A stretch of 64,000 nucleotides of DNA from Ideonella sp. WA131b (lineage in GTDB: Bacteria > Pseudomonadota > Gammaproteobacteria > Burkholderiales > Burkholderiaceae_C), in contig JAGTJW010000001.1 of assembly GCA_023657425.1 (NCBI GenBank), positions 930,001 through 994,000 on the forward strand, given 5' to 3'. Shown piece by piece: positions 1 to 64,000 of this stretch. A program made the translations under genes and the position numbers. Numbering within the stretch: the stretch's first letter is position 1; each line of letters begins with the position of its first letter. Under the pieces are notes generated by a model. It saw only the letters and a program-made list of their open reading frames with translations. It ran no database searches and was not told the origin of the DNA.

Positions 1-75
1 GCCATCGAGCACGACTGCCAACGCGCGGTGGACAAACGCGCCGCGGCGCTGGCTGTGCTGCGGGACGGGGGCTGA
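1..75 (+). CDS. C-terminal end of an unidentified protein (cut by window edge)
   Basis: An open frame enters from the left edge and stops at TGA 73-75, giving 24 residues that start AIEHDCQRAVDKRAAALAVL and end RDGG. The tail is alanine- and charge-rich, as in a helical C-terminus, but too short to assign to a family. The opposite strand carries a decayed kinase fragment that reaches this point, so this could be a real gene end next to a pseudogene or a chance open frame. Confidence 0.3.
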   Translation, partial: AIEHDCQRAVDKRAAALAVLRDGG

Positions 76-196
76 GGGCCAGCGCGACGACGGCGGCGGC
101 GCTGGCGCCCAACCCCAGGCGGTGCCGGCTCACAAACTTGCGAAGCAGGTAGGCGGCCCGCGGGCGCTGTGCCGCCACCGGGCGGCCGTCGCGCCA
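71..196 (-). pseudogene. Remnant of a Ser/Thr protein kinase (juxtamembrane segment)
   Basis: Read on the minus strand, this stretch encodes WRDGRPVAAQRPRAAYLLRK followed by FVSRHRLGLGASAAAVVALA. It resembles the juncture between the kinase domain and the transmembrane helix in large proteobacterial TPR-type Ser/Thr kinases, where an arginine-rich 'RPV.A.PR...Y.L.KFV.RHR' segment precedes a hydrophobic helix. No kinase catalytic motifs are found upstream and no extracellular or TPR part follows, so only a fragment remains. The assignment is by pattern memory of the family, not by a search. Confidence 0.4.
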
Positions 197-256
197 ACGC
201 CCTGCCCGGTGCGCGTGCGAGCGCGACAAGGAGCTTGAACTCTGCCGTGGTCAAGG

Positions 257-541
257 CAAGCGCGCGCTTGGGCCACGGGCTTCGTGCACTGGTACAACCT
301 GGAGCATCGTCACAGCGGCATCCGATACGTCACGACGGCACAGCGCCACGCAGGCCAGGATCGGGAAGTCCTGCGAGCCCAACATCAGGTCTACATCCGG
401 GCCCGCCAGGACAACCCGCGGCGGTGGTCAAGTGCCACGCGCAACTGGTCGCACATCGACACCGTGACCCTTAACCCAGAACGAACGGAGGTGGTCACCG
501 CTGCGGTCGCGCGCGGCAATGGCAGCCCTTTGGCCGCTTGA
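257..541 (+). pseudogene. IS3-family transposase, C-terminal fragment
   Basis: The frame reads ARAWATGFVHWYNLEHRHSG and continues through IRYVT, a QRHAGQDRE segment and a final LNPE to a stop at 539-541. This is the end of the integrase core of IS3-type OrfB transposases: 'FV.WYN.EH.HS' contains the last catalytic glutamate region and LNPE is the usual tail. The rest of the rve domain, OrfA and the terminal inverted repeats are missing, so the element is dead. It sits beside the kinase remnant and marks a rearranged junction. Confidence 0.8.
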
Positions 542-679
542 TGACGCGACAAGTAGCTTGACGCGCGCCGGTCGCGGGACTTAGCCCGGAGGCGCTATGC
601 TCCCCAAGACGCGCAACGCGGCGGAGTGGTCGCCGAAAACTTCAGCATTGTCATGAATGATCCATTTGCAAACTTCGGC

Positions 680-1753
680 ATGAAGACGGTGATCGCCAAC
701 CTTGGGTTCGGCTGGCGCAGCCCGATGCGCACCCTGGCTTGCCTGGTGGGGCTGGCGGTGGCCGGCTGCGGAGGCGGCGGCGGCGGCGGCGGGCCGCCTC
801 CAATCGATCCCGCTCCGACGTCGGTCGAACGCCAGATCCTGGCAACCACCACGGACAACAGCATCCTGGCGATCCCGGCTTCAGGGGAGAGTCCCCACTG
901 GGCGATCAATCCGTCTCCCACGGTTGCGGCGAAGGGTCGCCTGCTGGTGTTCCTTCCCGGCACCCTGGGCAAGCCGGGCCAGTACACCTACATCCTCCGG
1001 GCCGGTGCATCACGCGGGCTGCACGCCGTGGGCATCAATTATCAGAACCAGACGGCCATGGGGGCGCTGTGTCAGTTCAGCCCCGACCCGACCTGCTTTT
1101 GGAGTGCGCGCAACCACGTGATCTTCGGGACGGGCGCGCCCGTTCCCAACCAGACGTTGGTGTCACCAGCTGATTCCGTTGTGAATCGGCTGGCCAAGTT
1201 GATCCTGTGGCTGGACACTCAACACCCCGCAGAGGGTTGGGGACAGTACCTGCTCGCCGACAAAACCATCGACTGGAGCAAGATCGTCTTGGCCGGTCAC
1301 TCGCAAGGCGGAGGACATGTGGGCGTGCTTGCCAAGAGCGTGTCCCTGTCCCGAGCCGTGTACTTCTCCTCCCCGGAAGACTGGAACGGGTTCACCGACA
1401 GCCCGGCGAACTGGACTCTGGTTCGGCCCAATGTCACACCCTCAACGAAGCAATACGGGTTCGGGTCGGATCGCGACACCCTGGTCCCCAACGCACATGC
1501 ATTCGCTCACTGGGACAACCTGGGACTGGCCCGACCTGCGGCCGGACCGCTTCCTGTCGAGGACGCGAGCGGGGCGCTGCAGAGCTCTCGGCAGCTGCGC
1601 ACCGGGCTTCCGGCGAATCCCGACAGCGCGGCGCTGGGACCGGCGCTTCGTGACCATGGGATCACCGTCCTGGACACCTCCACGCCTGTGGCCGCCTCGG
1701 GCAAGCCGTTGTTCGATGTGAATGGAGTCTGGTCTTATCTGTGCTTCGACTAG
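680..1753 (+). CDS. Alpha/beta-hydrolase-fold lipoprotein
   Basis: Predicted outer-membrane or periplasmic lipoprotein of about 357 residues. A hydrophobic signal is followed by the lipobox LAVAGC, then a run of eight glycines and a PPPIDPAP linker, a tether common in beta-proteobacterial lipoproteins. The mature part carries a nucleophile elbow GHSQGG (serine near residue 200) and acidic and histidine residues in later loops, as in esterases and lipases. Earlier starts in the same frame exist (GTG 626, ATG 653) and ATG 725 would leave a very short signal; none has a clear ribosome site. The next gene is also an alpha/beta hydrolase, 11 bases on. Substrate unknown. Confidence 0.65.
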   Translation: MKTVIANLGFGWRSPMRTLACLVGLAVAGCGGGGGGGGPPPIDPAPTSVERQILATTTDNSILAIPASGESPHWAINPSPTVAAKGRLLVFLPGTLGKPGQYTYILRAGASRGLHAVGINYQNQTAMGALCQFSPDPTCFWSARNHVIFGTGAPVPNQTLVSPADSVVNRLAKLILWLDTQHPAEGWGQYLLADKTIDWSKIVLAGHSQGGGHVGVLAKSVSLSRAVYFSSPEDWNGFTDSPANWTLVRPNVTPSTKQYGFGSDRDTLVPNAHAFAHWDNLGLARPAAGPLPVEDASGALQSSRQLRTGLPANPDSAALGPALRDHGITVLDTSTPVAASGKPLFDVNGVWSYLCFD

Positions 1754-1764
1754 GAGCCTGGGCC

Positions 1765-2613
1765 ATGTCCTTGATTCGCTTCGCCGCAGGCTGCGCCGTC
1801 CTCTACGGCCTCGCAATGCCCACGGGCGCTCAGGAGACCTTGACGCTCAAGCGCTCGGACTCGAAGGACGTGGCAGTCTCGGCCTACTTGCCCAAGGGAG
1901 TGGCTTGCAACGGCTGGGCCGTCATATCGCCCGGCGCCGGTGGCTCTGAGACGGGTTACCGCTACCTGGGCGAAGCGCTTTCCTCCTTGGGCTATCTGGC
2001 CGTGGTTGTGGGGCACCAGGAGAGCGGCCGTCGCGCAGTTCTCGAAAACGTTCGCGAGAGCGGCCTCCGGGCCGGTCTTGAGGAGCTGATCACCGAACCC
2101 GAGGCCTACCGTGCCAGGTTCCAGGACATTGCCGCTTCCGGGCAATGGGCCCGGGCCCGTTGCGCGTCCAGCATGTCCATCCTCATCGGTCACTCGATGG
2201 GGGCCGCCACCACCCTGATGGAGGCGGGTGCAAAGAACAAGGTCGGCATCCAGGGCAGTGACTCGTACAGCGCCTACGTGGCGATCTCGCCGCAAGGTGC
2301 CGGGATCATCTTTCCCGCCGGCGCCTGGGAGGGCATCACGAAGCCCGTTCTGATGCTCACGGGAACCCGCGACAAAGAACTCGGGGGGGCCTCGTGGGAG
2401 GTGCGGACCGAGCCATTCAGCAACATGAAACCCGGCTGCAAGTGGCTCGGCGTCCTTGACGGTGCGACCCACATGAACTTCGCGGGCTTTGGCGCATCGC
2501 GCAAGACTGAGGCTCGCACGGTCCAGGCGATCGGCGCGTTCCTGGAAGGCGTCACCCGCGGTGATTGCAGCCTGGGAGGCCGGATCGCGGGCGTCGAACT
2601 CACTCGAAAGTGA
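1765..2613 (+). CDS. Exported alpha/beta hydrolase
   Basis: About 282 residues with an N-terminal signal (MSLIRFAAGCAVLYGLAMP, cleavage likely after TGA) and a dienelactone-hydrolase/lipase-like core: the oxyanion region SPGAGGSE near residue 55, nucleophile elbow GHSMGA near 140, the acid in the LTGTRDKE segment and a late HMNF histidine. The start is set by TAGGAG at 1751-1756, eight bases upstream of ATG 1765; that site overlaps the stop of the preceding hydrolase gene, so the two are co-transcribed. Four to five cysteines suggest disulfides in the periplasm. Codon use here is less GC3-biased than in the core genes downstream. Confidence 0.65.
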   Translation: MSLIRFAAGCAVLYGLAMPTGAQETLTLKRSDSKDVAVSAYLPKGVACNGWAVISPGAGGSETGYRYLGEALSSLGYLAVVVGHQESGRRAVLENVRESGLRAGLEELITEPEAYRARFQDIAASGQWARARCASSMSILIGHSMGAATTLMEAGAKNKVGIQGSDSYSAYVAISPQGAGIIFPAGAWEGITKPVLMLTGTRDKELGGASWEVRTEPFSNMKPGCKWLGVLDGATHMNFAGFGASRKTEARTVQAIGAFLEGVTRGDCSLGGRIAGVELTRK

Positions 2614-2816
2614 AGACGGCGGGCCCCCTGGCAAGGGCCGAGCGTTTCTGCCGCGAATCGAGGTTCAGCCCGGGTGCGCCCCTCCTCGGCCTCGTAAAGC
2701 AGACATCGGCCGGGCTGGGCCCCTGGCCGCTCGCCCCCATCCTCATGGCCGCGGCCTGAGTGCACGCCCGATGCAAGGTCAAGCCTGCGCCAGGCATGGA
2801 GAGTCCTCGGGACTGT

Positions 2817-4508
<1,692 letters not shown>

Positions 4509-4533
4509 CAGCAGCTCCAGGACAGTCGGCCAA

Positions 4534-4613
4534 GCGGCCGCCGCGGAACCGGCTTCGCCGGGCCGCTGGCGGCGCCCCCTTGAGGGGGAGCGGCGCAGCC
4601 GCTACGGGGGTGG
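4534..4613. repeat. GC-rich mosaic intergenic repeat with nested palindromes
   Basis: The 112-base gap between the ATPase and permease genes is almost filled by an element of nested short inverted repeats: a CCGGCTTCGCCGG hairpin, CCCCCTTGAGGGGG and GCGGCGCAGCCGC, ending in TACGGGGGTGG. I recognise this modular sequence as a dispersed intergenic element of Burkholderiales/Comamonadaceae-type genomes. Lying inside an operon, it would form stable RNA hairpins between the two coding regions and could lower ATPase expression or stabilise the upstream message. Confidence 0.6.
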
Positions 4614-4620
4614 TCCATGT

Positions 4621-5691
4621 TCATTCCAAACCACGCAGCTTGGGGTCGAGCGCGTCACGCAGCGCATCGGCCATCAGCGAAAACGCGGTCACGAACACCG
4701 CCATGAAGAGCGTGGCCGCGGCCAGCTGCCACCAGTGGCCCAGGATCAGCTCGCTCTGCGCCTCGGCCAGCATGGTGCCCCACGACACCTGGTCCACACG
4801 CACGCCCAGGCCCAGGTAGCTGAGGATGACCTCGGCCTTGATGAAGGCCACCGTGAGCAGGCTCATGCGCACCAGCACCACGTGGCTCACGTTGGGCAGG
4901 ATGTGCTTGAACATGCGGCTCATGCTGCTGGCGCCGATGGCCTCGGCCGAGCGCACGTACTCGCGGCTGCGGTGCTTGATGAACTCGGCGCGCACCTGGC
5001 GGTACATGCCCGTCCAGCCCGTGAGCGCCAGGATGATGACCACGCTGCCCACGCCGCGCCCCACCACCGCGGCGAAGGCAAAGATGAGCAGGATGTTCGG
5101 GATGCTCTCGAAGACGTTGTAGACCCACTCCAGGAAGTCGGCGATCTTGCCGCCGAAGAAGCCGCCGAAGGCGCCGAGCAGCACACCGATCGTGGTGGCC
5201 GCGATGGCCGCCGCCAGGCCCACGAAGACGCTGATCTCGGTGCCCTTGATGGCCTTGGCCAGCACGTCGCGGCCCAGGCGGTCGCCGCCCAGCGGCAGCG
5301 TCTCGGCCTTGGGCACCTCGGCCGTCTGGAACTGCTTGGCACGCTCGTCCCACTCGGCATAGCGCGGAGCCAGCGGGTCCACGGCCGAGAGGTCGACGTT
5401 GGGGCCCTGGGGCACCTCGATGGCGCCCGTGGCCTGCTTGGGCGCCGGCCCCATGAAGCTGGGCGGCGCACTGGGCACGCCGACCTCGGCCTGCCAGTTC
5501 TTGGCCACCAGGCCCAGGGCGGCGAGCACGATGAGCACGAGGAAGGCGAGGACGACGATCGCGCTGCCCAGGCCTACCCGGTCGGCCCGGAAGCGGCGCC
5601 AGGCCGCGGCCCAGACGCTCTCGCTCTTCTGCAGCTCGGTGCCGGCGGCGCCGTCGGCCGACTGCGTGGTGATGTGGGCTGCGGTGTTCAT
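4621..5691 (-). CDS. Peptide-type ABC transporter permease (DppC/YejE-like)
   Basis: A 356-residue inner-membrane permease. One N-terminal transmembrane helix (about 38-62) is followed by a periplasmic loop of about 90 residues, then the binding-protein-dependent transport domain with helices between about 130 and 340. The EAA cytoplasmic loop that docks on the ATPase is visible as the segment YVRSAEAIGASSMSRMFKHI. The long periplasmic loop is typical of YejE/OppC-type subunits. It is the second gene of the minus-strand operon, 22 bases after the partner permease. Confidence 0.88.
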   Translation of the reverse strand: MNTAAHITTQSADGAAGTELQKSESVWAAAWRRFRADRVGLGSAIVVLAFLVLIVLAALGLVAKNWQAEVGVPSAPPSFMGPAPKQATGAIEVPQGPNVDLSAVDPLAPRYAEWDERAKQFQTAEVPKAETLPLGGDRLGRDVLAKAIKGTEISVFVGLAAAIAATTIGVLLGAFGGFFGGKIADFLEWVYNVFESIPNILLIFAFAAVVGRGVGSVVIILALTGWTGMYRQVRAEFIKHRSREYVRSAEAIGASSMSRMFKHILPNVSHVVLVRMSLLTVAFIKAEVILSYLGLGVRVDQVSWGTMLAEAQSELILGHWWQLAAATLFMAVFVTAFSLMADALRDALDPKLRGLE

Positions 5692-5713
5692 GCCATTGGC
5701 TCCATCAGCGCCA

Positions 5714-6652
5714 TCACTTCAGCACGACCCGCGGGTCGGCGACCTTGTAGGCCAGGTCGGTGAGCAGGTTGATGAACATGGTCAGCACGGCGAGGTAAAT
5801 GGTGACGGCCTGGATGACGGGGAAGTCGCTGCGGTTGACGGCCAGCAGCACCTCGCGGCCGATGCCCGGGATGGAGAAGAACACCTCGATCAGGAAGCTG
5901 CCGACGAAGATGCCCGGCAGCAAGAGGCCGATGTTGGTGAGGATGGGAATCGTGGCGTTGCGCAGCACGTGCCGGAACAGCACCGTGTTCTCCGTCAGGC
6001 CCTTGGCGCGCGCGGTGCGCACGTAGTCCTGGCCCAGCTCATCCAGGAAGAAGCTGCGGTACAGCCGCGTCTGCGGCGCCAGGCTCACCAGCAGTGCCAA
6101 AAACACCGGCAGCGGCACGTAGGTGGCGAGGTTGGTCCAGAGCTTGTCGCTCCAGCCCTGCACCGGGAACCAGCCGAGCTGGAAGGCGAACACATACTGG
6201 CCCACGATGACGTAGACCAGGAAGCTGATGGACAGCGCCACCGTGGTGATGACGGTCAGCGTGCGGTCGGTCAGGCTGCCGCGCTTGTAGGCCACGTACA
6301 TGGCAATCGGGATCGCCAGCAGCACCTCGAGGACGAGGATGGGCACCATCACGGTCAGCGTCGCCGGCAGCCGGGTGGCGAACAGGTTGCTCACGGCCTC
6401 GTTGGTGGCCCAGCTCTTGCCCCAGTCGAAGGTGACGATCTGCTTGACGAAGATCCACAGCTGGACCCAGATGGGCTCGTCCAGGCCCAGGGTCTGGCGG
6501 ATCGCGGCGATCTGCTCCGGGCTGGCGTTGAGGCCGCCCAGCACCTCGGCCGGGTCGCCGCCGAAGTACTTGAAGAGGAAAAACACCAGCAGGATGACGC
6601 CCGCAAGTGTCGGGATCATCTGCCAGAGGCGACGTATCAGGTAGGCAGCCAT
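5714..6652 (-). CDS. Peptide-type ABC transporter permease (DppB/YejB-like)
   Basis: A 312-residue permease beginning MAAYLIRRLWQMIPTLAGV, the usual start of DppB/OppB-type subunits; an in-frame upstream extension to 6775 has no membrane character and is not used. An N-terminal helix, a periplasmic segment containing FDWGKSW, and five further helices are visible, with the EAA loop YVRTARAKGLTENTVLFRHV near residues 205-225. It is the first gene of the transporter operon and is divergent, across 165 bases, from three tandem substrate-binding protein genes. Confidence 0.88.
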   Translation of the reverse strand: MAAYLIRRLWQMIPTLAGVILLVFFLFKYFGGDPAEVLGGLNASPEQIAAIRQTLGLDEPIWVQLWIFVKQIVTFDWGKSWATNEAVSNLFATRLPATLTVMVPILVLEVLLAIPIAMYVAYKRGSLTDRTLTVITTVALSISFLVYVIVGQYVFAFQLGWFPVQGWSDKLWTNLATYVPLPVFLALLVSLAPQTRLYRSFFLDELGQDYVRTARAKGLTENTVLFRHVLRNATIPILTNIGLLLPGIFVGSFLIEVFFSIPGIGREVLLAVNRSDFPVIQAVTIYLAVLTMFINLLTDLAYKVADPRVVLK

Positions 6653-6817
6653 CGGATCGGTTCTCCAGCCGGCAGCGTCGCTCGTGGCGTACCAGCCCGG
6701 GTTTTCGGAATGCGCGAGTGTAGGGTGGGCTCCAGGGCCACTCCTCGGGTGATTTCCCCCCGGGCGGCGAAGCAAGCCACGCTTGGCGCATGCCCGGCGC
6801 GCCCTAGACTTCGGTGC

Positions 6818-8650
6818 GTGAAAGCACTGCTCTGGATTTTCTTTCTGGCTGGTCTGGCCGCAGGCTTAGGGCCGGCCACCGCGCAGCATCGGGAGCAAGC
6901 CTCCGGCATGACCGCCGCGCCCAAGACCGTCCGCGTGACCTTCCAAGCACCCGAGACCGGCTTCGACCCGCCGCGGATTTCCGACGTCGTCTCCGCCGCG
7001 GTGATCGCCAGCCTCTTCGACGCGCCCTTGACCTACGACCTGCTGGCGCGCCCGGTCCGGCTCAAGCCGAACACCGCGACCGCGCTGCCCGAGGTCTTTG
7101 ATGACCACACACGCTTTGTCTTCCGCATCAGGCCGGGCATCCTGTTCACCGAGCACCCCGCCTTCAAAGGCCAGCCGCGCGAGCTGACTGCGCACGACTA
7201 CGTCTACAGCATCAAGCGCTACTACGACCCCATCACGCGCAGCCCGACGCTGTTCCATTGGGAGAACGCCGGGCTTCTGGGGCTGTCGGAGCTGCGCAAG
7301 AAGGCGCTGGACGGCGGCCAGCCCTTCGACTACGACACCGGTGTCGAAGGCATCCGTGCGCTGGACCGCTACACCTTCGAGGTGCGCACGGCACAGCCCG
7401 CGCCGCGGCTGCCGTATCTCTTCGCCACGCCGCCGGTATCGGGCGCCGTGGCGCGCGAGGTGGTGGAAAACCACCCGCGCGACCAGATGACGCCCCCGGT
7501 GGGCACTGGCCCGTTCCGCCTGGCGAGCTGGACGCGCAGCGCGCGCATCGTGCTGGAACGCAACCCGCTGTACCGGCACGGCGTGCACAACGAGACCGCC
7601 AGCGAGCCCGATGGCCGGGTAGACCCGCTGCGGCGCGAGATCGCCGAGACCTTCCGCGGGCGCCAGCTGCCGATGGTGGACCGGGTGGAGATTTCCATCA
7701 TCGAGGAAGCCCAGCCGCGTTGGCTGGGCTTCCTCAACGACGAGCTGGACCTGCTATGGGTGCCGCCGGAGTTCATCAGCCAGGCCGCGCCCAACAGCCA
7801 GGTGGCGCCCAACCTGGCGCGGCGCGGCGTGCAGATGCGGCAGTACGTGATCCCGATCACCCGGCACGTGTACTTCAACATGGAGCATCCGCTGGTAGGC
7901 GGGTACACGCCCGAACGCGTGGCGCTGCGGCGCGCGCTGGCACTGGCCTACCACGCCGATCGCGAGATCGCGCTCGTGCGCCACGGCCAGATGGTGCCGG
8001 CGCAAAGCCTGCTGCCGCCGGGCGTGAGCGGCTACGACCCGACGCTCAGGAGCGAGATGGCCCAGTACAGCCCGGCGCGCGCGAAGGCCCTGCTGGACCT
8101 CTACGGCTACCTGGACCGCAACGGCGACGGCTGGCGCGAGCAGCCCGACGGCAGCCCGCTGGTGCTGGAGCTCACCACCGAACCCAGCCAGCAAAGCCGC
8201 GCGCTGCAGGGGCTCTGGAAGAAGGCGATGGACGCGGTGGGCGTTCGGATGAATTTCCGCGTCGGCGTCTGGCCCGAGAACATCAAGGCCAGCCGGGCTG
8301 GCCGGCTGATGATGTGGACCACCGGCTGGAGCGCGGCCATCCCCGACGGCACCTACTTCATGGACCTGCTGTACGGCAAGAACAAGGGCCAGGCCAACTA
8401 CGCCCGCTTCGACCTGCCGGCCTTCGACGCGCTGCACCTGCGCCAGCGCGTGATGCCCGACGGCCCCGAGCGCGACGCGCTGATCCAGCAGGGCATGAAG
8501 ATCGCGCTGGCCTACATGCCCTACGTGGCCAGCGGCCACGACGTGCAGACCTGGCTGGTGCAGCCGCGCGTGCGCGGCTACGTGCCGCACCCGTTCATCC
8601 GCGACTTCTGGCGCCATGTGGACGTGGTGGTGGACACTGCAGCCCCCTGA
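6818..8650 (+). CDS. ABC transporter substrate-binding protein, family 5 (copy 1)
   Basis: A 610-residue periplasmic solute-binding protein of the peptide/nickel/opine class (SBP_bac_5). It starts at GTG 6818 with a signal sequence whose cleavage is likely after PATA. The mature start (VRVTFQAPETGFDPPRISDV) and family landmarks such as DYVYSIKRYYDP and HPVGTGPF-like GTGPFRL are present. A loop DRNGDGWREQPDGSPL at about residue 433 looks like an EF-hand calcium loop and is shared with the next two copies. It is the first of three tandem paralogues opposite the permease/ATPase operon; each probably feeds the same transporter. Confidence 0.85.
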   Translation: MKALLWIFFLAGLAAGLGPATAQHREQASGMTAAPKTVRVTFQAPETGFDPPRISDVVSAAVIASLFDAPLTYDLLARPVRLKPNTATALPEVFDDHTRFVFRIRPGILFTEHPAFKGQPRELTAHDYVYSIKRYYDPITRSPTLFHWENAGLLGLSELRKKALDGGQPFDYDTGVEGIRALDRYTFEVRTAQPAPRLPYLFATPPVSGAVAREVVENHPRDQMTPPVGTGPFRLASWTRSARIVLERNPLYRHGVHNETASEPDGRVDPLRREIAETFRGRQLPMVDRVEISIIEEAQPRWLGFLNDELDLLWVPPEFISQAAPNSQVAPNLARRGVQMRQYVIPITRHVYFNMEHPLVGGYTPERVALRRALALAYHADREIALVRHGQMVPAQSLLPPGVSGYDPTLRSEMAQYSPARAKALLDLYGYLDRNGDGWREQPDGSPLVLELTTEPSQQSRALQGLWKKAMDAVGVRMNFRVGVWPENIKASRAGRLMMWTTGWSAAIPDGTYFMDLLYGKNKGQANYARFDLPAFDALHLRQRVMPDGPERDALIQQGMKIALAYMPYVASGHDVQTWLVQPRVRGYVPHPFIRDFWRHVDVVVDTAAP

Positions 8651-8669
8651 GATCGCAGGAGCTCTAAGC

Positions 8670-10574
8670 ATGAAGCTGTTTTCGCTGCTCGGTGCGCTGG
8701 CGCCGACCGTGACCCGCTGCCGGGCCCTGGCCATGCCCATGGCCCTGGCCCTGGCGCTGCCCTTGGCGCTGCTGCCTGCTGCCGAAGTGCAGGCCCAGCG
8801 CAGCGCAGCCGCCGATGGCAAGAAGGTGCTGCGCTATGCCTTCCGCATCGCGGAGACGAACTTCGACCCGGCGCAGATCACCGACCTGTATTCGCGCACG
8901 GTGGCAGCGGCCTTCTTCGAGGCGCCTTTCGAGTTCGAGTACCTGGCCAAGCCCGCGCGCATGCGGCCGGCCACTGCGGCCGGCATGCCGGAGATCAGCG
9001 AAGACTTCAGGACCTTCACGATCCGCATCCGCCCGGGCATCTACTTCGCCGACCACCCGGCCTTCAAGGGTCAGAAGCGGGAGCTGGTGGCCGAGGACTA
9101 CGTCTACAGCCTCAAGCGCCACTACGACCCGCGCTGGAAGAGCGGCAACCTCTACATCCTGGAGAACGCCAAGATCCTGGGGCTCTCGGAGTTGCGGCGC
9201 AAGGGGCTGGACGAGAAGAAGCCCTTCGACTACGACACTCCGGTGGCAGGCCTGCGCACGCTGGACCGCTACACCTTCCAGATCAGGCTGGCGGAGCCGG
9301 CGCCGCGGTTCATTCTGAGCAACTTCACCGACGGCTCCTTCACCGGCGCGCTGGCGCGCGAGGTGGTGGAGTTCCACGGCGACAAGATCGGCGAGCACCC
9401 GGTGGGCACCGGCCCCTACGTGCTGGCGGACTGGAAGCGCAGCTCGCGCATCGTGCTGGCGAAGAACCCGAACTTCCGCGAGCTGTTCTACGACGAGAAC
9501 CCGCCCGCGGGCGACAGCGCCGAGGCCAGGCGCCTTCAGGCCATCGCGCAGCAGTTCAAGGGCCGTCGGCTGCCGCTGGTCGACGAGGTGCAGATCTCGA
9601 TCATCGAGGAGAACCAGCCGCGCTGGCTGGCTTTCCTGAACGAGGAGCACGACCTGCTGGAGGAGATGCCCGCCGATTTCGCCAACACCATCATGCCCAA
9701 CAACCAGCTGGCGCCCAACCTCGCCCGCAAGGGGCTGCGGGCGGTGCGCTACGCGCGGGCGGATGTGGCCGTCTCGTACTTTGCGATGGAACACCCTGTC
9801 GTGGGCGGTTACGAGCCGCACAAGGTGGCGCTGCGTCGCGCCATCGCGCTGGCGGTGGACGTGGACCGCGAGATCCGCATCGTGCGACGCGGGCAGGCCA
9901 TCCCGGCGCAGGGGCCGATCGCGCCGAATGTCTTCGGCTACGACCCGCAGTTCAAGTCGGTGATGAGCGATCACAGCTACGGCCGCGCCAAGGCGCTGCT
10001 GGATCTGCACGGCTACCTCGACCGCAACGGCGACGGCTGGCGCGAGCAGCCCGACGGCAGCCCGCTGGTGCTGGAGTACAGCACGCAGCCGGACCAGCAA
10101 AGCCGCGCCCTGATCGAGCAGTGGAACCGCAACATGCGCGAGATCGGCATCCAGATCACCTTCAAGACCGCCAAGTGGCCGGAGAACCTCAAGAGCAGCC
10201 GCGGCGGCCAGCTGATGATGTGGGGCGTGGGCTGGAGCGCAAGCCAACCCGATGGCGACACCTTCCTGGCGCTGGGCTACGGCCCGAACAAGGGCCAGGC
10301 CAACCATGCCCGCTTCAACCTGCCGGCCTTCAACAAGCTCTACGAGCAGCAGCGCGGGATGCCCGACGGCCCCGAGCGCAAGGCCGTGATGCAGGACGCA
10401 GCGCGGCTGATGATCGCGTACATGCCCTACAAAGTGCATGTGCACCGCGTCTTCACCGACATCGCGCAGCCCTGGGTGACGGGGTACCACCGCAACATCT
10501 TCGTGCGCGACTTCTGGAAGTACCTGGACATCGACCTGCAGGCCCAGGGGCAGCGCCGCGGGGCCGGGCTGTGA
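8670..10574 (+). CDS. ABC transporter substrate-binding protein, family 5 (copy 2)
   Basis: A 634-residue paralogue of the preceding binding protein. AGGAG at 8657-8661 sets the start at ATG 8670, with a Sec signal ending AEVQAQ. It shares the IAETNFDPAQITDLYSRTV start, the GTGPYVL segment, the SIIEENQPRWL segment and the DRNGDGW loop (residue 451) with copies 1 and 3. The 19-base gap from copy 1 and the 4-base overlap with copy 3 indicate one transcript. The ligand-contacting regions differ enough among copies that they may bind different peptides or opines. Confidence 0.86.
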   Translation: MKLFSLLGALAPTVTRCRALAMPMALALALPLALLPAAEVQAQRSAAADGKKVLRYAFRIAETNFDPAQITDLYSRTVAAAFFEAPFEFEYLAKPARMRPATAAGMPEISEDFRTFTIRIRPGIYFADHPAFKGQKRELVAEDYVYSLKRHYDPRWKSGNLYILENAKILGLSELRRKGLDEKKPFDYDTPVAGLRTLDRYTFQIRLAEPAPRFILSNFTDGSFTGALAREVVEFHGDKIGEHPVGTGPYVLADWKRSSRIVLAKNPNFRELFYDENPPAGDSAEARRLQAIAQQFKGRRLPLVDEVQISIIEENQPRWLAFLNEEHDLLEEMPADFANTIMPNNQLAPNLARKGLRAVRYARADVAVSYFAMEHPVVGGYEPHKVALRRAIALAVDVDREIRIVRRGQAIPAQGPIAPNVFGYDPQFKSVMSDHSYGRAKALLDLHGYLDRNGDGWREQPDGSPLVLEYSTQPDQQSRALIEQWNRNMREIGIQITFKTAKWPENLKSSRGGQLMMWGVGWSASQPDGDTFLALGYGPNKGQANHARFNLPAFNKLYEQQRGMPDGPERKAVMQDAARLMIAYMPYKVHVHRVFTDIAQPWVTGYHRNIFVRDFWKYLDIDLQAQGQRRGAGL

Positions 10575-12436
10575 GAGGCCTGAAGCGACGCGACACACTG
10601 GCGCTGGTCGGCGGCGCCGCCGGGCTGTCCGCAGGCCTGGGTGCGCTGGGCGCCCTGGGTGCAGGCCCGGCAGCGGCCCGGGTGGGATCGGCCCGCCGTG
10701 GCGCCACGGCGGACCAGCGCGTGCTGCGCTATGCCTTCCCAATTGCCGAGACCGGATTCGACCCGGCGCGCATCAACGACGTCTACTCGCGCACCGTCAC
10801 CGCACACATCTTCGAGGCGCTGTACACCTACGACCACCTGGCTCGCCCGCCGCGCGTGGTGCCGCTGACGGCCGCGGCAATGCCCGAGCACAGCGAGGAT
10901 TTCCGCACCTGGACCTACCGTGTTCGGCCGGGCATCTTCTTCGCCAGGGACCCGGCCTTCAAGGGCCAACCCCGGGAGCTGGTGGCCGAGGATTTCGCCT
11001 ACGCGCTGAAGCGCTACATGGACCCGGCCACCAAGAGCCCGCTGACGGCCAGCATCGCGAGCCTGAAACTGCTGGGCCTGAACGAGCTGCGCAAGCAGGC
11101 GCTGGACGGCAAGCAGCCTTTCAGCTACGACCGTCCGATCGAAGGCCTGCGTGCGCTGGACCGCTACACGCTGCAGTGCAGGCTGGCCGACCCGGACCCA
11201 CGCTTTTACGAGTACATGGCCACCAGCGACCTCTTCGGCGCCGTGGCGCGCGAGGTGGTGGAAGCCTACGGCGACAAGATCGCCGAGCATCCGGTGGGCA
11301 CCGGCCCCTTCAGGCTGGTGAGCTGGCGGCGCAGCTCGCAGATCGTGCTGGAGCGCAACCCCGACTACCGCGAGCGCCTGTGGGAAGCCCAGCCCGCCGC
11401 GGACGATGCCGAGGGCCAGGCCATCGCGGCCAAGCTGCGCGGCCGTCGCCTGCCGCTGCTGGACCGGGTGGAGATTTCCATCATCGAGGAAACGCAGCCG
11501 CGCTGGCTCAGCTTCGTCAACGGGCAGCAGAACCTGATCGACCGTGTGCCGCCGGACTTCATCAACGTGGCGATGCCCGGGCGCGCGGTGGCGCCGAACC
11601 TGGTCAAGCAGGGCATCCGCGGCAAGTTGACGCTGGTCAGCGACATCGTGCTGACCTACTTCAACATGGAAGACCCGGTGGTCGGCGGGCTGGAGCCGCA
11701 CAAGGTGGCGCTGCGCCGCGCGATCAGCCTGGGCACGGACATCGAGCGCGAGATCCGGCTGGCCCGGCGCGGCATGGCGATCCCGGCACAGAGCCCGGTG
11801 CTGCCGCACCTCAGCGGCTACGACCCGGCCTTCAAGAGCGAGGCCAGTGAATACAACCCGTCGCGCGCGAAGGCCCTGCTCGAACTGCACGGCTGGCGCG
11901 ACCGCAACGGCGACGGCTGGCGTGAGCAGCCCGACGGCAGCCCGCTGCGGCTGCGCCTGGCCACACAGCCGGACCAGACCAGCCGCCAGCTCGACGAGCT
12001 GTGGAAACGCAACATGGACGCCATCGGCATCCGCATCGAGTTCCAGACCGCGAAGTGGCCCGAGAACCTGAAGGCCGCGCGCGCCGGCAACCTGCAGATG
12101 TGGGGCGTGGGCAGCAGCGCCAGCGGCGGCGACGGCCTGGGCATGCTGACGCGCTACCACGGCCCGCAGGCCGGCAACCAGAACCTGGCACGCTTCCGCT
12201 TCCAGCCCTTCGACGAGATCCACGAGCGCATGAAGGTGCTGCCCGACGGCCCCGAGCGGCTGGCGCTGTTCGAGCAGGCCAAGCGCATCGCCATCGCCTA
12301 CATGCCCTACAAGCTGCACTGCCACCGCTTCGTGGCCGACATGATGTGGCCCGAGGTGCAGGGCTACCGTCGGCCGGTCTACTGGAACGAGTGGTGGCAC
12401 ATGATCGACGTGGACCCGGCGCTGGCGCAAGCCTGA
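10571..12436 (+). CDS. ABC transporter substrate-binding protein, family 5 (copy 3)
   Basis: A 621-residue third paralogue. GTG 10571 overlaps the stop of copy 2 (GTGA), implying translational coupling; a CTG at 10580 aligns with the ATG of the remnant at 12486. Unlike copies 1 and 2, its N-terminus has an RRD-type twin-arginine-like signal (KRRDTLALVGGAAGLSAG), so it may use Tat. The body carries the same IAETGFDPARINDVYSRTV, SIIEETQPRWL and DRNGDGW (residue 444) segments. It ends MIDVDPALAQA at 12436, followed by a collapsed fourth copy. Confidence 0.85.
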   Translation: MRGLKRRDTLALVGGAAGLSAGLGALGALGAGPAAARVGSARRGATADQRVLRYAFPIAETGFDPARINDVYSRTVTAHIFEALYTYDHLARPPRVVPLTAAAMPEHSEDFRTWTYRVRPGIFFARDPAFKGQPRELVAEDFAYALKRYMDPATKSPLTASIASLKLLGLNELRKQALDGKQPFSYDRPIEGLRALDRYTLQCRLADPDPRFYEYMATSDLFGAVAREVVEAYGDKIAEHPVGTGPFRLVSWRRSSQIVLERNPDYRERLWEAQPAADDAEGQAIAAKLRGRRLPLLDRVEISIIEETQPRWLSFVNGQQNLIDRVPPDFINVAMPGRAVAPNLVKQGIRGKLTLVSDIVLTYFNMEDPVVGGLEPHKVALRRAISLGTDIEREIRLARRGMAIPAQSPVLPHLSGYDPAFKSEASEYNPSRAKALLELHGWRDRNGDGWREQPDGSPLRLRLATQPDQTSRQLDELWKRNMDAIGIRIEFQTAKWPENLKAARAGNLQMWGVGSSASGGDGLGMLTRYHGPQAGNQNLARFRFQPFDEIHERMKVLPDGPERLALFEQAKRIAIAYMPYKLHCHRFVADMMWPEVQGYRRPVYWNEWWHMIDVDPALAQA

Positions 12437-12485
12437 CGGCGCCCGGCGCGCAGCGACCCCGCACCGCCTGCGGCAACCACGGACG

Positions 12486-12591
12486 ATGAAGCGCCGCGAC
12501 ACGCTGGCCCTGGGTGCGCGGCTGGCTGCGGCACCCGCTGCAGGAGCTGCGGTTCCTGCACGCGGACATTCAGACGGACCCCGAGCGATGA
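12486..12591 (+). pseudogene. Collapsed remnant of a fourth substrate-binding protein gene
   Basis: The ATG at 12486 opens MKRRDTLALGA, nearly identical in DNA to the start of copy 3 (24 of 28 bases by eye from 10580). In the next frame, codons from 12505 read WPWVRGWLRHPLQELRFLHA then DIQTDPER and stop at 12589-12591. This resembles the family C-terminus (PWVTGYHRNIFVRDFWKYLDI in copy 2). The middle of the gene, about 1.8 kb, would have been lost, leaving the two ends in different frames. The stop overlaps the ATG of the next gene (ATGA), the spacing expected if the original gene was coupled to it. The N-terminal part is clear; the C-terminal part is inference. Confidence 0.5.
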
Positions 12592-14690
12592 CGACTGCAC
12601 TGCCCGTTCCCCGACTCACCCGCTACCGCGCCTGGCTGGCCGCCGAGCACGGCCTGCGCTTCGACGACTACGAATCGCTCTGGCGCTGGAGCACCACCGA
12701 GCTCGACGCCTTCTGGGGCTCGCTGTGGCGCTGGTTCGACATCGAGTCGCCCACGCCGACCGCGCCCGGCGCGGCCGTGCTGGCCGACGCGCGCATGCCC
12801 GGCGCGGTGTGGTTCCCCGGCACGCAGCTGAGCTTCGTGCGGCAGGTGCTGCGCCACGGCCCCGCGGCGCACGCGGCCGGCCACCCGGCCGTGGTGTGGC
12901 ACACCGAGCAGATGGCCGAGATCGGCTCGGCGCCGGCCGAGCTGCCCTGGCCCGAGCTGCAGCGCCGGGTGGCGGTGTTCGCCACCCGGCTGCGCGCGGC
13001 CGGCGTGCAGCGCGGCGACCGCGTCTGCGCCATCCTGCCCAACCGGCCCGAGGCCATCGTGGCCTTCCTGGCCACCGCCAGCCTGGGCGCCATCTGGAGC
13101 ATCTGCAGCCCCGACATGGGCCCGGTGGCCGTGCTCGACCGCTTCCGCCAGATCGAGCCCGTGGTGCTGGTGGCGACCGACGGCCAGGTGTGGGGCGGCG
13201 TGGCGAGCGACCGCCGTGCCGTGCTGCACGAGGTGCTGGCCGGGCTGCCCAGCGTGCGCCACCTCGTCTTCCAGGCCGACGTCGACCCCGGCGCCGACGC
13301 GGCGGACTTCGCGGCGCCGCACCGCCGCGCGCACCGCTGCGCCGACTGGACCGCGGGCGAGCCACCCGCCGGCTGGGCGCCCGAGTGGCTGCCCTTCGAC
13401 CACCCGCTGTGGATCGTCTACAGCAGCGGCACCACCGGCCTGCCCAAGCCCATCGTGCACGGCCACGGCGGCGTGATGCTCGAGATGATGAAGGGCGGCG
13501 CCCTGCACAACGACGTCGCGCCCAGCGTCGAGTTCGGCGAGCGCTTCCACTGGTTCAGCAGCACCGGCTGGATCATGTGGAACGCGCAGCTGGGCGCGCT
13601 GCTGGGCGGCACCACCGTCTGCCTGTACGACGGCAACCCGGGCGGCCCCGTGGCGGGCAGCGGCCGGCCGGCCGACTGGGGCACGCTGTGGCGCTTTGCC
13701 GCGGCGGCGGGCGTCACCTGGTTCGGTGCCGGCGCGGCGTTCTATGCCAGCTGCCTGAAGGCCGGCGTGGTGCCGCAACAGCAGGCCGACCTGTCGCGCC
13801 TGCGTGCCGTGGGCAGCACCGGCAGCCCGCTGTCGGACGAGGCCTACGCCTGGCTGTGGGCGCACATGCCGCGGCCCGGCGGCCAGCGCATGTGGATCAA
13901 CCCGATCAGCGGCGGCACCGACTTCGCCGGTGCTTTCGTCGCCGGCAACCGCGAGCTGCCGGTGCACCAGGGGCAGATGCAGTGCCGCAGCCTGGGCGCC
14001 GCGGTCGAGGCCTGGAGCGAGGACGGCCGGCCCCTGCTGGGCGAGGTGGGCGAGCTGGTGTGCACGAAGCCGATCCCGTCGATGCCGCTGTACTTCTGGG
14101 GCGACGAAGGCGGCCGCCGTTACCACGACAGCTACTTCGACATGTTCCCCGGGGCACCCGGTCGGTCTCCCGTCTGGCGCCATGGCGACTGGATCCGCCT
14201 CGTGCCGCACCCGGAAGACGGCGCCGTGGGCGCGGTGATCTACGGCCGCAGCGACGCCACCATCAACCGCCACGGCATCCGCATGGGCACGGCCGAGCTG
14301 TACCGCGCCGTCGAGGCCGAGCCCGAGGTGCTGGACAGCCTGGTGGTGGACCTGGAGTTCCTGGGCCGCGAGAGCTGGATGCCCCTGTTCGTGGTGCTGC
14401 GCGAGGGGCTGGTGCTCGACGAGGCGCTGGTGGCGCGGCTGAAGGGCGCCATCCGCACGGCACTGTCGGCGCGCCACGTGCCCAACGAGATCGTGCAGGT
14501 GGCGGCCATCCCGCGCACGCTGTCCGGCAAGAAGATGGAGCTGCCGGTGAAGAAGCTGCTGCTCGGCGCCGACCCGGCCCGGGTGATGAACCGCGACGCG
14601 ATGGCCAATGCCGAGTGCGTGGCCTGGTTTGTGGCCTACGCCGGGCGGCTGGGCGCGGGGGGTCGGCCTGGGCCCGCCCTGGGCGGGTGA
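12588..14690 (+). CDS. Acetoacetate-CoA ligase
   Basis: A 700-residue cytosolic adenylate-forming enzyme that activates acetoacetate (and likely other 3-oxo acids) with ATP and CoA. Family marks are the N-terminal RYRAWLAAEHGLRFDDYESL segment, the phosphate-binding loop YSSGTTGLPKPIVHGHGG (about 285-302), the FHWFSSTGWIMWN segment and the catalytic-lysine region LSGKKMELPVKK near 650. The start ATG 12588 sits in an ATGA overlap with the collapsed binding-protein remnant; the same frame is open back to 12486, so a 34-residue extension is possible but lacks homology. Its link to the ABC locus suggests the imported compound may be degraded to an acetoacetate-like acid. Confidence 0.88.
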   Translation: MTTALPVPRLTRYRAWLAAEHGLRFDDYESLWRWSTTELDAFWGSLWRWFDIESPTPTAPGAAVLADARMPGAVWFPGTQLSFVRQVLRHGPAAHAAGHPAVVWHTEQMAEIGSAPAELPWPELQRRVAVFATRLRAAGVQRGDRVCAILPNRPEAIVAFLATASLGAIWSICSPDMGPVAVLDRFRQIEPVVLVATDGQVWGGVASDRRAVLHEVLAGLPSVRHLVFQADVDPGADAADFAAPHRRAHRCADWTAGEPPAGWAPEWLPFDHPLWIVYSSGTTGLPKPIVHGHGGVMLEMMKGGALHNDVAPSVEFGERFHWFSSTGWIMWNAQLGALLGGTTVCLYDGNPGGPVAGSGRPADWGTLWRFAAAAGVTWFGAGAAFYASCLKAGVVPQQQADLSRLRAVGSTGSPLSDEAYAWLWAHMPRPGGQRMWINPISGGTDFAGAFVAGNRELPVHQGQMQCRSLGAAVEAWSEDGRPLLGEVGELVCTKPIPSMPLYFWGDEGGRRYHDSYFDMFPGAPGRSPVWRHGDWIRLVPHPEDGAVGAVIYGRSDATINRHGIRMGTAELYRAVEAEPEVLDSLVVDLEFLGRESWMPLFVVLREGLVLDEALVARLKGAIRTALSARHVPNEIVQVAAIPRTLSGKKMELPVKKLLLGADPARVMNRDAMANAECVAWFVAYAGRLGAGGRPGPALGG

Positions 14691-14849
14691 CGAAGGCTTG
14701 CGGCAGCGGGACCGCGCCTCGGGCCGGGCGGCAGAGGCGATGTCAGGCTGACGGCCCAATGTGATGCCCTCCGCGGCTACGCGGCGGAGCCCCTCTTGCG
14801 CAGGCTTGCGCCGACAGTTGAAGAGGCTCAGGCGAACGCCCGCCTGGCA

Positions 14850-14872
14850 GGCTCGGGTTGATGGCCCGAGCC
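14850..14872. terminator. Bidirectional terminator candidate
   Basis: An 8-bp perfect stem GGCTCGGG / CCCGAGCC with a 7-base loop lies between the converging acetoacetate-CoA ligase and carotenoid oxygenase genes. It lacks a strong U-tract on either strand. The surrounding 190 bases contain two further small GC hairpins (around 14770-14815) and no credible gene. Confidence 0.45.
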
Positions 14873-14887
14873 CAGTGGGCCGCGATG

Positions 14888-16405
14888 TCAGGCCGCCGCG
14901 AAGTTGCCGTGGAATCCCAGCGGCAGCGCATAGGGCAGCACGGCCTGGGCCACCGGGCCGTCTTCGACGCGCGCGGCATCGAGAAGGTTCAGCACCGTGG
15001 CCTGGCGCTTCGCGTCGAAGGTGGTGCCCAGCAGCCAGGCGTCGAGCTCGCCGCGGCCCCCGGGCTTGGGCACGAACACGTGTTCCTCGGCGATGGCGTT
15101 GCGGCCGTAGTCGAAGCGGCGCGTGCGGCCCGTGGCGGTGTCGAGCAGCTGCACGCCGTGGAAGACCGACAGCGCGCGCGGCGCGCCCCAGTCGGCGGCG
15201 AACACGATGTGGCGCGCCGCCTCGCCCACGCGCTGCGGGTGGATGCGCGGGAACTCCACGCCGCCCTCGCTGCCCGGCAGGCGCTCCACGCGCGCGCGGC
15301 CGGTGGTCATGTCCAGGCGCGCCAGGCACACCTCGGCCGGCCCGTCGTCGTGCGGCCGCCCGGCCATCAGCGCCACGGCGCCCTCGTCCATGAAGCGCGC
15401 ATCGGCCGCGCCCACGTAGCTGAGCACGATCTCGCCGTCGGCCGTCTCGTGCGCGTTGCCGATGTGGAACAGCATCTGCGGCGGCAGCTCGAACACGCGC
15501 TGCGTCGTCACGTCGTCCTTCTGCATCACCAGCACGCGCAGCGGCTCACCGGGGCTCATGGCAAAGCGGCGGCGGCCGCCCTCGGTGGGGGCCCTGAAGT
15601 CCAGCTTCAGGGGCGGCAGTGGCAGCACGAGGTGGCGCGCCGTGACGGCCATGTCGTGCGCCATGCCACCCGGAAACGGCGAGGCCGTGAGCTGCACCTT
15701 CACGAGGCGGCCGTCGGGGGCGATGTGCCAGGTGACGATCCGGTCGCCCACGTTGCCGATGTTCCACAGGTGGCCCTGGGCATCGAGCTTGGGGTGGGCC
15801 GAGAACGGCACCTGGGCGAGCTCAGGCCGCCAGGCCACGGGGCCCTGGGTGGACAGATCCTCCGGGCTCAGGCCGTAGGCCGAGCCGCCTTCCCACATCG
15901 CCAGCACGCGGCCGGCGTGCTCGATGGCGCTGGTGTTGGCGCTGTTGAAGCTGTCGGGCCCGCCCGCGGGCGGCTGGCCCGGGAAGGACGTGCCCAGCGC
16001 ATTGACGACGAAGCGGCCCGCGGCCTGCTCCTGGCGCAGCTTGACGGTGCGCACCAGCCGCCCGCGGTGCACGACGCGGCCGTCGCCGATGCGGAACTGC
16101 TGCACCATGCCGTCGCCGTCGAACCAGTGGTGGTAGCGCTGGCCGCCGCGCTGCAGCAGCGCCGGGCCGTTGCGGTAGAAGCGGCCGCGCAGCGCGGCCG
16201 GCCAGCGGCCGATGAGCTGCGCCTCGGCGTCGCGGTCGCCGGTGCGGTCGTCCACGCCGAGCAGCGGCGTGAGCAGCGGCTGCTTCGCGGCGGCCGCGGC
16301 AAAGTCGGCGGCGCTCGCCGCCGCGCGGGCCTCGCGGCCCAGCAGCAGCGCCGGTGCGGTGGCGGCGGCCAGCACCGCCTGGATCAGCCCGCGCCGCGTG
16401 CTCAC
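14888..16405 (-). CDS. Carotenoid oxygenase (RPE65/lignostilbene dioxygenase family)
   Basis: A 505-residue Fe(II) dioxygenase of the carotenoid-cleavage family. All four iron-binding histidines are visible: H204 (AHPK), H250 (AHDMAVT), H314 (LFHIGNAHE) and H499 (GFHGNF at the very C-terminus). Family landmarks YHHWFDGDGMV and MWEGG are present. The N-terminus TRRGLIQAVLAAATAPALLLG looks like a Tat signal, so the enzyme may be exported, which is less usual. The start is GTG 16405, overlapping the stop of the upstream DUF2141 gene (GTGA). The substrate may be an apocarotenoid or a stilbene; the sequence does not decide. Confidence 0.85.
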   Translation of the reverse strand: MSTRRGLIQAVLAAATAPALLLGREARAAASAADFAAAAAKQPLLTPLLGVDDRTGDRDAEAQLIGRWPAALRGRFYRNGPALLQRGGQRYHHWFDGDGMVQQFRIGDGRVVHRGRLVRTVKLRQEQAAGRFVVNALGTSFPGQPPAGGPDSFNSANTSAIEHAGRVLAMWEGGSAYGLSPEDLSTQGPVAWRPELAQVPFSAHPKLDAQGHLWNIGNVGDRIVTWHIAPDGRLVKVQLTASPFPGGMAHDMAVTARHLVLPLPPLKLDFRAPTEGGRRRFAMSPGEPLRVLVMQKDDVTTQRVFELPPQMLFHIGNAHETADGEIVLSYVGAADARFMDEGAVALMAGRPHDDGPAEVCLARLDMTTGRARVERLPGSEGGVEFPRIHPQRVGEAARHIVFAADWGAPRALSVFHGVQLLDTATGRTRRFDYGRNAIAEEHVFVPKPGGRGELDAWLLGTTFDAKRQATVLNLLDAARVEDGPVAQAVLPYALPLGFHGNFAAA

Positions 16406-16854
16406 GTCGACATCCTCACCACGATGACGCTGCCGTCGAGCTTGACGCGGCCCGTCTCCCAGCTCGGGCCGAAGGTGCCCGGCGTGCCCGACGAGCCCCA
16501 GGGCTCGGTGGGCAGGCCCACGATGTTGGCGCCCATGCGGCCGTCGCTGTCCAGGTCCTGGAACAGCGTCAGCGCCACCTCGGTGCTGCCGGCCATGCCG
16601 CAGAGCTGGAAGCGCATCGTGGCGCCCTCGCCCGCCGGCAGGCGGAGCTGGGCCAGCGGCTTCTTGCGGTAGCTGTCGGCGCTGCCGAAGGCGGCCACCA
16701 TGAGCTGGCCCTGGTTCGGGCGCACGTTCTGCACCTCCACGGTGGCGCAGCCGTCCTGCGCCTGCGCGGGCGGCGCGGTGGCCAGCAGCGCGGCGCCCAG
16801 CAGCGACAGCGCGGCGGTGGAGATCACGGCGGACAGGGCGGCGGCGGACTTCAT
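16402..16854 (-). CDS. DUF2141 domain secreted protein
   Basis: A 150-residue exported protein: a Sec signal ending AQAQ, then the DUF2141 beta-sandwich with 'VEVQNVRPNQGQLMVAAFGS', an NxxGD-like FQDLDSDGRMGANIVGLPTE segment and GPSWE near the end. DUF2141 proteins are small periplasmic proteins often coded near carotenoid genes; their role is unknown. GGAG six bases upstream favours ATG 16854 over the in-frame ATG 16866. The coding overlap with the carotenoid oxygenase indicates the two are made together. Confidence 0.82.
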   Translation of the reverse strand: MKSAAALSAVISTAALSLLGAALLATAPPAQAQDGCATVEVQNVRPNQGQLMVAAFGSADSYRKKPLAQLRLPAGEGATMRFQLCGMAGSTEVALTLFQDLDSDGRMGANIVGLPTEPWGSSGTPGTFGPSWETGRVKLDGSVIVVRMST

Positions 16855-16987
16855 GCGGGGCTCCATCGGGTGTTGATGGACGACATCGTGGCCCGGGCGC
16901 CGGCCGCCCGCCGCCGTGCCGCGACGGACGTACGGCCCTCGTCGCGAAACGCCGCCTCCGCGGCGCGAACGGCGCCCGCGCGGCGCC

Positions 16988-18085
16988 TCAGTCGGCCGTG
17001 CGCACCGGCACGCGCGGCGCCACCGCGCACATCAGCTCGTAGCCGATGGTGCCGGCGGCGTGCGCCACCTCGTCGATGGCCAGCACCGCGCCGCCCGGCC
17101 CGCGGCCCCACAGCGTGACGCTGCTGCCGATGCCGGCCCCGGGGCAGGTGCTCAGGTCCACGGCCAGCATGTCCATCGACACCCGGCCCACGGTGCCCGT
17201 GCGCACGCCGTCCACCAGCACCGGCGTGCCCGTGCCGGCGTGGCGCGGGTAGCCGTCGGCGTAGCCGCAGGCGGCGATGCCGATGCGCTGGGCACGCTCG
17301 GCGGTGTAGCGGCTGCCATAGCCCACGGTGTCGCCGGCCTGCAACTGCTGGGTGGCGATGAGCCGCGTGTGCAGCGTCATCGCGGGCTGCAGGTCCCAGT
17401 CGGCAAAGCTGCGCTCGGGAAAGTCCGGCGCGCTGCCGTAGCTCAGCACGCCCGCACGCACCCAGTCGTTGTGCAGCCCCGCGTGCGCGCCGTGGCGCAG
17501 GATGGCCGCGCTGTTGGACAGGCTGCGCTCGCCCGGCAGATCGGCCGTCACCTCGGCGAACGCAGCGAGCTGGTGGGCGATGCCCCGCGGCGCGTCGGCA
17601 TCGGCGAAGTGCGTCATCAGGCTCACCTCGTCCACCTGCGGCAGCGCGTTCAGCCGCGCCCAGGCGCTGCGATAGGCCTGCGGCGCGAAGCCCAGACGGT
17701 TCATGCCGCTGTTCATCTTGAGGAACACGCGGTGCGGCTCGTGCGTCTTGTGCGCGGCCAGCCAGTTGATCTGCTCGCTGCAGTGCACCACGTGCCACAG
17801 GCCCAGGCGCGAGCACAGCTCCAGGTCGCGCGGCTCGAAGCAGCCCTCCAGCAGCAGCACCGGCCCGCGCCAGCCGCACCCGCGCAGGCGCTCGGCCTCG
17901 GCCAGGTCGAGCAGCGCAAAGCCGTCGGCGGCCTTGAGCCCCTCGAAGCTGCGTTCGATGCCGTGACCATAGGCGTTGGCCTTGACCACCGCCCACACCC
18001 GCGCGCCGGCGGCCTGGCGCCGTGCGACGGCCAGGTTGTGGGCCAGTGCGGGCGGGTGCACGAGGGCTTCGATGGGGCGGGGCAT
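16988..18085 (-). CDS. alr: Alanine racemase
   Basis: A 365-residue PLP enzyme that interconverts L- and D-alanine for peptidoglycan. The PLP lysine lies in [10 protein letters not shown] (K35), the fold-III barrel follows, and the C-terminal beta domain has CGYADGYPR and GRVSMDM. ATG 18085 gives the standard start [18 protein letters not shown]; an in-frame ATG at 18112 adds nine unconserved residues. It is divergent from lplT across about 140 bases. Whether it is the biosynthetic (Alr) or catabolic (DadX) copy cannot be told. Confidence 0.92.
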
Positions 18086-18224
18086 GGCGTCACAAGGGCG
18101 TGGAACCCCCATGCTATAACCCGCCCGCCTTCAGGGCCGGGCGACGCTTCCGGACCGGCGACGACACGGAGACATCGGCGAGAGCCGCCTGCATCATGGC
18201 GGCGCCAGCGCGGCGCGCGACACG

Positions 18225-19502
18225 ATGAAAAAAGGCTTCTCGACCATCATGTCGGCGCAGTTCTTCAGCTCGCTGGCCGACAACGCGTTGCTGGTGGCGG
18301 CCGTGGAGCTGCTGCGCACGGCCCAGGCCCCGGCCTGGCAGGTGCCGGCGCTGGCGCCGATGTTCGCGTTCTTCTACGTCGTGCTCGCGCCTTTTGTCGG
18401 GGCCTTCGCCGACAGCATCCCCAAGGGCCGGGTGATGTTCATCAGCAACGCATTCAAGATCGTGGGCTGCCTGATGATGCTGTTCGGCAGCCACCCGCTG
18501 CTGGCCTACGCGGTGGTGGGGCTGGGCGCGGCGGCGTATTCGCCGGCCAAGTACGGCATCCTCACGGAGCTTCTGCCGCCCTCGCAGCTGGTCAAGGGCA
18601 ACGGCTGGATCGAGGGCCTCACGGTGGGCTCCATCGTGCTGGGCATCCTGCTGGGCGGGCAGCTCATCGGCCCGCACATCTCGCCGCTGCTGCTGGGGCT
18701 GGATCTGCCGCTCGTCGACACCGCCATCGACACCGGCCCCGAGGCCGCCATCTGCGTGATCGTGCTGCTGTACCTGGCAGCCACGGGCTTCAACCTGTAC
18801 ATCCCGCGCACCGGGGCGCCGCTGATCCCGATGGACGGCGTGCTGCACCTGGTGAAGGACTTCTCGCGCTGCAACAGCCGGCTGTGGGCCGACAAGCTGG
18901 GCCAGATCTCGCTGGCCACCACCACGCTGCTGTGGGGCATCTTCGGCAACCTGCGGCTGATCGTGTTCGCCTGGGCCGCGGCGGCGCTGGGCTACACCAC
19001 GGCGCAGGCCTCCAACCTGGCCGGCGTGGTGGTGATCGGTTCGGTGGTGGGCGCCGTGGTGGCCAGCTTCATCACCAAGCTCGACCGCGCCACCAACGTC
19101 ATCCCGCTGGCCATCAGCGTGGGCTTCCTGATGATCGGGCTGGTCTACATCCACACGCTGGCGCAGGCGGTGCCCTTCCTCATCGTGATGGGGGCGATCT
19201 GCGGCTTTCTCATCGTGCCCATGAACGCGCTGCTGCAGCACCGCGGCCACAACCTGATGGGCGCCGGCCGCTCGATCGCGGTGCAGAACTTCAACGAGCA
19301 GGCCTGCATCCTGGGCCTGGGCGCGCTGTACGTGGTGATGACGCGCTTCGGGTTGTCGGCCTTCGGCGCCATCTTCGTGTTCGGCTTGCTGGTGGCCGTG
19401 ACGATGGAGCTGATCCGGCGCTGGCACCGTCACAACACGGTGCAGCACGCCGACGAGGTCGAGCGCCTGCTGGACATGGCGCGCACGGACAGGCACCACT
19501 AG
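18225..19502 (+). CDS. lplT: Lysophospholipid transporter LplT
   Basis: A 425-residue MFS protein with about 12 transmembrane helices that flips lysophospholipids across the inner membrane for re-acylation. The start MKKGFSTIMSAQFFSSLADN and the segments AYSPAKYGILTELLPP and NGWIEGLTVGSIVLG are characteristic. In enterobacteria the partner acyltransferase (Aas) is adjacent; here it is not, and the next gene is a DMT exporter 3 bases on. Confidence 0.9.
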   Translation: MKKGFSTIMSAQFFSSLADNALLVAAVELLRTAQAPAWQVPALAPMFAFFYVVLAPFVGAFADSIPKGRVMFISNAFKIVGCLMMLFGSHPLLAYAVVGLGAAAYSPAKYGILTELLPPSQLVKGNGWIEGLTVGSIVLGILLGGQLIGPHISPLLLGLDLPLVDTAIDTGPEAAICVIVLLYLAATGFNLYIPRTGAPLIPMDGVLHLVKDFSRCNSRLWADKLGQISLATTTLLWGIFGNLRLIVFAWAAAALGYTTAQASNLAGVVVIGSVVGAVVASFITKLDRATNVIPLAISVGFLMIGLVYIHTLAQAVPFLIVMGAICGFLIVPMNALLQHRGHNLMGAGRSIAVQNFNEQACILGLGALYVVMTRFGLSAFGAIFVFGLLVAVTMELIRRWHRHNTVQHADEVERLLDMARTDRHH

Positions 19503-19505
19503 CCG

Positions 19506-20375
19506 ATGCGCCGCACCTTGCTGTGGCTGCCGGTGGCGGCCCTGATGGTGAACGCCTTCACCTGGGGCGTGAGCTGGTGGCCGTTGCGCCAGCTCGAGGC
19601 CCAGGGCCTGCACCCGCTGTGGGCCACGGTGCTGATCTACGCGCTGGCGGTGGCGCTCATCGTGGCCTTGCGCCCGGCGGCCGTGGCGCACCTGCTGAAG
19701 ACGCCGGTGCTGTGGGTGCTGGTGCTGGCCGCCGGCACCACCAACGCCACCTTCAACTGGGCCGTGACCATCGGCGACGTGGTGCGCGTGGTGCTGCTGT
19801 TCTACCTGATGCCCCTGTGGGCGGTGCTGCTGGCGCGGCTGCTGCTGGACGAGCGGCTCACGCCGCTGGCGATGGCCCGCGTGGCCATGGCACTGGCCGG
19901 CGCCGCGGTGGTGCTGTGGCCGCAGGGCGGCGGCCTGCCGCTGCCGCAGAGCCTGCCCGACTGGCTGGGCGTGATCGGCGGCTTCGGCTTCGCGCTCAAC
20001 AACGTGATGCTGCGGCGCGAGGCCCACCAGCCCGAGGCGGCACGGGCGCTGGCAATGTTCTTCGGCGGGGCCGCGGTGGCCGGCGTGCTGGCCGCGGCGC
20101 TCAGCGCCCAGGGCTTGGTGGCCCTGCCGCCGGCCCCGGCCTGGGGCTGGGTGGCCGGCTCGGTGGTGCTGGCGGTGTTCTTTCTGGGGGGCAACCTGGC
20201 GCTGCAGTACGGCGCGGCGCGGCTGCCGGCCAACGTGACGGCGGTGGTCATGCTGACCGAGGTGCTGTTCGCCAGCGTCTCGGCCGTGCTGCTGGGGGCC
20301 GGGCGGATCACGCCGACGCTGGCGCTGGGCGGGGCGCTGATCCTGGGCGCTGCCTTGCTCTCGGCCCGCCGCTGA
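19506..20375 (+). CDS. DMT-superfamily (EamA) transporter
   Basis: A 289-residue protein with ten predicted helices in two EamA repeats (about 5-135 and 145-285). The start [20 protein letters not shown] and the [20 protein letters not shown] segment fit drug/metabolite exporters. It begins three bases after the lplT stop, so both share a transcript. The substrate cannot be inferred. Confidence 0.85.
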
Positions 20376-20476
20376 CAGCACCGCAAGGGCGCGCGGCGCC
20401 CGCGTCGGCATGAGGGCCGGGCGCGGCGATAGGATGCCGGCCTCGCCAGCCCTGGCCCGCGCGGGCCCAAGCCGCC

Positions 20477-20977
20477 ATGTCCTCGACCGTCTACGACTTC
20501 GAAGCCCTGTCCATCACGGGCGAGAAGAGCCACCTGTCCAGCCAGCGCGGCAAGGTGCTGCTGATCGTCAACACCGCCAGCGCCTGCGGCTTCACGCCGC
20601 AGTTCGGCGGCCTCGAGAAGCTCTGGCAGGACTATCGCGAGCGGGGCCTCGTCATCGTGGGCTTCCCGAGCAACGAGTTCGGCGGCCAGGACCCCGGCAG
20701 CAACGACGAGATCGCCAGCTTCTGCCAACTGAACTTCGGCGTGAGCTTCCCGATGATGGCCAAGGTCAAGGTCAACGGCGGCGAGGCGCACCCGCTGTGG
20801 CAGTGGCTCAAGGCCGAGGCGCCGGGCGTGCTGGGCACCGAGGGCATCAAGTGGAACTTCACCAAGTTCCTGGTCGGCCGCGACGGTCGCGTGAGAAAGC
20901 GCTACGCCCCGAACGACGCGCCCGAGAAGCTGCGCGCCGACATCGAAAAGGCCCTGGCCGAGAAGGCGCCGCAATGA
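20477..20977 (+). CDS. Glutathione peroxidase family (thiol peroxidase)
   Basis: A 166-residue thioredoxin-fold peroxidase reducing hydroperoxides with glutathione or thioredoxin. The peroxidatic cysteine is C37 in [11 protein letters not shown], the place of selenocysteine in animal enzymes. The Gln and Trp-Asn partners are in [13 protein letters not shown] and WNFTKFLVG. It lacks the animal dimerisation loop, as do bacterial GPx/BtuE proteins. Its stop overlaps the aminotransferase start (ATGA). Confidence 0.92.
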
Positions 20978-22170
20978 GCCTGTTCAGCCACGTGGAGCCC
21001 TACGCGGGCGACCCCATCCTGAGCCTGAACGAGGCCTTCCAGAAGGATCCGCGGGCCGACAAGGTCAATCTGTCCATCGGCATCTACTTCGACGACGCCG
21101 GCCGCATCCCGGTGCTGGACTGCGTGAAGCAGGCTGAAGCGCAGATGCTGGCCGAAGGCGGCGCCAAGTCCTACCTGCCCATCGAAGGCTCGGCCGCCAT
21201 GCGCAGCGCCGTGCAGGGCCTGCTGTTCGGCGCCGAGCACCCGGCCGTCAAGGCCGGCCGCGTGGCGACGCTGCAGACCGTGGGCTCCAGCGGCGGCCTG
21301 AAGGTCGGTGCCGACTTCATCAAGCGCTGGCTGCCCGCGAGCGGCCTGTGGGTGAGCGACCCGACCTGGGACAACCACCGCGCCATGTTCGAGGGCGCGG
21401 GCGTGCCCGTGAGCACCTACCCGTACTACGACGCGGCCACCGGTGGCGTGCGCTTCGCCGAGATGTGCGCCGCGCTCGATGCGCTGCCCGCCGGCAGCAT
21501 CGTGCTGCTGCACGCGTGCTGCCACAACCCGACCGGCGTGGACCTGAGCGCTGCGCAGTGGGCCGAGCTCGTGCCGCTGCTCCAGCGCCGCGGGCTCATC
21601 CCTTACCTCGACATCGCCTACCAGGGTTATGGCGAGGGCATCGAAGAAGACGCCTGGGCCATCCGCGCCGTGGCCGACGCCGGCCTCACGGCGTTTGTGG
21701 CCAACTCCTTCAGCAAGAGCATGAGCCTGTATGGCGAGCGGGCCGGCGCACTCAGCGTGGTGTGCGAGACGCCCGACGAGGCCGAGCGCGTGCTCGGGCA
21801 GATGAAGGCCACCGTGCGCCGCAACTACAGCAGCCCGGCCATCCATGCCGCCGGCATCGTGAGCCGCGTGCTGGGCGATGCAACGCTGCGCGCCGCCTGG
21901 CACGCCGACGTGGCCGCCATGCGCACGCGCATCCAGGCCATGCGGCGCTCGCTGCACGGCGTGCTCAGCGCCAAGCGCCCGGGGCGTGACTTCGGCTACA
22001 TCCTCAGCCAGCGCGGCATGTTCAGCTACACCGGCCTGGGCGCGGCGCAGGTGGACCGCCTGCGCGAGGAGTTCGGCGTCTACCTCGTGCGCTCCGGGCG
22101 CATCTGCGTGGCGGGGCTGAACACCGGCAACGTGGAGCGCACGGCCACGGCGATGGCGGCGGTGCTGTAG
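20974..22170 (+). CDS. Aromatic/aspartate aminotransferase (class I)
   Basis: A 398-residue PLP aminotransferase of the AspC/TyrB family. Visible are the start [27 protein letters not shown] (184-190), the PLP lysine K248 in [13 protein letters not shown] and the C-terminal substrate arginine in [13 protein letters not shown]. The sequence is closest in feel to the TyrB (aromatic) type. Its translation is probably coupled to the glutathione peroxidase gene. The convergent LysR gene ends 13 bases downstream. Confidence 0.88.
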
Positions 22171-22183
22171 CGGCAACAGCGGC

Positions 22184-23116
22184 TCAGCCGCCCGCGGCCT
22201 GCCGCACCTGCTGCCGCAGCCAGCGGTGCGCGGCGTCGGCATCGCGGCGCAGGTGCCAGACCATCTCGACGTGCACCGGGTCCAGCGCCAGCGGGATCTC
22301 GCGCACGGCCAGCGACTCGGCCACGCCGGTGGCGCCGATGAAGCTCTCGGGCAGCACCGCCAGCAGCTCGCTGGCACTGACGACGCGGCCGGCGGTGGCG
22401 AACTGGTTCACCGTCAGCACGATGCGGCGCTTGTGGCCGAGTGCGGCCAGCGCCTGGTCCACCAGCCCGAAGGGCCGGCCCGAGAAGCTGACGAGCAGGT
22501 GGTGCGCCGCGACGAAGTCGGCCAGCGCCAGGGGCCGGCCGGCCAGCGGGTGGCCCTGCCGCATCACGCACACATAGCGCGTGTCGTACAGCCGCTGGTG
22601 GCGCAGGTGCGCGGTGTCGCCCTGGGCCACCAGGCGCGTGATCAGCGCCGGGAAGAAACCCACCGCGAGATCGGCCTCGCCGCTGTCGAGCAGCGCCGTG
22701 GGGTCGCGCGTGGTCAGCGGCAGCACGCGCAGGTTGGCGCGCGCGCCGGTGGCCTCGATCACCTGCACCAGCGGCGGCGCCAGGAGCGAGGCGGTGGAGT
22801 CGGCCATGGCCAGGTGGAACTGGTGTTCGTCGCGCGCGGGGTCGAAGTCGCCCGGGGCCAGGCTCTGGCGCAGCGCCGCCAGCGCGTCGCGCACGGCGGG
22901 CCACAGCGCCTCGGCGCGCGGCGTGGGGCGCACGCCGTGGGCGGCGCGCTCGAACAGCTCCTCGCCCAGGTGCTCGCGCAGGCGCTTGAGCGCGTGGCTC
23001 ACGGCCGGCTGGGTCATCGCCAGCGTGGCCGCGGCGCGCGTCAGGCTGCCCTCGGCCATGGTGGCGTCGAACACGCGCAGCAGGTTCAGGTCGAGCGTGC
23101 GGAAGTTGGGCGCCAT
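22184..23116 (-). CDS. LysR-family transcriptional regulator
   Basis: A 310-residue regulator: winged helix-turn-helix at 1-65 (RTLDLNLLRVFDATMAEGSL, AMTQPAVSHALKRLRE), linker helix, and a LysR substrate-binding domain with two Rossmann-like lobes (about 92-300). The 130-base AT-rich region upstream is shared with a divergent 83-residue gene, the usual place for its operator, so it may control that gene or itself. The inducer is unknown. Confidence 0.9.
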   Translation of the reverse strand: MAPNFRTLDLNLLRVFDATMAEGSLTRAAATLAMTQPAVSHALKRLREHLGEELFERAAHGVRPTPRAEALWPAVRDALAALRQSLAPGDFDPARDEHQFHLAMADSTASLLAPPLVQVIEATGARANLRVLPLTTRDPTALLDSGEADLAVGFFPALITRLVAQGDTAHLRHQRLYDTRYVCVMRQGHPLAGRPLALADFVAAHHLLVSFSGRPFGLVDQALAALGHKRRIVLTVNQFATAGRVVSASELLAVLPESFIGATGVAESLAVREIPLALDPVHVEMVWHLRRDADAAHRWLRQQVRQAAGG

Positions 23117-23163
23117 GCCAGGTTCAAGAGATATATGTTCTGTTTATACCTTACATGGACAAC

Positions 23164-23175
23164 ATTCAGTTGAAT
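23164..23175. promoter_or_regulatory. Palindrome in the LysR divergent region
   Basis: ATTCAGTTGAAT is a dyad (ATTCA N2 TGAAT) in the unusually AT-rich region 23117-23246 between the LysR gene and the divergent small gene. Its position suits a LysR-type operator; no experiment or genome-wide comparison supports it here. Confidence 0.3.
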
Positions 23176-23246
23176 GGCATTGGGGTTACCACTAATCTCT
23201 CGCCCATCGAACTGCCGATCGCAGCTTCACCCGAAAGGCGAACGCC

Positions 23247-23498
23247 ATGACCACCGTCACCGTCCACACCCCCGCCCACGTCGCCGAGCCCCGCGGCGCC
23301 CGCGTCGCCGTGGCAGCCGTGCTAGCGCTGCGCGAGGCCTACGCCAGCTTGCGCCAGGGGATGGCCCGGCATCACGCCTACCGCAGCCGCATGGCCGAAG
23401 CGGCCCGCGTGCGGGCGATGGCCCGCGAGGTGGCCCGCCACGACCCGCGCGTGGCCGCCGAGATGCTGGCCGCGGCCGACCGGCACGAGCGGGGCTGA
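23247..23498 (+). CDS. Small hypothetical protein, 83 residues
   Basis: A short basic, alanine-rich helical protein (MTTVTVHTPAHVAEPRGARV... ending AAADRHERG) with many Arg and His and no membrane segment or signal. GAAAGGCG upstream of ATG 23247 could serve as a ribosome site, and a terminator follows at 23521. I recognise no family. Being divergent from a LysR gene makes it a possible target of that regulator. Confidence 0.55.
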   Translation: MTTVTVHTPAHVAEPRGARVAVAAVLALREAYASLRQGMARHHAYRSRMAEAARVRAMAREVARHDPRVAAEMLAAADRHERG

Positions 23499-23520
23499 TC
23501 GAGCCTGCCCGCGCGCACGA

Positions 23521-23548
23521 AAGGGCCGCCCAAGGGCGGCCCCTTTCG
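23521..23548. terminator. Bidirectional terminator
   Basis: AAAGGGCCGCCC-AA-GGGCGGCCCCTTTC forms a long GC-rich stem with one bulge, flanked by A and T runs, between the small hypothetical gene (+) and the convergent ornithine cyclodeaminase gene (-). Confidence 0.75.
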
Positions 23549-23571
23549 TTGCAGAGCGTGCGCTGACTTCG

Positions 23572-24621
23572 TCAGGCCGCTTTCAAGGCCGAGCGCTTGG
23601 CCGGCGCCGGCAAGAGTTGCGCGTACAGATCCTTGGGGTCGGCCAGCGCCGGGATCAGCGCCAGCGGCTGCCCCAGCCCCAGCTCGGCAGCCAGCTGCTG
23701 CACCAGGCGCAGCGCCGAGTAGTCCTCGAGCGCAAAGCCGACCGAGTCGAACACCGTGATCTCGTCGGCCCGCTGCCGCCCCGGCGCCTGGCCGGTGAGC
23801 ACGCGCCAGAGCTCGGTGACGGCAAAGTGTGCCGGCATCTGCTGCAGGTCGCCCTCGATGCGCGTCTGCGGCTCGTACTCCACGAACACGCTCGCGGCCT
23901 CCAGCACGCCGGGGTGCAGCTCGGTCTTGCCGGGGCAGTCGCCGCCGACGGCATTGAGGTGCATGCCGGGCTCCAGCATGTCGGGCTCGATGATCACGGC
24001 GTTGCGCTTGTCGGCGGTGATGGTGGTGACGATGTGTGCGCCGCGCACGGCCTCGGCGGTGCTGGCGCAGACCGTGAGCGCCAGGCCGGGCACGGAACGC
24101 AGGTGGCGCACCAGCTTGGCCGTGGCGGCGGGGTCGGTGTCAAAGAGGCGCAGCTCGCGCACACCCAGCCCGTGGTGGAAGGCCAGGGCCTGGAACTCGG
24201 CCTGTGCGCCGTTGCCGATGAGCGCCATCGTCCGCGCACCCGGCCGCACCAGCGCCCGCGCCGCCACGAGCGAGGTGGCGGCCGTGCGCAGCGCCGTGGT
24301 GAGTGTGAGCTCACTCAGCAGCAAAGGCTGGCCGGTGGTCACGTCGGCCAGCACGCCGAAGGCCATCACCGTGGGCAGGCCGACGGCGCCGTTGCCCGGG
24401 TGGCCGTTGACGTACTTGAAGCTGTAGCGCTCGGCGTCGGCCACGGGCATGAGCTCGATGACGCCCAGCCGCGAATGCGCGGCCACACGCGGCACCTTGT
24501 CGAACTCGGGCCAGCGGCAGAAGTCGGCGGCGATGGCCTCGGCCAGGCGCTCCAGCACCGCGGGCAGGCCGTGCGCGGCCACGATGTGGGCGATGTCCTG
24601 GGGGGCGAGGAAGGTCGTCAT
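23572..24621 (-). CDS. Ornithine cyclodeaminase / mu-crystallin family
   Basis: A 349-residue NAD-dependent enzyme; the family converts L-ornithine to L-proline and ammonia, or acts as an imine/ketimine reductase. The dinucleotide-binding motif is ALIGNGAQAEFQALAF (about 143-158), preceded by ELTLTTALRTAATS and followed by LNAVGGDCPGKTEL with the conserved acidic residue. The long N-terminus and the LDLP-like FEDYSALRL segment fit true ornithine cyclodeaminases. It is divergent from an Lrp/AsnC gene that probably controls it. Confidence 0.88.
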   Translation of the reverse strand: MTTFLAPQDIAHIVAAHGLPAVLERLAEAIAADFCRWPEFDKVPRVAAHSRLGVIELMPVADAERYSFKYVNGHPGNGAVGLPTVMAFGVLADVTTGQPLLLSELTLTTALRTAATSLVAARALVRPGARTMALIGNGAQAEFQALAFHHGLGVRELRLFDTDPAATAKLVRHLRSVPGLALTVCASTAEAVRGAHIVTTITADKRNAVIIEPDMLEPGMHLNAVGGDCPGKTELHPGVLEAASVFVEYEPQTRIEGDLQQMPAHFAVTELWRVLTGQAPGRQRADEITVFDSVGFALEDYSALRLVQQLAAELGLGQPLALIPALADPKDLYAQLLPAPAKRSALKAA

Positions 24622-24692
24622 GGGGCTGGTGCTTGAAGGGGCCTTGCGGCGACAGAAGGATTCTTCGCGGCCCGGCTGGCAAGCAGAAGCGC

Positions 24693-24722
24693 CAGAAGTG
24701 CGTCTGATGCGTCAAGCTTCTG
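24693..24722. promoter_or_regulatory. Candidate Lrp/AsnC operator
   Basis: CAGAAG and CTTCTG arms lie 18 bases apart and enclose a direct repeat TGCGTC-TGA-TGCGTC, 34 bases upstream of the Lrp-type gene and 72 upstream of the ornithine cyclodeaminase gene. An extra CAGAAG copy is at 24684. The position between regulator and divergent target suits autoregulation plus control of the enzyme gene. Confidence 0.4.
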
Positions 24723-24755
24723 CCATTTCAGCAGCGACGGCTGCCACAATGCATC

Positions 24756-25181
24756 ATGGACTCGACCGACCTGCAACTGATCGCGTTGCTGCGCCAGAAC
24801 GCCCGCGCACCCGTGGCCGAGCTTGCGCAGCGGCTGCGCGTCTCGCGCGGCACGGTGGCCAACCGCATCCGCAAGCTCGAGGACGAGGGCGTGCTCGTGG
24901 GCTACACGGTGCTGCTGCGGCCCGACGTCGAAACGCAGCGCATCACCGCCTGGATGAGCATCACGGTGGAGGGCAACCAGACGCGCGAGGTGATCGCCCA
25001 CCTGCTGGGCGAGCCCGGCGTGGCCGCGCTGCACGACACCAACGGCCGCTGGGACCTGCTGGCGGAGCTGCGCGCACCCCACCTCGGCGAGCTGGCCGCG
25101 GTGCTGGAGCGGGTGCGGCTCATCAGAGGCATCGCCGGCACCGAGACCAGCATCCACCTGCAGACCTACAAGCTCACCTGA
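24756..25181 (+). CDS. Lrp/AsnC-family transcriptional regulator
   Basis: A 141-residue regulator: N-terminal helix-turn-helix (MDSTDLQLIALLRQNARAPV, RVSRGTVANRIRKLE) and a C-terminal RAM/AsnC ligand domain (about 65-135). The usual length is 140-165 residues. Being divergent from the ornithine cyclodeaminase gene suggests that it senses ornithine or a related amino acid and adjusts that enzyme. Confidence 0.92.
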   Translation: MDSTDLQLIALLRQNARAPVAELAQRLRVSRGTVANRIRKLEDEGVLVGYTVLLRPDVETQRITAWMSITVEGNQTREVIAHLLGEPGVAALHDTNGRWDLLAELRAPHLGELAAVLERVRLIRGIAGTETSIHLQTYKLT

Positions 25182-25249
25182 GGGCCTGTGCAGCCCTGCA
25201 TCGCGCCCGCGCCGGCGGGGCACGCGGCCCTCGGGCATCATCGCCGCCG

Positions 25250-26206
25250 ATGGGCCCCTTCCTGCTGCGCCGCCTGGTCACCTTCATCGCCACGCTGGCT
25301 GTGGCCTCGGTGGTGGTGTTCGCGGTTCTGGAGCTGCTGCCGGGCAACGCCGCGCAGGTGATCCTGGGCGACAGCGCCACGCCGGAGTCGCTGGCGGCGA
25401 TGGAAGCCCAGCTGGGCCTGGACCGCCCCGCGCTGGCGCGCTACGCGCAGTGGCTGGGCGGTTGGCTGGGCGGCGAGACGGCGACCAGCCTGAGCTACGG
25501 CGTGCCCACGGCCGAACTCATCGCGCAGCGGCTGCAGGTGACGCTGCCGCTGGCGCTGATCGCCATGCTCATCACCGCCGTCGTGGCGTTGGTGCTGGGC
25601 GTCTACGCAGCCTCGCGCCACAACAGGCTGGGCGACGTGGGCGTGATGGCGGCCAGCCAGATGGGCATCGCGATTCCGAACTTCTGGTTCGCGATCCTCT
25701 TGATTCTGCTGTTCGCGGTGCACCTGCAGTGGGTGGACGCGGGCGGCTTCCCTGGCTGGCACGCGGACGACGGCGGTGGCTTCTGGCTCGGCCTGCGCGC
25801 GCTCGTCCTGCCGGCCATCGCGCTGGCCGTGGTGCAGGCGGCCATCCTCGCGCGCGTCACGCGCTCGGCCGTGCTCGACGTGCTGCTGGAGGATTTCGTT
25901 CGCACCGCGCGCGCCAAGGGCCTCACGCAAGGCCAGGCGCTGCGCCGCCATGTGCTGCGCAACGCGATGATCCCGGTGCTCACGGTGGGCGGGCTGCAGT
26001 TTGCCAACCTCATCACCGGCACCATCGTCGTGGAGAGCGTGTTCGTGCTGCCAGGCATCGGCCGGCTCGTGTTCCAGGCCATCGCCAACCGCGACCTCGT
26101 GGTGGTGCGTGACGTGGTGATGCTGCTGGCGGCGCTGGTGATCGTCGTCAACTTCGTCGTCGACCTGCTGGTGGCCTGGATCGACCCCAGGCTGCGCACG
26201 AACTGA
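25250..26206 (+). CDS. Orphan peptide-type ABC permease (DppB-like)
   Basis: A 318-residue permease beginning MGPFLLRRLVTFIATLAVAS with six helices and the EAA loop FVRTARAKGLTQGQALRRHV near 220. The family needs a second permease, ATPases and a binding protein, yet the next gene is an unrelated minus-strand SWIB gene and the one before is a regulator. It starts 68 bases after the Lrp gene, so it may be regulated with it. Either the rest of the operon was lost or this subunit works with components coded elsewhere. The coding sequence itself is intact. Confidence 0.85.
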   Translation: MGPFLLRRLVTFIATLAVASVVVFAVLELLPGNAAQVILGDSATPESLAAMEAQLGLDRPALARYAQWLGGWLGGETATSLSYGVPTAELIAQRLQVTLPLALIAMLITAVVALVLGVYAASRHNRLGDVGVMAASQMGIAIPNFWFAILLILLFAVHLQWVDAGGFPGWHADDGGGFWLGLRALVLPAIALAVVQAAILARVTRSAVLDVLLEDFVRTARAKGLTQGQALRRHVLRNAMIPVLTVGGLQFANLITGTIVVESVFVLPGIGRLVFQAIANRDLVVVRDVVMLLAALVIVVNFVVDLLVAWIDPRLRTN

Positions 26207-26210
26207 GCAG

Positions 26211-26239
26211 AAAAAAAGCCCGCGCCTTGCGACGCGGGC
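26211..26239 (-). terminator. Rho-independent terminator of the SWIB gene
   Basis: On the minus strand a GCCCGCG / CGCGGGC stem is followed directly by seven T residues, about 32 bases after the SWIB stop. The A7 run on the plus strand means that it also faces the end of the orphan permease gene. Confidence 0.85.
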
Positions 26240-26270
26240 CCTGCAGCAGCGCTGCCTCAGGATCGGGTGA

Positions 26271-26684
26271 TCACTTGAGGTGCTTGCTGATCTCCTTGGT
26301 CATCGCGAACATGCTGATCGGGCTGGTGCCGACCACGGCCTTGAGCTTGGCGTCCGCGTTGATCATGGTCTTCTTGACCTTGTCCTGCAGGCCGTTCTTC
26401 TTGATGTACTCCCAGACCTTCTTGGTCACGTCGGTGCGCGGCAGGGCCTTGTCGCCAATGACGGCAGCCAGCGCGGCGCTGGGCGTCATGGGCTTCATGA
26501 AGGCGGCGCTGGGGGTGCGCTTCTTGGCCGGCGCGGCCTTCTTGGCCGGCGCGGCAGCCTTCTTGGCCGGGGCGGCGGCCTTCTTGGCGGGCGCCGCCTT
26601 CTTGGCCGGGGCGGCCTTCTTGGCCGGCGCAGCCTTCTTGGCCGGGGCGGCCTTCTTCGCGGGAGCTTTCTTCGCAGTTGCCAT
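26271..26684 (-). CDS. SWIB/MDM2-domain protein with lysine-rich (PAKK) repeat tail
   Basis: A 137-residue basic protein. Residues 1-55 contain eight PAKK units separated by two or three alanines, like histone H1 C-terminal tails; residues 60-137 form a SWIB domain (LPRTDVTKKVWEYIKKNGLQ, INADAKLKAV, ISMFAMTKEISKHLK). It probably binds DNA and acts in nucleoid organisation. Bacterial SWIB proteins are known from Chlamydia and many Burkholderiales. The start at ATG 26684 is supported by GGAG about ten bases upstream; an ATG five codons earlier is in frame. The repeat DNA invites slippage, so the number of units may vary between strains. Confidence 0.85.
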   Translation of the reverse strand: MATAKKAPAKKAAPAKKAAPAKKAAPAKKAAPAKKAAAPAKKAAAPAKKAAPAKKRTPSAAFMKPMTPSAALAAVIGDKALPRTDVTKKVWEYIKKNGLQDKVKKTMINADAKLKAVVGTSPISMFAMTKEISKHLK

Positions 26685-26903
26685 GTGGGTGTTCTCCATC
26701 AGTGGATGAGGGATGCCGCTTGCGGTGCGGGTGCGATGAACCGCGCGAGGCGCGCTTCATGAACCCATCTCATGATCGTCAAACGAGCGAGCGCGATGGT
26801 AAGGCCTCTCACGAGGGAGTAGAAGCGCTTTTCCTAGGTAAAAGCCTCGTTCCGCCCCGTGGAGCGCCTCGTCGCGGCATCCGCGCCACGGTATCGTCGC
26901 GTC

Positions 26904-27263
26904 ATGAAGCTGATCGCGCGTTGGTTGCTGCTCGCCGCAGCGCTGCTGCTGGTGGCCCACCTCTACGCCGGCGTCACGGTGGCGAGCTTCGGCTCGGCCC
27001 TCATCGCCGCTTTCGTGCTGGGGCTGTTCAACACGCTGGTGCGGCCACTGCTGGTGCTGCTGACGCTGCCGGTCACCATTCTCACGCTGGGCCTGTTCCT
27101 CTTCGTGATCAACGCGCTGATGTTCTGGGCCGCCGCCTCGGTGCTCGACGGCTTCGGCGTCACCGGCTTCGTGGCCGCGCTGGTGGGCTCCTTGCTGTAC
27201 AGCCTGTGCGGGCTGGTCATCGACGCCGCGGTGGAGCGCATCTTCAGCCGCCCGAGGGACTGA
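26904..27263 (+). CDS. Phage-holin-superfamily-IV-like membrane protein
   Basis: A 119-residue protein with four closely spaced transmembrane helices (about 5-22, 30-55, 60-80, 90-112), starting MKLIARWLLLAAALLLVAHL and containing the family signature FNTLVRPLLVLLTLPVTILT. Despite the 'holin' label the family is widespread in non-phage bacterial membranes with unknown function, and no phage genes are near. Confidence 0.78.
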   Translation: MKLIARWLLLAAALLLVAHLYAGVTVASFGSALIAAFVLGLFNTLVRPLLVLLTLPVTILTLGLFLFVINALMFWAAASVLDGFGVTGFVAALVGSLLYSLCGLVIDAAVERIFSRPRD

Positions 27264-27297
27264 GCGCCCTGGCGCCGCGCGGGCGGTGGATGCGGGT

Positions 27298-28938
27298 TTA
27301 CGGCGGCCCGCCGCGGGCCTCGAGCTGCAACTCGCGGCGCTGCGCCACCAGCTGGCGCAGCCGCACGTCGATGACCGAAGCCTCGATGAAGTCCTGCGGG
27401 CCGGCATCGTCGCGCGATGCCTGCTGCGCGACGCGGAATCGGTCGATGGCGCCAGGCAGATCGCCCAGCGCCGCGCGCGCCTCGGCGGCGGCGCGCAGCG
27501 ACCGCAGCCGCTGGCCCAGGGCCTCGGCCGTGCCCGACAGCCGCTCCCAGGCGGTGGCGTCGTGCCGGTGCTCGGACAACCAGGTCTGCAGCGTCTCGGT
27601 GCTCGCGCGCAGGGCCTGGGCCTCGCTGCCCGGCCGCGCACGGTGCAGATCGAGCAGCAGCTGCGCCCGCATCAGCATCGGGGCACGCGCGGCGCTGCGC
27701 GGGGCGTCGGCCGGTGCCGGTGGCAGCGCATCCAGCAGCGCCAGCGCGCCGGGCGTGTCGCCGGCCGCCTGGCGGATCTCGGCGTGCATGAGCGCCAGCG
27801 CGCGCTCGGCATGAAGGTCGCGCCTGGGCAGCGTGGCGGCCATCTCCCGCGCCTCGGTGGCCTGGCGTTCGGCGCGCGCGGGGTCGTTCAGCCGCTGCGC
27901 CGCCATCGCCCCGGCCATCCGCGCCGCGATGCGCTCCACCACCAGCGGCGACGAGCTCTGGCCCGACAGCCGCGCCAGGCTCTGCGCCCCCGGGTCCATC
28001 AGCACGCGGGCGCGGGCCTGCATCAGCGCGTGCAGCAGCGTCGGCTCGGGCAGCGGCATCGGCGCGGCCAACACGCGCGTGCGGGCCTCGGTGATGCGGT
28101 CCATCGTGAGCGGGTGCGTGCGCAGGTAGGGGAAGCTGTTGTTGTCGTTGATGCGGCTGGCGAGGTCGAGCTTCTCGAACATCTGCGCCATGCCGGCGGG
28201 GTTGAAGCCGGCTTCGGCCAGCAGCCCGAAGCCGACCCGGTCCGCCTCGCGCTCCATGGCACGCGTGAAATTGAGCTGCGTCTGGATGGCCGCGGCCTGC
28301 CCGCCCATGATGGCGGCATTGGCGCCGTCGATGGAGGTGCCGCCGCTGCCGCGGCTGGCCGCCAGCACGCCCAGCAAGAACCCGGCCACCGCCAGCAGCG
28401 AGGCCTGCTGCTGCGGCGCGATGCTGCGCGCGATGTGGCGCTGGGTGACGTGCGTGAGCTCGTGGGCCAGCACCGAGGCCAGCGCATCAGGAGTGGAAGT
28501 CAGCGCGATGAGGCCGAGGTGCACACCGACATAACCGCCGGGCAGGGCAAAGGCGTTCACGCTGCGGTCGTTGACGAGAAAGATGTCCCAGGCAAACGCG
28601 GCGTCGACGTCGGGCTCGATGTCGCCGCGCGCGCGCGCGGCGCGCAGCAGCGGCGCATACAGCTGCTGCACGTAGTCGAGCAGGATGTGGTCGTCGAGGA
28701 AGGCGGGGTCGCGCCGGCCCTCGCGCAGGATGGCGTCGCCGATGCGGCGCTCCTGGTTGACGGAGAGGTCGGCCGAGGCGCCCTCGCCCAGGGCCGGCAG
28801 GCGCACGGCGTTGGCCGGTGCCGCGGCCGGCTGCGCCCAGGCCGGCGCGAGCGACGAGGCCGCCATCAACGCCGCCAGCGCAGCGGCGCCCAGGCGCGAA
28901 CGGGTGGGCAGTGGGACTTTGGGGAGGGCCAGGTTCAA
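27298..28938 (-). CDS. Periplasmic M48 metalloprotease with TPR region (BepA-like)
   Basis: A 546-residue protein with a Sec signal (cleavage after PAWAQ), an M48 peptidase domain with zinc motif HELTH (H159, E160, H163) and the third ligand in READRVGF, then an alpha-helical TPR-like C-terminal half (about 310-540). BepA/YfgC degrades or chaperones stalled outer-membrane proteins such as LptD, whose gene is also in this window. The start is taken as TTG 28938 with GAAGGAC nine bases upstream; the frame is open to 29058 but would then overlap the divergent moaC start. Confidence 0.82.
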
Positions 28939-29012
28939 CGGCGTCCTTCGCGGGCTCGGCCACGGGGGCCGCTGGCTATCATGACACCGCCCCGTTGCTG
29001 AACGTGAAGACC

Positions 29013-29537
29013 ATGCCCCACCCCGACGAAACCCACGCGGCCGACCCGCCGCTGACACACTTCGACGCCCAGGGCCAGGCGCACATGGTCGACGTCGGTG
29101 CCAAGGCCGAGACGCACCGCGTGGCGCGTGCCACCGGGCGCATCCGCATGCTGCCGGCGACCTTCGCGCTGGTGGCCGCGGGCCAGGCCCGCAAGGGCGA
29201 CGTCATCGCCGTGGCGCGCATCGCCGCCATCCAGGGCGCCAAGCGCACAGCCGAGCTGGTGCCGCTGTGCCACCCGCTGCCGATCACGCGCGTGGCGGTG
29301 GACTTCGAGCTCGACGCCGACGCCCATGCGGTGCAGTGCACGGTGCAGGTGGAGACCTTCGGCCGCACGGGCGTGGAGATGGAGGCGCTGACGGCCGTGC
29401 AGGTGGGCCTGCTCACGGTGTACGACATGCTCAAGGCCGCCGACCGCGGCATGGTGATGGACGGCATCCGCGTGCTGGCCAAGAGCGGCGGCCAGAGCGG
29501 CGACTGGGTGGCCGCACCCGCCCAGGACGGCGGCTAA
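29013..29537 (+). CDS. moaC: Cyclic pyranopterin monophosphate synthase MoaC
   Basis: A 174-residue enzyme for molybdenum cofactor synthesis step 2, forming cPMP from the cyclised GTP product of MoaA. Conserved segments: [37 protein letters not shown] and the catalytic LKAADRGM near the end. It stands alone here, without moaA or other moa genes. Its stop overlaps by four bases with the stop of the convergent pglL-like gene. Confidence 0.95.
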
Positions 29538-31297
29538 CGCGCATCCTGCACGAAGTCGCGCCACGCCGGCGTTGCATCGGGCGGGGGCTGGCACTGGAAG
29601 GCCGCGACGGCCGAAGCCGGGCTGGCGCAGGGCGCGAAGAAGCCGGCGGCATCCGGCCTGCGGAACTCGCGCAGCCGCGCCACCAGGTGGCGTGCCGCGG
29701 CGTCGTCGCCAGCGGCCGCCCGTTCGCGCGCCCAGGCCATCATGAAGCGCGTGTCGAGCAGGTAGTGGCTGGCCCGCGCCACGGCCGCCTCGCGGTCGTC
29801 GACGGGGACGTTCGAGGTGGCCGCGGCGTAGTCGGCGTGGTGGCCGAAGAACACGCTGCGCTGGCCGGCCTGCACGCGCTGCTGCAGCGGCGGCGCGCTG
29901 GGTGAGGCCTTGAAGATCTCGCTGACGCGGCGGTAGTCCCAGGTGCTCAGCGAGGCGCCCGACAGCAGCAGCAGCGCAGCGGCCATCAGCACCCAGGCCG
30001 CAGGGCGGCGCTCGGCCAAGGTGGCCGGGGGCGGCGCGGCATCGTCGGGGAGGCGCAGCGCCACCCCCAGCGCGAAGGCCGCCGGCAGCAGGAAGTAGCT
30101 GTACCAGAGCGGGTACTCCAGCAGGCTGTGCAGGCCTATCATGAGCACCACCAGCACGGCGCCACGGCGCGCCACCCCGTCGTCGCCCGGCTGCTGCCAG
30201 GCGCACAAGGCGGCGCGGCCGAAGGCCCCGAGCAGCAGCGCCAGCACCACCGTGGCCAGCGGCAGGCCGAGCTCCACGGCCAGGTGCAGCGGCAGGTTGT
30301 GGGCATGGTCGAAGAACGCGGTCGGGCGGGCCGGGAACGGCGTCAGCGTCCAGGCGAGATTGAACTGGCCCCAGCCGACGCCGAACCACGGCTGGGCGCG
30401 GATGAGCGCCAGCGTGTCGGCCCAGATGGCGAAGCGCGAGCTGGAGATGTCGGTCTCGGCCAGGCGCGCGGCGCCCCCGAAGGCCTGCTGCGTGCTGGCG
30501 GCCCACTGCGACATCAGCCACCAGGCCAGCGCATAGACCAGCGGCGCGGCCAGCAGCAGCAAGCGGCCCGGTCGCGCGGCGCGGCGGTCCAGCAGGCCCC
30601 ACAGCGCCAGCAGCAGCACGCTGACCAGCCCCGTGCGTGAGGCCGTGAGCACCACGGCGAACACCATCGCCGCCAGCAGCATGCCGCCAGCCTGCCAGGG
30701 CAGGCGGCGCAGCTCCACGAGCACGACGATGGCGATGCAAGCCCACATCAGCACGCTGCTCAGGTGGTTGGGCTGGCGCAGGTTGCCCACGGCACGGCCC
30801 ACCAGGCCCGAGGCCGCGATCCATTGCCCGTCGGCCCAGGCCGGCATGAACACCTGAATCAAGGAGATCCCCACGTTCAGCACGCCGGCCAGCAGCAGGC
30901 CCCAGCAGAACAGCGCGAACACATCGCCCACGGCCGGCCCGCCCGAGGCCACCCGCCCGGCCTGCAGCAGCAGCACCGCGGCGGCCAGCGTGCACAGCGA
31001 CGACAGCGCCAGCGAGGAAGGCAGCGAGCCGGGCCCCCACGACCAGGCCACGGCGGCCATGAGCAGGCCGATGGCCAGCTCGGGCGCGCCCAGCCGCAAT
31101 CGCCGCGCCGCGGGTGCCAGGGTGAGCACGAAGGCCGCCCACAGGCCGAAGGCGAGGGCCTGGTTGAGGAAGGTCGGGGAAGGGGCGACGTTGTAGGCGA
31201 CGAGGGTGGGGACGGTGGCGGCGAGCAGCGCCGCAGCAGCGGCGAGTCTTCGCGAAGCCGCATCGCCGGGGTACAGCGCCAACGCAGGCTCCCTCAT
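29534..31297 (-). CDS. PglL/TfpW-type O-oligosaccharyltransferase (Wzy_C family)
   Basis: A 587-residue membrane protein with 11-12 helices up to about residue 450 and a soluble C-terminal domain (Wzy_C_2 type). The WaaL/Wzy/PglL signature residues are visible: QPNH near 178 and the periplasmic loop [14 protein letters not shown] near 331-345, which holds the catalytic histidine. PglL enzymes move lipid-linked glycans to Ser/Thr of pilins in the periplasm. It lies directly downstream of a type IV pilin gene in the same direction, the arrangement of pilin-specific enzymes (TfpO/TfpW). ATG 31297 is preferred over GTG 31303. An O-antigen ligase is less likely because of the neighbour and C-terminal domain. 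Confidence 0.78.
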
Positions 31298-31455
31298 GAA
31301 CACGCCTGATGCACGTCCCGGAAAGAGCCTACAGCTGCTGGGAGATCGTGTGCAGAACGCTGGAGGGCCACGGGCGCAAGCCTACGCCACTCGCCGAGTC
31401 GGCGCGTTCCACGGGTCGTGACGCCGAAGGCACCGCGCTGCGACCGCACAAACGA

Positions 31456-31483
31456 CCGAAGGCGACCGGTTGGTCGCCTTCGG
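31456..31483 (-). terminator. Terminator after the pilin gene
   Basis: A perfect 12-bp stem CCGAAGGCGACC / GGTCGCCTTCGG with a 4-base loop lies 65 bases downstream of the pilin stop, followed on the minus strand by TCGTTTGTG. It probably ends most pilin transcripts and lowers expression of the transferase gene behind it. The rest of the 250-base gap between the two genes shows no coding capacity. Confidence 0.75.
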
Positions 31484-31547
31484 TGGCCGGCAGCTCAGCG
31501 CTGGGGGCCTGTGGACCCCCACTGCCGGCGCCGGGAGTCCCTCTTGC

Positions 31548-31985
31548 TCAGTTCTTGACGTAACCCGCGGTAACGCACTGACCGCTGTAGGTCCAGTTCA
31601 AGCGCTCACCACCGGCCACGGGGGTGAGGGTGCAGGTCTCGGTGGCGAGAATGCCTTTGTAGGCGCGCGGCGTCGCGGTGATCACGCCGTCAACAACGTC
31701 GATCTGGGAAAGCGCTCCGACCGTGCTGGTCGCGGGGGTGGGCGGCAGGCCGCCCGTGGTAGCACCCCCGTTGGCTGGAGCGTCCATCTCTGTCAGCGGC
31801 GTACCCGCCTGGAAGTTTTCGGCAACCGCCAACTTGAACGGGGCCATGGCCGCCACGATTTCGCTGTAGGCGGCGCGCTTCATGTAGTTCTGATAGGCCG
31901 GCAGCGCCACCGCCGCCAGGATGCCGATGATCGCCACGACGATCATGAGTTCGATGAGGGTGAAACCTTGCTGAACACGCTTCAT
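31548..31985 (-). CDS. Type IV major pilin (PilA/PilE)
   Basis: A 145-residue prepilin. The short leader MKRVQQG is cut before F8 by PilD, giving N-methyl-Phe and E5 in the mature [20 protein letters not shown] helix. C118 and C137 would form the C-terminal disulfide D-loop. Residues 75-93 ([19 protein letters not shown]) are rich in Ser, Thr and Pro, a likely O-glycan site for the PglL-type enzyme encoded next. GGGAG about eight bases upstream fixes ATG 31985. The strong terminator and stand-alone transcription are typical of a highly expressed major pilin. Confidence 0.92.
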
Positions 31986-32154
31986 GGACAGACTCCCGGA
32001 AAAAGGGTTGGGTGGAGGACACGCCCCATGAACGCAGGGGTCGTGCCAGCGTTCAAGCGGCCACCTGATGCGCAATTCCGCACACCGAGTGACGCGATTG
32101 GTCAGATGGAACTGCCGTACCGCGTCGCGCGGGTGGCGCAAGTGACGCAAGGCG

Positions 32155-32943
32155 TCAGGGCGCGGGGTCGGCCAGGGTCAGCACGTCGCCGGTGGCCAGC
32201 GCACGCACGCGGTGCGGACTGGCTTGGGCACGGATCTCGGCCATCACGGTCTCGACCTCGCCGGGCTTGATGTGGGTGATGCAGACCTCGGTGGCGTGCC
32301 GCAGCTGCTTCAGCTCCTGCGCCAGCATCGCCGGACACAGGTGCTGGCTGATGTTGGCGAGCCCGCGCTCCTCGTCGGAGAAGGCGGTCTCGATGACGAG
32401 CTGGGCCACGTGCATGGTGGCCAGGCGTTGCCACAGGCCTGGGTTCGGGCCGGTGTCGCCGGTGAACACCCAGGCCCCTGCGGCGCCGTGCACGGCATAG
32501 CCAACGGCGGGCACGGTGTGACGCGCCGGGAGCACCTCCAGCCGGTGGCGGCCCAGGCGCAACTCGTCGCCCACGGCCAGCGTGTGGAAACGCAGCACGG
32601 GGTTGACCGCATCGGGCAGGCGGCTGAAGTCGGGCCAGATCATGCCGTTGAAGACATGCATCTTCAGGGCCGCAATCGTCTCGGGGAGCGCATGCACGCC
32701 TATGGACGGGCGACCGGCGGCACGCCGCCGCCGCGTGACGCTGTCGGCCAGAAGACCGATGGCCAGCACATGATCGAGGTGGGAGTGCGTGAGGACGATG
32801 TGGTCGATGGCGAACATCTCGTCCAGCGTCAGGTCCCCCACGCCGGTGCCGGCGTCGACGAGGACATCCTCATCGAGCAGGAAAGCCGTCGTGCGGCTGC
32901 CGGCGGCGATGGATCCCGAACATCCGAGCACGCGAATCTGCAT
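32155..32943 (-). CDS. Metallo-beta-lactamase-fold protein, class II cyclic-nucleotide phosphodiesterase-like
   Basis: A 262-residue cytosolic protein with metal motif THSHLDHV (H53, H55, D57, H58), further ligands in FTGDTGPN and CITHIKPGE, and the start [20 protein letters not shown]. The pattern fits PDEase_II (3',5'-cyclic-nucleotide phosphodiesterase) rather than RNase Z or glyoxalase. It is the last gene of a run coding for FHA, PP2C and kinase proteins, so it may lower cAMP or another nucleotide in the same pathway. The in-frame extension to 33174 is not coding-like and is left out. Confidence 0.78.
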
Positions 32944-33001
32944 GAGGCATTGAAGATGGATGCGCCGCACGCCCGTGTCGGACACGCGTGCCGGGCGGCG
33001 C

Positions 33002-33655
33002 CTACCGTGAGATGAACTGCATCTGGGTGCCGGCAAGCTCGATGATGTCACCGTTGCGCAAAGGCACGGATACGCCCACGATGGGGGCACCGTTGATGTT
33101 GGGCCCTGTGGCGCCTTCCACGTGTGCCAAGGCGTAACCGCCGGGTCGTCTGGTGATCGAAGCCACTTGCACACCCGGCTTGCCCACGGTGGTGACGACC
33201 TTGGTCAGCACCACCTCGCGGCCGGCGGCCGCGCCGTTGAGCACCTTGATCGAGGCCGCCAGCGCCGCCGTGGGCAGGCCGCCGAAGCCCGACGTGGCGG
33301 CAGGGCCGTACGCCGCAGCGGCCGGGGCGGGCGACCCCAGGATCAGGGTCTTTTCGAGGTCGCTGCTCTCATCAACCACGAACCTGATCTTGTACTTGCC
33401 GATCTCGACGGTGTCGTTGCGCGCCAGCAGCTGCTTCTTGATGGCCTTGCCGTTGATGTAGGTGCCGTTGGTGCTGTTGAGGTCGTCGATGAAGACGTCG
33501 GTCCCTACCCTCTGCAACACCGCGTGCTCGCCGCTGACGGCGAGGTTGTCGATGACGATGTCGTTGTAGGGCCGACGGCCGAGCGTGGTCTTCTCCTTCG
33601 TGAGCTGGACTTCCTTGATCACCACCCCGTCCAACGCAACGACCAGTTTGCCCAT
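33002..33655 (-). CDS. FHA-domain protein (two FHA-like domains)
   Basis: A 217-residue phosphothreonine-binding adaptor. FHA1 (about 1-77) has all key residues: G26-R27, S41 with H44, and N63-G64 in NSTNGTYING. A second, degenerate FHA fold (about 135-217) has NINGAP and LRNGDIIEL but lacks the GR and SxxH motifs. A linker rich in Ala/Pro joins them. The neighbouring kinase and phosphatase genes probably write and erase the mark it reads. ATG 33655 with GAGGG upstream is preferred to TTG 33667. Confidence 0.88.
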   Translation of the reverse strand: MGKLVVALDGVVIKEVQLTKEKTTLGRRPYNDIVIDNLAVSGEHAVLQRVGTDVFIDDLNSTNGTYINGKAIKKQLLARNDTVEIGKYKIRFVVDESSDLEKTLILGSPAPAAAAYGPAATSGFGGLPTAALAASIKVLNGAAAGREVVLTKVVTTVGKPGVQVASITRRPGGYALAHVEGATGPNINGAPIVGVSVPLRNGDIIELAGTQMQFISR

Positions 33656-33707
33656 GCCTGCCCTCAATCCTCGTGCGCGCGGGGGTCGCCAGGTGGCCCG
33701 GGTTCGC

Positions 33708-34496
33708 TCAGTGCTTGAACGGCCACCATGAACGGCCGGCAGACGACGCGGGGCTGGCGGTTGCGCGGCCCAGGATCACGGAGATGTTGTCTTTTCCCCC
33801 CGCATGGTTGGCGGCGTCGATGAGCGCAAGCGTGCATTGCGCCAGCGTCTCATGCTGCAGCAACACCTCGGCAATGCCGTCGTCATCGAGCATGTCGGAC
33901 AGGCCGTCGGAGCACAGCAGGAACAGATCACCCGTCTGCACGTCGTGCTGGTGGATCTCCAGCAGCACGGTGTCTTCGACGCCCACGGCGCGCGTGACGA
34001 GGTTCTTGTTGACCGAGAAGGCCGCCTGCTCCGGGGTGATGAGGCCGGCGTCGATCTGCTCCTGCAGCAGCGAGTGGTCGCGCGTGATCTGCTGCAGCCT
34101 GCCCTCGCGCAGACGGTAGCATCGGCTGTCGCCGACGTGGCCCAGCAGCAAACGGTTGTCGCGGAACACGGCCATCACCAGCGTGGTGCCCATGCCGGCG
34201 AACTGCGGGTTGCTGTGGCCGGCGTTGTAGATCGCGCGGTTGGCGTTGTCGACGCAGATGTCCATCGCCCGCCGCACCTCGGCGTCAGGGGCCTGGGCCG
34301 AGGCCTCGCGCAGCCAGCGCCCGAGCTCGTCGTGGATGAAGCACGTGGCCATGTGGCTGGCCACCTCGCCGGCGTTGTAGCCGCCCATGCCGTCGGCCAG
34401 CACCGCCAGCGCCACGACGTCATCGGTGGCGACCGAGTCTTCGTTGTTGCTGCGCGCCCGGCCCGGGTCCACGGCGGCATGGAGCTCGATCTTCAT
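33708..34496 (-). CDS. PP2C-family protein phosphatase
   Basis: A 262-residue metal-dependent Ser/Thr phosphatase (Stp1/PrpC type). Motifs in order: RSNNEDS (D20), ADGMGGYNAGEVAS (D35, G36), GHVGDSRCYRL, TRDHSL, LLCSDGLSD and GGKDNISVIL, covering all metal-binding aspartates. There is no membrane segment. Encoded between the kinase and FHA genes, it is the likely antagonist of that kinase. Confidence 0.93.
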   Translation of the reverse strand: MKIELHAAVDPGRARSNNEDSVATDDVVALAVLADGMGGYNAGEVASHMATCFIHDELGRWLREASAQAPDAEVRRAMDICVDNANRAIYNAGHSNPQFAGMGTTLVMAVFRDNRLLLGHVGDSRCYRLREGRLQQITRDHSLLQEQIDAGLITPEQAAFSVNKNLVTRAVGVEDTVLLEIHQHDVQTGDLFLLCSDGLSDMLDDDGIAEVLLQHETLAQCTLALIDAANHAGGKDNISVILGRATASPASSAGRSWWPFKH

Positions 34497-34581
34497 CGGC
34501 ACGGGCTGCGTCTTCTGCGGGTGGTGCAACGCGGAGGATTGTGCCTCGGAACCGGCGCAACCCGGCGACCCGAGAGCCGGC

Positions 34582-35424
34582 TCAGCGTGACGGAGAGCCG
34601 CCCCGCCGCAAGGCCGCGAAGGCCGCGGCCACGGCCTGCGCATCGTCGGGGCGGGCGGTGCGCTCACGGGTCAGCAGCCGGGCCACCAGCGCCGACAACG
34701 CGGGCGTGATCCCCGGGCACCACTGCGCCAGGTCCGGCACCGGGTCCTGGGCGACGCGGCGCAGCAGCTCGCCCATGGTGGCTGCTTCGTGCGGAAGTCG
34801 GCCGGCGAGCAGCTCGAAAGCCATGGCGCCGAGGGCGTAGAGGTCGCCGCGGGCGTCGGGCTCGGCGCCCGCCAGCTGCTCGGGGGCCATGTAGGCCGGG
34901 GTGCCGGGCACGATCCCGGTGCCGGTAGGGCTGCTGCCCACGGTCCACGCCAGGCCGAAGTCGACGATGCGAACCGCGTCGTCGGCCCAGTTCACCAGCA
35001 CGTTGGCGGGCTTGAGGTCACGGTGCACGACTCCGTGTGCGTGGGCATGCGCGAGGCCGCGGGCGACGCGCTCCAGCACCCGCACGACCACCGGCTCGGG
35101 CAGCAGGCGCGCCGGGCGGGTGTAGCGCTGCAGGTCGGTCCCGGGCACCGGCTCCATCGCCAGCCAGGCCGTGGAGCCGGCGACGCCGGCGTCCCACACG
35201 GCCACGACACCCGGGTGATCGAGACCCTGGGCGAGCCGAACGGCCGCCAGGAAGGCCTCGGCCGCGGCCTCCAGGCCCGGCCTGGCCGGCAGGGTTTGCA
35301 CCTTCAACGCGGCGATCTGGTCACCGCGACGGGCGAGCCAGACCTGGCTCTGCGCGCCGGCCCCAAGCCGGCGGATCAGCGTCCAACCGGCAACGACGCC
35401 GTCGCTGCCGGCCGGTTCAGGCAT
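34582..35424 (-). CDS. Serine/threonine protein kinase (soluble, catalytic domain only)
   Basis: A 280-residue Hanks-type kinase: glycine loop LGAGAQSQVW (20-29), catalytic K41 in AALKVQ, HRDLKPAN (134-141), DFG (155-157) and the APE motif in YMAPEQ. It ends shortly after the kinase domain, with no transmembrane or PASTA part, so it is cytosolic and must get its input through partners. It begins 12 bases after the second TerC gene and precedes the PP2C and FHA genes in one direction. Confidence 0.92.
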   Translation of the reverse strand: MPEPAGSDGVVAGWTLIRRLGAGAQSQVWLARRGDQIAALKVQTLPARPGLEAAAEAFLAAVRLAQGLDHPGVVAVWDAGVAGSTAWLAMEPVPGTDLQRYTRPARLLPEPVVVRVLERVARGLAHAHAHGVVHRDLKPANVLVNWADDAVRIVDFGLAWTVGSSPTGTGIVPGTPAYMAPEQLAGAEPDARGDLYALGAMAFELLAGRLPHEAATMGELLRRVAQDPVPDLAQWCPGITPALSALVARLLTRERTARPDDAQAVAAAFAALRRGGSPSR

Positions 35425-35436
35425 GGCCAGCGGCGA

Positions 35437-36177
35437 TCACATGGCGTGGCGCTGCGCCGCGCGCTGCTTGAGGGCCCGGCCGATGCCCAGCACCAGCAGG
35501 GCCCCGGCCAGCCCCGCGCCATAGCGCAGCCAGCCCACGACCTGAGGCAGGTCGCCGGCATTGGCCGACCGCACCGTGGGGACGTAGGGCAGCAGCAGCG
35601 GGTCGCCCACGGCCATCGAGCCGGCGATCCAACCCAGCAGCATGCCGCCGGCCGTGATCACCACCGGGAAGCGGTCCATGAGCTTGATGACCAGCTGGCT
35701 GCCCCAGACGATGATCGGGATCGACACCAGCAGGCCGAAGATGACCAGCGGCAGCTGCTGCCCCGGCGCGGCCGTCTCAGCGGCACCGGCGATGGCGATG
35801 ACGTTGTCCAGGCTCATCACGAAGTCGGCCACGATGACCGTCTTGACGGCGCCCCAGAGCTTGTCGCTGCCGGCGACCTCGCCGTGCGACTCGGACCCGC
35901 TGTCGCTCAGCAGCTTCACGCCGATCCACACCAGCATGATCGCGCCGGCCACCTTCAGGAACGGCAACTTCAGCAGCGACAGCGCGAAGAAGATGAGGAT
36001 CACCCGCAGCACGATGGCGCCGGCCGTGCCCCACAGGATGCCCATGCGACGCTGGGCCGGCGGCAGGTTGCGACACGCCAGCGCGATGACCACCGCGTTG
36101 TCGCCGCCAAGCAGGATGTCGATGGCGATGATCTCGAGCACCGCCAACCAGCTGATCTGGGCCAGGAAGTCCATCAT
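35437..36177 (-). CDS. TerC-family membrane protein (copy 2)
   Basis: A 246-residue protein with about seven helices and the two TerC metal/DN motifs: GGDNAVVIAL (24-33) and MSLDNVIAI in the mirrored half. TerC-family proteins are linked to Mn export at protein secretion sites and to tellurite/stress resistance. The start MMDF at 36177 overlaps the end of the upstream TerC gene by four bases (ATGA). The Ser/Thr kinase gene follows after 12 bases. Confidence 0.88.
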   Translation of the reverse strand: MMDFLAQISWLAVLEIIAIDILLGGDNAVVIALACRNLPPAQRRMGILWGTAGAIVLRVILIFFALSLLKLPFLKVAGAIMLVWIGVKLLSDSGSESHGEVAGSDKLWGAVKTVIVADFVMSLDNVIAIAGAAETAAPGQQLPLVIFGLLVSIPIIVWGSQLVIKLMDRFPVVITAGGMLLGWIAGSMAVGDPLLLPYVPTVRSANAGDLPQVVGWLRYGAGLAGALLVLGIGRALKQRAAQRHAM

Positions 36178-36899
36178 GTCGTGCCCTGGTTGCCGGAGGA
36201 GTCGCCAGCACCGCGGCGGCGGCGCGCGAGCCACTGGCCGACGAGCACCACGCCCACGGCACCGGCCAGCTCGACGATCGTCGTCGTCGGACCGCCCAGC
36301 CGCGTGAAGAGGCCCTCGGCCGCCTGGTCGTGCACCAGCATCTCGCCGGCCACGAAGCCCAGCAGCGCGGCGCCCAGCGTGATGATCACGGGGAAGCGCT
36401 CCATGACCTTCATCAGCACCTGGCTGCCGAAGATGATCAGCGGGATCGAAAGGCCCAGGCCCGCGACGAGCAGCAGCACACGCGCTTCGGGCGGGCCGCT
36501 CTCGGCAGCGGCGGCCACGGCAATGACGTTGTCGAGGCTCATCACGAGATCGGCGATGAGGATCGTTCGGATGGCCCCGGCCAGGTTGCCGGCCGTCTTG
36601 ATGCCACCCTCGTGGTCGTCTTCCGGCACCATCAGCTGCACGCCGATCCAGAACAGCAACGCCGCCCCGACGAGCTTGAGATACGGGTAGTGCAGCAGCT
36701 CGACCGCGAACAGCGTCAGCACCACCCGCATGACGATGGCCACCGCACTGCCCAGGAACACGGCCTTCTTTCGCTGCGATGCGGGCAGGCCGCGGGCGGC
36801 CAGCGCGATGACGACTGCGTTGTCGCCCGACAACAGGATGTTGACCCAGACGATCTTGCCCAACGCGACCCAGAAGCTTGCGTCCGCCAATTGCTCCAT
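36174..36899 (-). CDS. TerC-family membrane protein (copy 1)
   Basis: A 241-residue paralogue of the next gene, with motifs SGDNAVVIALAARGLP near 24 and MSLDNVIAV in the second half, around seven helices and an Arg-rich, Gly/Ser C-terminus. It heads the co-directional run TerC-TerC-kinase-PP2C-FHA-phosphodiesterase. The tandem pair may form a heteromer or handle different metals. No clear riboswitch is seen in the 60-base leader. Confidence 0.88.
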   Translation of the reverse strand: MEQLADASFWVALGKIVWVNILLSGDNAVVIALAARGLPASQRKKAVFLGSAVAIVMRVVLTLFAVELLHYPYLKLVGAALLFWIGVQLMVPEDDHEGGIKTAGNLAGAIRTILIADLVMSLDNVIAVAAAAESGPPEARVLLLVAGLGLSIPLIIFGSQVLMKVMERFPVIITLGAALLGFVAGEMLVHDQAAEGLFTRLGGPTTTIVELAGAVGVVLVGQWLARRRRGAGDSSGNQGTT

Positions 36900-36960
36900 G
36901 AAGCCTCCTCGTGCCGGGGACCACGGCGGTACCCTTGCGGCGAGTAGGGCATTTTAGGCG

Positions 36961-36982
36961 CAGGGCGCCGGGCGGCGCCCTG
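36961..36982 (-). terminator. Terminator after sucD
   Basis: CAGGGCGCC / GGCGCCCTG, a 9-bp perfect stem with loop GGGC, lies 24 bases beyond the sucD stop; downstream on the minus strand is CGCCTAAAAT rather than a U-tract, so termination may be partial and some sucCD transcripts could enter the TerC run. Confidence 0.55.
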
Positions 36983-37005
36983 TGGCAACTACATAGGCAT
37001 CGTGT

Positions 37006-37899
37006 CTACAGCAGCGACTTCAGCAGCCGGCCCATCTCGGACGGGTTGCGCGTCACCTTGAAGCCGCACTCCTCCATGATGGCCAGCTTGGCGTCGGCGG
37101 TGTCGGCGCCGCCGCTGATGAGCGCGCCGGCATGGCCCATGCGCTTGCCCGGGGGCGCGGTGACACCCGCGATGAAGCCGACGATGGGCTTCTTCATGTG
37201 GGCCTTGCACCAGCGCGCGGCCTCGGCCTCGTCGGGGCCGCCGATCTCGCCGATCATGATCACGGCGTCGGTGTCGGGGTCGTCGTTGAAGGCCTTCATC
37301 ACGTCGATGTGCTTCAGGCCGTTGATCGGGTCGCCGCCGATGCCGACCGCGCTGCTCTGGCCCAGGCCGATCTCGGTGAGCTGCGCCACGGCCTCGTAGG
37401 TGAGCGTGCCCGAGCGGCTGACGACGCCGATGCGCCCCTTGCGGTGGATGTGGCCGGGCATGATGCCGATCTTGATCTCCTCGGGCGTGATCAGACCCGG
37501 GCAGTTGGGGCCGAGCAGCAGCGTCTGCTTGCCGCCGGCGGCCTCCTTCTGCTTCATCTTGTTGCGCACCATCAGCATGTCCTTCACGGGGATGCCTTCG
37601 GTGATGCAGATCACGAGGTCAAGGTCGGCCTCGACGGCCTCCCAGATGGCGTCGGCGGCGCCCGCGGGCGGCACATAGATCACGCTGACGGTGGCGCCGG
37701 TGGCGGCCTTGGCCTCGGCCACGCTGGCGTGGATGGGAATGCCCTCGAAGCGCTCGCCGGCCTTCTTGGGGTTCACGCCGGCCACGAAACAGGCCTGGCC
37801 ATGGGCGTAGGCCTGGCAGCCCCTGGTGTGGAACTGGCCGGTCTTGCCGGTGATGCCCTGCGTGATGACACGCGTGTCCTTGTTGATGTAGATCGACAT
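37006..37899 (-). CDS. sucD: Succinate-CoA ligase, alpha subunit
   Basis: A 297-residue subunit of succinyl-CoA synthetase (TCA cycle: succinyl-CoA + NDP + Pi to succinate + NTP + CoA). The CoA-binding Rossmann start [20 protein letters not shown] and the phosphohistidine H256 in MGHAGAL are present. It follows sucC with a 98-base gap occupied by a repeat pair, so ribosomes must re-initiate after a strong RNA hairpin. Confidence 0.97.
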
Positions 37900-37918
37900 G
37901 GTGCTACCTGTTCAGACT

Positions 37919-37988
37919 CCGTTCGCCCTGAGCTTGTCGAAGGGCATGGTGGGTGTCGCCAGGGCTTCGACAAGCTCAGCCCGAACGG
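37919..37988. repeat. Inverted pair of REP-like repeats between sucC and sucD
   Basis: CCGTTCGCCCTGAGCTTGTC (from 37919) and its imperfect inverse GCTTCGACAAGCTCAGCCCG (from 37964, ending in AACGG at 37988) form arms of about 25 bases around a 19-base centre. The sequence 'TTCGACAAGCTCAG...CGAACGG' is a dispersed palindromic repeat familiar from many proteobacterial genomes. In the operon mRNA it would fold into a long hairpin exactly between the two subunit genes. Confidence 0.75.
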
Positions 37989-37997
37989 AAGGTGGGT

Positions 37998-39158
<1,161 letters not shown>

Positions 39159-39196
39159 GTCGCCTCCTCGCGAGGGTTCTGCAGTGGTCGTCGGGG

Positions 39197-39769
39197 TCAG
39201 GATTCGGACGCCGGGGCGGCTGCCGGGCGGAACCAGCGCGGGTAGAACTCGCGCACGGCCGGGCCGTCGGTGCGCAGCGCATGGCACCGATCGAGTTGGT
39301 AGGGCTGCGCCGCGCCGTCGGCGGTGCCGCGGGTGTCGATCACCTCACCGGCAAAGCCCTGCACCACGGCTGTGGGCAGCACCTGGGCCAATTCGGTGAG
39401 ATGGGTGCATGCCTGCACGCCGCCCAGGCGCGCGCGCACCTCGCGGTGGAAGTTCTTCAGCAGATTCAGGCCGACCAGACGCCGGTAGGCGTCGCCATGC
39501 TCGCTGCAAATGCCGGGATAAGGCATGGCGCGCGTCTCGGAGCCGGCCTCGACGATGTCGAGCTCGCGCGTCACCACCAGCCGCAGCAGCATGTCGTGGA
39601 TCGGGGCGCCCGGCGGGCGTGGGCCATCCGCCATCTGAGCAACTCGGGTCTTGGCGTCAAAGACGGTGGCGTCGACCTCCCAAAGGCCGTCGTCGCGCGC
39701 GAACACCTGCACGTCGATCTGACGGCGGTGCTTCAGCTGGCGGGTCGGCGCCGCGGTTGGGAGGCTCAT
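39197..39769 (-). CDS. DUF2889 domain protein
   Basis: A 190-residue protein of unknown function starting [20 protein letters not shown]. It has the DUF2889 pattern: [20 protein letters not shown] near 16, [17 protein letters not shown] and a cysteine-histidine segment [20 protein letters not shown]. No signal or membrane segment. In Burkholderiales this gene commonly lies between recA/recX and sucCD, as here. An alternative ATG upstream (39838) adds unconserved sequence. Confidence 0.8.
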
Positions 39770-39911
39770 CGGCAAGGGCGGACTGCAAAGCCGATGCGGC
39801 GGCGCAGCAACGGGCGGGCGCGAATGTAGCACGCACATTCCGGCGCGAAGCTGACGCCGCGGCTCCGGCCGGGCCCCATGAGGGCCGGGCGACCGGGGCG
39901 ATGTAGAGGGG

Positions 39912-40545
39912 TCAGTCCAGGGCTTCGTCGGCCGCGAGGGCGTCGTCGCCAGCGCCGCCGCGCACGACGCGGCGGATGACGTCGCCGCAGAATCCGCGGC
40001 CGGCCAGAAAGCGCATCTGACGCGCCCGCTCGGCCGGCGTGGCGCCCGGGCCGCCGAAGCGGCGCTGCCACAGCGCCTGGGCGCGCTCGAACTCGCTGTC
40101 GCGGGCCTGCTGCACGGCGGCGTCCACCAGCGCAGGCTCCAGGCCGCGCTGCTGCATCACCTGGCGCAGCCGGCTCTCGCCAAAGCGCGGCGCCTTGGCC
40201 GCCAGCAGCGCCTCGGCCATGCGCGGCTCGTTCATCAGCCCGGCGGCGGCCAGACCGCCGATGACGGCGGCGACACGTTCGCGCAGCAGGCGGTCGGGGA
40301 AGGTCGCGTTGGGAATGGCGGCGTCGGGGGCGGGCGCGTCGGGTGGTCCGGTGGGCCCTGCGCCGGCCTGGGCCGCCTCGGCCAGCCGCGCCAGCGCCCG
40401 CGCGTGCGCGATCAACTTGCGCTCCAGTTCGGCGCGGCTGTGGTCGCGCTGCGCCAGCCAGCGCAGCGCGCGCGACTTCAGCGCCCCCAGCGTGGGCCCG
40501 TCGGCGGCGCGCAGCGGCGGACCGCCTTCGGCCCGGCTCGCGGGC

Positions 40546-40568
<23 letters not shown>
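39912..40568 (-). CDS. recX: Regulatory protein RecX
   Basis: A 218-residue modulator that binds RecA filaments and inhibits strand exchange. Core segments: [40 protein letters not shown]-like [16 protein letters not shown] and RRFGGP. An Ala/Pro-rich insertion of about 25 residues (near 68-90) makes it longer than the usual 150-160. The only plausible start is GTG 40568, inside the end of recA, giving a 23-base overlap and probable translational coupling. Confidence 0.85.
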
Positions 40569-41586
<1,018 letters not shown>

Positions 41587-41632
41587 GGGGCTCTCCTGAG
41601 GGTGGCGGTTTCGGCGGATGATAGCCAGAAGA

Positions 41633-41648
41633 CTGGATGGGCGTACAG
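41633..41648 (-). promoter_or_regulatory. LexA (SOS) box upstream of recA
   Basis: On the minus strand CTGTACGCCCATCCAG matches the LexA core CTG-N10-CAG. A possible -10 element TATCAT (41618-41623, minus strand) lies between it and the gene, so bound repressor would cover the promoter. Confidence 0.7.
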
Positions 41649-41812
41649 CCCTTTTGGTGGCGCCCGGCCGCGGGGCCACCGGCGGCAGTCGGGCCACGGG
41701 TCTTGGGCCTTGACGCTGCGCAAGGGTGGCGTCACCCTGCTGCCTAGAATGAGCCTACCGCGCCGGTTCAGAGCGTGGGCTCTGCAAGAGCCGCAGCCGC
41801 AGGAGACACGCC

Positions 41813-42484
41813 GTGAGAATCCTCATCGCCGAAGACGACCAGGTGCTCGCCGACGGGCTGTTGCGTAGCCTCCGGTCCTCGGGCTACGCCGTCGACCAGG
41901 TCGGCAACGGCTCAGAGGCCGACGGTGCCCTGGCTGCGCATGAGTTTGACCTCGTGATCCTCGACCTGGGCCTGCCCAAGATGCACGGATTCGAGGTGCT
42001 GCGCAAGTTGCGCGCGCGCGGCAGCGCCGTGCCGGTTCTCATCCTCACGGCGGCCGACAGCGTGGAGCAGCGTGTCAAGGGTCTCGACCTCGGCGCCGAC
42101 GACTACATGGCCAAGCCCTTCTCGCTGCAGGAGCTCGAGGCCCGTGTTCGCGCGCTCACGCGGCGTGGCCTGGGCACCGCCAGCAGCCTGCTCAAGCACG
42201 GCCCGCTCACTTTCGACGCCACCGGCCGCGTCGCCTACCTGAACGACCAGATGGTGGAGCTCTCCGCGCGCGAGCTCAGCCTGCTCGAGGTGCTGCTGCA
42301 GCGTGCCGGCCGCCTGGTGAGCAAAGACCAGCTTGTCGAGCGCCTCTGCGAATGGGGCGAAGAGGTCAGCAACAACGCCATCGAGGTCTACATCCACCGC
42401 CTGCGCAAGAAGATCGAACAGGGGCCGGTGCGCATCGCCACGGTGCGAGGCCTGGGATACTGCCTCGAAAAGATTGCGGCCTGA
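41813..42484 (+). CDS. OmpR-family response regulator (QseB/TctD-like)
   Basis: A 223-residue regulator: receiver domain with acidic pair E7-D8-D9, phosphorylated D51 in VILDLGLP and lysine in DDYMAKPF, then a winged-helix domain (about 125-220, ELSLLEVLLQRAGRLVSKDQ, VYIHRLRKKIE). The start is GTG 41813 with AGGAG ten bases upstream. It is paired with the sensor kinase encoded 36 bases downstream. A small GGGTG/CACCC dyad at 41724-41737 could be an operator. Confidence 0.93.
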   Translation: MRILIAEDDQVLADGLLRSLRSSGYAVDQVGNGSEADGALAAHEFDLVILDLGLPKMHGFEVLRKLRARGSAVPVLILTAADSVEQRVKGLDLGADDYMAKPFSLQELEARVRALTRRGLGTASSLLKHGPLTFDATGRVAYLNDQMVELSARELSLLEVLLQRAGRLVSKDQLVERLCEWGEEVSNNAIEVYIHRLRKKIEQGPVRIATVRGLGYCLEKIAA

Positions 42485-42520
42485 CGGCGTCCCGCCGCGC
42501 CGGGGCCGGGGCAGGCGACC

Positions 42521-44059
42521 ATGATCGACGCGAGGCGCCGCGTCGAGCAGCGATCACTGTTCGGCGAGATCCTCGACTGGATGCTCGCTCCGCTGCTGCT
42601 GCTGTGGCCGATGAGCCTGGGGCTGACCTGGCTGGTGGCCCAGGGAATCGCCAACCGCCCCTACGACCGCGAGCTCGCCGAGGCCGTGCTGGCGCTGGCG
42701 CGGCAGGCTTCGGTGCAGGTGATCGAGGCTGACGGGCCCGCCACGCCGGACTTGCGCTCCGCGCTGGAACGCACGGCGCTGACCCTGCTGCGCACCGAGG
42801 ACGACGGCGACAACGCCTTCTTCCAGGTGCTGGGCGCGCGCGGTCAGCTGATGGCCGGTGATGCGCGCCTGGCGCTGCCCGGCGATGCCGCCCCAGGCCC
42901 GGCGGCAACGGCTGGTGCCGACACCAACGGTGTGCGCTTTCGCGACGACTTCATCGGCGATCAACCGGTGCGGGTTGCGTGGCTGGTGCTGGCCGGCGCA
43001 GGCGGCGAGGGCGACGCACTGGTGCAGGTGGCCGAGACGCTGGGCAAGCGCTCGCGCCTGGCCACCGAGATCATCAAGGGCGTGCTGCTGCCGCAGTTCG
43101 TGATCCTGCCCGTGGCGGTGCTGCTGGTGTGGCTGGCGCTGTCGCGCGGCATCCGGCCGCTGGCCGACGTGCAGCAGCGCATCCGTCGCCGCGACAGCAC
43201 CGACCTGAGCCCGATCGAGATGGCCGGTGTGCCTGACGAAGTGGCACCGCTGGTGGGCTCGATCAACGACCTGCTGCAGCGGCTGGACCAGACCATTGCC
43301 GCCCAGCGGCACTTCCTGGCCGACGCCGCCCACCAGCTGAAGACGCCCCTGGCGGGGCTGCGCATGCAGGCCGAACTGGCCGCCCGTGACATCGCGGCCG
43401 GCCGCGGCGATGCCGCGACGCTGACGCACTCCCTGGAGCAGATCGCGGTGTCGACTCAGCGGGCGGCGCACATGGTGAACCAGCTGCTGGCAATGGCGCG
43501 GGCCGACTCGGCTTCGGGCCAGGTGCCGCAGCACCAGCCGGTGATGCTGCCGTCGCTGGTGCGCGCGGTGGTGCGTGACTTCGTCACCAAGGCCATGGAC
43601 CGCCACATCGACCTGGGTTACGAAGGACCCGAGGACGAGGTGGCGCTGCCTGGCCTGACGCTGCTGGGCGAGCCGGTCCTGCTGGGCGAGCTGGTGCGCA
43701 ACCTGCTGGACAACGCCTTGCAGTACACACCGGCCGGGGGCACCGTGACGGTCCGCGTGGTGCCCGACCCCTTCGGCCAGGTCGTCGTGCTGCAGGTCGA
43801 GGACACCGGCCCCGGCATCCCGCCTTCCGAGCGCGACGCCGTGTTCCGCCCCTTCTACCGCGCGCTGGGCACGCAGGTCGACGGCTCCGGGCTGGGCCTG
43901 GCCATCGTGCGCGAGATCGCGCAGCGCCACGGCGCCACCATCACGCTGTCCGACGCACGCCCGCGCCACACCGGCCCGGGCGGGCCGTCGCCCGGGGCTT
44001 TGTTCACGGTGCGTTTCCCGCTGCCCCCCCTGCCAGCGGCCACGATCAGCTCTGCATGA
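42521..44059 (+). CDS. Sensor histidine kinase (TctE/QseC-like)
   Basis: A 512-residue inner-membrane kinase: helix 1 about 20-42, a periplasmic 2CSK-type sensor (about 45-180), helix 2 about 186-207, HAMP-like linker, dimerisation helix with H271 in LADAAHQLKTPL, and the ATPase domain with N-box NLLDNALQYTP, GPGIPP and GSGLGLAIV. TctE-type kinases sense carboxylates, but no tricarboxylate transporter is near, so the signal is open. The last 14 bases overlap the convergent mrdB gene. Confidence 0.9.
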   Translation: MIDARRRVEQRSLFGEILDWMLAPLLLLWPMSLGLTWLVAQGIANRPYDRELAEAVLALARQASVQVIEADGPATPDLRSALERTALTLLRTEDDGDNAFFQVLGARGQLMAGDARLALPGDAAPGPAATAGADTNGVRFRDDFIGDQPVRVAWLVLAGAGGEGDALVQVAETLGKRSRLATEIIKGVLLPQFVILPVAVLLVWLALSRGIRPLADVQQRIRRRDSTDLSPIEMAGVPDEVAPLVGSINDLLQRLDQTIAAQRHFLADAAHQLKTPLAGLRMQAELAARDIAAGRGDAATLTHSLEQIAVSTQRAAHMVNQLLAMARADSASGQVPQHQPVMLPSLVRAVVRDFVTKAMDRHIDLGYEGPEDEVALPGLTLLGEPVLLGELVRNLLDNALQYTPAGGTVTVRVVPDPFGQVVVLQVEDTGPGIPPSERDAVFRPFYRALGTQVDGSGLGLAIVREIAQRHGATITLSDARPRHTGPGGPSPGALFTVRFPLPPLPAATISSA

Positions 44060-45203
44060 GCCGCTTGCTGCGGGCCACCGACATGAGGATGCCCAGACCC
44101 AAGCCCATGGTCACCATGGCCGTGCCGCCGTAACTGACGAAAGGCAGGGGCACACCCACCACCGGCAGGATGCCGCTGACCATGCCCATGTTGACAAACG
44201 CGTAGGTGAAGATGCTCATCGTCACGGCACCGGCCAGCAGGCGCGAGAACACCGTGGGCGCCTCGGCGGCGATGACCAGGCCGCGGAAGATGAGGAAGAC
44301 AAACGCGGCCAGCAGCATCAGCACGCCCGCGAGGCCGAACTCCTCGCTCAGGGCCGCGAAGATGAAGTCGGTGGTGCGCTCGGGGATGAACTCCAGGTGC
44401 GTCTGCGTGCCCTGCATGAAGCCTTTGCCCGCCAGCCCGCCGGAGCCGATGGCGATCATGCCCTGCAGAATGTGGAAGCCCTTGCCCAGCGGGTCGCTGG
44501 TGGGATCGAGCAGCGTGCAGACCCGGGTCTTCTGGTACTCGCGCAGGCCGATCCACTCCACGCCGGGCTGGCACCAGCTGTCGCCCATGGCGACGATGGT
44601 GACGATGCCCGTCACGATGAGCACCAGCACCGGCACCACGAGGCGCCAGCTCAGGCCGGCGAAGAAGATCACGAACACGCCCGCAGCCAACACCAGCAGC
44701 GCCGTGCCGAGGTCGGGCTGCTTGGCGATCAGCAGCACCGGCACCGCCAGCAGCACCGCGGCCACCAGGAAGTCGGCCACGCGCAACTGGCCCTCGCGCT
44801 TCTGAAACCACCAGGCCAGCATCAGCGGCAGCCCGATCTTCAGGATCTCGCTGGGCTGGATCACCGTGGCACCGATGTCGAGCCAGCGTGTGGCGCCCTT
44901 GCGGGTGACGCCGAAAAACTCCACAGCCAGCAGCAACACCACGCCCAGCAGGTACAGCGGCACCGCCAGCTGCTCCAGCTTCTGCGGCGGCACCTGGGCC
45001 AGGAAGAAGATCACGACAAGCGCGATCAACATGTTGCGGCCGTGGTCGGCGAAGCGCGTGCCGCTGTCGTAACCGGCCGAGTACATCACCACCAGGCCGA
45101 TGGCGGCGAGCAGGCCAATGGCCAGGAACAGCGGGCCGTCGAAGCCCGAGAACACGCGCGCCGCCCGGCGCGGCCACGAGGGCTGCTCGAAGACGGCGTT
45201 CAT
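44046..45203 (-). CDS. mrdB: Rod-shape SEDS glycosyltransferase RodA
   Basis: A 385-residue SEDS peptidoglycan polymerase with ten helices, working with PBP2 in the elongasome. Marks: KGATRWLDIGATVIQPSE, KQPDLGTALLV and the C-terminal PLPFVSYGGTAMV. The start ATG 45203 overlaps the mrdA stop (ATGA). It is the last gene of mreBCD-mrdAB on the minus strand. Confidence 0.95.
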   Translation of the reverse strand: MNAVFEQPSWPRRAARVFSGFDGPLFLAIGLLAAIGLVVMYSAGYDSGTRFADHGRNMLIALVVIFFLAQVPPQKLEQLAVPLYLLGVVLLLAVEFFGVTRKGATRWLDIGATVIQPSEILKIGLPLMLAWWFQKREGQLRVADFLVAAVLLAVPVLLIAKQPDLGTALLVLAAGVFVIFFAGLSWRLVVPVLVLIVTGIVTIVAMGDSWCQPGVEWIGLREYQKTRVCTLLDPTSDPLGKGFHILQGMIAIGSGGLAGKGFMQGTQTHLEFIPERTTDFIFAALSEEFGLAGVLMLLAAFVFLIFRGLVIAAEAPTVFSRLLAGAVTMSIFTYAFVNMGMVSGILPVVGVPLPFVSYGGTAMVTMGLGLGILMSVARSKRLMQS

Positions 45204-47188
45204 CGGGCGTCCACGGCCGCGCCGGGCGGCCCGGCGCCTTGCAGCGGCACGTCCTGTGCCCGCCGTGGCATGCCCACCGGCGCGGCGGCGCGGCCCTCGC
45301 GCACGAGTGCGATGTCTTCCTCGCTCGGCCACTGGCCCAGCAGCAGGTAGTCGAAGACGCGCCGCGCAATCGGCGCGGCGGCCTCGGCGCCGAAGCCGGC
45401 GTTCTCGACGACCACCGCCAGCGCCACCGTGGGCGCGTCCACCGGCGCCATCGCCACGTACAGCGAGTGGTCGCGCTGGTGTTCGGCCAGCCGGGCGGCG
45501 TTGTACTTCTCGCCCTGGCGGACGCCCACGGCCTGCGCCGTGCCGGTCTTGCCGCCGCTGGCGTAGGGCGCGCCGGCGAACACGCGCGTCGACGTGCCCT
45601 CCTGCGTGACGGCGTTCAGTGCACGGCGGATGACGGCCACGTCCTCGGGCTTGAGCGGCAGCGGCGCCAGCGTCTCGCGCGGCAGCAGCTTGCGCTGGCC
45701 GCCGATGACGTCCTCGATCTCGCGCACCAGCCGCGGCTGGAAGCGCTGTCCTCCCGACACCAGCGTGGCCGTGGCCGTGGCCAGCTGCAGGACCGTGAAG
45801 CTGTTGTAGCCCTGGCCAATGCCCAGCGAGATGGTCTCGCCCGCATACCAGCGCTGCTGCTCGGGGCGCTTGAAGAAGCGCCGCTTCCACTCGGTGCTCG
45901 GCAGGATGCCGGCGACCTCGTGCTCGAGGTCGATGCCGGTCTTCACCCCAAAACCGAAGGGCTCGAGGTGCTCGTGCATCAGGTCCACGCCCATCTCGTT
46001 GGCCAGGGTGTAGTAGTAGACGTTGCTGCTCTTGACGATGCTGCGGTGCATGTCCACCGGGCCCAGGCCCTTGTCGCCGTGGCTGCGGAAGATGTGGTTG
46101 CCGAACTGGAAGGTGCCGCCGTCCTGGATCACGGTGGCGGCGCCGCGCTTGCCGCTGGTCAGGGCGGCCATCGCCATGAAGGGCTTGAAGGTGCTGCCAG
46201 GGGGATAGGTTCCCCGCAGGGCCCTGTTCAGCAACGGCTTGTCGATGCTCTCGTTGAGCTCCTTCCAGCTTTCGCTGTCGATGCCGTCGACGAAGAGGTT
46301 GGGGTCGAAGGTGGGCTTGCTGACGAAGGCCAGCAGTTCGCCGTTGCGCGGGTCGATGGCCACCAGCGCGCCGCGACGGTCGCCGAAGAGCTGCTCCACC
46401 AGCGCCTGCAGCCGGATGTCCACCGACAGCACCAGCTTGTCGCCCGGGGTCGGTGGGTGGCTGCTCAGACGGCGCACGGCCCGGCCGCCCGCGGTGGTCT
46501 CGACTTCCTCGAAGCCGGTGGTGCCGTGCAGCCAGTGCTCGTAGGCCAGCTCCAGCCCGAGCTTGCCGATGTACTCGGTGCCCTTGTAGTTGCTCTGTCG
46601 CTCCTCGGGCCACTCGTCCATGGCCGCTTTCTCGGCGGCGTTGACGCGCCCGATGTAGCCCAGCAGGTGGCTGCCGGTCTCGCCCAACGGGTAGTGGCGG
46701 AACAGGCGGGCCTTGATCTGCACGTCGGGGAAGCGGAAGCTCTGCGCGGTGAAGCGGGCCACCTCCTCGTCCGTGAGCTTGCTGCGGATGGGCAGCGACT
46801 CGGCGCCCTTCATCTCGGCCAGCAGCTGGCGGAAGCGGCGGCGGTCGCGGGCCGTGATCTCCACCACCTGCGCCAGTTCGTCGACCAGGGCCTCGAGCGC
46901 GGCGCCCCGCGTCTGGCGGGTGGCGATCTCCAGCGTGTAGGCCGAGTAGTTGGTGGCCAGGACGATGCCGTTGCGGTCGACGATGAGGCCGCGGTTGGGC
47001 ACGATGGGCACCACCGCGATGCGGTTGGCCTCGGCTTGGGTGGCGAGCTCGTCGTGGCGGATCACCTGCAGGTACACCAGCCGCGCCGACACCAGCCCGA
47101 ACAGCACCAGCACGAACGCGGCGGCGGCCAGCACGCGGCCGCGGAAGCGGTCGATCTCCAGTTCGACGTCGCGCAGAACGGCGGCCAT
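45200..47188 (-). CDS. mrdA: Penicillin-binding protein 2
   Basis: A 662-residue class B transpeptidase for lateral wall synthesis. One N-terminal helix (17-40), the pedestal domain with PNRGLIVDRNG near 64-74, and the transpeptidase domain with STFK (catalytic S332), SSN (387-389) and KTGT (547-550). The C-terminal tail beyond about 600 is Pro/Ala-rich. ATG 47188 is the first credible start; the frame upstream is antisense to nothing and lies in mreD/mreC territory in another phase. Confidence 0.96.
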   Translation of the reverse strand: MAAVLRDVELEIDRFRGRVLAAAAFVLVLFGLVSARLVYLQVIRHDELATQAEANRIAVVPIVPNRGLIVDRNGIVLATNYSAYTLEIATRQTRGAALEALVDELAQVVEITARDRRRFRQLLAEMKGAESLPIRSKLTDEEVARFTAQSFRFPDVQIKARLFRHYPLGETGSHLLGYIGRVNAAEKAAMDEWPEERQSNYKGTEYIGKLGLELAYEHWLHGTTGFEEVETTAGGRAVRRLSSHPPTPGDKLVLSVDIRLQALVEQLFGDRRGALVAIDPRNGELLAFVSKPTFDPNLFVDGIDSESWKELNESIDKPLLNRALRGTYPPGSTFKPFMAMAALTSGKRGAATVIQDGGTFQFGNHIFRSHGDKGLGPVDMHRSIVKSSNVYYYTLANEMGVDLMHEHLEPFGFGVKTGIDLEHEVAGILPSTEWKRRFFKRPEQQRWYAGETISLGIGQGYNSFTVLQLATATATLVSGGQRFQPRLVREIEDVIGGQRKLLPRETLAPLPLKPEDVAVIRRALNAVTQEGTSTRVFAGAPYASGGKTGTAQAVGVRQGEKYNAARLAEHQRDHSLYVAMAPVDAPTVALAVVVENAGFGAEAAAPIARRVFDYLLLGQWPSEEDIALVREGRAAAPVGMPRRAQDVPLQGAGPPGAAVDAR

Positions 47189-47199
47189 GAGAGGGTGCT

Positions 47200-47721
47200 C
47201 TACAGGGGTCGATTCTGGTCGGGATCGGGCGCGCGGCGCTGCGGCGCCAGCAGCAGCCAGGTGGCCAGCGGCCACAACGCAGCCTCCAGCAGCGGCGCCG
47301 CCAGCAGCCACCAGCCCGGCAACATGTCGCCGGCGACCAGCCGCACCACCAGCGAGACGGCGTGCGCGGCGGCGAACAGCAGCACCAGGTGCAGCGCCTG
47401 CTCCACCACGCCGAACCACAACAGCCGACGGTGAATGACCACCGCCACGTACGACAGCAGCGTGTAGGCCAGGGCGTGCTGGCCGAGGATGGCGCCTTGG
47501 TGCACGTCCAGCGCCAACCCGGCCACGAAGGCCAGGCCCACGCTCACGCGGCGCGGCTGGTGCACGTTCCAGAACACCAGGGCGACCGCCAGCAGGTCGG
47601 GCATCGCCGCGTGGCGACCCAGCGGCAGCAGGTGCACGCCGAAGGCCAGCAGCAGCGAACCGTAGATGAACACTGGCTTGGCCGGCAGCAGCAGCTGGTC
47701 CGAGCCCCGCGGCATGATCAT
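47200..47721 (-). CDS. mreD: Rod shape-determining protein MreD
   Basis: A 173-residue membrane protein with five to six helices, part of the elongasome. It contains PDLLAVALVFWNVHQPRRVS and DVHQGAILGQHALAYTLLSY, typical of proteobacterial MreD. ATG 47721 overlaps the mreC stop (ATGA), so translation is coupled. Confidence 0.9.
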   Translation of the reverse strand: MIMPRGSDQLLLPAKPVFIYGSLLLAFGVHLLPLGRHAAMPDLLAVALVFWNVHQPRRVSVGLAFVAGLALDVHQGAILGQHALAYTLLSYVAVVIHRRLLWFGVVEQALHLVLLFAAAHAVSLVVRLVAGDMLPGWWLLAAPLLEAALWPLATWLLLAPQRRAPDPDQNRPL

Positions 47722-48659
47722 GGTGACGGCATCCCCGGGCGTGGTTTGGGCGTCTTCTCGGGCTTGCCCTTGGCCAGGGGCTCCACCGGCTCCGGCCGCT
47801 GCGGCAGCTGCACCCCGATGGGCTCGAGCACCAGCACCTGCCGCATCCCGTCGGCACGCGCCACCGGCTCCAGTGCGATGCGCGCGAAGCCCGACTCGAC
47901 GCGCCGCTCGACGGACGCCACCTTGGCCACCGGCAGGCCGGGCGGGTAGACACCATCCAGGCCGCTGGTGTGCAGCACGTCGCCCACCTGCACATCGGCG
48001 TTGCCGCTCATGAAGCGCAGCTCCAGGCCACCGGTGCGCCCTGCCCCGAAAGCGGCGCTGCGCTGCTGCGTGCGCGTGTTCAGCACGGGAATGGCGGCGT
48101 CCTTGTCGGTGAGCAGCGTCACCTCCGATGTGACCGGGTACACCTGCGTCACCTGCCCCAGCACACCGGCCTCGCCGATGACCGGGGCGCCGAGCTTGAC
48201 GCCCTGGATGAGGCCGCGGTCGATGAAGACCTTGCGCGAGTACGGGTCCGCGGCCTCGTACAGCACCTCGGCCGGCAGCGAGCGCACCGTGAGGGCGGGG
48301 CGCAGCGCCAGCAGCGCGCGCAGCCGGGCGTTCTCGGCCGCCAGGTGCTCGGCGCGCGTGGCGCGCTCGGCCAGCCCGGCGGCAAGCTGCTCGGCCTGCA
48401 GCTGCGCCCGGCGTGCCGCCGCCAGCCCGTGCAGGTAGTCGCCACCGACCGACGCCATCTCCACCGGCACCGCCACCGCCCGCTGCAGCGGCAGCAGCGC
48501 CACAGCCAGCGCCTGGCGTACCGGCTGCGCGATCTGCATGCGTGTGTCGGCCACCATCAGGAAGATGGCCAGCGCCGAGAAGAACACCAGCTTGCTCAAG
48601 GCCGAAGGGCCCTGGCGGAAAAACGGCGGCGGCGTGCGGTCGATCGTGCCCAGCGGCAT
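47718..48659 (-). CDS. mreC: Rod shape-determining protein MreC
   Basis: A 313-residue bitopic protein: short cytoplasmic start with FFRQGPSALSKLVFFSALAI, one transmembrane helix (about 20-42), a periplasmic coiled coil (about 60-105) and the beta-barrel domain (about 110-275) with VIDRGL-like FIDRGLIQGVKLGAPVIGEA. A Pro/Lys-rich tail follows. It links cytoplasmic MreB to PBP2. Confidence 0.94.
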   Translation of the reverse strand: MPLGTIDRTPPPFFRQGPSALSKLVFFSALAIFLMVADTRMQIAQPVRQALAVALLPLQRAVAVPVEMASVGGDYLHGLAAARRAQLQAEQLAAGLAERATRAEHLAAENARLRALLALRPALTVRSLPAEVLYEAADPYSRKVFIDRGLIQGVKLGAPVIGEAGVLGQVTQVYPVTSEVTLLTDKDAAIPVLNTRTQQRSAAFGAGRTGGLELRFMSGNADVQVGDVLHTSGLDGVYPPGLPVAKVASVERRVESGFARIALEPVARADGMRQVLVLEPIGVQLPQRPEPVEPLAKGKPEKTPKPRPGMPSP

Positions 48660-48683
48660 GAAGGCCCCGACGCGGTGGCGGGC

Positions 48684-50181
<1,498 letters not shown>

Positions 50182-50185
<4 letters not shown>

Positions 50186-51705
50186 ACGGCTCGCCGCACA
50201 CGCTGACGGTGGCCGGGCAGCTGCGCGGGCTGGCCGAGGGGCGCTTCTCCGCACTGGAGCTCACCGAGACCCTGCTGTCGCGCATCAGGGCCCACGCCGG
50301 GCTTGGCGCCTTCCTGGCGGTGGACGAGGCACGCGCCCGCGACCAGGCCCGCGCCGCCGATGCCGCGCGTGCCGCCGGCACGGCCGGGGCGCTGGCCGGC
50401 GTGCCCATCGCCCACAAGGACATCTTCGTCACCGACCACGCCCGCACCGGGCTGCCGTCGACCGCGGGCTCCAGGATGCTGGCCGGTTATCGCAGCCCCT
50501 TTGACGCCACCGTGGTGGCCCGGCTGGGGCCCGGCGAGCCGGGCCGCGGCCCGGGGGCCGGCACGGTGCTGCTGGGCAAACTCAACTGCGACGAGTTCGC
50601 GATGGGCTCGGCCAACGAGAACTCGGCCTTCGGCCCGGTGCTCAACCCCTGGGACCGCACGCGCGTGCCGGGCGGCTCGTCGGGCGGGAGCGCGGCCGCG
50701 GTGGCGGCGCGCCTGGTGGCGGCGGCCACCGGCACCGACACCGGCGGCTCCATCCGACAGCCGGCGGCCTTCTGCGGCATCACCGGCATCAAACCCACGT
50801 ATGGCGTTTGCAGCCGCTACGGGATGATCGCCTTCGCGTCGAGCCTGGACCAGGCCGGCCCGATGGCGCGCACCGCCGAAGATTGCGCGCTGTTGCTGGC
50901 GGCCATGGCGGGCTTCGACGAGCGCGACGCCACCAGCGCCGCGCGGGCGCCCGACGACTACGTGGGCGCGCTCACCCGGCGGCGCGACGGCGCGACGGCA
51001 GGCCGTCCGCTGCGGGGACTGCGCATCGGGCTGCCGAAGGAGTTCTTCCCGGCGGCGCTGGCGTCCGACGTCGGCGCCGCGGTGAGCGCCGCGCTGGCCG
51101 AGCTCGAGAAGCTCGGCGCCACGCTGGTGGACGTGAGCCTGCCGCGCACCGAGCTGTCGATCCCGGTCTACTACATCATCGCGCCGGCCGAGGCGAGCTC
51201 CAACCTCGGCCGCTACGACGGCGTCAAGTTCGGCCACCGCGCCGGGCAGCACGGCGATCTGCTCGACCTGTACAAGAAGAGCCGCGCCGAGGGCTTCGGG
51301 GCCGAGGTCAAGCGCCGCATCATGATCGGCACCTACGTGCTGAGCCACGGCTACTACGACGCCTACTACCTGCAGGCGCAGAAGCTGCGGCGCATGATCG
51401 CCGACGACTTCACCGCCTGCTTCCGCGAGTGCGATGTCATCGCCGGCCCGGTGGCGCCCACGGTGGCCTGGAAGCTCGGTGAGCAGGCGGGTGACCCGCT
51501 GCGGGCCTACCTCGCCGACATCTTCACGCTGCCGGCCAGCCTGGCCGGGCTGCCGGGCATGAGTGTGCCGGCGGGCTTCGGCGCCGGGGGCTTGCCGGTG
51601 GGCCTGCAGCTCATCGGCCGCCACTTCGACGAAGGCACACTGCTGCACACCGCGCATGCCCTGCAGCAGACCACCGATTTCCACACCCAGGAGCCCGCGC
51701 TGTGA
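50182..51705 (+). CDS. gatA: Asp-tRNA(Asn)/Glu-tRNA(Gln) amidotransferase subunit A
   Basis: A 507-residue glutaminase subunit of the amidase-signature family that passes ammonia to GatB. The catalytic triad is K79 (AHKD), cis-Ser S166 (GGSSGGS) and nucleophile S190 ([10 protein letters not shown]). Its presence shows that this organism makes Gln-tRNA and/or Asn-tRNA by transamidation. Overlaps of ATGA with gatC and GTGA with gatB couple the three. Confidence 0.97.
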
Positions 51706-53198
51706 GCGCCCCCGCCCTGATCCGCGGCCACGAGGTCGTCATCGGCCTCGAAACGCACGCCCAGCTCGCCACCGTCAGCAAGATCTTCAGCGGCGCGGCC
51801 ACCGCCTTCGGTGCCGCCCCCAACACGCAGGCCTGCGCGGTCGATCTCGCGCTGCCGGGCACGCTGCCGGTGCTCAACCGCGGCGCCGTCGAACGCGCCA
51901 TCCGGTTCGGCCTGGCCGTGGGCGCGCACGTGGCGCCCTTGAGCATCTTCGCGCGCAAGAACTACTTCTACCCCGATCTCCCCAAGGGCTACCAGATCAG
52001 CCAGTACGAGATCCCGGTGGTGCAGGGTGGCCGGGTCGAGTTCGTGCTGGACGGCCAGCCCCGCGCCGTGCGCCTGACGCGCGCGCATCTGGAGGAAGAC
52101 GCGGGCAAGAGCCTGCACGAGGAGTTCCACCTGTCTGACGGCCGGCCGGCCACCGGGGTGGATCTCAACCGCGCCGGCACGCCGCTGCTGGAGATCGTCT
52201 CCGAGCCCGACATGCGCAGCAGCGCCGAGGCCGTGGAGTACGCCCGCGCGCTGCATGCGCTGGTGGTGTGGCTGGGCATCTGCGACGGCAACATGCAGGA
52301 GGGCAGCTTCCGCTGCGACGCCAACGTGAGCGTGCGCAAGCCCGGCCAGCCCTACGGCACGCGGCGCGAGATCAAGAACCTCAACAGCTTCCGTTTCCTG
52401 CAGCAGGCCATCGACTTCGAGGTGCAGTGGCAGATCGACCGCGTCGAGGACGGCCTGCCCATCGAGCAGGCCACCGTGCTGTTCAACCCCGACACGGGCG
52501 AGACGCGGGCCATGCGCACCAAGGAAGACGCTCACGATTACCGTTACTTCCCCGACCCCGACCTGCCGCCGCTGGTGATCGCGCCCGAGTGGGTGGCGCG
52601 CGTGCAGGCGGCGATGCCCGAGCTGCCGCGCGCCATGGCGGCGCGTTTCGAGCATGACGACGGCCTGCCGGCCCACGACGCGGCGATGATGACGCAGAGC
52701 CTGGCCTTCGCGCGCTACTACGAGGCCGTGCGCGACGCCGGCCGGGCGCTGGAGGGCGACCGCGGCGCCACCGCGTGGGCCAAGCTGGCAGCGAACTGGC
52801 TGATGGGCGAGGTGAGCAAGCGCCTGAACGCCGAAGGCCGCACGATCGACGCCATCGCGCTGGCGCCGGCCACGCTGGCCGCGCTGATCGGCCGCGTCGT
52901 CGACGGCACGGTGTCAAACAGCGGCGCACGCCAGGTCTTCGAGGCACTCTGGGCCGGCGAGGCCAGCGACGTCGACGCCGTCATCGCGGCCAAGGGCCTG
53001 AAGCAGCTGAACGACAGCGTCGCGGTCGAGGCCATTGTCGACGAGGTGCTGGCCAAGAACGAAAAGTCGGTGGCCGAGTACCGCGCCGGCAAGGACAAGG
53101 CCTTCAACGCGCTGGTGGGCCAGGTGATGAAGGCCAGCAAGGGCCTGGCCAACCCGGCGCAGGCCGGCGAGCTGTTGAAGAAGAAGCTAGGGGCGTGA
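51702..53198 (+). CDS. gatB: Asp-tRNA(Asn)/Glu-tRNA(Gln) amidotransferase subunit B
   Basis: A 498-residue subunit that phosphorylates and amidates mischarged tRNA. The N-terminal cradle has [26 protein letters not shown] and DFNRAGTPL-like [18 protein letters not shown]; the C-terminal helical and YqeY-like domains end [10 protein letters not shown]. It starts at GTG 51702. The last 12 bases overlap the end of a convergent DUF4124 gene. Confidence 0.97.
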
Positions 53199-53861
53199 GG
53201 CCGACGCCGCCGGCAGCGCGCCCGGCGGCGCACCGGCCCAAAGCCGGCGCAAGCGCTCCAGCTCGGCGTCGTACAGCCGGTTGATGCGGACGAGCTCGGC
53301 CTCCTGGGTGGCGCTGGCGGCCCGCTGGGCCTCGACGGCTGCATCGTTGGCGTCCAGCGCGTTGCGCAGCTTGGGTGGCAGCGTCCTGCCGGCGTAGAAC
53401 TCGGCCTCGTCGAGCAGCGGTTTGCGCGCGGCCTTGAGCTCGCGCAGCCGCAGTTCGGTGGCGCGCATGGCCAGGCGCACGGTGTCCAGGGCGGCCTCGC
53501 GCGCACGCTGGTGCGAGGCCTCGGTCGGATAGCGCGACATCAGGTTGCGGTCGCGGCGCACGGCGTCGGCCGCCGCGGCCCGCGCCTGTTCGGCGGCGCG
53601 CTCGCCCGCTTCTTTCGAGGCGCGCTCCTCCGCCGTCAGCGTGGGCGGCAGGACCGCGCGCACCGAACCGTCGCGGTTGCGGACCTGCTGCTCCTTGTGC
53701 CGGCACTCGGCGATCGGCCGGTCGGCCGTGAGGCGGCGCCCGCGGTCGTCGATGCAGGTGTAGATGCCCGTGCCCGGGGCAGGAAGGGGCTGCGACGCGG
53801 CCGGCGCGGGCCCCAGGCCCGCCAAACTGAGCAGCCAGGCGACGGGAACCCCCGCCCGCAT
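53187..53861 (-). CDS. DUF4124 domain exported protein
   Basis: A 224-residue periplasmic protein: a Sec signal ([20 protein letters not shown], cleavage after AAS), then the DUF4124 start [19 protein letters not shown] with a cysteine pair, and a long Arg/Ala-rich helical segment (about 70-215) likely to form a coiled coil. Function unknown. It starts five bases upstream of the pyrE end on the same strand, so it is probably co-transcribed with pyrE. Confidence 0.75.
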
Positions 53862-53866
53862 GGTGT

Positions 53867-54565
53867 TCAGCCCGCCGGCTGCACGCCGTACCGCGCGCGA
53901 TAGACCTCGACCGCCGCGGCGCGCTCGGCCAGCGAGGGGTCGGCGCTGGCGCGCAGCCACTGCAGCAGATCGGCCAGCGTGGCCACGGCCACCACCGGCA
54001 GACCGAGCTCGCGTTCGACGAACTGCACCGCGCTCCAGGGCGCATCCGCACCGTCGTGCGTGGCGCGCTCCTGGCGGTCGAGCGCGATGGCCACGCCCGC
54101 GGGCTCGGCGCCGGCGGCGCGGATCATCGCGATCGACTCGCGCACCGAGGTGCCGGCGGAGATCACGTCGTCGATGATCAGCACGCGGCCCCGCACCGGC
54201 GCGCCCACGAGCGTGCCGCCCTCACCGTGGTCCTTGGCTTCCTTGCGGTTGTAGGCGTAGGGCAGGTTGTGGCCGGCCCGCGCCATCTCCACCGCCACCG
54301 CCGAGGCCAGCGTGATGCCCTTGTAGGCGGGGCCGAAGAGCATGTCGAAACGCAGCGTGCCGGCCTCGCGGGCCTGCAGCAGGCGCCGTGCATAGAATGA
54401 AGCGAGCTCGCCGAGCTTGGCGCCATCGTCAAAGTCACCGGCATTGAAGAAATACGGCGACAGCCGTCCGGCCTTGGTGCGGAACTCCCCGAAGCGCAGC
54501 ACGCCCGCGCGCAACGCGAAGGGCACGAAGGTCTGTGCGATCGGGTCCGGTGTGGCGGTGCTCAT
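53867..54565 (-). CDS. pyrE: Orotate phosphoribosyltransferase
   Basis: A 232-residue enzyme of pyrimidine synthesis: orotate + PRPP to OMP + PPi. The PRPP motif VLIIDDVISAGTS is near 130-142; GPAYKGITLA and the flexible catalytic loop YNRKEAKDHGEGG are present. It is divergent from xth across 33 bases. Confidence 0.96.
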   Translation of the reverse strand: MSTATPDPIAQTFVPFALRAGVLRFGEFRTKAGRLSPYFFNAGDFDDGAKLGELASFYARRLLQAREAGTLRFDMLFGPAYKGITLASAVAVEMARAGHNLPYAYNRKEAKDHGEGGTLVGAPVRGRVLIIDDVISAGTSVRESIAMIRAAGAEPAGVAIALDRQERATHDGADAPWSAVQFVERELGLPVVAVATLADLLQWLRASADPSLAERAAAVEVYRARYGVQPAG

Positions 54566-54598
54566 CGCGGGGGGGCCGGCGGGCGGTGGAGGGTTTCC

Positions 54599-55387
54599 TT
54601 GGCTTTCAGACTGGTCACGCTCAATCTCAACGGCCTGCGCTCGGCGGCGAAAAAGGGCTTCATGGCCTGGGCCGACGCGGCGGCGCCGGATTGTATGGGG
54701 GTGCAGGAGCTCAAGGCGCAGGCCGACGACGTGGCCGGCACCCTCGACCGCATCGGCCCGATGCAGGGCCACTTCCACTTCGCGCAGAAGAAGGGCTATT
54801 CCGGCGTCGGGCTGTACCTGAAGAAACCGCCGAGCGCCGTCATCACCGGTTTCGGCGCTCCGGAGTTCGACGACGAGGGCCGCTGGGTCGAGGCGCGCTA
54901 CGACAGCGCCCGGCGCAAGTTCAGCGTCATCAGCTGCTACTTCCCCAGCGGCAGCAGCAGCGAGGAGCGCCAGGCCGCCAAGTTCCGCTTCCTGAAGAAG
55001 ATGTACCCCCATCTTCGGGCTCTGAAGGCCGAGCGCGAGTTCATCCTCATGGGCGACGTGAACATCGCCCACCAGGCAATCGACCTCAAGAACTGGAAAG
55101 GCAACCAGAAGAACAGCGGCTTCCTGCCCGAAGAGCGCGCCTGGCTCGACCAGCTCTTTGGCGAGTGCGGCCTGGTGGACGTGTTCCGCACGCTCGACCC
55201 GCGACCCGAGCAGTACACGTGGTGGAGCAACCGCGGCCAGGCCTGGGCCAAGAACGTGGGCTGGCGGATCGATTACCACCTGGCCACGCCCGCCGTGGCC
55301 GCGACCGCGAAGCGGGCCTCGATCTACCTCGACGAGCGCTTCTCCGACCACGCGCCGCTGACCATCGACTACGCGTGGACACTCTGA
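54599..55387 (+). CDS. xth: Exodeoxyribonuclease III / AP endonuclease
   Basis: A 262-residue EEP-fold nuclease for base-excision repair. Residues seen: NLNGLRS near 9-15, E37 (GVQELKA), Y114, D153 and N155 (MGDVNIAH), and D250-H251 (SDHAPL). The start is TTG 54599 with GGAGG six bases upstream; no ATG in frame lies before the conserved FRLVTLNLNG start. Its end overlaps the following lipase gene by 13 bases. Confidence 0.94.
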   Translation: MAFRLVTLNLNGLRSAAKKGFMAWADAAAPDCMGVQELKAQADDVAGTLDRIGPMQGHFHFAQKKGYSGVGLYLKKPPSAVITGFGAPEFDDEGRWVEARYDSARRKFSVISCYFPSGSSSEERQAAKFRFLKKMYPHLRALKAEREFILMGDVNIAHQAIDLKNWKGNQKNSGFLPEERAWLDQLFGECGLVDVFRTLDPRPEQYTWWSNRGQAWAKNVGWRIDYHLATPAVAATAKRASIYLDERFSDHAPLTIDYAWTL

Positions 55388-56217
55388 CGCTGCCCACCGC
55401 CGACGGCCTGCGCCTGCACCTGCGGCACTGGCCGACAGCGGCCGTGGCACCCCGCGGCACGGTGCTGGTGGTGCATGGCCTGGGAGAACACGTGGGCCGC
55501 TACGCCCACGTGGCCGAGGCGCTGAACGGCGCCGGCTGGCACGTCAGCGGCTTCGACCAGCGCGGCCATGGCCGCAGCGGTGGCCGCCAGGGCGTGCTGG
55601 CCGCGCCCGACAGCCTGCTGGCCGACCTGGGCGCCGTCGTGGACGCGGTGCGCCCGCGCGCGCCGGGCCCCCTGGTGCTGCTGGGCCACAGCATGGGTGG
55701 CGCGGTGGCCGCCCGCTTCGTGGCCGAGGCGCTGGCGCCGCAGCCGGCGGCGTGGTCGCGGCCGCTGGACGGCCTGGTGCTGTCCTCTCCGGCGCTGCGG
55801 GCGCACCTGTCGGCCTGGCAGCGTCTGCAGCTGGCCCTGGGCGAACGCCTGATGCCCGACCTGCCGCAGCGCAACGGCATCGATGCGCAGGGCCTGTCGC
55901 ACGACGAGGCCATGGTCGCCGCCTACACCGCCGACCCGCTGGTGCACGACCGCATCAGCGCGCGGCTGGCGCGCTTCATCCTCGACGCGGGCGGGCAGGT
56001 GCGCGCCGCCGCGCCGCGCTGGGCGCTGCCGACGCTGCTGATGTGGGGCGGCGCCGACCGCATCGTCGACCCGGGCGGCAGCCACGCCTTCGCCAGGGCC
56101 GTGCCCGCCGCGGTGCTGACGGCCTTCGAGTTCGGGGGCCTGCGCCACGAGATCTTCAACGAGCTGGAACGCGAGGGCGTGCTGATGCGCCTGACGCAGT
56201 GGCTCGGGCGGTTCTAG
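55375..56217 (+). CDS. Alpha/beta hydrolase, monoacylglycerol-lipase-like
   Basis: A 280-residue cytosolic hydrolase of the PldB/monoglyceride lipase group: oxyanion HGLGEHVGRY (34-43), DQRGHGRSGG (61-70), nucleophile S106 (GHSMGG), D228 (GGADRIVD) and H258 (LRHEIFNE). It begins at GTG 55375 within the end of xth, so the two are coupled. Likely role: monoacylglycerol or lysophospholipid turnover, from family only. Confidence 0.85.
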   Translation: MDTLTLPTADGLRLHLRHWPTAAVAPRGTVLVVHGLGEHVGRYAHVAEALNGAGWHVSGFDQRGHGRSGGRQGVLAAPDSLLADLGAVVDAVRPRAPGPLVLLGHSMGGAVAARFVAEALAPQPAAWSRPLDGLVLSSPALRAHLSAWQRLQLALGERLMPDLPQRNGIDAQGLSHDEAMVAAYTADPLVHDRISARLARFILDAGGQVRAAAPRWALPTLLMWGGADRIVDPGGSHAFARAVPAAVLTAFEFGGLRHEIFNELEREGVLMRLTQWLGRF

Positions 56218-56252
56218 ACTGCCATCCCGACTTCTCCCCGGAGACCGACGCC

Positions 56253-57722
<1,470 letters not shown>

Positions 57723-57990
57723 GCTGAGCGCCCACGGGGCCCCGGGGGACCGGGCGGGCGGATGGGGCGGGCGGACGGGGCGCGTGCCGGACGGGATGGT
57801 CGGGCGGGCACCGCCCGCGACGGAACTTGAAACCAGAAAGTTTCCATAAATACTTTATGGTCTCTTTAGTGACCAAATAGTTCATTCAAGAAACCAATCG
57901 GTATACTCCTGCTGCACCATGCTTTTTCGCATGGCCACACGACCGGCCGGGCCCGCCAGGCACGCCGGCCCCAAACGCAGGAGCCATTCG
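57723..57990. other. Non-coding region: G-rich block, hairpin, then AT-rich promoter island
   Basis: The first 80 bases are G-rich runs on the plus strand (GGGGCCCCGGGGG, GGGCGGGCGGATGGGGCGGG), which could form G-quadruplexes. A CGGGCGG/CCGCCCG hairpin at 57801-57817 may end the M20 gene transcript. From 57820 to 57910 the sequence turns sharply AT-rich with promoter-like elements, and CCATGC/GCATGG (57917-57934) forms a small hairpin. I see no gene here. Confidence 0.6.
57827..57856 (+). promoter_or_regulatory. Candidate promoter upstream of the fasciclin genes
   Basis: TTGAAA and TACTTT are separated by 18 bases. Overlapping it, GGAACTT at 57822-57828 resembles the -35 box of sigma-E-type ECF factors. 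A further TATACT (57902-57907) could be a second -10. Which is used cannot be told from sequence. Confidence 0.35.
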
Positions 57991-58053
57991 ATGTTGAACT
58001 GGTGCATCGGTGTCGTGCACGTCATCGACCGCGTCATCCTGCCGCGGCCCTGA
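57991..58053 (+). pseudogene. Fossil of a fasciclin gene (C-terminal motif behind a start codon)
   Basis: A 20-codon frame with GGAG nine bases before ATG 57991 encodes [20 protein letters not shown] and stops at 58051-58053. [12 protein letters not shown] matches the conserved last strand of FAS1 domains and the end of the intact gene just downstream ([13 protein letters not shown]). I read it as an upstream tandem copy that lost its middle, or a very short leader peptide that kept this end. The small size means chance cannot be fully excluded, but 12 residues of the domain's best motif next to a real FAS1 gene is a strong hint. Confidence 0.5.
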
Positions 58054-58099
58054 TCCACCCGCATCCCTGACCCCCAACGTCCCCGAAAGGACCCTCTCC

Positions 58100-58552
58100 A
58101 TGAAAAAACTCTTCATCGCCGCCACCCTGGCCGCGGCTTCGCTGGCCGCCCAGGCCAAGGACATCGTCGACACCGCGGTGGCCGCCGGCTCGTTCAAGAC
58201 GCTGGCCACGGCGCTGCAGGCGGCCGGCCTCGTCGACACGCTCAAGGGCCCGGGCCCGTTCACGGTGTTCGCACCCACCGACGCGGCCTTCGCCAAGATC
58301 CCGAAGGCCGATCTCGACGCCCTGCTCAAGGACAAGGCCCGACTCACCGCCGTGCTCACCTACCACGTGGTGCCGGGCCGGGTGATGGCCAAGGACGTGA
58401 AGGCCGGCAGTGTGAAGACGGTGCAAGGCGGCCTGCTGACGCTGGGCACCACGGGCGGGGTCACCGTCAACAACGCCAAGGTCGTGCAGGCCGACGTCGT
58501 GGCCAGCAATGGCGTCATCCACGTCATCGACACGGTGGTGCTGCCGAAGTAA
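58100..58552 (+). CDS. Fasciclin (FAS1) domain exported protein
   Basis: A 150-residue secreted protein: Sec signal [19 protein letters not shown], then one FAS1 domain with the H1 motif [15 protein letters not shown] (about 54-68), YHVVPGRV in the middle and the H2 motif [13 protein letters not shown] at the end. FAS1 proteins act in adhesion or as small secreted binding proteins. GAAAGGA precedes ATG 58100. A fossil copy lies 47 bases upstream on the same strand. Confidence 0.92.
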
Positions 58553-58576
58553 GCCGGCCCGCGGCCGGCCGCATCG

Positions 58577-59692
58577 TCAAAAGGTGTAGCCGGCCGCCAC
58601 GGTTCGCTCGCTCATCGGCTCCAACAGCTTCAGCAGCGGGGCCAGCGGGCGGTAGCGCAGCGCCACCCGGGTGGCGTAGCCGAAGAAGCGCGGCAGGTCG
58701 GCAGCGTAGCCGGCCTTGCCGTCGCGGTGCTTGAGACGGCAGAAGATGCCCAGCACCTTGAGGTGGCGCTGCAGGCCCATCCACTCCAGCGCCCGCCAGC
58801 ACTCGCCGAAATCCTCGGCCACCGGCACGCCGGCCTTGCGCGCGGCCTGCCACCAGCGCACGGCCCAGTCGATCTCCTGCTCCTCGGGCCAGGACAGGAA
58901 GGCGTCGCGCAGCAGCGAGGCGATGTCGTAGCTCACCGGTCCGGCCACGGCGTCCTGAAAGTCGAGCACGCCCGGGTTGCCGGGCGAGCCGGGCCCGCCG
59001 CAGACCATCAGGTTGCGCGGCATCCAGTCGGCATGCACGGCCACCACCGGCTGCGCCAGCGCGCTGGCCACCAGCACGTCGCACAGGCCCTGCCAGGCCC
59101 GCCGCTCGCCGTCGCCCCAGGCGATGCCGTGCTCGCGCGCCACGCACCAGACGGGGAACAGTTCGAGCTCGCGGCGCAGCAGCGCCTCGTCGAACGGCGG
59201 CAGCCGGCGGGCGTCGGCATGGCGTTGCATCGTCACCAGCGCGGCGATGGCATCGCGCATCAGGCGGTCGGCCCGGGCGCCGTCGCCTGCGGCCTGGGCC
59301 GCCTGCAGGGCGGCCAGGTAGGGCTCGGTGCCGAGGTCGTCGAGCAACAGGAAGCCCTGCTCAACCTCGGCCTCCAGCACGCGCGGCACGTGCAGCCCGG
59401 CGCCGGCCAGCAGCGCGGCCACCTGCACGAAAGGGCGGGTGTCCTCCAGCGGCGGCGGGGCGTCCATCACGATGCGGCTGCCCGCCAGGGCGGCCACGCG
59501 CAGATAGCGGCGGAAGCTGGCATCGGCCGAGGCCGGCGCCAGGCTGGCCGCATCCAGGCCGTGGCGCGGCGCGATCGTGGACAGCCACTGCCCGAAGGCC
59601 GTTCGGCGGACAGGATCACCCCAGGCGACACGGCCGTCGGCGGGTAGGTCGGCGGGTGGAACAGCGGCCGGCGCCGGGACAGAGTCGCTCAT
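58577..59692 (-). CDS. amgK: Anomeric MurNAc/GlcNAc kinase AmgK-like (APH family)
   Basis: A 371-residue sugar kinase of the aminoglycoside-phosphotransferase fold. Catalytic loop HADWMPRNLM (about 220-229) and metal loop VLDFQDAVAGPVSYD are clear; RRYLRV near 60 starts the N-lobe. In pseudomonads and many beta-proteobacteria AmgK phosphorylates recycled MurNAc at C1 and sits divergent from lptD, as here. The usual partner murU (nucleotidyltransferase) is not downstream; the fasciclin gene converges instead. Confidence 0.85.
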   Translation of the reverse strand: MSDSVPAPAAVPPADLPADGRVAWGDPVRRTAFGQWLSTIAPRHGLDAASLAPASADASFRRYLRVAALAGSRIVMDAPPPLEDTRPFVQVAALLAGAGLHVPRVLEAEVEQGFLLLDDLGTEPYLAALQAAQAAGDGARADRLMRDAIAALVTMQRHADARRLPPFDEALLRRELELFPVWCVAREHGIAWGDGERRAWQGLCDVLVASALAQPVVAVHADWMPRNLMVCGGPGSPGNPGVLDFQDAVAGPVSYDIASLLRDAFLSWPEEQEIDWAVRWWQAARKAGVPVAEDFGECWRALEWMGLQRHLKVLGIFCRLKHRDGKAGYAADLPRFFGYATRVALRYRPLAPLLKLLEPMSERTVAAGYTF

Positions 59693-59703
59693 GGATAATC
59701 CAT
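59691..59703. promoter_or_regulatory. Palindrome at the amgK start in the amgK-lptD divergent gap
   Basis: ATGGATAATCCAT is a 13-base palindrome around one central base. It covers the amgK start codon and lies inside the 48-base gap that must hold both promoters. GGATAAT and the following TTTTAA could serve as -10 elements in either direction. Confidence 0.3.
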
Positions 59704-59740
59704 TTTAAGAACCGCGCTTCCAACGCCCGCCTCCGAGCGC

Positions 59741-62188
59741 ATGACCCACCCGACGCTGGCCCTGGCGGTCGCCGCAATCGCCACGGCCGCACCGGCACAC
59801 GGCGCGCAAGAAGGCCCCGAGCAAGCCGTGTCGCCCGTGGCGGCTGCGTCCGCTGCTTCCGCCGCGGCCGCCCCGGCGCCGGCCTCGGCGCTCGAACCCT
59901 CCACGCGCCTGGCACCCCTGCCCCGCGCTGAAGGCGCCCGGCGGCTGCCCATCGTGCTGCAGTCCCGCACGCTCAGCAGCCAGCCCGGGCAGCAGACCGT
60001 GGCCGAGGGCGAGGTGGAGTTCCGCCGCGGTGGTCTCGTGATCCGCGCCGACCGTCTGGCCTACGACCACCTGCGCGACACCGCGCGCGCCATCGGCAGT
60101 GTGAGCATCGCGCGCGAAGGCGCCGTCTACAGCGGGCAGGAGCTGGAGATCGCGGTCCAGCGCTTCGAGGGCCACTTCCTCGCGCCGAGCTTCGACTTCG
60201 CCGAGCTCGGCACCGGTGGCCGCGCCGACCGCATCGACTTCCTCGGCCCCGGGCGCTCGCGCGCCACCCGCGCCAGCTACACCAGCTGCCCGCGCGTCGA
60301 CCCGGCGGCCGAGGGCGCCGAGCCCGACTGGGTGCTCAAGACCGACCGCGTCACGCTCGACCTCGACGCCAACGAGGGCGTGGCCGACGGCGCGCAGCTG
60401 CGCTTCCTGGGCGTGCCGATCCTGGCGCTGCCCCGCCTGAGCTTCCCGATCAGCGACCAGCGCAAGAGCGGATGGCTGCCACCGTCGATCAACATCGACA
60501 ACCGCAGCGGCCTGATCGTCTCGGTGCCGTGGTACTGGAACATCGCACCCAACCGCGACGCCACGCTGGCGCCGCGCGTCATCACCCGGCGGGGCTTCGG
60601 CCTGGACAGCGAGTTCCGCTACCTCGAGCCCCGCCACGAGGGCAGCGTGCGCCTGGACGCCGTGCCCAACGACCAGATCGCACGGCGTTCGCGCGGCTCA
60701 CTTCAGTGGCTGCACCAGGGCGAACCGGCGCGCGGCTGGCGCATCGACGCCGAGATCGCGCGCGTCAGCGACGATGCCTGGTGGAAGGACTTCCCTGACG
60801 GCAGCCGCAGCTTCACGCCGCGGCTGCTGGCCGGGACCGCCGGCATCGAGCGCCACTTCGCACTGCCGGCTTCTTCGCTGCTGGGCGAAGGCCAGGCCCG
60901 CCTGTACGCCCGCGCGTTGAAGTGGCAGGTGCTTCAAGACCCGGACTCCTTCGTCACCGCGCCCTACGAGCGCAGCCCGCAGCTGGGTCTGTGGCTGCAA
61001 ACGCGCGCCGCCGGTGGGCTGGAGCTGGCGCTGGAGAGCGAGTTCAACCGATTCACCTTGCCCGACGACCAGGCCCGTGCGCTCGGTCGGCCCACCGGCG
61101 ACCGCTGGCACGCCATCGGCTCGGTGGCGCGGCCGCTGCGCGGAGCCGGCTGGTTCGTGGTGCCGCGGCTGGCGGTCAATGCCGCGGCCTACCGCAACAC
61201 CGAGCGCCTGGCCAGCGGCATCGTCGACGCGCAGCGCGCCATCCCGACCTTCAGCATCGACCTCGGCCTGGAACTGGAACGCAGCGCCGTGTTTTTCGGC
61301 CGCGAGTTGCGCCAGACGCTGGAGCCGCGGCTGCTGTTCGTGCACACGCCCTACCGGCTGCAGAGCACGCTGCCCAACTACGACTCGGCCGGCAAGGACT
61401 TCAACATCGTCTCGCTGTTCACCGACAACGCGTTCTCGGGCGTGGACCGCGTCTCCGACGCTCGCCAGCTGACCACGGGCTTCACCACCCGGCTGGTGGA
61501 TGCCGCCAGCGGCGCCGAGGCGCTGCGTCTGGGGCTCGTGCAGCGCCTGCTGCTGCGCCCACAGCGCGTGGCGCCGCAAGTCGACGGCTCGCCCGACGGC
61601 CCGCCGCTTGAGAACCGCTTCTCCGACGCGCTGCTGGTCGGCAGCACCAGTGTGCTGCCGGGCTGGACGCTGGATGCCGCCGTGCAGTACAGCCCCGACA
61701 TCCAGCGCTCGGTGCGTTCGATCCTGGGGGCGCGCTACTCGCCCGGTCCTTTCCGCACGGTGGGCGCGACCTACCGCCTCGCTCGGGGCCTGTCGGAACA
61801 ACTCGAGGTGGGCTGGCAGTGGCCGGTGTGGGGCGCCGTGCCCGGCAGCGGGCAGCCGGCCAGGGTGCCCGCGGGCGACCGCGGCTGCCGCGGCGCCTGG
61901 TACTCGGTGGGGCGCTTGAACTACAGCCTGAAGGACCGCCGGCTCACCGACTCCATCCTCGGCCTGGAGTACGACGCCGGCTGCTGGATCGCGCGGGTGG
62001 TGGCCGAGCAGCTGTCCACCGGTCGCAGCCAGGCCACCACGCGCATCCTGGTGCAGCTGGAGCTGGTGGGCCTGTCACGGCTGGGCTCCAACCCGCTGAA
62101 GGTCTTGAGGGACAATATTCCCGGCTACCGTCTGCTGCGCGATGAGCGCGCCGGCGGCCGGACTGCCGCCGGCGGCCCGACACCCTGA
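59741..62188 (+). CDS. lptD: LPS-assembly outer-membrane protein LptD
   Basis: An 815-residue outer-membrane protein that inserts LPS into the outer leaflet with LptE. A signal sequence (cleavage likely after AHG) and Ala-rich linker precede the OstA/LptA-like periplasmic domain (about 85-220, QQTVAEGEVEFRRGGLVIRA) and a C-terminal beta-barrel (about 260-790) with repeated aromatic-ended strands and RNYSL-like LNYSLKDRRLTDSILGLEYD. Cysteines in TSCPRV, GDRGCRG and DAGCW can form the inter-domain disulfide. SurA, which helps to fold it, is encoded next. Confidence 0.94.
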   Translation: MTHPTLALAVAAIATAAPAHGAQEGPEQAVSPVAAASAASAAAAPAPASALEPSTRLAPLPRAEGARRLPIVLQSRTLSSQPGQQTVAEGEVEFRRGGLVIRADRLAYDHLRDTARAIGSVSIAREGAVYSGQELEIAVQRFEGHFLAPSFDFAELGTGGRADRIDFLGPGRSRATRASYTSCPRVDPAAEGAEPDWVLKTDRVTLDLDANEGVADGAQLRFLGVPILALPRLSFPISDQRKSGWLPPSINIDNRSGLIVSVPWYWNIAPNRDATLAPRVITRRGFGLDSEFRYLEPRHEGSVRLDAVPNDQIARRSRGSLQWLHQGEPARGWRIDAEIARVSDDAWWKDFPDGSRSFTPRLLAGTAGIERHFALPASSLLGEGQARLYARALKWQVLQDPDSFVTAPYERSPQLGLWLQTRAAGGLELALESEFNRFTLPDDQARALGRPTGDRWHAIGSVARPLRGAGWFVVPRLAVNAAAYRNTERLASGIVDAQRAIPTFSIDLGLELERSAVFFGRELRQTLEPRLLFVHTPYRLQSTLPNYDSAGKDFNIVSLFTDNAFSGVDRVSDARQLTTGFTTRLVDAASGAEALRLGLVQRLLLRPQRVAPQVDGSPDGPPLENRFSDALLVGSTSVLPGWTLDAAVQYSPDIQRSVRSILGARYSPGPFRTVGATYRLARGLSEQLEVGWQWPVWGAVPGSGQPARVPAGDRGCRGAWYSVGRLNYSLKDRRLTDSILGLEYDAGCWIARVVAEQLSTGRSQATTRILVQLELVGLSRLGSNPLKVLRDNIPGYRLLRDERAGGRTAAGGPTP

Positions 62189-62223
62189 AGCCGTGTCACG
62201 CGCGCCCTCAGAGCCCCTTTCCG

Positions 62224-63558
62224 ATGACCACGATGCCAACTCCTACGTCCAGCCCGCTGTTTCCCGTGCGCCCGCTGGCGCTGGCGCTGCTCATCGCGGT
62301 CGCCGCTGGCGCACAGGCCCAGGCGGGCGCGGCACGCAACGCCGACTGGATCGCCGCCGTCGTCAACCAGGAATCGGTGACGGCCGGCGAGGTGGAGCGC
62401 CGCATCCAGCGCGCGCGCGCCGAGGCGCAACGCGCCGGCCAGCCGGTGCCGCCCGAGGCGGAGCTGCGCCAACTGGCGCTTGATGCCCTGATCGACGAGC
62501 GCGCGATGATCACGCTGGCCCGCGACAGCGGCACGCGCGTCGACGACGCCGAAGTCGACCGCGCGGTGCAGAACATCGCGCTTCAGAACCAGCTCACGCC
62601 CGAGGTGCTGCGCCAGCGTCTGGCCGAAGAGGGCATGGACTTCGCGCGCTTCCGCGCCAATCTTCGCGACCAGCTCATGATGGAGCGGGTGCGCGAACGC
62701 GAGGTCTACCAGCGCATCCGCATCTCCGACGACGAGGTCGACCGCCAACTCGAGGAGCAGCGCCGCGCCCTCAACGCCGACGCCGAAACGAACCTGGCAC
62801 AGATCCTGGTGACCGTCCCCGAGGGCGCAAGCCCCACCGTGCTGGCCGAGCGCAAGGCGCGCGCCGAGGGCGCGCTGGCGCGGGTTCGCGCCGGCGCCGA
62901 CTTTGCCGCTGTGGCGCGCGAGATCAGCGAGGACAGCAACCGCGAGCGCGGCGGCGTGATCGGCCTGCGGCCCGCGTCGCGCTTGCCCGATCTCTTCGTC
63001 GAGCACACACGCGGCCTGAAGAACGGCGAGGTCGCGCCGACTTTGCTGCGCTCTGGTGCCGGCTTCCACGTGATGAAGCTGGTCGAGCGACGCGAACGCA
63101 CGCTCGGCGAGGCCACACAGACGCGGGCGCGCCACATCCTGCTGCGCACTTCGCCCCAGCTGGATGCGCCCACCGCGGCGAGCCGCCTGGCCGAGTACAA
63201 GCGCCAGATCGAAGCCGGCACCGCCCGCTTCGAGGACCTGGCCCGGCGCGTCAGCGAAGACGGCAGCGCGGCCGCGGGCGGCGACCTGGGCTGGTCGAAC
63301 CCCGGGCAGATGGTGCCGGAGTTCGAGACGGCGATGAACGCGCTGCCGCTCAACGGCCTGTCCGACCCTGTCGTGTCGCGTTTCGGCGTGCACCTCATCC
63401 AGGTGCTGGAGCGGCGCAACACCACGCTGGAGCTGCGCCAGCTGCGCGAGCAGGCGCGCAACGTGCTGCGCGAGCAGCGCTTTGATCAGGCCTACCTCGA
63501 CTGGACCCGGGAACTGCGCTCGCGCGCCTACGTCGAGTTGCGCGAGCCGCCTTTGTGA
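62224..63558 (+). CDS. surA: Periplasmic chaperone / peptidyl-prolyl isomerase SurA
   Basis: A 444-residue chaperone for outer-membrane proteins. Signal ending AQAQ, N-terminal SurA chaperone domain (about 40-165, [20 protein letters not shown]), two parvulin domains (about 180-285 and 295-395; [11 protein letters not shown] and [17 protein letters not shown] mark the second) and a C-terminal helix. It follows lptD by 35 bases, the standard order with rsmA downstream. Confidence 0.95.
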
Positions 63559-63565
63559 GCGGGCC

Positions 63566-64000
63566 ATGAGCGGCGGCCGCGGCGCGCCTTTCGCCAGGAA
63601 GCGCTTCGGCCAGCACTTCCTGGCCGACGAGGGCGTGATCGGCGACATCGTGCGCGCCATCCAGCCGCGGCCCGGCGATGCGCTGGTGGAAATCGGCCCC
63701 GGCCTGGGTGCCATGACGCAGCCGCTGCTCGAACGCACCGGGGCGCTGAGCGTCATCGAGCTCGACCGTGACCTTGCCGAGCGGCTGCGCGGCCAGGGCC
63801 GGCCCGGGCTGGCGGTGATCGAGGCCGACGTGCTGAGCGTCGACTTCGGGGTCCTGGCGGCGCAGGCCGGCCGGCCGCTGCGCGTGGTGGGCAACCTGCC
63901 CTACAACATCTCCAGCCCCATCCTCTTCCACCTGCTGCCGGTGGCGGGGCAGGTGCGCGACCAGCACTTCATGCTGCAGAAGGAGGTCGTGGAACGCATG
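63566..64000 (+). CDS. rsmA: 16S rRNA (A1518/A1519) dimethyltransferase, N-terminal part
   Basis: The first 145 codons of RsmA/KsgA, cut by the window end. It dimethylates two adenines in helix 45 of 16S rRNA with SAM. ATG 63566 starts [20 protein letters not shown]; motif [14 protein letters not shown] and catalytic motif [13 protein letters not shown] are present. It lies seven bases after surA. Confidence 0.96.

Follow-up and report, generated by a model that had tools for sequence, protein, structure and literature searches.

On balance, and with modest confidence, we read the six-gene run analysed here as a TerC pair linked to sucCD and, adjoining it, a cut-down copy of a Ser/Thr-phosphorylation module that is itself widespread. 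The run lies in a 64,000-nucleotide stretch of the Ideonella sp. WA131b genome (the window). All six open reading frames proposed in a sequence-only reading, running from 36899 to 32155 on the minus strand, were borne out by ORF reading and by Pfam and NCBIfam models (Table 1). The TerC1 stop and TerC2 start overlap by one base, the ORF coordinates give the 12-base gap between TerC2 and the kinase that had been reported, and the remaining gaps measure 85 (kinase-PP2C), 52 (PP2C-FHA) and 58 bases (FHA-PDE). Beyond the run, 106 bases separate the end of sucD from TerC1 and 169 bases separate PDE from the start of pilA. A terminator scan of the minus strand found no terminator-like site in any gap; the sucD-TerC1 gap holds a strong hairpin that lacks a T run. 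A known RNA 5' of TerC, yybP-ykoY included, was considered and dropped, as Rfam returned no match at gathering score in positions 29000-42000.

Table 1. Features of the gene run and its flanks, in window coordinates.
Feature	Position	Strand	Model or evidence
sucD, succinyl-CoA synthetase alpha subunit, upstream neighbour of TerC1	37006..37899	-	ORF
TerC1, YjbE-subfamily TerC membrane protein, 241 aa	36174..36899	-	TIGR03717 218.6 bits, cut-off 134.8
TerC2, YjbE-subfamily TerC membrane protein, 245 aa	35437..36174	-	TIGR03717 238.9 bits, cut-off 134.8
Ser/Thr kinase, 280 aa, kinase domain only	34582..35424	-	Pkinase 137.8 bits
PP2C phosphatase, Stp1 type, 262 aa	33708..34496	-	NF033484 247.6 bits, cut-off 230
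FHA protein, 217 aa	33002..33655	-	PF00498 75.8 bits
Codon of FHA Thr103, proposed phospho-switch threonine	33347..33349	-	Thr in 93% of 175 aligned rows
Metallo-beta-lactamase-fold phosphodiesterase-like enzyme (PDE), 262 aa, HSHLDH	32155..32943	-	Lactamase_B_2 50.4, PDEase_II 45.7 bits, both above their cut-offs
pilA, type IV pilin-like gene, directly 3' of PDE	31548..31985	-	N_methyl + Pilin

The order-level comparison covered 72 FHA-centred loci (FHA matches were found in 75 relatives; the weak G038, G040 and G085 were left out), with genes counted when on the same strand and inside the fetched stretch. PP2C was present in 64 of these loci and stood immediately before FHA in 62; a CHASE2-kinase was found in 39, a CHASE2-cyclase in 33, PDE downstream of FHA in 42, a GAF-ATPase in 37, a GAF-HD-GYP protein in 40, pilin in 28 and TerC in 15. 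The unit that recurs across the order is a CHASE2-sensor kinase, PP2C, FHA, CHASE2-cyclase and PDE; genes for a GAF-MshEN-T2SSE ATPase, for a GAF-HD-GYP protein and for a pilin often come next. Pfam analysis of one example each identified CHASE2+Pkinase (nothing else), CHASE2+Guanylate_cyc, GAF+MshEN+T2SSE and GAF+HD_5; a TPR region in the N-terminus of the full-length kinase was dropped on this result. At class level, kinase, PP2C and FHA occurred together in 18 of 20 loci, a set drawn from 40 matching genomes, mostly high scorers, and picked for having a kinase. The linkage claimed for all six genes is upheld for kinase, PP2C and FHA as one unit and for PDE downstream of them, and not for TerC as their input. 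Within the open-licence PMC literature the module is apparently undescribed: no paper was found that brings together CHASE2, adenylate cyclase, FHA, kinase and phosphatase, and the matches listed held no description of a CHASE2-kinase partnered with PP2C, FHA, CHASE2-cyclase and PDE.

The window holds a smaller version of this module. Its kinase had been described as lacking a sensor domain, which is correct, and many relatives of this kinase in the order are CHASE2-kinase fusions of about 850 aa. CHASE2 gave no match in the genome of the window (the control matched in 2 of 14 genomes), and neither a CHASE2 kinase nor a CHASE2 cyclase was found there. The cyclase gene is absent from the window locus and kept in 13 of 80 named loci; this named set, the 80 best among at least 521 relatives, covers close relatives only, on contigs that often stop early, and absences on such contigs were not scored as losses. 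The N-terminal part of the GAF-ATPase, searched for in the same genome without a positive control, had no match there.

We infer that the kinase most likely lost its sensor. It occupies the same locus position as the CHASE2 kinases of relatives, and a fused CHASE2-kinase is retained between sucD and PP2C in L095 (genome G049, same family as the window) and L057 (from Aquabacterium, one of the close named relatives). In the kinase tree, which has a midpoint root and long branches, the short-branched kinases of close relatives adjoin the CHASE2 kinases, and a divergent kinase type sits on a long branch inside the CHASE2 group. The window kinase keeps its kinase motifs intact: the Lys in ALKV, HRDLKPAN and DFG. 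CHASE2 joined to a Hanks-type kinase is a known architecture among cyanobacterial Ser/Thr kinases (excerpt of PMC2176072), and this pairing is common to them and to the full module here.

The TerC pair has a different distribution. Among the 65 named loci with both sucD and PP2C in view, 59 have TerC and kinase between these two genes, two have TerC without a detected kinase, three a kinase without TerC, and one neither. The recA, sucC and moaC flanks are frequently kept around the locus too, and adjacency is for this reason weak evidence of shared function. The frequent retention of these flanks and of sucD, together with the 14 of 63 genomes in which TerC and sucD are no more than 1 kb apart, is what an old synteny (recA-sucCD-TerC-...-pilA-moaC) would leave if TerC, the phosphorylation genes and PDE had no joint function. 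We consider that explanation rather unlikely for the run as a whole: kinase, PP2C, FHA, cyclase and PDE lie together even with sucD out of view (e.g., L101, L106 and L124), and this clustering and that of kinase, PP2C and FHA at class level mean that synteny alone is insufficient for that part.

The sequence-only reading had cast the TerC proteins as candidate inputs, sensing or moving metal and feeding the sensorless kinase in a metal-responsive phosphorylation pathway. The tight junctions of the three genes (12-base gap, one-base overlap) agree with this, as do the 61 of 65 close loci in which TerC lies between sucD and the module and the 32 of 58 in which it is no more than 250 bases from the kinase match; in 12 of those 58, however, TerC and kinase matches are over 700 bases and as much as 2.7 kb apart, and candidate ORFs lie between them in the loci inspected. 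The TerC search, which took in 63 of the 72 FHA-bearing genomes at E<=1e-20, found no TerC in 24, and TerC within 6 kb of the FHA gene on the same strand in only 11, in 9 of which TerC is less than 1 kb from sucD. In five further genomes TerC is within 1 kb of sucD and the FHA gene lies 11 to 27 kb away from TerC or on another contig; in G011, a point in favour of a kinase link, 4 kb lie between TerC and the FHA gene, with sucD on a different contig. Two genomes of the same family as the window differ again: G049 has the CHASE2-kinase directly after sucD and TerC on the opposite strand, and G093 has TerC after sucD and neither kinase nor PP2C found beside its FHA gene. TerC also lies upstream of 8 of the 39 kinases that keep CHASE2 and is thus not a simple stand-in for the sensor; a replacement-sensor role was dropped, and on these distributions TerC as a substitute sensor is unlikely. 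A TerC pair apart from the kinase in most relatives, which the sequence-only reading had named as evidence against itself, is what the order as a whole shows, but not the 65 close named loci. We hold a TerC-fed kinase to be improbable.

The suggested tie of TerC to stress signalling fared no better. The TerD family (PF02342) had no match in the genome of the window (the control matched in 2 of 14 genomes), the link to a Ter stress system therefore does not hold here, and the tellurite/TerD system was dropped. The TerC pair probably belongs to the sucCD neighbourhood, with a putative function, judged from its family, in metal transport or metalation. Both window proteins pass the YjbE model; the MeeF/MeeY proteins, which in B. 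subtilis serve to metalate exported enzymes (excerpt of PMC10550928), are other members of the TerC family. An operon uniting TerC, FHA, PP2C and kinase was not reported in the open-licence PMC literature searched.

Decay of the pathway, with sensor and cyclase lost, the kinase drifting and the whole nearly dead, is very unlikely: long kinase branches among close relatives, the few cyclases left in the named loci and faster evolution of kinase and TerC2 than of PP2C and FHA against L031 (pairwise dN/dS 0.48 and 0.46 vs 0.20 and 0.17) would fit it, but the kinase motifs are intact, FHA and PP2C are strongly conserved, and against L021 dN/dS is 0.13-0.28 over seven genes, all below 0.3, with the kinase at 0.28.

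Returning to the reduced phosphorylation module, its FHA protein has an N-terminal FHA domain, a linker with a conserved EKTLIL and a C-terminal domain that a poor structure model (pLDDT 63.6) supports as beta-rich and no further. Thr103, the threonine of EKTLIL, lies just past the FHA domain and is strongly conserved (Table 1); conservation in linker columns 110-133 of the alignment is at most 47%. FHA domains have a preference at the pThr+3 position. A similar motif stands in most full-length kinases: 44 of 59 CHASE2 kinases match T-[VIML]-[MVILQ]-[LIM] in the 50 residues that precede their kinase domain, a raw count without a chance control. The threonine motif suggests an FHA/phosphothreonine self-switch as in OdhI/GarA, DgcB and T6SS Fha.

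Loss of the motif along with the kinase went in the predicted direction, yet was significant neither by the strict count nor with the tree, and was set aside. The strict motif was missing in 7 of 21 loci without a kinase vs 5 of 37 CHASE2-kinase loci (Fisher p=0.097); with weak forms counted as kept, it was missing in 2 of 37 CHASE2-kinase loci (p=0.008). Scored over the whole genome, a strong kinase match was present for 11 of 14 motif-keepers vs 2 of 7 losers (p=0.056). The tree test had no power, since supported branches offered only 2-3 independent pairs. At loci with the divergent kinase type the strict motif was missing in 12 of 21 FHA rows. The C-terminal WDG...K tail of the cyclases was also considered as FHA ligand and dropped, its Thr not being conserved.

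As in OdhI/GarA, the proposed switch pairs a kinase with an FHA protein whose target threonine lies close to the FHA domain itself. The phospho-Thr segment of OdhI/GarA is N-terminal of the FHA domain, whereas the window motif is C-terminal (103), with the first strand of the weak model at residue 2. Foldseek of this weak model gave GarA/OdhI complexes as top matches (E 2e-5 to 3e-4) and also the DgcB FHA. OdhI is phosphorylated at Thr14 (excerpt of PMC2784874); the window protein differs in its additional C-terminal domain and scores 58.7 against the OdhI model cut-off of 200. In Bdellovibrio DgcB (FHA-GGDEF), binding of the phosphorylated N-terminal region by the protein's own FHA domain controls second-messenger synthesis (excerpt of PMC6733907). 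There FHA and c-di-GMP synthase form one polypeptide; the window FHA is a separate protein, and the cyclase linked to it in relatives is class III with CHASE2 rather than GGDEF. The PpkA-PppA-Fha pathway of the T6SS, in which Fha binds pThr14 of TssL (excerpt of PMC3953482), shares the set of kinase, PP2C and FHA, adjacent genes here, and resembles the proposed switch in that phosphothreonine reading by FHA switches a machine. The window FHA is not of VI_FHA/TagH type (TIGR03354 35.7 bits, cut-off 120.25), and the full module has the CHASE2 sensor, cyclase and PDE as extras. T6SS control was dropped, as the sheath gene VipB (PF05943) had no match in the genome of the window (the control matched in 1 of 14 genomes, E. 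coli).

In PDE, the metal-ligand residues H53, H55, D57, H58, H142, D163 and H224 were invariant in 30 sequences, and the HxHxDH metal motif is common to it and to class II cyclic-nucleotide phosphodiesterases. The PDEase_II score exceeds its cut-off of 23.7 over a match spanning residues 48-107 only, and membership is weak by NF041851 (46.7 against a cut-off of 400). Foldseek places yeast PDE1, RNase Z and Apyc1 among its structural neighbours, the fold being common to RNase Z and PDE1. We propose a cyclic-nucleotide phosphodiesterase, with cAMP as candidate substrate. The genome carries two other class III cyclase domains elsewhere.

In its full form, the module would work through a membrane kinase whose periplasmic CHASE2 sensor governs phosphorylation of threonines, with PP2C taking the phosphate off and the FHA protein reading phosphothreonine. 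Thr103 would be a likely kinase target, and once phosphorylated may be bound by the same FHA domain or a neighbouring copy, changing the partner that FHA holds. The CHASE2 cyclase and PDE would set the cAMP level, and a likely output, judged by the ATPase, HD-GYP and pilin genes linked to the module, is pilus or secretion activity. With the sensor lost and the cyclase gone, the window would be left with kinase, PP2C, FHA switch and PDE.

MshEN domains bind c-di-GMP and HD-GYP proteins hydrolyse it. A bolder reading, possible though doubtful, makes the full locus an envelope-sensing circuit not yet described, whose single FHA phospho-switch would join phosphothreonine (from the CHASE2-kinase), cyclic nucleotide (CHASE2-cyclase and PDE) and c-di-GMP (MshEN ATPase and HD-GYP protein) and so operate a pilus or secretion machine, pared down in the window's lineage to kinase, phosphatase, FHA and PDE. 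If so, this conserved locus, with sensor kinase, phosphatase, an FHA protein carrying its own Thr target, cyclase, PDE and pilus-type neighbours, would offer a simple and direct test case bearing on phosphothreonine-cyclic nucleotide coupling in bacteria, and TerC should not be taken as kinase input from adjacency in a single genome. At the downstream edge of the run, pilA may have its own promoter: a sigma54-like site at 32034-32048 was the one match against 0.37 expected by chance.

The kinase, PP2C, FHA and PDE-like genes of the window are probably a pared-down version of a bigger locus that is conserved widely and of which no description was found in the literature searched. All six genes named in the sequence-only reading (TerC1, TerC2, Ser/Thr kinase, PP2C, FHA protein and PDE-like enzyme) were present with the family assignments given there, with sucC and sucD upstream and, downstream, genes for a pilin and a Wzy_C/PglL-type protein. 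TerC1 and TerC2 share one base, 12 bases separate TerC2 from the kinase, as had been claimed, and the remaining gaps measure 85 (kinase-PP2C), 52 (PP2C-FHA) and 58 bases (FHA-PDE). A terminator scan of the window returned no terminator-like site in the minus-strand gaps, and the sucD-TerC1 gap contains a strong hairpin that lacks a T run. The pilin gene may be transcribed on its own; a candidate sigma54-like site lies upstream of pilA.

Coordinates of features in the window and in two fetched loci of relatives (L024, L036)
Feature	Sequence	Positions	Strand	Remarks
Six-gene run	window	36899-32155	minus	
sucD-TerC gap	window	36900-37005		conserved GTAGTT element, also in the same gap of close relatives
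sigma54-like site upstream of pilA	window	32034-32048	minus	TGGCACGACCCCTGC; 1 match vs 0.37 expected by chance, weak
Stretch with an ORF between second TerC and kinase	L024	7279-8250		~150-186 aa, with MEKIAVFVND
Stretch with a similar ORF between second TerC and kinase	L036	6969-8170		~150-186 aa, with MEKIAVFVND

The larger locus was evident in an order sample of 120 Burkholderiales genomes, the window's own included, of which 76 had an FHA-protein match (E≤1e-10). Seventy-two FHA loci were fetched and annotated with proteins of the window and of its relatives, and their recurring gene order was CHASE2-kinase, PP2C, FHA, CHASE2-cyclase, PDE, GAF-ATPase, GAF-HD-GYP and pilin. Counted as same-strand genes inside each stretch, some stretches being cut by contig ends, these occurred in 39, 64, 72, 33, 42, 37, 40 and 28 of the 72 loci, respectively, and PP2C immediately preceded FHA in 62. 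Pfam assignments, from one example each, were CHASE2+Pkinase, CHASE2+Guanylate_cyc, GAF+MshEN+T2SSE and GAF+HD_5. At the class level, the kinase N-terminus matched in 40 of 185 sampled genomes; in loci from 20 of these 40, which we chose and which were mostly high scorers, kinase, PP2C and FHA occurred together in 18, and a CHASE2-cyclase lay inside the stretch in 9 (on the other strand in 6 of the 9).

Several loci departed from this layout. Seven from other families (L113, L114, L115, L118, L125, L140 and L148) have two PP2C-FHA pairs flanking a divergent kinase of ~450-560 aa on the opposite strand, and three class-level loci (L187, L189, L190) have a second short FHA ORF (119-138 aa) after the FHA gene. 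In genomes G022, G113 and G069 the PP2C-FHA locus yielded no kinase; instead, a CHASE2-kinase (in G022 and G113) or part of a kinase (in G069) sits ~2 kb from sucD, on its upstream side.

The window's kinase comprises a kinase domain only, in agreement with its earlier description as sensorless, and CHASE2 had no match in its own genome; nor did the N-terminal part of the GAF-ATPase, in a search run without a positive control. Two other class III cyclase domains are present in this genome. The fused CHASE2-kinase is kept between sucD and PP2C in L095 (from G049, same family) and L057 (Aquabacterium), and a cyclase is kept in 13 of 80 named loci, these being the best 80 of at least 521 from a scan with the FHA protein and coming mainly from Rubrivivax, Rhizobacter, Roseateles and related bacteria. 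In the kinase tree, close relatives' kinases make up a grade. Its short-branched members, from Rhizobacter, adjoin the CHASE2 kinases, and the window kinase and others sit on long branches. We regard this tree as consistent with, rather than proof of, loss of the sensor followed by faster kinase change, because it is midpoint-rooted, its long branches meet, and a long branch within the CHASE2 group carries the divergent kinases found at other loci. All seven genes tested had dN/dS of 0.13-0.28 when compared with L021, the nearest relative; against L031 it was 0.48 for the kinase and 0.46 for TerC2.

Among close relatives, TerC and kinase both lay between sucD and PP2C in 59 of the 65 loci with sucD and PP2C in view, the rest having TerC without a detected kinase (2), kinase without TerC (3) or neither (1). 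The TerC match was ≤250 bases from the kinase in 32 of 58 kinases directly preceded by TerC, and more than 700 bases away, up to 2.7 kb, in 12; in inspected loci, candidate ORFs lie in between. The region is broadly syntenic, since recA, sucC and moaC are often in the same positions too. Neither same-family genome of the order sample shares the window's arrangement: G049 has the CHASE2-kinase directly after sucD and TerC on the opposite strand, and in G093 sucD is followed by TerC, and neither a kinase nor PP2C was found next to the FHA gene.

Across the order, TerC was searched for (E≤1e-20) in 63 of the genomes that have the FHA gene; same-strand TerC lay within 6 kb of the FHA gene in only 11 and within 16 kb in 19, and TerC was not found at this threshold in 24. 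TerC was <1 kb from sucD in 14 of the 63, including 9 of those 11. Five genomes (G023, G065, G070, G093, G114) have TerC beside sucD and the FHA gene 11-27 kb off or on another contig; G011 is the opposite case, with TerC near the module and sucD on another contig. The sequence-only reading had proposed the TerC proteins as candidate inputs to a metal- or stress-responsive phosphorylation pathway. This reading is supported in part: its kinase-PP2C-FHA part does recur as a unit, but TerC is unlikely to be a substitute for the kinase sensor, because TerC also lies upstream in 8 of 39 order-level CHASE2-kinase loci. The best reading is that TerC is a sucCD neighbour with the phosphorylation module alongside.

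Directly after the FHA domain, the FHA proteins carry the motif [DE][KR]T[MLV][IV][LMI]; the window's version reads SDLEKTLIL, and its threonine is Thr103. Across 175 aligned FHA rows drawn from close relatives, order and class, this column is 93% Thr, vs ≤47% in linker columns 110-133. A similar T-[VIML]-[MVILQ]-[LIM] match, mostly ETVIL or ETVML, occurs ≤50 residues before the kinase domain in 44 of 59 CHASE2 kinases, counted without a chance control. Both motifs have the form preferred by FHA domains, and a fold search with a weak FHA model returned FHA structures of GarA, OdhI and DgcB. On these grounds we propose a switch in which the kinase would phosphorylate Thr103, the FHA domain would then bind the phosphorylated residue, and PP2C would reset it.

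The motif was missing from 7 of 21 order loci without a kinase vs 5 of 37 with a CHASE2-kinase by the strict pattern (p=0.097), or 2 of 37 with weak forms counted as kept (p=0.008). Among no-kinase loci, 11 of 14 motif-keepers vs 2 of 7 losers came from genomes that have a strong kinase match at another site (p=0.056). A tree-based comparison offered too few independent events; motif loss with kinase loss runs in the direction the switch would predict and is not established. The strict motif was also absent from 12 of 21 FHA rows of loci with a divergent kinase. In its proposed way of working the module resembles the T6SS threonine-phosphorylation pathway, as well as the self-switches of OdhI/GarA and DgcB. 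It lacks defining features of the first two among those tested; the likeness to DgcB was judged from the published description and the fold match.

The PDE-like enzyme gave a good structure model (pLDDT 88.1), with metallo-beta-lactamase-fold proteins, among them YhfI, yeast PDE1, RNase Z and Apyc1, as nearest solved structures (14-21% identity) and metal-binding residues invariant across 30 sequences. Its substrate is likely a cyclic nucleotide, because the PDE gene follows the cyclase in many relatives.

The GTAGTT element occurs in 25 of 59 sucD-TerC gaps vs 1.8 in mononucleotide shuffles, kinship between loci being uncorrected, and in many cases a TA[AC]A[AC]T-like box comes after it. Some of the gaps also contain a strong hairpin whose arms have changed yet are complementary. 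These elements are perhaps TerC's own promoter or operator.
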